Shown here one piece after another: positions 1-21,515 of a stretch of 21,515 nucleotides of DNA. Source of the DNA: a virus; the IMG/VR virus record IMGVR_UViG_3300027911_000075, positions 1 to 21,515 of that record; one strand, given 5' to 3'. The notes beneath the pieces are model-generated. The model was not told where the DNA came from. It did not search any database and saw nothing but the letters and a program-made list of their open reading frames with translations. How positions within the stretch are numbered: the first letter of the stretch is position 1; each line of letters starts with the position of its first letter. A program made the translations under genes and the position numbers.

Positions 1-176
1 TGGGGGCCCCCTTGGGGGAGCTCATATCCGCCGGGGCGGTGGGTCTGGTGCACGTCCACAGCACCGGGCGCAACAGCCGGGAGGCCCGGCAGCGGCAGAT
101 GGCGGAGCAGGCCGTGGCCAAGCTGGTGGCCGATGGGCTCCTGCTGCAGTGCGGCGACTGGGTTCTGGGGGCCTGA
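1..176 (+). CDS. 3' end of an unidentified gene (partial, possible winged-helix C-terminus)
   Basis: An open frame enters from the left edge (codons in phase with position 3) and stops at TGA 174-176, giving the last 57 residues of a protein. The tail is rich in Arg, Gln, Ala and Leu and ends in LVADGLLLQ followed by GDWVLGA. A helix followed by a short two-strand 'wing' is typical of winged-helix DNA-binding ends, for example those of replication initiators or helicase loaders. That reading is inference from appearance only. The iteron array starts one base after the stop codon, which would suit a replication protein binding its own downstream repeats, but the body of the gene is outside the window. 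The function is not recognised. Confidence 0.6.
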   Translation, partial: GAPLGELISAGAVGLVHVHSTGRNSREARQRQMAEQAVAKLVADGLLLQCGDWVLGA

Positions 177-393
177 TGTCCCATTTCTTGTCCCATTTTC
201 ATGTCCCATTTCTTGTCCCATTTTTCGGCGAGCGCGCCATGTCCCATTTCTTGTCCCATTTCTTGTCCCATTCAGTCCCATTCGTGTCCCATTTATGGGA
301 CAGGCCTGTTTTTTGTCCCATTTCTTGTCCCATTTTCTGTCCCATTCGGCCCCCCCCTAAGGGGGGCCGGAATGGGACAGAGAAAATGGGACA
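177..393. repeat. Iteron-like array of TGTCCCATT (about 12 direct, 3 inverted copies)
   Basis: The 9-mer TGTCCCATT occurs at 177, 189, 202, 214, 240, 252, 264, 285, 314, 326 and 338, with a one-mismatch copy (AGTCCCATT) at 274. Inverted copies (AATGGGACA) start at 371 and 385, with a one-mismatch copy (TATGGGACA) at 294. Start-to-start spacing is mostly 12-13 bp, with a double-length step of 26 between 214 and 240. The copies at 285 and 294 make the palindrome TGTCCCATTTATGGGACA (285-302). Tandem 9-12 bp repeats next to replication genes are typical of iterons bound by an initiator protein; a cluster of operators is the alternative. The frames that stay open through this stretch are by-products of the repeat and have no ribosome-binding site. 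Confidence 0.85.
337..380. other. Long fold-back stem at the right end of the iteron array
   Basis: CTGTCCCATT (337-346) pairs perfectly with AATGGGACAG (371-380). The pairing continues through CGG/CCGG (one bulged G) and six C-G pairs to a five-base loop (CCTAA), about 19 bp in all. On the right strand the stem is followed by AGAAAATGGGACA rather than a T-tract, so it does not look like an ordinary rho-independent terminator for rightward transcription. It joins the last two direct iterons to the inverted ones. Possible roles are a cruciform in a replication origin, an operator, or an RNA hairpin in the leader of the operon starting at 432. Confidence 0.7.
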
Positions 394-431
394 TATGGAC
401 CGATCGGTATGGTGTTGTAAAGGAGCAACAG

Positions 432-575
432 ATGCTACGTATAGTTCTTGAGGTGGCGGTGGCCGCGGTCTTGGGGTTCCTGCTGGTTCTGTGCTTCGGG
501 GGGTTGCTGTTCCTTAACCCCTACGTGGTCGTGGTTGCTAGCTCGTTGGGGCTGGCGGCGTGGGGCTGGCTTTGA
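432..575 (+). CDS. Tiny hydrophobic membrane protein (47 aa)
   Basis: The ATG follows a good Shine-Dalgarno site (AAAGGAG, 419-425, spacing 6). The 47-residue product is almost entirely hydrophobic: a segment around residues 5-28 (VAVAAVLGFLLVLCFGGLLF) and a second around 31-46, so it probably spans the membrane twice as a hairpin. It opens the rightward operon downstream of the iteron array. Its TGA overlaps the TTG start of the next gene, so the two are probably translationally coupled. Two consecutive tiny membrane proteins could act as a holin-like pair, a superinfection-exclusion pair or a membrane anchor for replication. None of these can be decided from sequence, and no family was recognised. 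Confidence 0.6.
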   Translation: MLRIVLEVAVAAVLGFLLVLCFGGLLFLNPYVVVVASSLGLAAWGWL

Positions 576-691
576 GCGGGCTCTGGTTGGCGGTGGGGGC
601 GGGGGTCCTGGTTGTGGCGCTGGCGGTCCAGCCCCTGATCTGGATCCCGGTGGCGCTGGCTGTGGTGGCGGTGGCGTGGAGGCTGCGATGA
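572..691 (+). CDS. Second tiny membrane protein (39 aa, TTG start)
   Basis: The start is TTG inside the TTGA overlap with the preceding stop. No ATG exists in this frame and the gene's TGA (689-691) overlaps the next ATG in the same ATGA manner. The product is 39 residues, nearly all Val, Ala, Leu, Gly and Trp, with two hydrophobic stretches separated by a QP bend near residues 20-21, and it ends with a basic WRLR. This gives an inside-positive C-terminus after a membrane hairpin. It resembles its upstream neighbour in size and design, though not in sequence. The existence of the gene is inferred from the linked overlaps on both sides; the function is unknown. Confidence 0.5.
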   Translation: MSGLWLAVGAGVLVVALAVQPLIWIPVALAVVAVAWRLR

Positions 692-1023
692 TCCCGGCGC
701 TGGTCCGGGTTAGGGCTCCATCGGAGGGGACGGTGTCCGGGTTGCGGGTTGCGGTATCCTCCGGTGGATTGATCCATGGTCTACTGGTTGCGGAGGATGC
801 GGCTATCGGGCTCTTCGGCGCCCGGATCCCGTTCATCACAATCAGCACAAGGACGGCGCTGGCGATCCTCAGGGCGCAGGAGGCGGGCACGGCGGCCGCC
901 CCGTGGGCGCGATGGCTGGGCGCGCTCTTGGAGCTGCTCGACCCCGGCCACCTGCAGGCCGCCATGCAGGCGGACTATGATCGGGCGACGCTCGTCCTTT
1001 ACTTGATACGGGGTGCGCAATGA
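688..1023 (+). CDS. Hypothetical protein (111 aa)
   Basis: The ATG at 688 overlaps the previous TGA, and its own TGA overlaps the ATG of the VRR-NUC gene, so it lies in the middle of the coupled chain. The frame stays open further upstream, but the junction and the clear neighbouring gene favour this start. The 111-residue product begins with a beta-rich stretch (residues 1-55), followed by an Ala/Leu-rich helical half with LGALLELLDPGHL around residue 80. I do not recognise the family. Its position next to a nuclease and a helicase suggests a role in phage DNA metabolism, which is inference only. Confidence 0.65.
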   Translation: MIPALVRVRAPSEGTVSGLRVAVSSGGLIHGLLVAEDAAIGLFGARIPFITISTRTALAILRAQEAGTAAAPWARWLGALLELLDPGHLQAAMQADYDRATLVLYLIRGAQ

Positions 1024-1514
1024 GTACGTGGTGGCGTAGGGGGCCCAAGGAGGCCGTGCTGGAGAGCTGGGCGGCGGAGCGCGCCCGGGAGCTGGGTGGC
1101 CGGCTGGAGAAGCTCCCGCCGACGATGGGCGAGAAGCACCGCCCGGACCGGGTGTTCGTCCACCCGCGCCGGCCTGCGGCCTATCTGGAGCTCAAGCGCC
1201 AAGGGGAGACCGCGACCCTTGAGCAGGAGTTCGTCCTCACCCGGCTGCGCGCCGAGGGCTACGTGGCCGGGTGGGCGAACACCCGGGAGGGCGTGGAGGT
1301 CTTCCTCAAGGCCGCGATGAAGCCCCCGCTGGTCATGGCGCTCGGGATCTGGCAGGAGGCACTCAAGGATCGGGAGGTCGAGGATGACAAGAAACGGGTT
1401 CCTAGCGGGCGTCGGCGCCGGGGTGATAGTGGGAACGCTGCTCTCCTGGCTGGTATTGGAGCCTCGCCTGCGGTCGCTGGTGGGGTCGGCGGTAGCGACC
1501 GGGTGCCGCGCTGA
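1020..1514 (+). CDS. VRR-NUC domain nuclease
   Basis: The 164-aa product carries the VRR-NUC version of the PD-(D/E)XK nuclease fold in its first 105 residues: PD at 42-43 (Asp43), ELK at 57-59 (Glu57 and Lys59) and Gln69 in a following helix. This matches the family pattern of PD, then ExK after about 13 residues, then Gln. Stand-alone phage VRR-NUC proteins are usually 90-130 aa and commonly sit beside an SNF2-type helicase, as here; they are thought to act in recombination or processing of branched DNA. The last 45 residues are low-complexity (Gly, Arg, Ser) and overlap another frame with a convincing membrane segment (1384). The stop overlaps the helicase ATG by one base (TGATG), which supports this end. 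Confidence 0.85.
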   Translation: MSTWWRRGPKEAVLESWAAERARELGGRLEKLPPTMGEKHRPDRVFVHPRRPAAYLELKRQGETATLEQEFVLTRLRAEGYVAGWANTREGVEVFLKAAMKPPLVMALGIWQEALKDREVEDDKKRVPSGRRRRGDSGNAALLAGIGASPAVAGGVGGSDRVPR

Positions 1515-2953
1515 TGGCGACACCGTCGTCACGTACCGCCCTCTACCCTCACCAAGCTATCGCCTTGGAAAGGTGGATGGACCAGCCAAGGTTGGGGCTG
1601 GCGCTCCAGCCGGGGCTGGGCAAGACCCGCACGGTGCTGGAAGCCATACGGCTGTCGGTGGACGTCCGGCCGTGGCTCGTGGTGGCGCCCAAGCGGGTGG
1701 TGGCGACCGTGTGGCGGCAGGAGAACGAAAAGTGGGGGGCGCTGCCGCCGGGGGCCATCGTGGCGCTGGGGTCGGAGGACTTCCGGCTCGGGCTGGTGCC
1801 AAGGAAGCCCAGCCGGACCGATCCAAGCCCGAAGGGCCTTGAGCGGGGGTTCAAGGACCTTGCGGCCACGCGGGCGCACCTGAGGGCCGTTATCGAGGCC
1901 CACAGGGTGGTCGTGGTGTCGTGGGACTATGTGTTTTGGCTCGCTGCCGCCGTCGTGACCGCGCGCCCGGTCTTCGGGGGCCTCGTCCTCGACGAGTCCC
2001 ACTACGTCAAGGACCAAGGGACCCAGCGCTTCAAGGCGGTGCGCCGGTTGGCCGCCGGGTGCGTGATGCGGACCGCGCTCAACGGGACCCCGATCGCCAA
2101 CGGGTGGGAGGACACGTGGTCCCAGTCCTTCCTGCTGGATCTCGGCGAGACCTTTGGGCGGACACTGACCGATTTCCGGCGTCGGTTCCTGTCCGCCTAC
2201 GTGGATGAGCATAACCGGGTCAAGTACGGCGAGCCCTCACAGGCCCAGCGCGGGGAGCTGGAGGCGCTCTTCCCCAAGCTCTGGCTCCCCATGACCGCCA
2301 AGGGCTGGGTCGCGCTCCCGGACCTGATCGTCAACGACATCGTCGTCGAGCTCGATAGCGCGCCCATGGGGACCGCGAGCAGGCTCATGCGGGCCGCGCT
2401 CGCTGACCTGCCGGACGGAACGCAAGTGCTGCCCCCCAACGTGGCGGCGGGGATCGGCAAGGCCCTGCAGGTCTGTCAGGGCCGGGCCTACGTGGACGAC
2501 AAGGTCGTGGTGGTGCACAACGCCAAGCGGGACGCGCTCGCCGAGCTCTCGCAGGAGATCGAGGGCGGGGCGCTGGTCTTCTACGAGTACCGGCACGACA
2601 TGGACGCTATACGGCAGGCGCTGGGCGACCGGGTGGGCTTTATCGAGGACCCCGGCGCGCAGGGGGCGTGGCAGGCCGGGCGGGTCCAGTTCCTGGCCGC
2701 GCACCCGGCCTCGATGGCGGTCGGGCTGAACCTGCAGAGCCGGGGCAACACCGTGATCTGGTACGGGCTCACGTGGGACTCGTTCCTGTACCAGCAGGCC
2801 AACGCCCGGGTGCACCGGCTGGGCAACGAGCACCCGAGCGTGATCGTGCACCGTATCGTGAGCGCGCACCCCGTGGAGCGTATGCAGGCCCGCGCGCTGT
2901 TGGGGAAGATGAATCTACTTTCAGCCGTAATGGCACTCAAGGGGGAACTGTGA
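1514..2953 (+). CDS. SNF2/DEAD-type DNA helicase
   Basis: This 479-aa superfamily 2 ATPase has the helicase motifs in order: a Q-motif-like YPHQ near residue 11, Walker A PGLGKT at 33-38, motif Ia VVAPKRV near 56-62, motif II DESH at 160-163, and motif III NGTPIANG at 190-197. The C-terminal half contains ALVFYEY (motif IV-like), GLNLQSR (motif V) and QQANARVHRLG (motif VI, arginine finger). The DESH box and the QQANARxHRxG signature point to the SNF2-like branch common in phage genomes. It probably translocates on duplex DNA during replication or recombination alongside the VRR-NUC protein encoded just upstream. The start is set by the TGATG overlap. The length is complete for the phage form. 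Confidence 0.95.
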   Translation: MATPSSRTALYPHQAIALERWMDQPRLGLALQPGLGKTRTVLEAIRLSVDVRPWLVVAPKRVVATVWRQENEKWGALPPGAIVALGSEDFRLGLVPRKPSRTDPSPKGLERGFKDLAATRAHLRAVIEAHRVVVVSWDYVFWLAAAVVTARPVFGGLVLDESHYVKDQGTQRFKAVRRLAAGCVMRTALNGTPIANGWEDTWSQSFLLDLGETFGRTLTDFRRRFLSAYVDEHNRVKYGEPSQAQRGELEALFPKLWLPMTAKGWVALPDLIVNDIVVELDSAPMGTASRLMRAALADLPDGTQVLPPNVAAGIGKALQVCQGRAYVDDKVVVVHNAKRDALAELSQEIEGGALVFYEYRHDMDAIRQALGDRVGFIEDPGAQGAWQAGRVQFLAAHPASMAVGLNLQSRGNTVIWYGLTWDSFLYQQANARVHRLGNEHPSVIVHRIVSAHPVERMQARALLGKMNLLSAVMALKGEL

Positions 2954-3444
2954 GCGGAAACCTGATCACCCGCGTCCTGCGCGCGGAGCAGTCGTCGGAC
3001 CTGAGCGAGGACGCCGGGGACGTGGATGTCGTGCGCGCGGTCGGCGCGGCCGGACTACGGCGCCGGCTTGGGTCCTACCTGCCCCGGTTCCTTGCCAGCG
3101 ACGGCCGGGACTACCGGCAGACGATCATCGACACCGTGGCGGGCGCGCTCCGCTCGGAGTACCCGAAGCTCACCGAGACCCAGCGGGTGGCGGTGGCCAC
3201 GTGCGCCACCTACCTGTACCTGAAGCCCCGATGCCCGGCGTGCCATGGCCGGGGCTATGAGCTGATGCCGGACGCGCCGAAGCTCTCGGACGTCTTCTGC
3301 AGGGTATGCAACGGGAGCGGCCGCAACGCGACCGGGGAGGAGTTCAAAGAAATACGCCCAGCACTCGGCTGGGCGCAGAACCTCATCGAGCAGTCGGCCG
3401 AGCGCTACAGTGTAGCGGTCGGTCGAAAGCTCGGGCGGGACTAG
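2950..3444 (+). CDS. Zinc-finger protein resembling lambda Q antitermination protein
   Basis: The GTG start lies in the GTGA overlap with the helicase stop; the frame is open upstream only as a shadow of the helicase. The 164-aa product has two CxxCxGxG knuckles: CPACHGRG (Cys95, Cys98) and CRVCNGSG (Cys117, Cys120). They are preceded by a helical region and an ATCATYLYLKPR segment and followed by a helix ending at the C-terminus. Size, paired knuckles, spacing and flanking helices recall the Q-type antiterminators of lambdoid phages, which load on RNA polymerase at the late promoter. DnaJ-like zinc domains share the knuckles, so a general zinc-binding protein is the alternative. It is the last gene of the early rightward operon, a fitting place for a late regulator. 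Confidence 0.6.
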   Translation: MSGNLITRVLRAEQSSDLSEDAGDVDVVRAVGAAGLRRRLGSYLPRFLASDGRDYRQTIIDTVAGALRSEYPKLTETQRVAVATCATYLYLKPRCPACHGRGYELMPDAPKLSDVFCRVCNGSGRNATGEEFKEIRPALGWAQNLIEQSAERYSVAVGRKLGRD

Positions 3445-3445
3445 G

Positions 3446-3826
3446 TCACGCCCCGTCGTGTGCCCCCCGGGAGCGGGACACCCAGCTCCCGACCGCGGCG
3501 CTGAAGTCCGGGGCCAGAGTCGAGGTGCTCCGCGGCGGGCGCTTGAACATCTCCTCGGCCTCGCGGTCCCATACGTCGACGGGTATCGCGGTCTGGAGGT
3601 TGGTGCGCGAGCGCCCGGTCTCGAACTCAAAGAGCTCGTTCAGGAAGATCGCGACCGCGCGGGGATCGGTGAGGCCGTTCTCCGTGGTCGCAACCATGAG
3701 CTGGCTCACCAGCTCCAGCAACGTGGCCGCGTCCTGAAGCCCCTCGGCGAGGTGCGCCTCCGGGGTACGGTTGGCAACGAACTGGGCGGTGACTCGTGCG
3801 GTGGTGATGCGGCGAAATTCTTTCAT
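3446..3826 (-). CDS. Hypothetical protein (126 aa), last gene of leftward operon
   Basis: I chose the ATG at 3826, giving a start MKEFRRI, because AGGGGTAA lies just upstream and the preceding gene ends only four bases away; a longer version would overlap that gene heavily. The 126-residue product looks helical and acidic in the middle (LFEFETG, DREAEEMF) with a basic tail. No motif or family was recognised. Its TGA (3448-3446) faces the stop of the rightward Q-like gene with a single base between them and no hairpin terminator, so the two transcripts must run into each other or end elsewhere. Confidence 0.7.
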   Translation of the reverse strand: MKEFRRITTARVTAQFVANRTPEAHLAEGLQDAATLLELVSQLMVATTENGLTDPRAVAIFLNELFEFETGRSRTNLQTAIPVDVWDREAEEMFKRPPRSTSTLAPDFSAAVGSWVSRSRGAHDGA

Positions 3827-3830
3827 GTGC

Positions 3831-4022
3831 TTACCCCTGATGATGGGGCCATAGCGTGCGGCCCCGACGTGGTTCGTAGTCGCGATGTATGCGACCGATG
3901 TTGGCAAAGCTCTCCCGCTCGGCCGGGCTCATGTCCTCCACCAGCTTCGCGCCCGGTGTCCTGCGTACCTCGGCGAGCTCGCGCTCTACGGCGCGCTGGC
4001 TCGCCGCCTCGGCGCGGGTCAT
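3831..4022 (-). CDS. Hypothetical small protein (63 aa)
   Basis: The start is the ATG at 4022, which overlaps the stop of an 11-codon upstream reading frame (ATGA); AAGGTG precedes it by five bases. The product is 63 aa, highly charged and helical: an Arg/Glu/Ala-rich first half (AEAASQRAVERELAEVRR) and a second half containing DMSPAERESFANIGRIHRDYEP. No known domain was recognised. It belongs to the set of very small leftward genes. If the short upstream frame were joined to it by a frameshift the protein would be 11-12 residues longer, and a sequencing indel there cannot be excluded. Confidence 0.65.
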   Translation of the reverse strand: MTRAEAASQRAVERELAEVRRTPGAKLVEDMSPAERESFANIGRIHRDYEPRRGRTLWPHHQG

Positions 4023-4054
4023 GCCTGCACCTTGTCGCTGTCATAGATTGCCAT
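4019..4054 (-). CDS. Possible 11-codon leader peptide
   Basis: An ATG at 4054 sits six bases after a strong ribosome-binding site (AAAGGAC, reading leftward) and encodes MAIYDSDKVQA before TGA. The stop overlaps the ATG of the 63-aa gene. The ribosome-binding site is better than the one directly in front of that gene, so ribosomes probably load here and reinitiate downstream. It is either a coupling leader or the true N-terminus of the next gene split by an indel. Confidence 0.4.
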   Translation of the reverse strand: MAIYDSDKVQA

Positions 4055-4127
4055 GGTCTGTCCTTTTGTTATCGGTTGCCACTATTGGCGCCCGTGAGGC
4101 CCGCCTGTCACGCGGGCCCGGCTGGCG
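4055..4127 (-). promoter_or_regulatory. Intergenic linker D1: hairpin plus ribosome-binding site
   Basis: Read leftward, the upstream gene's stop begins the conserved TGACGCCAGCC. A stem follows, made by GGCCCGC (4098-4104) and GCGGGCC (4112-4118) with a seven-base loop. A stretch ACCGATAACAAAAGGA then supplies the Shine-Dalgarno for the leader at 4054. It shares CACTATTG with a CGCCCG-like run and the GGCTGGCGT end with linker D2, and the CCAGCC-hairpin-Shine-Dalgarno plan with linkers A, B and C. There is no T-tract after the hairpin, so it is unlikely to be a simple terminator. Confidence 0.6.
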
Positions 4128-4343
4128 TCAGTTCCTTTCGGCGTTCAGGACCGGATCGAGCTCAACGTGGCTCCCGAGCACGGCGTCGCAGGCCGCGACG
4201 ACCCGCTCGCAAAGCGTGAGCAGCTCGTCGAGGTCGTTGCACTGGTCTATATCGAACCGGGCCCACGACCCCACGTGCTTGGATCGGTCGATCATGGTCC
4301 GCGCTTGGAGCCGCAGGTCCCCGAGGTGGCTGCGACTAAGCAT
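4128..4343 (-). CDS. Hypothetical small protein (71 aa)
   Basis: The ATG at 4343 lies within the end of the preceding gene (8-nt overlap, ATGCTTAG), so it depends on translational coupling; the GGCGG upstream is only a weak ribosome-binding site. The 71-aa product looks all-helical with a Leu-rich core (LDELLTLCERVVAACDAVLG), two cysteines and a C-terminal ELDPVLNAERN. No known domain was recognised. The TGA stop is part of the conserved CCAGCC linker that follows. Confidence 0.65.
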   Translation of the reverse strand: MLSRSHLGDLRLQARTMIDRSKHVGSWARFDIDQCNDLDELLTLCERVVAACDAVLGSHVELDPVLNAERN

Positions 4344-4602
4344 GGTGACCGCCGGCTTCGATGATGCGCTTAATGTGGCGGTTCGCGTAGATCGCGGTGC
4401 GTGCGACCTGCGCCGCCGTGGTCGCGTCCGCGCAGGTCGAGTAGCGGGGCTTGGCCCAGCGACCCTCGGCGAGGTTCAGGATGCCCCACTGCAGTCCCTC
4501 GGGGGTCTCCTGCGCGTACACGCTCAAGGGGTAGATGTCCCCAACGGAGTGCTCCTGCAGTCCGCCGGTATTGTGGCCGTGGCCGGAATAGGTGATGTCC
4601 AT
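4336..4602 (-). CDS. Hypothetical small protein (88 aa)
   Basis: The ATG at 4602 has GAGGAG nine bases upstream. An ATG directly after the GAGGAGC is in another frame and too close to be used. The product begins MDITYSGHGHNTGG and has a YPLSVYAQETPEGLQWGILNLAEGRW region that looks like a small beta-rich fold, followed by a helix (ATTAAQVARTAIYANRHIK). No enzyme motif is visible, and the family was not recognised. It starts a two-gene unit with the 71-aa gene and is preceded by linker D2. Confidence 0.7.
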   Translation of the reverse strand: MDITYSGHGHNTGGLQEHSVGDIYPLSVYAQETPEGLQWGILNLAEGRWAKPRYSTCADATTAAQVARTAIYANRHIKRIIEAGGHHA

Positions 4603-4695
4603 GCTGTCATGCTCCTCGTTGTCGGTCGCACTATTGCGCCCGGTACAGGACCGATTCTGAACCGATCCTGTGGCTGGCGTAATACCGCATTTAGG
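4603..4695 (-). promoter_or_regulatory. Intergenic linker D2: hairpin plus ribosome-binding site
   Basis: On the leftward transcript ACAGGATCGGT (4671-4661) pairs with ATCGGTCCTGT (4655-4645) around a five-base loop. All 11 pairs form when G-U wobble is allowed at two positions; in the rightward sense those two positions are mismatches. This argues that the structure works as leftward RNA. It is preceded by ACGCCAGCC, as in the other linkers, and followed by CGACCGACAACGAGGAGC, the ribosome-binding site of the 88-aa gene. The upstream gene ends about 25 bases before the hairpin. Confidence 0.6.
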
Positions 4696-5061
4696 TTAGA
4701 AGTGGATCGTGACCCCCAGCTTGGTGTTGTGTTTGACCACGACCGCCTCGAACACGATGACCCCGCCCAAGTACGTGGTCCGCCACACGGGCGGCAGCAC
4801 GTCGGCGATGACGTAGGTGGCGACCGCCGCGCCCGCGAAGTAGGCCGTGATCTTGGCCTTGCTGGGGTGCGTGCCCAAGATCGGGTTCTGCTCGTACAGG
4901 TCCGGGCGCCCCGGCAGCTGCATGGTCTGGCTGTAGTCCGCCAGCTCGGTGGCGTACGCGCCCACCAGCAGCGCCCGATCTGTCGCGGTCCACTCGGCCG
5001 CGATGACGGGCAGGGTACAGCTTGCGTATACCGCGAGGAGTGCCAGCTTTAGCTTGCTCAT
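4696..5061 (-). CDS. Membrane or exported protein with NPILG motif (121 aa)
   Basis: The ATG at 5061 overlaps the preceding stop (ATGA) and has GGGAG nine bases upstream. The N-terminus (MSKLKLALLAVYASCTLPVIAAE) is a clear signal peptide or signal anchor with probable cleavage after AA near residues 21-22. Two further hydrophobic segments lie around residues 71-90 and 96-112. Between them is a loop with YEQNPILGTHPSK. Small phage and bacterial membrane proteins with a similar E-NPILG-HPS loop exist, but I know of no assigned function. It most likely sits in the inner membrane of the host, where it could affect envelope functions or superinfection. That role is inference. Confidence 0.75.
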   Translation of the reverse strand: MSKLKLALLAVYASCTLPVIAAEWTATDRALLVGAYATELADYSQTMQLPGRPDLYEQNPILGTHPSKAKITAYFAGAAVATYVIADVLPPVWRTTYLGGVIVFEAVVVKHNTKLGVTIHF

Positions 5062-5255
5062 TCTGTCAGCTCCCTAAAATTGACCCGCTCGCACAGGTCG
5101 TCGATAAGGTCGTCGGCCAGCACGTCGTGCTCGCCCCCGTTGGTCGCGATGTCCTCGATACGCGCGCTGTAGCGCCCCTCCTGAAGCAGGCGGAGCCCCG
5201 CGAGTATCGCGGCGACCTCCTCGGGGCTGAGCGCTGGCTTGTGTTGCCTTGGCAT
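5058..5255 (-). CDS. Hypothetical small protein (65 aa)
   Basis: I chose the ATG at 5255 because GAGGAG sits seven bases upstream, right at the end of linker A; the frame stays open further upstream only because it runs through the GC-rich linker. The 65-aa product is acidic: residues 9-25 (LSPEEVAAILAGLRLLQ) look like a helix, and the C-terminal half contains DIATNGGEHDVLADDLIDDLCERV. No domain was recognised. It forms a coupled pair with the membrane protein downstream (ATGA overlap). Confidence 0.7.
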   Translation of the reverse strand: MPRQHKPALSPEEVAAILAGLRLLQEGRYSARIEDIATNGGEHDVLADDLIDDLCERVNFRELTE

Positions 5256-5261
5256 GGTAGA

Positions 5262-5328
5262 GCTCCTCGTAATGGTGGCCGGGATGGCCCCCGCTCCTGC
5301 GCCCTCGTGGGCGCAGTGACTGGGGTCA
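5262..5328 (-). repeat. Intergenic linker A (67-bp repeat, 66/67 identical to linker C)
   Basis: Read leftward it starts with the stop codon of the 67-aa gene in TGACCCCAGTCA, then an 8-bp perfect stem CTGCGCCC/GGGCGCAG with a four-base loop, then GCGGGGGCCATCCCGGCCACC, then ATTACGAGGAGC, the ribosome-binding site of the 65-aa gene. By direct comparison it matches 6154-6220 except at one base (5319 against 6211). Linker B shares the stem part. Confidence 0.85.
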
Positions 5329-5529
5329 GCGCGCGAAGTTTCGTTGAATGAACTGCTGTTCCCGGGTCGTGTCCTCAATGTCGAGGCGGGCCCCGTTCTC
5401 GGCGAACAGCCGAATCTCGATCTTTTCCCCACGGTCGGTCGTGATGCAGAGGCATTTGTAGTAGGCGTCCCGCACCTCGTCGAGGGGCGTGATGGTGATA
5501 CGTGCCACTTGGTGGATGCTAAGGTCCAT
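5326..5529 (-). CDS. Hypothetical small protein (67 aa)
   Basis: The ATG at 5529 has AAAGGA seven bases upstream; a longer frame upstream is only the shadow of the preceding gene and linker. The 67-aa product begins MDLSIHQVARITITPLDEV. It alternates strand-like stretches (VARITITPL, KCLCITTD, EKIEIRLFAENGA) and ends in a charged helix (DIEDTTREQQFIQRNFAR). This suggests a small beta-sheet domain of the kind seen in phage-encoded host-binding proteins; the family is not recognised. It is a single-gene unit flanked by linkers B and A. Confidence 0.7.
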   Translation of the reverse strand: MDLSIHQVARITITPLDEVRDAYYKCLCITTDRGEKIEIRLFAENGARLDIEDTTREQQFIQRNFAR

Positions 5530-5605
5530 GTCGATTCCTTTCGGTTGTCGTGAGCCCTGATTGGCCCCCGCTCCTGCGCCCACGAGGGCGCAGTGGCTGG
5601 GGTCA
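5530..5605 (-). repeat. Intergenic linker B (hairpin with reversed loop)
   Basis: Read leftward: TGACCCCAGCCA containing the stop codon of the 144-aa gene, then the same 8-bp stem as linkers A and C, then GGAGCGGGGGCC. After that it diverges to CGACAACCGAAAGGA, the ribosome-binding site of the 67-aa gene. The tetraloop is the reverse complement of that in A and C (on the plus strand ACGA here, TCGT there), as if the stem-loop had been flipped. Confidence 0.8.
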
Positions 5606-6037
5606 TTCCTCGCCGTCGTCCTCGTCGTCCGGGCGCCAGTCTTGCGTAAAGAAATCGCGCGCCAAGGTCTCAAGGTGATCGGCGCACTCGGTCCGCGTGG
5701 GCGCGTTCCCAGTACGGCGGATCGTGCGTGCGTACCACTGGCCAAAGGGCTCCGAGACCTCGTAGTCGAAGACCCCCGGCAGGTCGCGATCGTACGTTCC
5801 GTCCGCTAGCGCGCCCTCGACGTTGGCCAGCAACCAGATGGCCCACGTGGCCACCTCGGTGATAGCCTCCACCTCGCCAAGCCCCTCCGCCTGCTTGAAC
5901 TCGTGGAACCAGCCCTGATCGCCCGGGTGGATGTAGGCGTTCCCTGCGGTCCGGTAGACCTCGTCGAAGAACCCCCGCGTGATAAACGCGGCCGTGGTGG
6001 CCAAGGCCTCCGGGGTGTCAAAGCGAATGGGTGTCAT
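5603..6037 (-). CDS. Hypothetical acidic protein (144 aa)
   Basis: The ATG at 6037 overlaps the stop of the 37-aa gene (ATGA) and is preceded by AGGAGG five bases away. The 144-aa product is the largest of the leftward set. It has helical segments rich in Trp, Phe and Tyr (FITRGFFDEVYRTAG, ITEVATWAIWLLANVEG, FGQWYARTIRRTG) and ends in a very acidic tail (RPDDEDDGEE). Acidic tails of this sort occur in phage inhibitors that mimic DNA, but here that is only a possibility. No family was recognised. Confidence 0.75.
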   Translation of the reverse strand: MTPIRFDTPEALATTAAFITRGFFDEVYRTAGNAYIHPGDQGWFHEFKQAEGLGEVEAITEVATWAIWLLANVEGALADGTYDRDLPGVFDYEVSEPFGQWYARTIRRTGNAPTRTECADHLETLARDFFTQDWRPDDEDDGEE

Positions 6038-6147
6038 GCTGCCTCCTGTGTGTGGGTTTCGACCGTGATGGTGGTGCCGTCGGCGAGCTCAAAGAACTCG
6101 ACGCACGAGCCGTCGTCCCGTTCAACGATGATGACCGAATAATCCAT
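6034..6147 (-). CDS. Very small protein (37 aa)
   Basis: The ATG at 6147 has GAGGAG seven bases upstream, supplied by linker C, and its TGA overlaps the next gene's ATG (GCATGA). The product runs from MDYSVIIVERDDGS to a THTQEAA end, with a VEFFELADGTTITVE core. Two or three beta strands are likely. Good signals at both ends make it a convincing gene in spite of its size. The function is unknown. Confidence 0.65.
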   Translation of the reverse strand: MDYSVIIVERDDGSCVEFFELADGTTITVETHTQEAA

Positions 6148-6153
6148 GCTAAC

Positions 6154-6220
6154 GCTCCTCGTAATGGTGGCCGGGATGGCCCCCGCTCCTGCGCCCTCGT
6201 GGGCGCAGTGGCTGGGGTCA
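6154..6220 (-). repeat. Intergenic linker C (67-bp repeat, 66/67 identical to linker A)
   Basis: It has the same parts as linker A: TGACCCCAGCCA, perfect 8-bp stem with four-base loop, a GGCCATCCCGGCC fold, and ACGAGGAGC as the ribosome-binding site of the 37-aa gene. Here the TGA at its start is not the stop codon: the upstream gene ends at TAG 6225-6223, three bases before the element. Confidence 0.85.
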
Positions 6221-6222
6221 GC

Positions 6223-6435
6223 CTAGACGGGTGCGACCCGCCAGTCCTCGTCCGCGTACGGTTCGTCCATGAAGCCCTCCTCAAACGCCATCTTGGTGCT
6301 GAGCAGCAGGTCCCGGCGCTCCTCCTCGGCCTCGGCCTCGGTCTCGTACGTGACCAGCGCATCGTCGATATCGAGCCCGACGTCCTCCCACTCCCCGTTG
6401 AGCAGGCGGGTCTGCAGCTTCCAGCGCTGTCCCAT
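6223..6435 (-). CDS. Hypothetical small acidic protein (70 aa)
   Basis: The ATG at 6435 has AAGGAG about six bases upstream, inside the last codons of the preceding gene, with a two-base gap between them. The 70-aa product begins MGQRWKLQTRLLNGEWEDVG (a likely beta hairpin), continues with DIDDALVTYETEAEAEEERRDLL (a helix rich in Glu) and ends DEPYADEDWRVAPV. It is strongly acidic. No family was recognised. The same frame is open to 6753, but that longer form would overlap the complete upstream gene and has a poor ribosome-binding site. Confidence 0.7.
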   Translation of the reverse strand: MGQRWKLQTRLLNGEWEDVGLDIDDALVTYETEAEAEEERRDLLLSTKMAFEEGFMDEPYADEDWRVAPV

Positions 6436-6437
6436 GG

Positions 6438-6668
6438 TCACTCCTTCACGCTCAGGACGTCGTCGAGCCGATCGCAGGCCACGAGAAAATGGATGATGTT
6501 CGAGGCCTCGCGGCTCAACTGGCCGTTGTGTTCGAGGATGACGAGCGAGCCCTTGATGAAGCACAGGCGGGCGTCGGCGTACTTTTTGGACTTCGGGGAG
6601 AGCCCCAGCCCCTTGGCCTGAGCGGCCCATGACAGACTGAGGAGGCGTTTGATGTCGTTTGAGAGCAT
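6438..6668 (-). CDS. Hypothetical small protein (76 aa), first gene of leftward operon
   Basis: The ATG at 6668 is preceded by GAAAGG about eight bases away. The 76-aa product is helical and basic in its first half (NDIKRLLSLSWAAQAKGLGLSPKSKKYADAR) and hydrophobic to acidic in its second half (IIHFLVACDRLDDVLSVKE). No DNA-binding motif or enzyme motif is evident. As the promoter-proximal gene of the leftward operon it is probably expressed early and strongly; that is inference from position. Confidence 0.7.
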   Translation of the reverse strand: MLSNDIKRLLSLSWAAQAKGLGLSPKSKKYADARLCFIKGSLVILEHNGQLSREASNIIHFLVACDRLDDVLSVKE

Positions 6669-6916
6669 GGTGACGGCCTTTCATGTTGGTGATGATTGGG
6701 TAATCGGTGGTACGGAACGGATCTTGAGGCCTTTCGGGGGGCTTGTGTGTCATAAACCTGCAGAAAGCAATAAAATTGCGTCTTCGATCAAAAGACGCAA
6801 TAATCTTGCTTCAGGGTCGGCGTTGCCAGTCGCGTGCCATTGCCTATTGACTACGGGTCATTTATCCTGATTTTCGACGCACTCATAGAGTGCTAACCGC
6901 AACCCGGCAATCCACG
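6669..6916. promoter_or_regulatory. Divergent intergenic region, relatively AT-rich
   Basis: This region separates the leftward operon from the rightward gene at 6917, so promoters for both directions should be here. It is visibly richer in A+T than its surroundings, most of all at 6750-6880. TTGACT at 6847-6852 could be a -35 box for rightward transcription, but no good -10 box stands 16-18 bases downstream. I could not pick a convincing leftward promoter either. The long palindrome at 6765-6811 is the main feature. Confidence 0.5.
6765..6811. promoter_or_regulatory. Long interrupted palindrome (operator or terminator-like hairpin)
   Basis: ATTGCGTCTT (6775-6784) and AAGACGCAAT (6792-6801) are perfect 10-bp arms around a seven-base loop. 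Outside them AAGCAA (6765-6770) and TTGCTT (6806-6811) pair again after four unpaired bases on each side. Read leftward the inner hairpin is followed by TTTATTGCTTT, so it could end leftward transcription. Its place in a divergent promoter region also suits a repressor-binding site. Confidence 0.65.
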
Positions 6917-7207
6917 ATGACCTCACTCGTCCTTGACATCAGCGATACAGGCATCGAGGCCGTCCTCGATGGCCAGCAGCTCCCCGATCTCTCTAGCTGG
7001 GAGGACGTCGAGCAGCTGGTCGAGCAGCACTTCCCGGCCCTTATGCAGGGCGGTGAGGAGGGTCAGGAGGAGGGGCAGGAGGGCGACGACCAACCCGGGG
7101 ATCAGGACGCCAAGGACTCTAGCTCGATCCCGACCGCCAGCCAGATGTGGCAGAACGAGGCCGCAGCCCGGATGCATAAGCGGACCACCGTCATGGCGAT
7201 GTCCTAG
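6917..7207 (+). CDS. Hypothetical acidic protein (96 aa)
   Basis: I take the ATG at 6917; an in-frame GTG at 6890 is possible. Neither has a clear Shine-Dalgarno, so the gene may be leaderless or weakly translated. The product begins MTSLVLDISDTGIEAVLDG and has a DVEQLVEQHFPALMQ helix. A Gly/Glu/Gln repeat (EEGQ/EEGQEGD) and an acidic DDQPGDQDAKDSSS linker follow, and it ends in a basic patch (ARMHKRTTV). Such a layout suggests a small protein with two ends joined by a flexible acidic linker. No family was recognised. The DnaA-box cluster begins two bases after its stop. Confidence 0.6.
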   Translation: MTSLVLDISDTGIEAVLDGQQLPDLSSWEDVEQLVEQHFPALMQGGEEGQEEGQEGDDQPGDQDAKDSSSIPTASQMWQNEAAARMHKRTTVMAMS

Positions 7208-7208
7208 T

Positions 7209-7247
7209 TGTGGATAACCCCCAAACTGTGGATAAGGCTGTGGACAA
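7209..7247 (-). promoter_or_regulatory. Cluster of three DnaA boxes
   Basis: On the minus strand, perfect E. coli-type boxes TTATCCACA lie at 7209-7217 and 7227-7235, and a third, TTGTCCACA (one mismatch), at 7239-7247. All three have the same orientation with 9-bp and 3-bp gaps. DnaA boxes of this quality in tandem are rare by chance in GC-rich DNA and typically mark origins or DnaA-regulated promoters. Confidence 0.8.
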
Positions 7248-7326
7248 CCACCCCATATCTGGGGGCCGCCATAACCCGCAACCCGGGGCCTCTGTAAGTC
7301 ATTGAATCCACTGGTTCAGCATACGA

Positions 7327-7352
7327 CTTCTGGTAATGCGCGGTACCAGAAG
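7327..7352. repeat. Perfect 9-bp inverted repeat
   Basis: CTTCTGGTA (7327-7335) and TACCAGAAG (7344-7352) are separated by eight bases. There is no T-tract on either side, so a protein-binding site is more likely than a terminator. It lies between the arms of the larger inverted pair 7274-7285/7387-7398. Confidence 0.65.
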
Positions 7353-7598
7353 CGGGCTGCTGACTGTCGTTCAGCACCCGTGCTGGCGGGTTGCGGGTCA
7401 TCCGGCGCTGGGCGGAGACCGGTACTATAGCTCTCGGGACTGGCCGGATGGGTCCTGTTGCAGGGCCCCCCATACCCCCCTTTCAAGCGCCCTCCCCCGG
7501 GGTACCGGGGAGAGAAGTCTAATCTGACTGGGCGCGGCGCGGGCAGCGGTTAAGAACTAAATTCTGTGTTAAGATGGCGCCCTCAACCAGGAGGGTCC

Positions 7599-8069
7599 AT
7601 GAAGTCCACCAAGAGCCAGTACGAGATCTGGGAAGCAAACCAGCGCGCGCGGGAGGCGGGCAAACGGTATTGCGTTAAGTGCGACACCGTCAAGGAGGCC
7701 GTCGACTTTAACCCCTCCGACCGCGAACGCCTCGGCGCCTACTGCCGGGCGTGCAAGCAAAAATACAACCGGGACCGGTACCTAGCCAAGGGCCATCTTG
7801 AGAGCCCAAGCAAGCACCGGTCCGAGACCTACGGACTTAGCGAGGAGCAGTACCAGCAGCTGATGGCGGACCAGGGCCACCGGTGCGGTTCCTGCGAAAT
7901 CGAGCTCACGGCGCTCCACCGCAGAAAGGTCCATGTCGACCATGACCACGCCACCGGCAGGGTCCGCGGGATCCTGTGCATGTGGTGCAACGTAATGCTC
8001 GGCGGCGCGCGCGATAACCCGGACAGCCTTCGGGGCGCGATCCAATACCTACAAAGAACGCGTTCGTAG
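7599..8069 (+). CDS. HNH endonuclease, recombination endonuclease VII-like
   Basis: The ATG at 7599 follows AGGAGGG closely. The 156-aa protein has a first zinc site (Cys25, Cys28, Cys49, Cys52), then YGLSEEQYQQLMADQGHRC leading to a second site (Cys96, Cys99, Cys127, Cys130). Between the two pairs of that site is the catalytic core DHDH (114-117) with RVRGILCMWCNVMLG, where Asn131 completes the ββα-metal motif. This pattern is the endonuclease VII family signature (T4 gp49 resolves branched DNA before packaging). Phage members may be resolvases or free-standing homing-type nucleases. The last three codons and the TAG stop lie inside the tRNA-Gly gene. Confidence 0.93.
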   Translation: MKSTKSQYEIWEANQRAREAGKRYCVKCDTVKEAVDFNPSDRERLGAYCRACKQKYNRDRYLAKGHLESPSKHRSETYGLSEEQYQQLMADQGHRCGSCEIELTALHRRKVHVDHDHATGRVRGILCMWCNVMLGGARDNPDSLRGAIQYLQRTRS

Positions 8070-8133
8070 CTCGAAGGCCGAGCCACGGTTTTCCAAACCG
8101 ACGGTGAGGGTTCGATTCCCTCCGGACGCTCCA
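8060..8133 (+). tRNA. tRNA-Gly (anticodon UCC), CCA encoded
   Basis: The acceptor stem GCGTTCG (8060-8066) pairs with CGGACGC (8123-8129), with one G-T wobble. The D-arm is GCTC/GAGC with a seven-base loop containing GG. The anticodon arm CGGT/ACCG has the loop TTTCCAA (8090-8096), anticodon TCC at 8092-8094. A four-base variable region, T-arm GAGGG/CCCTC with loop TTCGATT, discriminator T and CCA (8131-8133) follow. U73 is a usual tRNA-Gly identity base in bacteria. The only defect is an A-A mismatch at pair 27-43. Its first ten bases overlap the end of the HNH gene. Confidence 0.93.
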
Positions 8134-8205
8134 ATTCAAATGCCGACCCGGGCGGGCGGCACAAACCAAGACCGGTCCTCGCGCCGGCGCAGCAAGGAGA
8201 ATCAC

Positions 8206-8970
8206 ATGGCAGGACGACCGAGCTTTCGTGGACGGATGGGCGTTGAGGACGGCAAAAACGGCGAGCAGGACCGCGCCGAGATGAGCCGCGGTACCGGACC
8301 CAAGGAGCGCCGCACCTGGGGCGAAAAACCTAACGACGGGGTTGTCAGTGTTACGGGTGGCCCGGACAGCAAGCACGGCGGAAGCGAATACTCCGGCAGC
8401 CGCTCCTCCTTTTCCGATACCACGAGCGGCGGCGCCGAGCGCTCCGAGCGCGGAACCGGCCCCTGGCCGGAGGGCGTCAGCCCCCCGAACACGGTCCCGA
8501 TGCCCATCATGGCGCGGGGCGAAAGCGCGCCCGGCAACTATGACACGACCGGCGACAAGCTGGACCTGCGCGGCAGCCTGGGTAACACCCGGCAGGCGGC
8601 CTACAACGACCGCCCGGGCCAGGGCAACAGCTCCGATGGCGGCTTCCGGGGAGAGATCCTTGGCCGCTACAAGTCCAACTTCTACAACAAGGTCGGCCAG
8701 GGTCATAACGACGGGGAGGGCGACAGCGGCTCCGGCGAGGACACCTACACCCGCCACAAAAAGATCGAGGGCTTCGGGGGCGGCAAGAGCACCTTCCAGA
8801 GCTTCAGCGAGGACTACAACAACCTGGGCGACAAGGGCGCGATCGTCGGCCACGACGACGGCGAGGGCGACAGCGGTTCGGGCCCCATCAACAGCGCCAT
8901 GGGCGGCGGCCGGCCCAAGGCCGTCAAGGGCTTCAGCAACGACGGCGGCCTCAAGAACGGGATGATCTAG
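8206..8970 (+). CDS. Gly/Ser-rich low-complexity protein (254 aa)
   Basis: The ATG at 8206 has AAGGAG seven bases upstream; open sequence before it runs through the tRNA and is not coding. The 254-aa product is hydrophilic and rich in Gly, Ser, Asp and Arg, with few hydrophobic residues, so it is probably mostly disordered. HNDGEGDSGSG near residue 167 returns as HDDGEGDSGSG near 219, each followed by a basic and then FGGG- or FSNDGG-type stretch. This indicates an internal duplication of about 50 residues. I do not recognise a family. Its place just before the packaging genes suggests a virion or DNA-associated protein, which is inference. Confidence 0.75.
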   Translation: MAGRPSFRGRMGVEDGKNGEQDRAEMSRGTGPKERRTWGEKPNDGVVSVTGGPDSKHGGSEYSGSRSSFSDTTSGGAERSERGTGPWPEGVSPPNTVPMPIMARGESAPGNYDTTGDKLDLRGSLGNTRQAAYNDRPGQGNSSDGGFRGEILGRYKSNFYNKVGQGHNDGEGDSGSGEDTYTRHKKIEGFGGGKSTFQSFSEDYNNLGDKGAIVGHDDGEGDSGSGPINSAMGGGRPKAVKGFSNDGGLKNGMI

Positions 8971-8971
8971 C

Positions 8972-9163
8972 ATGTACGCCGAGACCCAGCTCCGCCAGAT
9001 CCACGCGCTTTCGGAGAAGGTGGACCGGGTCTCCGCGGCGCGCGAGCGCAAAAGTAAAATCCAAGGTAGAATCCCAGTATCTGGTTCCGCCGACCAGTTT
9101 AGAACGGCGACAGATCCAGCCTCAACCCGGTACATCATTGAAAAGGGTGAAGCCCTGTCATGA
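8972..9163 (+). CDS. Hypothetical small protein (63 aa)
   Basis: The ATG follows the previous stop by one base; GGGATG upstream is a poor ribosome-binding site, so coupling is likely. The product is 63 aa and begins with a charged helix (ETQLRQIHALSEKVDRVSAARERKSK) that could form a coiled coil, followed by a polar tail ending EKGEALS. Its TGA overlaps the ATG of the lipoprotein gene. No family was recognised. Confidence 0.65.
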   Translation: MYAETQLRQIHALSEKVDRVSAARERKSKIQGRIPVSGSADQFRTATDPASTRYIIEKGEALS

Positions 9164-9546
9164 AGCTCATACGCGCACTGGCCCTCCTGTGGGTCCTGGT
9201 TGCGGCCTCCTGCACCATGGAGCCCGTGGCGGCCCATGATATGGAGCCCGCGGGCTGCAAGATCCTGGCCACGGACCTTTTCCGGGTTACGGAGCTGCGT
9301 GACGCCGGGGCCCTGGTTGCGGCGCAGCACGAGGCCGCCAACCGCGGCATCCTAGCCTGCCGCCAGAAGCTCGGGAGCGAGTGCGTGTACTACGACCGGG
9401 AGGACGTAGCGCTCGTGCACCGCCTGATCGACGCGATCTACGCCCCGGATATGTCGCGCGCCACCCCCAAGGACGTCGGGGTAGCCGTATACCGGAACTG
9501 TCTGGAGCGGGCCCCGGGCAGCGCCCAGGTTCCGGTCCAGGGTTAG
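9160..9546 (+). CDS. Probable lipoprotein or exported cysteine-containing protein (128 aa)
   Basis: The start is the ATG in the ATGA overlap. Residues 1-18 (MKLIRALALLWVLVAASC) are a short basic N-terminus, a hydrophobic core and VAASC, a plausible lipobox with Cys18, so signal peptidase II processing is likely. The mature part has four more cysteines (in GCKIL, LACRQK, ECVYYD and NCLERA), which could form two disulfides in the periplasm. The size is larger than a typical Rz1-type outer spanin, it is not proline-rich, and no partner overlaps it. It may act in the host envelope, for instance in exclusion. No family was recognised. Confidence 0.7.
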   Translation: MKLIRALALLWVLVAASCTMEPVAAHDMEPAGCKILATDLFRVTELRDAGALVAAQHEAANRGILACRQKLGSECVYYDREDVALVHRLIDAIYAPDMSRATPKDVGVAVYRNCLERAPGSAQVPVQG

Positions 9547-9549
9547 GGT

Positions 9550-10005
9550 ATAGCCAAGCCGACGCTTAAACCGCGGGCTGCGGCGATCGCCGCCGGCGCC
9601 CGCCAGTACCTTACCGGCAAGCCCTGCCGCAAGGCCGGGCACAGCTCGCCCCGGTATACCTCCAACGGTAACTGCGTGGCCTGCGACTCGAGCGTCCACT
9701 ACGCCCGAAAAAAGGCAGCCCGGGACAGCAAAGCCACCCGGCCACGGCCGGCGGGGTGTGAGACCTGCGGGTCCCGCGAGCTCCTCCATTACGACCACTG
9801 CCACGCCTCGGGTGAGTTCCGGGGCTGGCTGTGCAGGAACTGCAACATAGCGCTCGGGCACGTCCAGGACAGGCCCGAGATACTGCGCGCGCTCGCGCGC
9901 TACCTAGAGGACTATCGGCCCCCATCGGCGCAGCTCGCCGCGGACCTGGGCCTACGAAGGAAGCAGGGGGGTAGTAAAAATGAAGCTCACGACCGACTAC
10001 CGTAA
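9550..10005 (+). CDS. Second endonuclease VII-like HNH protein (non-canonical start)
   Basis: The frame is open from 9547, directly after the in-frame TAG of the previous gene. Good family features begin early: YLTGKPC with GHSSPRYTSNGNCVAC (Cys26, Cys42, Cys45), then CETC (70-73), the catalytic DHCH (82-85), FRGWLCRNCNIALG (Cys95, Cys98, Asn99) and a C-terminal helix. The only canonical start, GTG 9676, falls between Cys42 and Cys45 and would destroy the first zinc site. The most likely start is therefore ATA at 9550, giving a natural AKPTLKPRAA N-terminus; a decayed ATG or read-through of the TAG are alternatives. The role would be DNA resolution or homing, as for the first HNH protein. Confidence 0.75.
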   Translation: MAKPTLKPRAAAIAAGARQYLTGKPCRKAGHSSPRYTSNGNCVACDSSVHYARKKAARDSKATRPRPAGCETCGSRELLHYDHCHASGEFRGWLCRNCNIALGHVQDRPEILRALARYLEDYRPPSAQLAADLGLRRKQGGSKNEAHDRLP

Positions 10006-10177
10006 CGCGCTACCCTCGTCGACCTTCGCCGGCCCCGACCGGAGCTACCCGGTCCCTGACGCGTCCCACGCCGCCAACGCCAAGGCCCGCGCCACCCAGA
10101 TGGTCAAGAAGGGGAAGCTCAGCATGGCCGAAAAGAAAAAGATAGACGCAAAAGCCAACCGGGTGCTGGGCAAGTGA
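9980..10177 (+). CDS. DUF6582-like small protein (65 aa)
   Basis: The ATG at 9980 has AGGGGGG upstream and overlaps the end of the HNH gene by 26 bases. The product begins MKLTTDYRNALPSSTFAGP and contains RSYPVPDASHAANAKARATQMVKKGKLS followed by a basic AEKKKIDAKANRVLGK tail. The pattern of ALP-S-FA, YP-PD, HA-NA-AR and a lysine-rich end is shared by many small phage proteins grouped (from memory) as DUF6582. These often lie near the terminase or capsid genes and have no proven function. A basic, helical, DNA-binding role is plausible but unproven. Confidence 0.75.
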   Translation: MKLTTDYRNALPSSTFAGPDRSYPVPDASHAANAKARATQMVKKGKLSMAEKKKIDAKANRVLGK

Positions 10178-10671
10178 TGGAGCGCGGTCACCACAAGAAC
10201 AAGTTCAACACCACCGGCGAGGGCGATAAGCCCGTGGGCTATACCACGTCCACCGCTCACGAGCCCAGCGTGGCCAACCAGATCGGCGGCAGCGGCCGCA
10301 CAACCCGCGGGAGCCGCGGCCGGGGGCTGAATTTCCAGCTCTTGGCGGACGTGCTCGAGCGCGAAAGCGAGGACCCCAACGGTCTTAACATCGCGGAGGC
10401 GATCGTCACCGCCCTCAAGGGGGGCGACCTCGACCCCAAGACCAAGCTCCTGGCCCAGCTCGAGCTCCTGCAGTACATCCAGCCCAAGCTCAAGGCGATC
10501 GAGCACAAGGGCAAGGTCGAGCTCGATTCCGAGACCGCCGACGCGCGGCTGAACTACCTCTTGAGCAAACTTGGAGCACCCGGTGGCAATAAACCTGGAC
10601 AACCTGACGGCCAACGAGAAGCGGGAGCTGATCGAGCTGTGGGGTCTGGCCGAGACGAACCGCAAGCGTAA
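10177..10671 (+). CDS. terS: Terminase small subunit (probable)
   Basis: The ATG at 10177 shares one base with the previous TGA (TGATG). The 164-aa product has a polar, basic N-terminus and a GRTTRGSRGRGLNF stretch. A helical core follows, with IAEAIVTALKGGDLDPKTKLLAQLELLQYIQPKLKAIEH, typical of the helical small subunits that recognise phage DNA and feed it to the large subunit. The assignment rests on this core and on its position directly upstream of and overlapping terL. The polar C-terminus overlaps the first 89 bases of terL, which is long for this genome; the last residues may be non-essential. Confidence 0.75.
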   Translation: MERGHHKNKFNTTGEGDKPVGYTTSTAHEPSVANQIGGSGRTTRGSRGRGLNFQLLADVLERESEDPNGLNIAEAIVTALKGGDLDPKTKLLAQLELLQYIQPKLKAIEHKGKVELDSETADARLNYLLSKLGAPGGNKPGQPDGQREAGADRAVGSGRDEPQA

Positions 10672-12055
10672 TTGGCTCGCGACCTATCGGCCCTACAAGA
10701 AGCAGATCGCGTTCCACAACGCGGGCGCTCACTTCCGCGAGCGCTGCTTCCTGGCCGCCAACCAGTCCGGCAAGACCCTGTCGGCGGCCGCCGAGATCGC
10801 GATCCACGCCACCGGGCTCTATCCGGACTGGTGGGAGGGCTGGCGGTTTAACCGACCAACGGTCGGGATCGTCGGCTCCGAGTCCTTTGACCTGAACAAG
10901 CGCGGCCTGCAGCGGCTGCTGCTGGGGCGCGCGGACCAGAAGGAGGAGTGGGGCACGGGGACGATCCCCTACGCCCAGCTGGTGCGCTATACGATGGTCC
11001 AGGGGGTGCAGGACGCGGTCGCAACGATCACCGTCAAGCACGTCCCCAGCGGGGAGAACAGCGTCATCCAGCTCGCTTCCTACGAGCAGGGGCGCACCAA
11101 GTGGCAGGCCGACACCGTGGACTACGTGTTCATGGACGAGGAGCCGCCCAGCGACATATACTTCGAGGCCCTTACCCGGACTAACGTCTCGGGGGGCCCG
11201 ATAGCCATGACCTTCACGCCATTGTTGGGCGCCTCCCAGGTCGTGCGGCTGTTCCTCCCGATAACGGGGGAGCGGGCGCCCTCCCGGGAGCTGGTCACAA
11301 TGACGATCGACGACGCCGAGCACTACTCCCCGGAGGAGCGGGCGGCGATCATCGCGCAATACCCCGAGCACGAACGCGAGGCGCGCGCCTTCGGGCGCCC
11401 CGTTTTGGGGAGCGGTATGGTGTTCCCGGTGGCCGAGTCCGCCGTCCGGGTCGAGCCCTTCCAGATCCCCGACTACTGGGGACGGGTGCTGGGGATGGAC
11501 TTTGGGTACGACCACCCGACCGCGGGCGCTTGGTGCGCCTACGACGCCGATACGGACACGATCTACGTCTTCAAGACCTATCGGCGGTCCCGGGCGACGA
11601 TCAGCGAGAACGCCGCGAGCCTGCGGGCGCCAATGCCATGGATACCGGTCGCGTGGCCCCATGACGGGCTCCAGCACGACAAGCAGGCCGGGCGGGCGCT
11701 CAAGGACCTGTACAAGGACGCGGGGCTCAATATGGTCCCCAAGCACGCGACCTTTACCGAGAACGACATCAGCTCGTTCTCGTTCGAGGCCGGCATCACC
11801 GAGATGCTCGATCGGATGCAGACCGGGCGCCTCAAGGTGTTCTCGACCTGCACCGAGTTCTTCGAGGAGATGCGGGCCTACCACCGCAAGGACGGTAAGG
11901 TCGTCAAGGTCCTGGACGACGTCATAAGTGCCGTCCGGTACGCGATGATGATGCGCCGCTATGCCCGCTCCAAGCAAGAGCTGGCACCGCAAAAAACAAT
12001 CGGGGGCACGCCCCTGGTCTCGTTCGGGGTCCTTGATCCCGAGACGGGGTATTGA
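10583..12055 (+). CDS. terL: Terminase large subunit
   Basis: I prefer the GTG at 10583, seven bases after GGAG; a TTG at 10571 would add four residues. The 490-aa motor-nuclease has Walker A ANQSGKT at 59-65, Walker B VFMDEE at 182-187 and a coupling region with AMTFTPLLG. The C-terminal RNase H-like nuclease starts at MDFGYDHP (Asp306), and VLDDVISAVRY supplies acidic residues 445-446. It packages DNA through the portal and cuts concatemers. It is complete in length for the family and is followed by a strong terminator. Confidence 0.95.
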   Translation: MAINLDNLTANEKRELIELWGLAETNRKRNWLATYRPYKKQIAFHNAGAHFRERCFLAANQSGKTLSAAAEIAIHATGLYPDWWEGWRFNRPTVGIVGSESFDLNKRGLQRLLLGRADQKEEWGTGTIPYAQLVRYTMVQGVQDAVATITVKHVPSGENSVIQLASYEQGRTKWQADTVDYVFMDEEPPSDIYFEALTRTNVSGGPIAMTFTPLLGASQVVRLFLPITGERAPSRELVTMTIDDAEHYSPEERAAIIAQYPEHEREARAFGRPVLGSGMVFPVAESAVRVEPFQIPDYWGRVLGMDFGYDHPTAGAWCAYDADTDTIYVFKTYRRSRATISENAASLRAPMPWIPVAWPHDGLQHDKQAGRALKDLYKDAGLNMVPKHATFTENDISSFSFEAGITEMLDRMQTGRLKVFSTCTEFFEEMRAYHRKDGKVVKVLDDVISAVRYAMMMRRYARSKQELAPQKTIGGTPLVSFGVLDPETGY

Positions 12056-12087
12056 TTCAAGCAGCCGCTCAAGAGCTGTCTACGTTG

Positions 12088-12118
12088 AAGGGGCGCCGGC
12101 TGGCGCCCCTTCTCTTTT
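12088..12118 (+). terminator. Rho-independent terminator after terL
   Basis: AAGGGGCGCC (12088-12097) and GGCGCCCCTT (12102-12111) form a perfect 10-bp stem with a four-base loop, followed by CTCTTTT. It stands 33 bases after the terL stop. Downstream head genes therefore need read-through, antitermination or their own promoter. Confidence 0.85.
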
Positions 12119-12144
12119 CCAAAACATAGATCACGAGGTAATAC

Positions 12145-12546
12145 ATGAGCGACCAAGAGAGCCCCAAGGAAGTTGAAAAGACCGAGGCCCCTGAGAAGAT
12201 CGAGGGCCCCAAACCCGAGCCCCGTCAGATCACCCCCGAGGAGGGCGTCGTCGCCACCCACGCGAACGTCATCGCCAGCCACGCCCAGGCGATCCAGCAG
12301 GGGCTTTCCACCGGGCTCCCGCTCAAGGTGCTGCAGGTCCACGTGGACGCGATCACGAGCCACGCCCTGGATATGGGCGACGCCGCGGAGCAGGCGGCCG
12401 CCAGCAAGCTCCCCGCCGAGCCCGAGACGAAGACCGTCCTGGTGCCGGCCAAGCCGGACTATACGTTGGCGCTCCTGGCCGCGCTCGGCGGCGCCTTTGG
12501 GGGCGTTCTCCTGGCCGCCATCACCCACGCGCAGCATTTGATCTAA
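12145..12546 (+). CDS. Hypothetical protein with C-terminal membrane segment (133 aa)
   Basis: The ATG at 12145 has GAGGTAA upstream. The first 30 residues are acidic and Pro/Lys-rich (likely disordered). A helical part rich in Ala, His and Gln follows (VVATHANVIASHAQAIQQG), and residues 106-128 (TLALLAALGGAFGGVLLAA) form one membrane-spanning segment close to the C-terminus. A tail-anchored protein between terL and portal is unusual. It might be a holin-like or membrane-docking protein, but no family is recognised. Confidence 0.7.
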   Translation: MSDQESPKEVEKTEAPEKIEGPKPEPRQITPEEGVVATHANVIASHAQAIQQGLSTGLPLKVLQVHVDAITSHALDMGDAAEQAAASKLPAEPETKTVLVPAKPDYTLALLAALGGAFGGVLLAAITHAQHLI

Positions 12547-12553
12547 GCGGCTG

Positions 12554-14881
12554 ATGCAAACCGGATCCCCGGACTTCCCGAGCACAGAGGACCCCATCCC
12601 CAACCAGGGGGAGGGGTCTGCGGCCCCCGACACCGAGCAGGTGCCGGAGGACAAGCTCAACGCCTTCGGGCGGAGCCTTGCCAAAAAGAGGGACGAGTGG
12701 ATCCGGGCCCGCCATTCTCAGGGGATTGACAAGCGCTGGACCGACGACCTCGACCAGTACCACATGAAGGACAACGCAAACCGGGCCGCCAGCCAGATGA
12801 TGGAGGCGGTTGAGCAGGGGTTCCCGGTCATGCAGGGCCACGCCAAGCCCACCCGCTCGACGATCTTTATCGGGCTCACGCGCCAAAAGAGCAACGCCGC
12901 CGAGGCCCGGCTCTCCGACATCCTGCTCCCGACGGACGACCGGAACTGGGGCATCCAGCCGACGCCGATCCCGGAGCTCGTTTCCGCAATGGGCAGCAGC
13001 GAGATAGCCAAGGACCCCCGCACGCAGCAGGCAATGATCGGGGACGACGGCAAGCCCCTGCAGGTCAAGCAGGTCGCTGCCCATATACACCAGATCGCGA
13101 GCCAAGCATCGGATGCGATGCAGGCCGAGATCGACCAGCAGCTCAACGTCTCGGACTACAACGGCGAGCTGCGCAAGATGATCCACGACGCGGTCGTGCT
13201 CGGCACGGGCGTGATGAAGGGACCGATCGTAACGAACCGGACCCGGCGCGCGTGGCGCCAGGGGCAGGACCAGCAGGGCCAGCCCTTTTACGAGATGCTA
13301 TTTCAGGAGGAGCTGGCTCCGGCCAGCTTCCACCGTGACCCGCGCAATATCTTCACGGACCCCGCTGCTGGTGACAACCACCACGAGGGGGAGGGGATAT
13401 TTGAGCGGGGTATTCAGACGGGCAAGCAGGTGCGTGCGCTTGCCAAGCAGCCGGGGTACAACCTAGATCAACTCCGGCGGGTCTTGCAGGAAGGACCACG
13501 TCGTTCTGCGACGTTCGAGCGGCCACAAGAAGGGCCCGACAAAGATCGGGACGTGAGCTACCTGAACAAGAACTTCGAGGTCTGGGAGTACTGGGGCGAG
13601 ATCGACCGGGAGGATGCGGCGGCCGCGGGCGTTGATGTCGATGTGGATGACGAGCTGGACGTAGTGTCCGCCTGCGTCGTCATGATCAACGAGACCGTGG
13701 TCAAGGCGTTCCTGAACCCGCTCGACGACGGCGACCTGCCGTACGATTTCTATCAGTGGGAAAAAGTCACCGGGTCCCCTTGGGGGTACGGTGTTCCCTA
13801 TCTGATGCGCGCCCAGCAAAAGGTGATCAACAGCTCCTGGCGTCAGCTGATGGATAACCTCGGGATCACGGCCGGTCCCCAGATTATCGTCAAGCGCCGG
13901 ATGATCACGCCTGCAGACCAGAGCTGGGACCTTACGTCCCGCAAGATATGGTATGCCAGCGACGACGTCGCCGACGTCAAGCAGGCCTTCGCCGCGGTCG
14001 AGTTCGAGTCCCACGCGGACGAGCTCATCAAGGTCATTGAGTTCGCCATGAAGCTGGTGGACGAAGAGACCGCGGTCCCGATGCTCGCCCAGGGCGAAAA
14101 GGGCTCCGCGCCCGACACCGTCGGCGGGATGCAGATGCTGCTCAACTCGAGCAACGTCGTGCTCCGCCGGCTCGTCAAGCAGTTCGACGACGACATCACC
14201 CGCCCCCACATCCGGCGGTACTACGACTACAACATGCTGTACAACCCCAAGAACGAAATCAAGGGGGACTTCAGCATCGACGCCCGGGGTAGCTCCGCGC
14301 TCCTCGTGCGCGACATCCAGAACCAGGCCTTCCTTTCCCTGTTGCAGGCGGGCGCGAACCCGACCTACGGGGTCTTCCTCGATCTCAAGAAGCTGTTCGA
14401 GAAGGCGCTCCAGGCGCAGCATATCGACCCCCAGGACATCATGGCCTCGGACGCCGAGATCCAGCAGCGCCAGCAGGCCCAACAGCAGGCCGCGCAGCAG
14501 CAGCAAAACCCGGCGATCCAGGTCGCGCAGATCAAGGCCCAGTCCGAAGCCCAGCGCACCCAGGCCAACGCCCAGGCGGAGCAGCTCAAGAGCCAGACCG
14601 TCCTGCAGCAGGCCCAGCTCGACCACGCGGTCGAGATCGAGAAGCTCCAGGCCCAGAAGGAGATCCTCATGCTTACACTCGCGAGCAAGGAAAACGTCTC
14701 CCTCGAGCAGATCCGCGCTGAGCTCGCCAAGACCGTTATCAACACCAACACCCAGAAAGAGCTCGGCGCCGCCAAGCACCATCTGGAAACCCAGGCGCAG
14801 CTCGCCAACCCGAGCCCGGACGCATCAAAGCCAGGGCCCTATGACCAATCCAGCGCCCCCTCCGGGCCCCCAGGAGCGTAA
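12554..14881 (+). CDS. Portal protein (large, P22/SU10-like)
   Basis: This 775-aa protein starts at an ATG with only a weak ribosome-binding site. It fits a large podovirus-type portal: an N-terminal helical region with SLAKKRDEWIRARHSQG, a DRNWGIQPTPIPEL region, a long wing/stem domain with SPWGYGVPYLMRAQQKVINSSWRQLMDNLG, and a conserved clip/crown part with GGMQMLLNSSNVVLRRLVKQFDD and a FLSLLQAGANPTYG segment. Residues from about 630 on are Gln/Ala-rich and strongly helical, comparable in position to the long barrel helices of P22 gp1. It forms the DNA channel at one vertex, on which TerL docks. Location and length agree. Confidence 0.9.
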   Translation: MQTGSPDFPSTEDPIPNQGEGSAAPDTEQVPEDKLNAFGRSLAKKRDEWIRARHSQGIDKRWTDDLDQYHMKDNANRAASQMMEAVEQGFPVMQGHAKPTRSTIFIGLTRQKSNAAEARLSDILLPTDDRNWGIQPTPIPELVSAMGSSEIAKDPRTQQAMIGDDGKPLQVKQVAAHIHQIASQASDAMQAEIDQQLNVSDYNGELRKMIHDAVVLGTGVMKGPIVTNRTRRAWRQGQDQQGQPFYEMLFQEELAPASFHRDPRNIFTDPAAGDNHHEGEGIFERGIQTGKQVRALAKQPGYNLDQLRRVLQEGPRRSATFERPQEGPDKDRDVSYLNKNFEVWEYWGEIDREDAAAAGVDVDVDDELDVVSACVVMINETVVKAFLNPLDDGDLPYDFYQWEKVTGSPWGYGVPYLMRAQQKVINSSWRQLMDNLGITAGPQIIVKRRMITPADQSWDLTSRKIWYASDDVADVKQAFAAVEFESHADELIKVIEFAMKLVDEETAVPMLAQGEKGSAPDTVGGMQMLLNSSNVVLRRLVKQFDDDITRPHIRRYYDYNMLYNPKNEIKGDFSIDARGSSALLVRDIQNQAFLSLLQAGANPTYGVFLDLKKLFEKALQAQHIDPQDIMASDAEIQQRQQAQQQAAQQQQNPAIQVAQIKAQSEAQRTQANAQAEQLKSQTVLQQAQLDHAVEIEKLQAQKEILMLTLASKENVSLEQIRAELAKTVINTNTQKELGAAKHHLETQAQLANPSPDASKPGPYDQSSAPSGPPGA

Positions 14882-14884
14882 AGC

Positions 14885-15361
14885 ATGGCCACTCGTAACC
14901 CAACAGTTGACTTCGGAAAGGGCGCCGCGACCTCCGGGGACCGGTCCGTCGTTCGGTGCTACTGGTCCGGCATCGCCGCCGCCACGAGCGATATAGGGGC
15001 CCCGGTCTCTTTTGCGGAGTGGATCGATTGGTCGGTGCAGTTCGCGACACTGAACCTCGCTACCGGGGTCGCGTCCACGCTGGACGCGGCCTCGACGCTC
15101 TCGCTCTACGGCTCCAACGACTATATCCCGGCGGCGGAGGAGAACGGCAACGTCGCCAACGCCGGAACGTGGTCGATCGTGGCGAGCTCCTCAGGGACCG
15201 CAACCACGATGACCGCCAACACCGCGGGCCAGATCTTTTACGGCTACGAGCGGCCCCTATGGCTGCGCTTGGCCTACAGCGCCGGTAACGGTACCGGCAC
15301 CGCCGTCCTGAACGCGGTGCTGATCGGCACCCGTCTCCAACCCAACATCACCGGGGGCTAA
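14885..15361 (+). CDS. Putative virion protein (158 aa)
   Basis: The ATG at 14885 has AGGAG eight bases upstream, inside the end of the portal gene. The product has little charge and is rich in Ala, Thr, Ser and Gly, with beta-type segments (WIDWSVQFATLNLATG, STLSLYGSNDYIPA, PLWLRLAYSAGNGTG). This composition is usual for capsid decoration or tail-associated beta proteins. Cys occurs once. No specific family was recognised. Its place directly after portal makes a structural role likely. Confidence 0.75.
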   Translation: MATRNPTVDFGKGAATSGDRSVVRCYWSGIAAATSDIGAPVSFAEWIDWSVQFATLNLATGVASTLDAASTLSLYGSNDYIPAAEENGNVANAGTWSIVASSSGTATTMTANTAGQIFYGYERPLWLRLAYSAGNGTGTAVLNAVLIGTRLQPNITGG

Positions 15362-15363
15362 CT

Positions 15364-15591
15364 ATGTTCTCAGCAATCACCGCAAAGATTGCGGCCTTTG
15401 AAGCCGCAGCCAAGTCCGACGCCCAGGCGGTAGCCGCCGAAGCCCTATCGCTCTACCAGGAGATCGAGTCGATCTTCTCCCTCCAGCACGCCCGCGACCT
15501 GTTTGCCCGGGTGAAGGCGGCGGCAGTGGTCGAGGCCAAGGAGGAGATCGCGGAGGTCACTGCCCCGGACCAAGCCGAAGCCACCGAGTAA
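15364..15591 (+). CDS. Small helical protein (75 aa)
   Basis: The ATG at 15364 follows GGGGGCTAACT. The product is 75 aa, almost wholly helical by composition: Ala-, Glu- and Lys-rich (AITAKIAAFEAAAKSDAQAVAAEALSLYQEIESIFS, then a second helix with ARVKAAAVVEAKEEIAEV) and an acidic end. A two-helix coiled coil is likely. No family or role could be assigned; it may assist assembly. Confidence 0.7.
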   Translation: MFSAITAKIAAFEAAAKSDAQAVAAEALSLYQEIESIFSLQHARDLFARVKAAAVVEAKEEIAEVTAPDQAEATE

Positions 15592-15596
15592 TTCCG

Positions 15597-16031
15597 GTGG
15601 ACGTGATCCTCAAGAAAATAAGCTGCGACGAGCACGGGTACTTTGGGGACCTGCAAACGACCTCGGGCTCGCACCTCGTGTTTGTCGGGTCCCATGCCTA
15701 CCAAGGGGATGAGGGGAGCTGGGACATGAAGGTCCAGCCCGGGTCCTACGACTGCGTGCGCAAGCCCTGCCGCATCATGGACGGCCCGAACCACACCCTC
15801 GGGGAGTTCTTCGAGAGCTTTGAGGTCGAGGGCGTCGCCGGCCACACCGGGATCCTTCTCGGACACAAGGGGAACTGGCCCCAGATCGATTCGGACGGTT
15901 GCTTCATTTTTGGGCTTTCCATAGGGGTCCTCAACGAGCAGCCCGCTGTCATGCACTCCGCGTCCGCGATGCTGCAGTTCATGGGCTCCCAATCGGGGGC
16001 CCCACGATTTACCCTCACCGTTCTTGCGTAG
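15597..16031 (+). CDS. DUF5675-family protein
   Basis: The start is GTG at 15597 (GTG 15603 is an in-frame alternative); the ribosome-binding site is poor. The 144-aa product shows the DUF5675 layout: an early strand region, PGSYDCVRKPC (48-58), FEVEGVAGHTGILLGH (75-90), KGNWPQIDSDGCFIFG (91-106) and a final strand. The arrangement of a GHTGI histidine followed by DS-GC recalls the His/Cys region of YkuD-type L,D-transpeptidases, although no catalytic role is proven for the family. Members are frequent in phages near lysis or structural genes. Here it is followed by a membrane protein and an HExxH protein. Confidence 0.8.
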   Translation: MDVILKKISCDEHGYFGDLQTTSGSHLVFVGSHAYQGDEGSWDMKVQPGSYDCVRKPCRIMDGPNHTLGEFFESFEVEGVAGHTGILLGHKGNWPQIDSDGCFIFGLSIGVLNEQPAVMHSASAMLQFMGSQSGAPRFTLTVLA

Positions 16032-16343
16032 ATGCCTATGGACATAACTACCAGGGACTGGATCGAGCTCATCGGGGTGGTGATACTACCCATCGTCGGG
16101 TTCGTTCTCAGTCTCATCCTTCACAGCTTCCGCTCCCAGCTCAAGGAGCTTCAGAAAACCGACGGGGACCTCGCCGCCAAGATCGAGTCCCTGCAAAAGG
16201 AGTATGCAACGTGGCACGCGGAACTACCGGAAAAGTACGCAAGGCGGGACGACCTGGAGCGGACGTTCAACCAGCTGAGCTCGGCGATCCTTCGGGTGGA
16301 CGAGAAGCTGGACAGGATCCTGCACCGCAACCAGCAAGACTGA
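16032..16343 (+). CDS. Membrane-anchored coiled-coil protein (spanin- or holin-like)
   Basis: The ATG at 16032 directly follows the previous stop; an ATG two codons later is equally possible. The 103-aa product has one membrane span at residues 11-30 (IELIGVVILPIVGFVLSLIL), followed by a long helix (SFRSQLKELQKTDGDLAAKIESLQ and LSSAILRVDEKLDRIL). This N-terminal anchor with a coiled coil is the layout of inner-membrane spanin subunits and of some proteins annotated as holins or DUF2730. No outer-membrane partner is nested in it, which weakens the spanin reading. Confidence 0.7.
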   Translation: MPMDITTRDWIELIGVVILPIVGFVLSLILHSFRSQLKELQKTDGDLAAKIESLQKEYATWHAELPEKYARRDDLERTFNQLSSAILRVDEKLDRILHRNQQD

Positions 16344-16744
16344 GGAAACCCAAGCCCCTGAAGAACCCGCTCGGTGCACAGCACATCGAGTTCTTCGACC
16401 GCTGCATCCAGACGTGGCAGCGGGTGCTAAACCTCTCGGACTGGCGGATCGTGAAGGACCCGACCCCCAGCAAGTTCATGGCGGAGGTCTTCAAGTTCGA
16501 GGACGTCCACAAGCTGGTGAAGTACCGCATCGGCACCGACTTCGGGAACACCGAGGTGACGGAACAGAGCCTCGAGGACACAGCGATCCACGAGCTCCTG
16601 CACATCCGGCTGCACACCCTTATCAAGGCGGTCGCGGAGAAGGGGGAGTTCTCGGAGGAAGTCGCCGAGAAGGAGCACGAGATCATCGTGGTCCTGTCCC
16701 CGCTCCTGCAGCGCCTGGGGCACCTGGAGAGGACCGCGCAATGA
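16340..16744 (+). CDS. HExxH zinc-metallopeptidase-like protein (CTG start?)
   Basis: The open frame has homology-like content from just after the previous stop: HIEFFDRCIQTWQRVLNLSDWRI, then a strand region (MAEVFKFEDVHKLVKYRIG), then TAIHELLHIRLHTL with HELLH at 84-88, and EVAEKEHEI downstream that could give the third zinc ligand. Similar phage proteins with a W-RLGL-DW start and HExLH exist, of unknown substrate. No ATG, GTG or TTG occurs before residue 29. CTG at 16340, overlapping the preceding TGA as CTGA, is the best start; otherwise the chain is made by reinitiation or frameshift. The ATG at 16478 would cut away the conserved first part. Confidence 0.75.
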   Translation: MRKPKPLKNPLGAQHIEFFDRCIQTWQRVLNLSDWRIVKDPTPSKFMAEVFKFEDVHKLVKYRIGTDFGNTEVTEQSLEDTAIHELLHIRLHTLIKAVAEKGEFSEEVAEKEHEIIVVLSPLLQRLGHLERTAQ

Positions 16745-16965
16745 ACGGGCTCCTGAACATGAACTGGATGAGCGGCGACAGCGTCGAGCTCATGCGGTGG
16801 GTCACGGTCGAGCTCGAGAACAAGCGGGTACAGCTCGAGCGGATCGGCCTGACACATGACGAGACCCAGGTCCTTCGTGGCGAGATCAAGATACTCAAGA
16901 ACCTCCTTGCGCAGCCGGACATGGCTGCCCAGGGGCAAGTGGGGTCGCACCCGGACTGGGATTGA
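16741..16965 (+). CDS. Small helical protein (74 aa)
   Basis: The ATG overlaps the previous TGA (ATGA). The 74-aa product has a Met-rich start (MNGLLNMNWM) and one long charged helix (SVELMRWVTVELENKRVQLERIGLTHDETQVLRGEIKILKNLLAQ), likely a coiled coil, then a short polar tail. No family was recognised. It closes the group of small genes between portal and scaffold; a hairpin follows. Confidence 0.7.
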   Translation: MNGLLNMNWMSGDSVELMRWVTVELENKRVQLERIGLTHDETQVLRGEIKILKNLLAQPDMAAQGQVGSHPDWD

Positions 16966-16996
16966 GTCCAGTCCCGATGGGATCCCGAACATAGTG

Positions 16997-17012
16997 CCCC
17001 GCCCCCGCGGGG
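16997..17012 (+). other. GC-rich hairpin before the scaffold gene
   Basis: CCCCGC (16997-17002) and GCGGGG (17007-17012) form a 6-bp stem with a four-base loop, followed by TTGAATAA, a weak T-tract at best. It lies 25 bases before the scaffold GTG. It may be a weak terminator or an RNA processing or protection site that lets scaffold and capsid be made in different amounts from the genes upstream. Confidence 0.5.
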
Positions 17013-17036
17013 TTGAATAACCGAGCCGAGGAACAA

Positions 17037-17921
17037 GTGGACGAGAACACGACTGCCCAAGAGCAGGATGGTAACGAAGAGATCAAGACACAGGAGGAGC
17101 TATCCCAAGCGTGGCTGGAGGAGTCCGAGCGTCGGACGAGTCCGGATTCTGCCCCGGTCGCCAAGACCGGGCCTGGGCCCGCGGAGACGCCGGCCGAGGA
17201 ACAGGTCGAGCTACCTGCCGAGTTGCGGGAGGCTTTGACGAAGGTCGATAGCCTGAAGTCCCTGGTCGATAACCTTCAGCATCAGGTAAAGAGCAGCGAC
17301 GGTCGAGTCCAGGCGCTCCAACGCGAACTGGCTATATCGAAGTCGGCGACCCAAAGCGTAGCGCGGGCGCCGAACGAGCAGGCGGTGCGGGCAGCGTCCG
17401 CAAGCCTGGACAAATGGTCGAAGCTCAAGGACGAGTTCCCCGAGTGGGGGAGCGCGGTCGAGGAGCTGGTAGAGCACGCAAAGAACGAGGCGCCGGCGGT
17501 TGACCTTAGTCCGCTACAGCTGGAGATACAAAACCAGATCAACGGTATTGTGCAGCAGTTCTCCCGCGCGGTCGAGGAGGCAAAGCTCTTTGGTGCCTAC
17601 AAGAACTACAAGCAGGTCGTCAACTCCCCCGAGTTCGTCGACTGGTGGAAGCAGCAGCCGGGCCAGATCCAGCAGCTGACCGCCAGCGTCGCAGCGGAGG
17701 ACGCGATACACGCCCTGGACCTCTTCTCTGCGCACCAGCAGAAGGTCCGGGACGCCAACCGTAACGTGACCCAGGAGCGCAGCACGCGCTTGGCCGCGGC
17801 AGCGGTTCCGGCCCGAAAGACCGGGGCCCCGCCGCCCAAGGATCAGCGCGAACTCTCGGCTGCGGAGATCTGGGCAGCAGAAGCAGCGCGCCGCGAGGAA
17901 GCTCGCAAGGCGCGAACCTAA
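17037..17921 (+). CDS. Scaffolding protein (probable)
   Basis: I chose the GTG at 17037 because GAGGAA lies about five bases before it; a TTG at 17013 lacks a site and sits against the hairpin. The 294-aa product is highly charged and helical: an acidic Glu/Gln-rich N-terminus, a coiled coil (REALTKVDSLKSLVDNLQHQV), a central region with LDKWSKLKDEFPEWGSAVEELVEHA and FVDWWKQQPGQIQQL, and a basic C-terminal helix (EIWAAEAARREEARKART). Acidic front, coiled coil and basic tail directly upstream of the capsid gene fit a P22-type scaffold, whose C-terminal helix binds coat protein. No protease motif is seen. Confidence 0.82.
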   Translation: MDENTTAQEQDGNEEIKTQEELSQAWLEESERRTSPDSAPVAKTGPGPAETPAEEQVELPAELREALTKVDSLKSLVDNLQHQVKSSDGRVQALQRELAISKSATQSVARAPNEQAVRAASASLDKWSKLKDEFPEWGSAVEELVEHAKNEAPAVDLSPLQLEIQNQINGIVQQFSRAVEEAKLFGAYKNYKQVVNSPEFVDWWKQQPGQIQQLTASVAAEDAIHALDLFSAHQQKVRDANRNVTQERSTRLAAAAVPARKTGAPPPKDQRELSAAEIWAAEAARREEARKART

Positions 17922-17939
17922 AACACAAGGAGAACTATC

Positions 17940-19013
17940 TTGGCTATTCAACAATACGGCACTGCCGCATCGCGGAACCTGATCCGCGCCGCCCAGGGCA
18001 TGCTGGAGCACGCCGAACCGATCACGGTGCTCGGGGACTTCGGAACGCAGCGCGAGCTGCCGATGAACTCCACGGACACGATCGTGTTCCGTCGTACGCT
18101 CCCGTTCGGCGCCAACGTCGCCGGCCTCTCGGTGGAAAACAACACCCGCTACGTCGCCACCCCCGGCGGCACCGGCGGCCTGAACTACTCCGACTTCATC
18201 CTCGGTGAGGGCGTCACCCCCAACAGCAACACGATCACGTTCCAGGACGTCGTCGTCACGCTGCAGCAGTTCGGTATCCTGTTCAAGTTCAGCTCCAAGG
18301 TCGAGCAGCTCTATGAGGACGACGTCCCCGCGGAGATGCAGAAACTGACGGGCGAGACGATGGCCGAAGTACTGGAGCTCGTTCGCTACGGCGCGCTCAA
18401 GGCGGGCTCGAACGTCGTGTACGCCGGTGGCGTAACGACCCGCGCCTCGGTCAACAGCATCATCACCCTGAACGCCCTGCGCAAGGTCGCGCGTACGCTG
18501 GAATCCAACCGTGCCAAGCGCGTCACCTCGCGTCTGGCCCCGGGTCCGAACTTCAGCACCCGCCCGGTCCAGCCCGCCTTCATCGTGTTCGCCCACACGG
18601 ACGCGGTGGCCGACATCCGCAACCTGCCCGGCTTCACGCGGGTGGAGGAGTACGGCAGCTTCAAGCCCATCCACGACCGCGAGATCGGCGCCGCCGAGGA
18701 CTTCCGCTTCATCGTCTCCCCGCTCTTCCGGCCCTTCCTGGCCTCGGGCGCGGCGACCCTGAACGGCTGCCTCTCCGTCGGCGGCTCCAACGTCGACGTC
18801 TATCCGCTGATGATCATCGGCGAGGACGCGTGGGGGCAGGTAGCGCTCAAGGGCATGGCCGCGATCAAGCCGATCGTCCTGCGCGCGAGCCAGACCTCGC
18901 ACGCCAACCCGCTTGGCCAGTTCGGCTACGTGGGCGCCTCGACCTACTTCGCGGCCGTCCGCCTCAATGAGGCCTGGATGACCCGCCTTGAGGTTGGCGT
19001 CACGGCACTGTAA
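17940..19013 (+). CDS. Major capsid protein, N4-gp56 family
   Basis: The start is TTG at 17940, seven bases after AAGGAG; no ATG or GTG lies nearby in frame. The 357-aa protein matches the N4-gp56 capsid family. Features include DTIVFRRTLPFG, a loop ending in LSVENNTRYVATPGG, VVVTLQQFGILFKFSSKVEQLYED, LELVRYGALKAGSNVVY, and the diagnostic RVEEYGSFKPIHDREIG followed by EDFRFIVSPLF. It adopts the HK97-type fold in this family and forms the icosahedral shell. The length is usual for the family. Codon use is strongly biased to C-ending codons, as expected for a highly expressed gene. Confidence 0.93.
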   Translation: MAIQQYGTAASRNLIRAAQGMLEHAEPITVLGDFGTQRELPMNSTDTIVFRRTLPFGANVAGLSVENNTRYVATPGGTGGLNYSDFILGEGVTPNSNTITFQDVVVTLQQFGILFKFSSKVEQLYEDDVPAEMQKLTGETMAEVLELVRYGALKAGSNVVYAGGVTTRASVNSIITLNALRKVARTLESNRAKRVTSRLAPGPNFSTRPVQPAFIVFAHTDAVADIRNLPGFTRVEEYGSFKPIHDREIGAAEDFRFIVSPLFRPFLASGAATLNGCLSVGGSNVDVYPLMIIGEDAWGQVALKGMAAIKPIVLRASQTSHANPLGQFGYVGASTYFAAVRLNEAWMTRLEVGVTAL

Positions 19014-19028
19014 AGGGAGGATGAGACC

Positions 19029-19571
19029 ATGCGTCAAATCCACAAGGCACTGCAAGAGGTGTTTGATGACCCGACCCGTCGGGGTGTCGCCAAGGCGTTC
19101 CTCTACCTGTACAGGAACCAGCCCCTGCTCACGACCACGATATCCACCGGCGCCAACATCTACTTCACGACCGCAGCGGCCTCGCTGTACATCGTGGACG
19201 GTGTGACGATCTCGCTCCCGGCGGCGACCCAGGTCGGAACCGGCGCAACCGGTGGTAACAACTCGCTCTTCGGCTTCAACGTGCCGGCGACGGGTGCCAA
19301 CATCGGGGTCTTCGGGTACGCGGTCGACAAGTTCGCGAACATCTACACCTTCTTCAACCCCGGTCAGACCTTCAGCCAAATCGGTCAGGTCATCTGGCCC
19401 ACCCCGCCCGACTCGAAGGACGGGGTGGTAGTCGTCGGATACGGTATCCTCACCAACTCCACGACCCTCTTCACGGGGGGCACCTCACTGACGAACCAAG
19501 CCGGCACCAGCTGGCAGTTCATCTACGAGGTGGACGGCATCTACCAGATGAACAACTTCGGTCAAACCTAA
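19029..19571 (+). CDS. Putative capsid decoration or virion protein (180 aa)
   Basis: The ATG at 19029 has GGGAGG about eight bases upstream. The first 28 residues are basic and helical (RQIHKALQEVFDDPTRRGVAKAF). The rest is beta-type and almost uncharged, rich in Thr, Gly, Ser, Phe and Ile (TTTISTGANIYFTTAAASLYIVDG, GYAVDKFANIYTFFNPG). Such a protein directly after the major capsid protein is often a decoration protein or head fibre. No family was recognised. It has the same gene-to-gene spacing and C-ending codon bias as the capsid gene. Confidence 0.75.
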   Translation: MRQIHKALQEVFDDPTRRGVAKAFLYLYRNQPLLTTTISTGANIYFTTAAASLYIVDGVTISLPAATQVGTGATGGNNSLFGFNVPATGANIGVFGYAVDKFANIYTFFNPGQTFSQIGQVIWPTPPDSKDGVVVVGYGILTNSTTLFTGGTSLTNQAGTSWQFIYEVDGIYQMNNFGQT

Positions 19572-19586
19572 TAAGGAAAAAAGCAA

Positions 19587-20186
19587 ATGTCCTACAATCT
19601 CGGAGAAGCAAACGGTGGCTATTCGGTACTCGTACCGGCCACCACGATGGCTCTGGGTTCGACGGCGGCGGCGGCGGGTGGCTTCTATGTCACCTCCACC
19701 GGTACCGCGCAGCTGAACTACAACGGTGTCGTCAAGCCCCTGGCCGCGTTCGCCAACCAGCTCGCCGCCTTCGGCCCCTCGATCCAGACCCAGACCTACC
19801 AGCAGCAGATCGCCCCGAAGAACCTGGGCCCCTACCAGGGCTGCCTGTTCATCGTAGCCTGCGACGACGCGGCCACCCCGAACCTTTACTGGTTCCAGGG
19901 CCCCGTCGTTGACGCGAGCCAGAACGTGTTCCCGCCCCCGGGACCGGGCTCTACGGTCAACAGCTCTACGGTCAACCCGGCCTTCAACCTGCCGAACTGG
20001 AACGTCAACGTCGTGCCCCTGCTGGCCTTCAGCATCGTCACGACCGCGGCCCAGGCCTATCAGGTCCCCGGTGGCCCCGCGCTCCCGACGCTGACTGGTG
20101 TAACGAACTATCAGTACACGTTCGTTTCGCTGACGGCGCCGATCCAGACGGTGCTTTGCAGCTGGCCGTCGAACTCGCTGGTCTAA
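19587..20186 (+). CDS. Putative virion protein (199 aa)
   Basis: The ATG at 19587 has AAGGAAAAAAGC upstream. The 199-aa product is nearly uncharged and beta-rich, with many Ala, Pro, Asn, Gln and Val residues (YSVLVPATTMALGSTAAAAGG, TYQQQIAPKNLGPYQGCLFIVACDD, YWFQGPVVDASQNVFPPPG). It has a Pro/Asn-rich loop near 120-140 and ends in TVLCSWPSNSLV. Its composition resembles the 180-aa protein upstream, so both may decorate the same capsid. No family was recognised. A strong terminator follows. Confidence 0.75.
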   Translation: MSYNLGEANGGYSVLVPATTMALGSTAAAAGGFYVTSTGTAQLNYNGVVKPLAAFANQLAAFGPSIQTQTYQQQIAPKNLGPYQGCLFIVACDDAATPNLYWFQGPVVDASQNVFPPPGPGSTVNSSTVNPAFNLPNWNVNVVPLLAFSIVTTAAQAYQVPGGPALPTLTGVTNYQYTFVSLTAPIQTVLCSWPSNSLV

Positions 20187-20223
20187 CCGTAACCCCCTGA
20201 ACGGCTTCCGGCTGTTCAGTACG

Positions 20224-20253
20224 AGGGGCCCCTTCGGGGGCCCCTTGTTTTTT
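20224..20253 (+). terminator. Rho-independent terminator after the capsid genes
   Basis: AGGGGCCCC (20224-20232) and GGGGCCCCT (20237-20245) form a 9-bp stem with a TTCG tetraloop, followed by TTGTTTTTT. A smaller inverted pair CTGAAC/GTTCAG (about 20197-20219) stands just before it. It closes the highly expressed capsid transcript; genes downstream must rely on read-through. Confidence 0.93.
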
Positions 20254-20274
20254 CAATCTCAACTAGAGGAATAA

Positions 20275-20736
20275 ATGAGCACCAAACGCACCCTCCTGGA
20301 AGGGCAAACCCAGAGCGGCCTCGTGGCGCCGGCAATAGATGTCACGGAAGCGGACCGGATTGAACCCGTCACCGCAAACACAGACCTCAAGGAGCTCGCC
20401 CGGCGCGAGGAGGCAATCAAGAACTTCATGAACGAGATCGTCATCGTGAAGCTCCACAAGACAACCGACAAGAACGCGGCAACGCACGTGATCCTGTCCG
20501 TCAACGGAATGACCCAGCCGGTCTTCCGCGGGGTACCGACCCCGCTCAAGCGCAAGTACGTCGAGGTGCTCGCCCGGATGATCGAGAGCACTTATGAGCA
20601 GAACCAGCACCCCACGGACCTGGAGCGCTACGACATGGTCGAGACCGCGGCCCTGGCGTACCCCTTCGAGATAATCCGCGACGACAACCCGATCGGCCGT
20701 GAGTGGCTTGACCACATCATGGCGGAGAAACAGTAG
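20275..20736 (+). CDS. Conserved phage protein upstream of the adaptor (153 aa)
   Basis: The ATG at 20275 has AGAGGAATAA just upstream, right after the terminator. The 153-aa product is acidic at the start, then has ELARREEAIKNFMNEIVIVKLHKTTDKNA, a strand pair with VILSVNGMTQPVFRGVPTPLKRKYVEVLARM, and a C-terminal helix ending EWLDHIMAEKQ. Similar proteins (NG--Q---RG---LKRKYVE) are found between capsid and tail genes in other podovirus-like genomes, with no established function. A connector or assembly role is likely by position. Confidence 0.7.
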   Translation: MSTKRTLLEGQTQSGLVAPAIDVTEADRIEPVTANTDLKELARREEAIKNFMNEIVIVKLHKTTDKNAATHVILSVNGMTQPVFRGVPTPLKRKYVEVLARMIESTYEQNQHPTDLERYDMVETAALAYPFEIIRDDNPIGREWLDHIMAEKQ

Positions 20737-20751
20737 ACAACGAGGTAGCCT

Positions 20752-21515
20752 ATGAATTATCTGCAGATCGTAAACCGCGCCATCTCGGAGTGTGGTAGCG
20801 CGCTGGCGCCGCTTACGACTCTGCAGAACCCGGCCGCCGGAGAGACGACCCGGTTCATCAACTGGGTCAACGACGCCTGGACCGAGATCCAGAACGAACA
20901 GTACGAGTGGAACTTCCTGCGCACGTGGCTGCAGTTCCAGACCTCGACGAACGTCCAGCAGTACACCCCCACCACCATCTTCTCGACAGCTACCGTATAC
21001 GAAGGGACCCAGTCCCTGCCGACCGGTAGCTCGCTCGCCTCATACACCCTGAACCAGTGGGTGCGCAAGAGCTTCCGCTGCTTCCCGACCTCCCAGGGGG
21101 TCAACGGGGAGCAAATCCAGAGCTTCATGCCCTGGGACGACTTCCGCAATATCTATATGTATGCGTCCCAGCTCTCGAACTACACCCGCCCCGTCATCGC
21201 CAGCGTCGGTCCCGACAAGTCCCTGTGGTTCGGTCCGATCCCGGACGCTACCGGGTACACCATCACGGTAGAGGCGTGGCTCGCGCCACAGACCCTCTCG
21301 CTCGACGCCGACACCCCCCTCATGCCCCCCAACTACCACATGCTGCTCGTCTACAAAACGATGCGCAAGTACGCCGGCTTCGAGTCCGCGCCCGAGGTCG
21401 CTGCCCGCGCTGAGGAGGAGTTCACCCCGATGATGAACCAGCTCTACGTCGATCAGCTTCCGGTCATGGGCTCCGGCCCCCCGATCGCGCTCGTCGTGAA
21501 CGCGATCACCATCGC
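20752..21515 (+). CDS. Head-to-tail adaptor protein, SU10-adaptor-like (partial)
   Basis: The ATG at 20752 has CGAGGTAGC upstream, and the frame stays open for 254 codons to the window edge, so the 3' end is missing. The protein begins MNYLQIVNRAISECG and has ETTRFINWVNDAWTEIQNEQ, the usual helical core of phage adaptor proteins that form a ring under the portal. A beta part follows (SYTLNQWVRKSFRCF, VIASVGPDKSLWFGPIPDATG), then a helical part with RKYAGFESAPEVAARAEEEF and MNQLYVDQLPVMG. This order is typical of the SU10-type adaptor. The family name is from memory; the role agrees with position. Confidence 0.8.
   Translation, partial: MNYLQIVNRAISECGSALAPLTTLQNPAAGETTRFINWVNDAWTEIQNEQYEWNFLRTWLQFQTSTNVQQYTPTTIFSTATVYEGTQSLPTGSSLASYTLNQWVRKSFRCFPTSQGVNGEQIQSFMPWDDFRNIYMYASQLSNYTRPVIASVGPDKSLWFGPIPDATGYTITVEAWLAPQTLSLDADTPLMPPNYHMLLVYKTMRKYAGFESAPEVAARAEEEFTPMMNQLYVDQLPVMGSGPPIALVVNAITI

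Follow-up and report, generated by a model that had tools for sequence, protein, structure and literature searches.

In the SaPI Rep and SCCmec Cch2 systems, the origin consists of short repeats located directly 3' of the replication gene. According to PMC7581432, SaPI Rep uses its C-terminal domain to recognise iterons immediately behind its own gene, and binding of Cch2 to such a site is shown there. In PMC4234260, the pRN1 origin is a stem-loop 3' of the primase-helicase gene, the same is suggested for Bordetella phage BIP-1 (to which BPP-1 is called nearly identical), the alpha protein of phage P4 is presented as a winged-helix initiator that binds repeats of its origin, and an AT-rich stretch is ascribed to typical plasmid origins. 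The annotated origin of Streptococcus phage Sfi21 (NC_000872, 34487-34784) lies in non-coding DNA with repeats, immediately after a gene annotated as a putative primase. Origins are known for a minority of environmental phages.

The window, i.e. the whole stretch of viral DNA analysed here (21,515 nucleotides), displays a comparable layout at its left end, where an array of repeats follows immediately on a gene truncated by the contig edge, and where all the genes on either side of the array run in the + direction. The features of this region are as follows (strand given where one applies):

3 to 176, + strand: TGA stop and last 57 residues of a truncated gene whose product is presumed to be a replication initiator (frame open to the contig edge)
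177 to 393: putative iterons, with TGTCCCATT present 15 times, in forward orientation in 12 cases and reverse in 3 (mismatch search against shuffles; core conservation)
177 to 346, + strand: direct-repeat part, 12 forward copies and the inverted copy at 294-302 (repeat search)
285 to 302: palindrome TGTCCCATTTATGGGACA formed by two abutting copies (sequence; hairpin in folding and in the terminator scan)
326 to 393: inverted repeat of 68 bp (predicted DNA fold of 280-400 at -41.9 kcal/mol, z -9.45)
347 to 370: GC-rich hairpin core CGGCCCCCCCCTAAGGGGGGCCGG, candidate terminator stem or origin stem-loop (sequence and fold)
432 to 575, + strand: small ORF of 47 aa that is preceded by an AGGAG-like site and looks hydrophobic on visual inspection (sequence; no family match)
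688 to 1023, + strand: ORF of 111 aa with a weak match to phrog_34710, whose function is not known (E 0.0012)
1020 to 1514, + strand: nuclease-like ORF where relatives have a VRR-NUC gene (phrog_93 endonuclease, E 6e-10)
1514 to 2953, + strand: SNF2-type helicase (PF00176, E 2.6e-10; phrog_62 DNA helicase, E 2e-91)

When TGTCCCATT was searched with up to one mismatch, 16 matches were found in the whole window, 15 of them inside 177-393, compared to a mean of 2.6 and a maximum of 7 in 100 shuffled windows. The fifteen copies of a 9-mer that a previous sequence-only reading had counted were all recovered, 13 of them exact and two with one mismatch (274-282, which begins AGTCCC, and the minus-strand copy 294-302, which ends CATA). 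Its switch from direct to inverted orientation at the right end is real, the twelve forward copies running from 177 to 346 and two of the three reverse copies lying at 371-379 and 385-393, but the third (294-302) is inside the array, where it abuts the copy at 285-293 to give the palindrome. The start-to-start steps (12, 13, 12, 26, 12, 12, 10, 11, 9, 20, 12, 12, 33 and 14 bp) have a dominant period of 12 bp; the phasing at 12-13 bp ascribed to most of the array holds for 7 of the 14 steps, the rest ranging from 9 to 33 bp. Two features came in addition to that reading, namely a 68-bp terminal inverted repeat and the abutment of copy 1 on the stop codon, the base immediately after the TGA (174-176) being the first base of the copy (177).

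The 15 copies show 2 mismatches over 135 core positions, but their spacers differ in length and sequence, a pattern that resembles a set of conserved binding sites rather than a tandem repeat produced by slippage. This bears on a rival possibility, a minisatellite that arose through replication slippage and plays no part in binding. Slippage would leave the spacers as uniform as the core, whereas those of the window measure 0 to 24 bp and the orientation of the copies changes. Such a minisatellite would be in keeping with the three spaced 9-mer copies present in each of 46 bacterial and archaeal genome stretches, with the near-identical 8-17 bp units that make up many of the chromosomal arrays examined and with the 12-bp period, dominant in the window too; it is nevertheless considered very improbable. 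The chromosomal 9-mer arrays examined have mostly uniform spacers, unlike the window array, and no link to replication was seen in the minisatellite-like ones among them.

The GC content of the array is 51% compared to 65% overall, and the 60-bp segment starting at 281 (43% GC) is among the 15 lowest, lower ones being found near 6746 and 19541. SaPI origins have an AT-rich unwinding stretch within or next to their repeats; in the 60-bp GC scan of the window, no clear element of this kind was seen in the array, the lowest-GC stretches lying elsewhere. GC skew, put forward earlier as a possible support for an origin, was uninformative, no independent origin sign being seen in the window.

At the right end of the array, the 68-bp inverted repeat (326-393) is composed of two forward and two reverse copies flanking the GC-rich hairpin. 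The DNA fold predicted for 280-400 (-41.9 kcal/mol, z -9.45) was not equalled in stability by any of 200 shuffles, and the same end forms a very stable stem as RNA too. This large stem sits 3' of the cut-off gene and, if that gene is a replication gene as presumed, would resemble the stem-loop behind the replication gene of pRN1 and the one suggested for BIP-1; according to PMC4234260, pRN1 is without iterons, whereas the stem of the window is built of them. The hairpin could act either as a terminator or as a structured part of an origin. The first of these roles is part of another explanation, in which a phage regulator would bind the copies as an operator and the hairpin would serve as terminator or attenuator, together controlling the operon at 432-3444. 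The + direction of all the genes on both sides, the stability of the stem in RNA and the six terminator-like sites found in 1-1100 (shuffle mean 1.4) are consistent with it, this excess being due in part to the repeats themselves, which form stems; no site at the 347-370 stem was listed in that scan. Usual operators, however, have far fewer copies than 15 over 217 bp, no sigma-70-like promoter was found in 1-1100 by a scan that is weak for GC-rich hosts, and the common neighbour of comparable replication-side arrays is the upstream replication gene. Control of the operon by an operator is therefore regarded as unlikely.

The cut-off gene itself (3-176) is presumed to encode a replication initiator from its position only. 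Its 57-residue tail had no match in Pfam, PHROGs, NCBIfam or PDB sequences; tblastn against phages and plasmids gave a best E of about 5, none of the 67 pattern matches in viral contigs was a relative, and none was found by relaxed tblastn or phmmer among the fetched loci and their ORFs. The AlphaFold2 model of the tail is all helical and of low confidence (pLDDT 65), and hhalign gave a probability of 0.2% against the C-terminal domains of A2, a class of initiators encoded beside such arrays. The winged-helix-like appearance attributed to this tail was thus not supported by family, PDB, fold or profile comparison. For the C-terminal domain of the Prim-Pol/PriCT_1 class, the predicted fold (pLDDT 68) has helices and strands in an order compatible with a winged helix, but Foldseek gave no match for this model at E 0.001 and the fold is given no weight here. 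The SaPI/SCC gene is an initiator-helicase, where the window offers the 57-residue tail only, and the Cch2 iteron is AAGTG compared to TGTCCCATT here; P4 alpha can be set beside the window, by its description in PMC4234260, as an initiator binding origin repeats. Since only these 57 residues of the upstream gene remain and they are without a match, the case for an origin is a comparative one.

The recurrence of the word was followed in viral contigs, where two 9-mer copies 2-6 bp apart occur in 60 stretches, compared to 8 for the reversed letters. Three-copy searches were done with the 7-mer TGTCCCA and with its reversed control, and the kinds of cluster, not the raw counts, were compared among the matches listed; 114 of the 119 TGTCCCA stretches were analysed, loci from the 9-mer search (L011, L014 and L015 among these) being left out. 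Among the matches listed, mixed orientation was seen in 73 of 114 TGTCCCA loci and 9 of 120 reversed-word loci, steps that included values not divisible by three in 88 of 114 and 21 of 120, and a location inside a long ORF in 46 of 114 and 97 of 120 respectively. Therefore, the reversed word forms mostly coding repeats and TGTCCCA mostly does not. Four of the 120 control loci lie behind replication genes, all four belonging to the 21 loci with mixed orientation or non-three steps, an indication that this layout also occurs with other iteron words.

Among the matches listed, 38 of the 73 mixed-orientation TGTCCCA arrays are at most 400 bp from the 3' end of a replication protein. By Pfam, these proteins are of the Prim-Pol/PriCT_1/AAA_25 (12), VapE (10), PriCT_2/AAA_25 (7) and DUF5906 (4) types, with one array each for DUF927 with a Cch HTH_56 domain, AAA_25 alone, Prim-Pol/AAA_25, zinc-finger/AAA_25 and DUF3987. 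A count by tblastn placed 39 of the 73 arrays behind a replication protein, compared to a mean of 5.65 and a maximum of 12 when arrays were placed at random within the same loci (200 trials); the representatives used for classification were taken from these same loci, many of which are related, so the counts reflect a pattern rather than separate occurrences. Arrays of the Prim-Pol/PriCT_1 class begin about 1-7 bp after the stop codon, much as in the window.

Because similar TGTCCCA arrays sit behind replication proteins in other phages, the array of the window is best read as a phage replication origin of the type lying directly 3' of its own initiator gene, a reading to which we give a probability of roughly 0.7 on the basis of sequence comparison. 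Between the two roles initially proposed, origin or control site of the operon, it is the origin that these comparisons (38 and 39 of 73 arrays) favour. In such an origin, the cut-off gene would encode the initiator, whose C-terminal domain would bind the copies of the array; several initiator molecules would then assemble on it, the helicase part of the initiator would open the DNA beside the array, and priming would start there. A further effect of the array may be to reduce or end transcription of the operon that passes through it.

Replication genes are not the only neighbours of the word: 25 of the 73 arrays have a terminase context, the remaining 10 being accompanied by a farther replication gene (2) or by neither (8). 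These arrays count against the origin, as do the chromosomal minisatellites with the same 9-mer. In these 25 loci (L100, L112, L174 and 22 others), the same word occupies a cos/pac-like place. A packaging or terminase recognition site, as the place of the 7-mer in these other phages suggests, would agree with this context and with the 9 of the 25 arrays found at the start of a small-terminase-like ORF. In the window, however, adjacency to a terminase is lacking, the large terminase (10571-12055) being about 10 kb from the array, and an A at position -1 precedes 4 of the 15 copies compared to 78-82% of those in terminase context; a packaging role for the array is thus considered very unlikely. 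Portal-type (12554) and capsid-like (17940) genes are also far downstream of the array, and two endonuclease VII genes (PF02945; 7566-8069 and 9676-10005) were noted before the terminase.

The sequence-only reading had described the word as one without a link to a described initiator. The present comparison links it by position to several initiator families, and TGTCCCA or TGGGACA named as an iteron was not found in a literature search covering titles and abstract openings. The layout of an array behind an initiator is already known from the literature; the recurrence of TGTCCCA behind unlike initiators, absent from that same search, is the part worth following. One tentative interpretation, possible but doubtful at present, is that phage initiators of several unlike kinds (Prim-Pol/AAA_25, VapE and DUF5906 of the SF3 type, DUF927 and DUF3987) read TGTCCCA as a common iteron, so that origin and DNA-binding domain would move between helicase families as a swappable unit, the word also having been adopted near terminase genes. 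If unlike initiators do share TGTCCCA, the question is whether the DNA-binding domain was exchanged between helicase families or the word arose repeatedly. A word recurring behind several classes of replication genes is a direct pointer to candidate origins in metagenomic phages and gives a means of testing which protein domain reads the array.

Other words were seen in similar places. A survey of VapE genes, whose sample is biased to the query used, showed at least 5 copies of one 7-mer in 13 of 80 flanks, TGTCCCA leading in 5 of them. Most of the remaining flanks (most of L353-L422) come from one clade of VapE proteins, about 738 aa long, whose tails resemble EEPCFDD and whose genes have no array behind them; the origin of this clade, if iteron-based, must be elsewhere than behind the gene. 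In L414, L416 and L423-L427, different repeat words stand behind the VapE gene (TGACCA, TGTCCA, GTCCCTA, TCCGTCC, GTCCAC and TGTTCTA).

The operon downstream of the array, described earlier as a replication operon, does contain a VRR-NUC-like nuclease, which has no Pfam match above cut-off, and an SNF2 helicase. The ORF that follows (2950-3444) weakly matches DnaJ-type zinc and antitermination Q-like families. The order of array, nuclease and SNF2 helicase, behind a replication gene, is found in Acutalibacter phage Fontainebleau (helicase gene, GGTAACG array, endonuclease, SNF2-like helicase) and in Brevibacillus phage Emery (VapE, GTAACA copies, VRR-NUC, SNF2), from which the window differs by two extra small ORFs between array and nuclease and by its iteron word. 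Of the six named SNF2 phages examined, these two alone have an array there, which counts against the origin reading; in Croceibacter phage P2559Y, VapE and VRR-NUC genes abut, and the other three are without an annotated VapE at that place. In viral contig L071, VapE is followed by TGTCTCA copies and, farther downstream, by an SNF2 relative, and in Sfi21 the repeat word is AGTAAC/GTTACT and the neighbouring genes are unlike those of the window. Since the words of Fontainebleau, Emery, L071 and Sfi21 all differ, the iteron word varies by lineage while the layout stays.

A terminase search for relatives of the window gave 41 loci, of which 35 records were searched for the paired 9-mer and 24 for the SNF2 helicase. 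The pair was found in none of the 35, and the helicase was absent from 23 of the 24, all relatives without the pair, which therefore have another replication module. This set accordingly did not give the result that would have spoken against a role of the array, namely related phages that lack the repeats while keeping the genes and starting replication elsewhere. The best-scoring named relatives by terminase are Rhizobium, Achromobacter and Microcystis phages (about 49-56% identity); DNA replication is marked in the Rhizobium phage on an HTH protein and perhaps one more, and no gene of its full annotation is annotated as a replicative primase or helicase. One record (L306, 19.7 kb) has a terminase identical to that of the window and no paired copies, 2.2 kb upstream of the terminase being covered.

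Lastly, repeats were observed in other settings. BPP-1 has four copies of the AACGAGGC word between its primase gene and its endonuclease and terminase genes, the repeats occurring as inverted pairs (L490:4561-5260). In Chloroflexus islandicus (L480:5185-5503), TGTCCCATTCGT units lie upstream of ORFs resembling, by eye, ribosomal proteins S12 and S7 and EF-G, and chromosomal TGTCCCA arrays were seen near ORFs that look by eye like IS110-type (L449:4924-4981) and REP-associated (L469:2175-2233) transposases. In the Bacteroidales MAG RGIG9971, TGTCCCATT arrays are present on twelve contigs (L438, L442, L445, L452, L453, L465, L468, L472, L473, L475, L476 and L478) as dispersed repeats, the three sequences examined (L442, L453 and L465) holding inverted copies too.

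Follow-up and report, generated by a model that had tools for sequence, protein, structure and literature searches.

The small leftward genes of this phage are separated by five copies of a structured element, each lying between an upstream stop codon and the next Shine-Dalgarno sequence (SD), and in relatives the corresponding slot holds other structured RNAs, including hammerheads. We consider it probable, with limited confidence, that the five elements (linkers A-E) are transcribed RNA punctuation, i.e. processing or insulating elements, which double as recombination seams; cleavage is suggested by their position. The window referred to below is the whole stretch of DNA analysed, of 21,515 nucleotides.

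Layout and coding status of the mini-gene block

The block (window positions 3446-6668) comprises 11 leftward ORFs of 37-144 aa and an 11-aa leader ORF, and lies between two genes that serve as synteny anchors. The features are:

1514-2953, plus strand: DNA helicase, left synteny anchor (phrog_62, E 2e-91), conserved in relatives
3446-3826, minus strand: mini-gene 11, 126 aa, codon LLR +0.37
3831-4022, minus strand: mini-gene 10, 63 aa, weak coding signal, codon LLR -0.02
4019-4054, minus strand: leader ORF read from the sequence, 11 codons (MAIYDSDKVQA), its TGA overlapping the mini-gene 10 ATG
4128-4343, minus strand: mini-gene 9, 71 aa, from ORF and codon usage
4336-4602, minus strand: mini-gene 8, 88 aa, GHGxNTGGLQxHS domain
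4696-5061, minus strand: mini-gene 7, 121 aa, hydrophobic stretches, homologue in G002
5058-5255, minus strand: mini-gene 6, 65 aa, from ORF and codon usage
5326-5529, minus strand: mini-gene 5, 67 aa, from ORF and codon usage
5603-6037, minus strand: mini-gene 4, 144 aa, probably helical, from ORF and codon usage
6034-6147, minus strand: mini-gene 3, 37 aa, 4-nt overlap with mini-gene 4, from ORF and codon usage
6223-6435, minus strand: mini-gene 2, 70 aa, ORF with SD, codon LLR +0.60
6438-6668, minus strand: mini-gene 1, 76 aa, ORF with SD, codon LLR +0.34, no family match
6775-6801, minus strand: terminator-like hairpin from a terminator scan, upstream of mini-gene 1 and near the operon start
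10571-12055, plus strand: terminase large subunit by family match, right synteny anchor, conserved in relatives

An earlier note on this DNA had described a leftward run of about eleven mini-genes in one- or two-gene units, with which ORFs and codon usage agree. The order is mini-genes 1 and 2, linker A, 3 and 4, linker B, 5, linker C, 6 and 7, linker D, 8 and 9, linker E, and then the leader with 10 and 11. The codon-usage score is positive in the called frame for 10 of the 11 and neutral for 3831-4022, and long shadow ORFs on the plus strand score negatively; the mini-genes are coding, one of them marginally.

Relatives are absent for almost all of the mini-genes: the four tested against 50,697 phage records had none there, and neither the window nor the block has DNA similarity to those records. 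Mini-gene 7, likely a membrane protein from its hydrophobic stretches, has a 41% identical homologue at another locus of the relative G002 (34117-34356), and a homologue of mini-gene 8, which also has distant domain matches, sits inside the G002 block, preceded there by a different linker. The AF2 model of the mini-gene 4 product (pLDDT 54) is too poor for interpretation. The suggestion that the block is a store of host-takeover or anti-defence proteins gained no support, with nothing significant in Pfam or PADLOC, nor in NCBIfam for the five mini-genes tested, and with PHROG matches (to families of unknown function) for mini-gene 8 only.

Linkers A-E share a pattern and a fold

The five linkers, with their cores, are:

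6148-6222 (core 6155-6217), minus strand: linker A, P1 CCCC/GGGG, AGCC internal loop, 8-bp hairpin, SD
5530-5602 (core 5536-5602), minus strand: linker B, from folding and pattern
5256-5325 (core 5263-5325), minus strand: linker C, a near-copy of A with 95% identity between stop and ATG
4603-4695 (core 4612-4679), minus strand: linker D, P1 CGCC/GGCG, 12-bp hairpin, AUAG mini-hairpin, ACCGACAAC, SD
4055-4127 (core 4061-4127), minus strand: linker E, P1 CGCC/GGCG, 8-bp hairpin, AUAG mini-hairpin, ACCGATAAC, SD

The common pattern, i.e. CNCCAG(C/T)C, a hairpin of at least 6 bp and GGGN'GC with N and N' paired, is present once at each of the A-E junctions and nowhere else in the window, a total of five occurrences, compared with a mean of 0.01 and a maximum of 1 in 200 dinucleotide shuffles; two dissimilar matches were found among the other loci compared. 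The plan previously proposed for five junctions therefore stands in its main lines, but its ACCGA-AAC stretch, clear in D and E, is loose in B and poor in A and C. The placing of CCAG(C/T)C at the stop codon likewise holds in part: in B, C and E the stop lies directly against CNCC, but in D it is ~16 nt upstream of the motif, and in A a redundant TGA forms part of the linker.

The reported near-identity of A and C between unrelated genes is confirmed, at 99% over 69 nt and 95% over the 78 nt from stop to ATG, with only 13-28% identity in the neighbouring coding DNA. P1 pairing is kept across a C-G to G-C swap between A-C and D/E, and the hairpins, though unrelated in sequence, are fully paired. 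All five linkers fold better than shuffled sequences, with z-scores of -3.9 (A), -3.1 (B), -2.3 (C), -2.9 (D) and -1.8 (E). Since a MAFFT alignment misplaces the D and E hairpins, base pairs were counted by hand.

The window linkers and known RNA classes

Linkers A-E match no known ribozyme. Rfam searches of the window at lax thresholds (up to E 10) returned only a tRNA and spurious matches, none of them in A-E, and a pattern search of A-E for the hammerhead core (CUGANGA ... GAAA, NUH site, three stems) found it absent, so that a hammerhead identity was rejected. The crystallised twister-sister sequence shares CCAGCC-hairpin-GGGCGC with the window linkers. Twister-sister was considered on that account and rejected, as there is no Rfam match and, by inspection, A-E do not have the conserved L1 and SL4 loop residues (taken from PMC5660989). 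A 13-mer common to linker D and the relative G005, GCGACCGACAACG, prompted the idea that A-E are diverged forms of L3, a structured linker of relatives described below; the L3 covariance model (R1) lends no support, its best overlap being with D at 6.2 bits (E 2.6), compared with 51-84 bits for true members.

The window type of linker is present in five copies in one phage, and no relative carries it. A tight pattern gave zero matches in IMG/VR and 11 in GTDB genomes, none of the latter being linker-like; most are without a real hairpin and look coding. With five copies in a single phage and no homologue by tight patterns, conservation and recent duplication are inseparable for A-C.

Structured linkers at the same locus in relatives

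The relatives share the order helicase, block, terminase, portal and capsid, and their stop-to-SD slot is occupied by hammerheads of types II and III, by type I cores and by two structured motifs without an Rfam match (L3 and L4). Four type II hammerhead cores occupy the slot in G002, where the two best have Rfam E values of 0.003 and 0.006. G016 has three hammerheads of type II and one of type III there, G007 has a single copy of each of these types, and both G023 and L037 have a type I core. The type II and III elements of G002, G016 and G007 have the full core, stems I-III and the NUH site as read from sequence, with Rfam E values (RF02276/RF00008) of 0.003-0.1, below gathering scores. In the G002 copies, stem II is preceded by an extra U; the G002 linker ahead of the TIGR03299 gene has GAAA near the SD, yet is type II by sequence. 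L3 shows strong covariation. Other junctions of these relatives carry simple hairpins or lack a linker, U-run hairpins resembling terminators occur at junctions of some relatives, and no ribozyme linkers were seen in L227-L229.

The slot is also evident more widely: for the 130 type II hammerhead matches in IMG/VR, a stop codon lies at the 5' edge in 83% (control 8%), and a stop together with an SD/start in 46% (control 0.9%). Orthologues of TIGR03299 are preceded by a type II hammerhead in G002, a type I hammerhead in G023, L3 in G005 and L4 in G009, G019 and G020; structured linkers therefore replace each other at one junction.

Changes of gene content at linkers

Duplicated linkers flank unrelated genes in the window phage, G002 and G016. 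Between G007 and G016 there are gene insertions and deletions, and blocks of DNA homology break at the linker/SD module; thus, whereas a search of related phages for the linker, as the earlier note had advised, finds the window type absent, gene content does change at hammerhead-type linkers. The arrangement that the earlier note had named as speaking against shuffling, an unchanged gene order where linkers have diverged or are missing, did not turn up among the relatives, whose linkers are all of other types. Modular shuffling at linkers, as first proposed for this block, is supported by these sequence comparisons and by the linker swaps at TIGR03299, although that proposal missed the hammerheads that relatives have in this slot. 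The repeats and the block ends suggest that homologous recombination may also have passed through the window's own linkers. Such linkers offer a simple account of how phages could exchange small accessory genes while keeping the operon intact.

Proposed role and alternatives

The presence of hammerheads in the slot in relatives indicates mRNA processing as its primary role, and the window spacers therefore most likely punctuate mRNA. All 11 mini-genes probably share a single leftward polycistronic transcript, in which each linker would fold right behind a stop codon and ahead of the next SD, marking a point of RNA cutting or end protection. Each one- or two-gene unit would then become a separate message with a 3' hairpin and a clean 5' ribosome site. 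In the window, an unclassified structured RNA would do the hammerhead's job, by cleaving itself or by offering a cutting site to a nuclease of the host or the phage. As near-identical repeats at gene boundaries, the linkers may also serve as homology seams for the gain, loss and swap of units.

A sub-case of punctuation, with a protein as the cutter, is that the linkers are not ribozymes but processing sites for RNase III or another host nuclease, which we regard as possible rather than probable. An 8-12 bp hairpin with an internal loop and a 4-bp helix right after the stop would suit RNase III, as would the lack of a ribozyme core in A-E, and there is a precedent in the T7 early operon of small host-takeover genes, the intergenic hairpins of which are RNase III sites; however, the conserved unpaired AGYC and GGGNGC are atypical for such sites, and self-cleaving RNA classes fill the slot in relatives. 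That A-E, L3 and L4 represent new classes of small self-cleaving ribozyme, with the lineage swapping ribozyme classes as interchangeable cassette punctuation, appears unlikely at present.

It is rather improbable that the linkers act chiefly as seams for DNA recombination, i.e. gene-capture spacers with an SD and no RNA function. The A/C identity spanning exactly stop to ATG, the redundant TGA in A and the breaks of homology blocks at linkers in relatives would all fit such seams, but a seam has no need of a fold, which D and E keep despite sequence change, and ribozymes and covarying RNAs occur at the seam in relatives. About equally doubtful is a role in regulating translation initiation in the manner of SAS/ESAS (PMC3203893), perhaps with a phage protein binding the linkers and controlling all units; the constant position just upstream of the SD and the ACCGAYAAC-like stretch common to D and E, and loosely B, point that way, whereas linkers precede unit-first genes only, with none on coupled second genes, begin at the upstream stop rather than near the start codon, and are replaced by hammerheads in relatives. 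Intrinsic terminators or attenuators between units are very improbable: GC-rich hairpins do follow the stop codons, and some relatives have U-run hairpins at junctions, but A-E all lack a U run, and a terminator scan finds no site at any of them. The preferred reading remains RNA punctuation doubling as recombination seams.

Comparison with known systems

The T7 RNase III sites resemble the window linkers as intergenic hairpins in a small-gene operon; there is no sequence relation, and the window helix is shorter and interrupted. Compared with twister-sister (PMC5660989, PMC11620745), the window linkers are without the conserved loop strands, the SL4 loop and an Rfam match. The SAS/ESAS of cluster K mycobacteriophages, in which a 13-bp repeat and an inverted repeat precede start codons (PMC3203893), are similar in that a repeated element with an inverted repeat lies ahead of the starts of small non-structural genes. 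The likeness drawn in the earlier note thus holds by position, but sequence and plan differ: the SAS consists of a GGGATAGGAGCCC box, 13 bp long and close to the start codon, accompanied by inverted repeats of 17 bp, whereas the window element spans stop to SD, and the GGGATAGGAGCCC box is absent from A-E as read by eye, so that they do not belong to SAS/ESAS.

Clustered hammerheads flanking single prophage genes are already known from the work of Perreault et al. (2011; PMC3088659), in which such arrays cleave in vitro and one array, expressed in E. coli, cleaved in vivo. The likeness lies in a repeated structured RNA bounding single genes or short blocks. The known clusters are proposed to divide long phage transcripts into messages of one gene each, and clusters of that type are also present in the homologous block of relatives of the window phage. 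The window linkers differ in having no CUGANGA, GAAA or NUH site. Beyond the known clusters, one syntenic locus has three hammerhead types and several unclassified RNAs in a single stop-to-SD slot, sometimes before the same orthologue, which makes the purpose of phage intergenic hammerheads testable. If the non-hammerhead linkers also give RNA ends, the slot would serve to punctuate messages irrespective of the chemistry involved, and new ribozymes could be sought at this locus.

Results

The minus strand of the window between positions 6668 and 3446 carries eleven tightly packed ORFs (mini-genes 1-11; 37-144 aa) and an 11-codon leader. By a codon-usage model built from structural and replication genes, ten of the eleven are supported and the long shadow ORFs of the plus strand rejected. 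Five linkers (A-E) separate units of one to three coupled genes, each with the same plan, i.e. CNCCAG(C/T)C at or just past the stop codon, a hairpin, GGGNGC, a short second hairpin and a Shine-Dalgarno (SD) sequence. The window has five occurrences of the joint pattern, where dinucleotide shuffles average 0.01, and between stop and ATG (78 nt) linkers A and C share 95% identity, with the DNA on either side at 13-28%; the shared plan proposed for these five junctions in an earlier note is borne out. Three of the five linkers are near-identical in their cores. Linker A looks to have been attached to a new gene, because its own TGA is redundant, the upstream gene having already stopped at TAG.

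Comparison of linkers A-C with D and E reveals a C-G to G-C swap in the outer helix that keeps pairing, and inner hairpins that differ in sequence with all positions paired. Each of the five folds better than its own shuffles do on average (z -1.8 to -3.9). We observed no hammerhead core, Rfam match or U run in any of them. Searches of IMG/VR and GTDB genomes with tight patterns found no homologues, and the class therefore rests on five copies from one phage.

Searches covered ten mini-genes in Pfam, PHROGs and PADLOC, with NCBIfam, the PDB and phage records added for some of them; the sole significant match was that of mini-gene 8 (4336-4602), to PHROGs of unknown function. The proposal that the block is a store of host-takeover or anti-defence proteins was not borne out by these searches and, given that they returned only the mini-gene 8 matches, is a guess based on how small the genes are and where they lie.

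The plus strand of the window, a phage fragment of 21.5 kb from a virus record, encodes a helicase, a terminase, portal/head-tail proteins and a major capsid protein. The window has no DNA relatives among 50,697 phage records, in which homologues of its capsid reach no more than 42% identity; in IMG/VR, capsid relatives number in the hundreds. One locus, L005, is essentially from the same phage and continues the sequence rightward. Positions 177-392 hold about eleven directly repeated TGTCCCATTTC-like iterons and, after them, a long near-perfect hairpin, and so resemble a replication origin or a binding region for a regulator. Two further features adjoin or follow the block:

8060-8133, plus strand: tRNA-Gly (TCC), between the mini-gene block and the terminase region
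2911-3444: gene between the helicase and the block, with weak similarity to TIGR02642 and an anti-TRAP zinc-finger protein (E 0.016-0.033)

The latter gene, which could be a regulator, keeps its position adjoining the block in most relatives. Wherever these genes were found in eleven relatives, they follow the same order: helicase, zinc-finger gene, block, small gene, terminase, portal, capsid.

In the related phage G002 (64.8 kb), whose capsid is 83% identical, the block is flanked by genes in the same order; it contains small genes and a repeated linker unlike those of the window in sequence. Two copies of this linker match the type II hammerhead ribozyme in Rfam at E 0.003 and 0.006, short of the gathering score, and all four share a hammerhead core, with stems I and III closed and a stem II present; no other type II cores were found in that genome. 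A UGAY loop on stem I lies opposite a RUCA tail after stem II, an arrangement that fits the type II pseudoknot of Perreault et al. (PMC3088659); an extra U beside stem II is non-canonical. The final gene of this block (locus L086, 18781-20000) encodes a product full of near-identical short repeats of GAASATG type, likely an extended repeat fold.

Hammerheads also occur in the blocks of G016 (three type II, one type III) and G007 (one of each), and a type I core is present in G023 and locus L037. The upstream stop codon lies inside the stem III loop at G016 junctions (L052), and within the CUGAUGA of the hammerhead at G023 junctions (L067), so that translation termination and ribozyme folding overlap.

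A second structured linker, L3, occupies the stop-to-SD slot in 10 of 29 relatives; in G023 and L037 it lies in one block with a type I hammerhead. It comprises an 11-bp hairpin, GGCGGYGUAU and a second stem around GRCCG-AAC; some copies end in a terminator-like U run. Across seven copies, 99% of cells are paired and seven pairs have changed on both sides, a covariation signal exceeding nearly all shuffled and all slid controls, and a model built from them detects further strong members. An Rfam scan of L084, which has two copies, did not recognise L3. Tested against the L3 covariance model, linkers A-E were ruled out as members.

Copies of L3 (all minus strand)
L218: 17087-17143, 16136-16192, 15560-15616
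L084: 392-447, 1594-1649
L060: 445-501
L057: 2710-2765
L064: 625-680
L072: 394-449
L067: 816-871
L037: 959-1014
L225: 1352-1413

A further class, L4, found in G009, G019 and G020, is a GAUC-closed structured element (AGCGUG-hairpin-GCAGUGCGAUC) with an overlapping alternative hairpin. Its folded consensus has compensatory changes in four pairs, with no match in Rfam. It sits before a TIGR03299 gene and one other gene.

Copies of L4 (position, strand)
L057: 353, minus
L060: 256, minus
L220: 873, plus
L221: 5852, minus

The element ahead of the TIGR03299 gene is a type II hammerhead in G002, type I in G023, L3 in G005, and L4 in G009, G019 and G020; linker classes therefore replace one another at one junction. 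Between G007 and G016, DNA homology breaks off at the SD module AGTCCCAGGAGGACA, a few bases ahead of a start codon, and restarts at a second AGTCCCAGGAGGACA copy past an inserted gene; farther on, a four-gene run is present only in G007 and homology restarts at the hammerhead itself. The suggestion that gene content changes at linkers is supported in relatives, though only in ones with linker types other than those of the window. Homologues of mini-genes 8 and 7 (the latter 4696-5061) are present in G002, the former within the block behind a different intergenic sequence, the latter at another location. In L228, from a relative with a homologue of mini-gene 8, a module of sigma-70-like promoter and SD (TTGACA...TATACT...AAGGAG...ATG) recurs at three places (2322-2389, 3737-3806, 6657-6729), a promoter-based form of the same cassette idea.

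Discussion

Among 130 type II hammerhead hits in IMG/VR, 83% have a stop codon at the 5' edge (8% of controls), and in 46% an SD and start follow as well (0.9% of controls). From the known cleavage site, self-cleavage would leave stem III as a 3'-end hairpin on the upstream message, and stem I with the SD on the downstream message. Since linkers A-E are placed like the hammerheads, the economical reading is that they, too, punctuate the transcript. They may cleave themselves, may be cut by a nuclease, e.g. RNase III, or may only protect RNA ends.

Clustered hammerheads flanking single genes in prophages were described by Perreault et al. (2011), who proposed a role in transcript processing (PMC3088659). 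For hairpin-bearing repeats upstream of starts, the nearest precedent is the SAS/ESAS elements (PMC3203893), which differ from the window linkers in sequence and plan. As far as the literature searched shows, what is new is that non-hammerhead linkers occupy the hammerhead slot and replace hammerheads before one orthologous gene, and that linkers coincide with changes in gene content.
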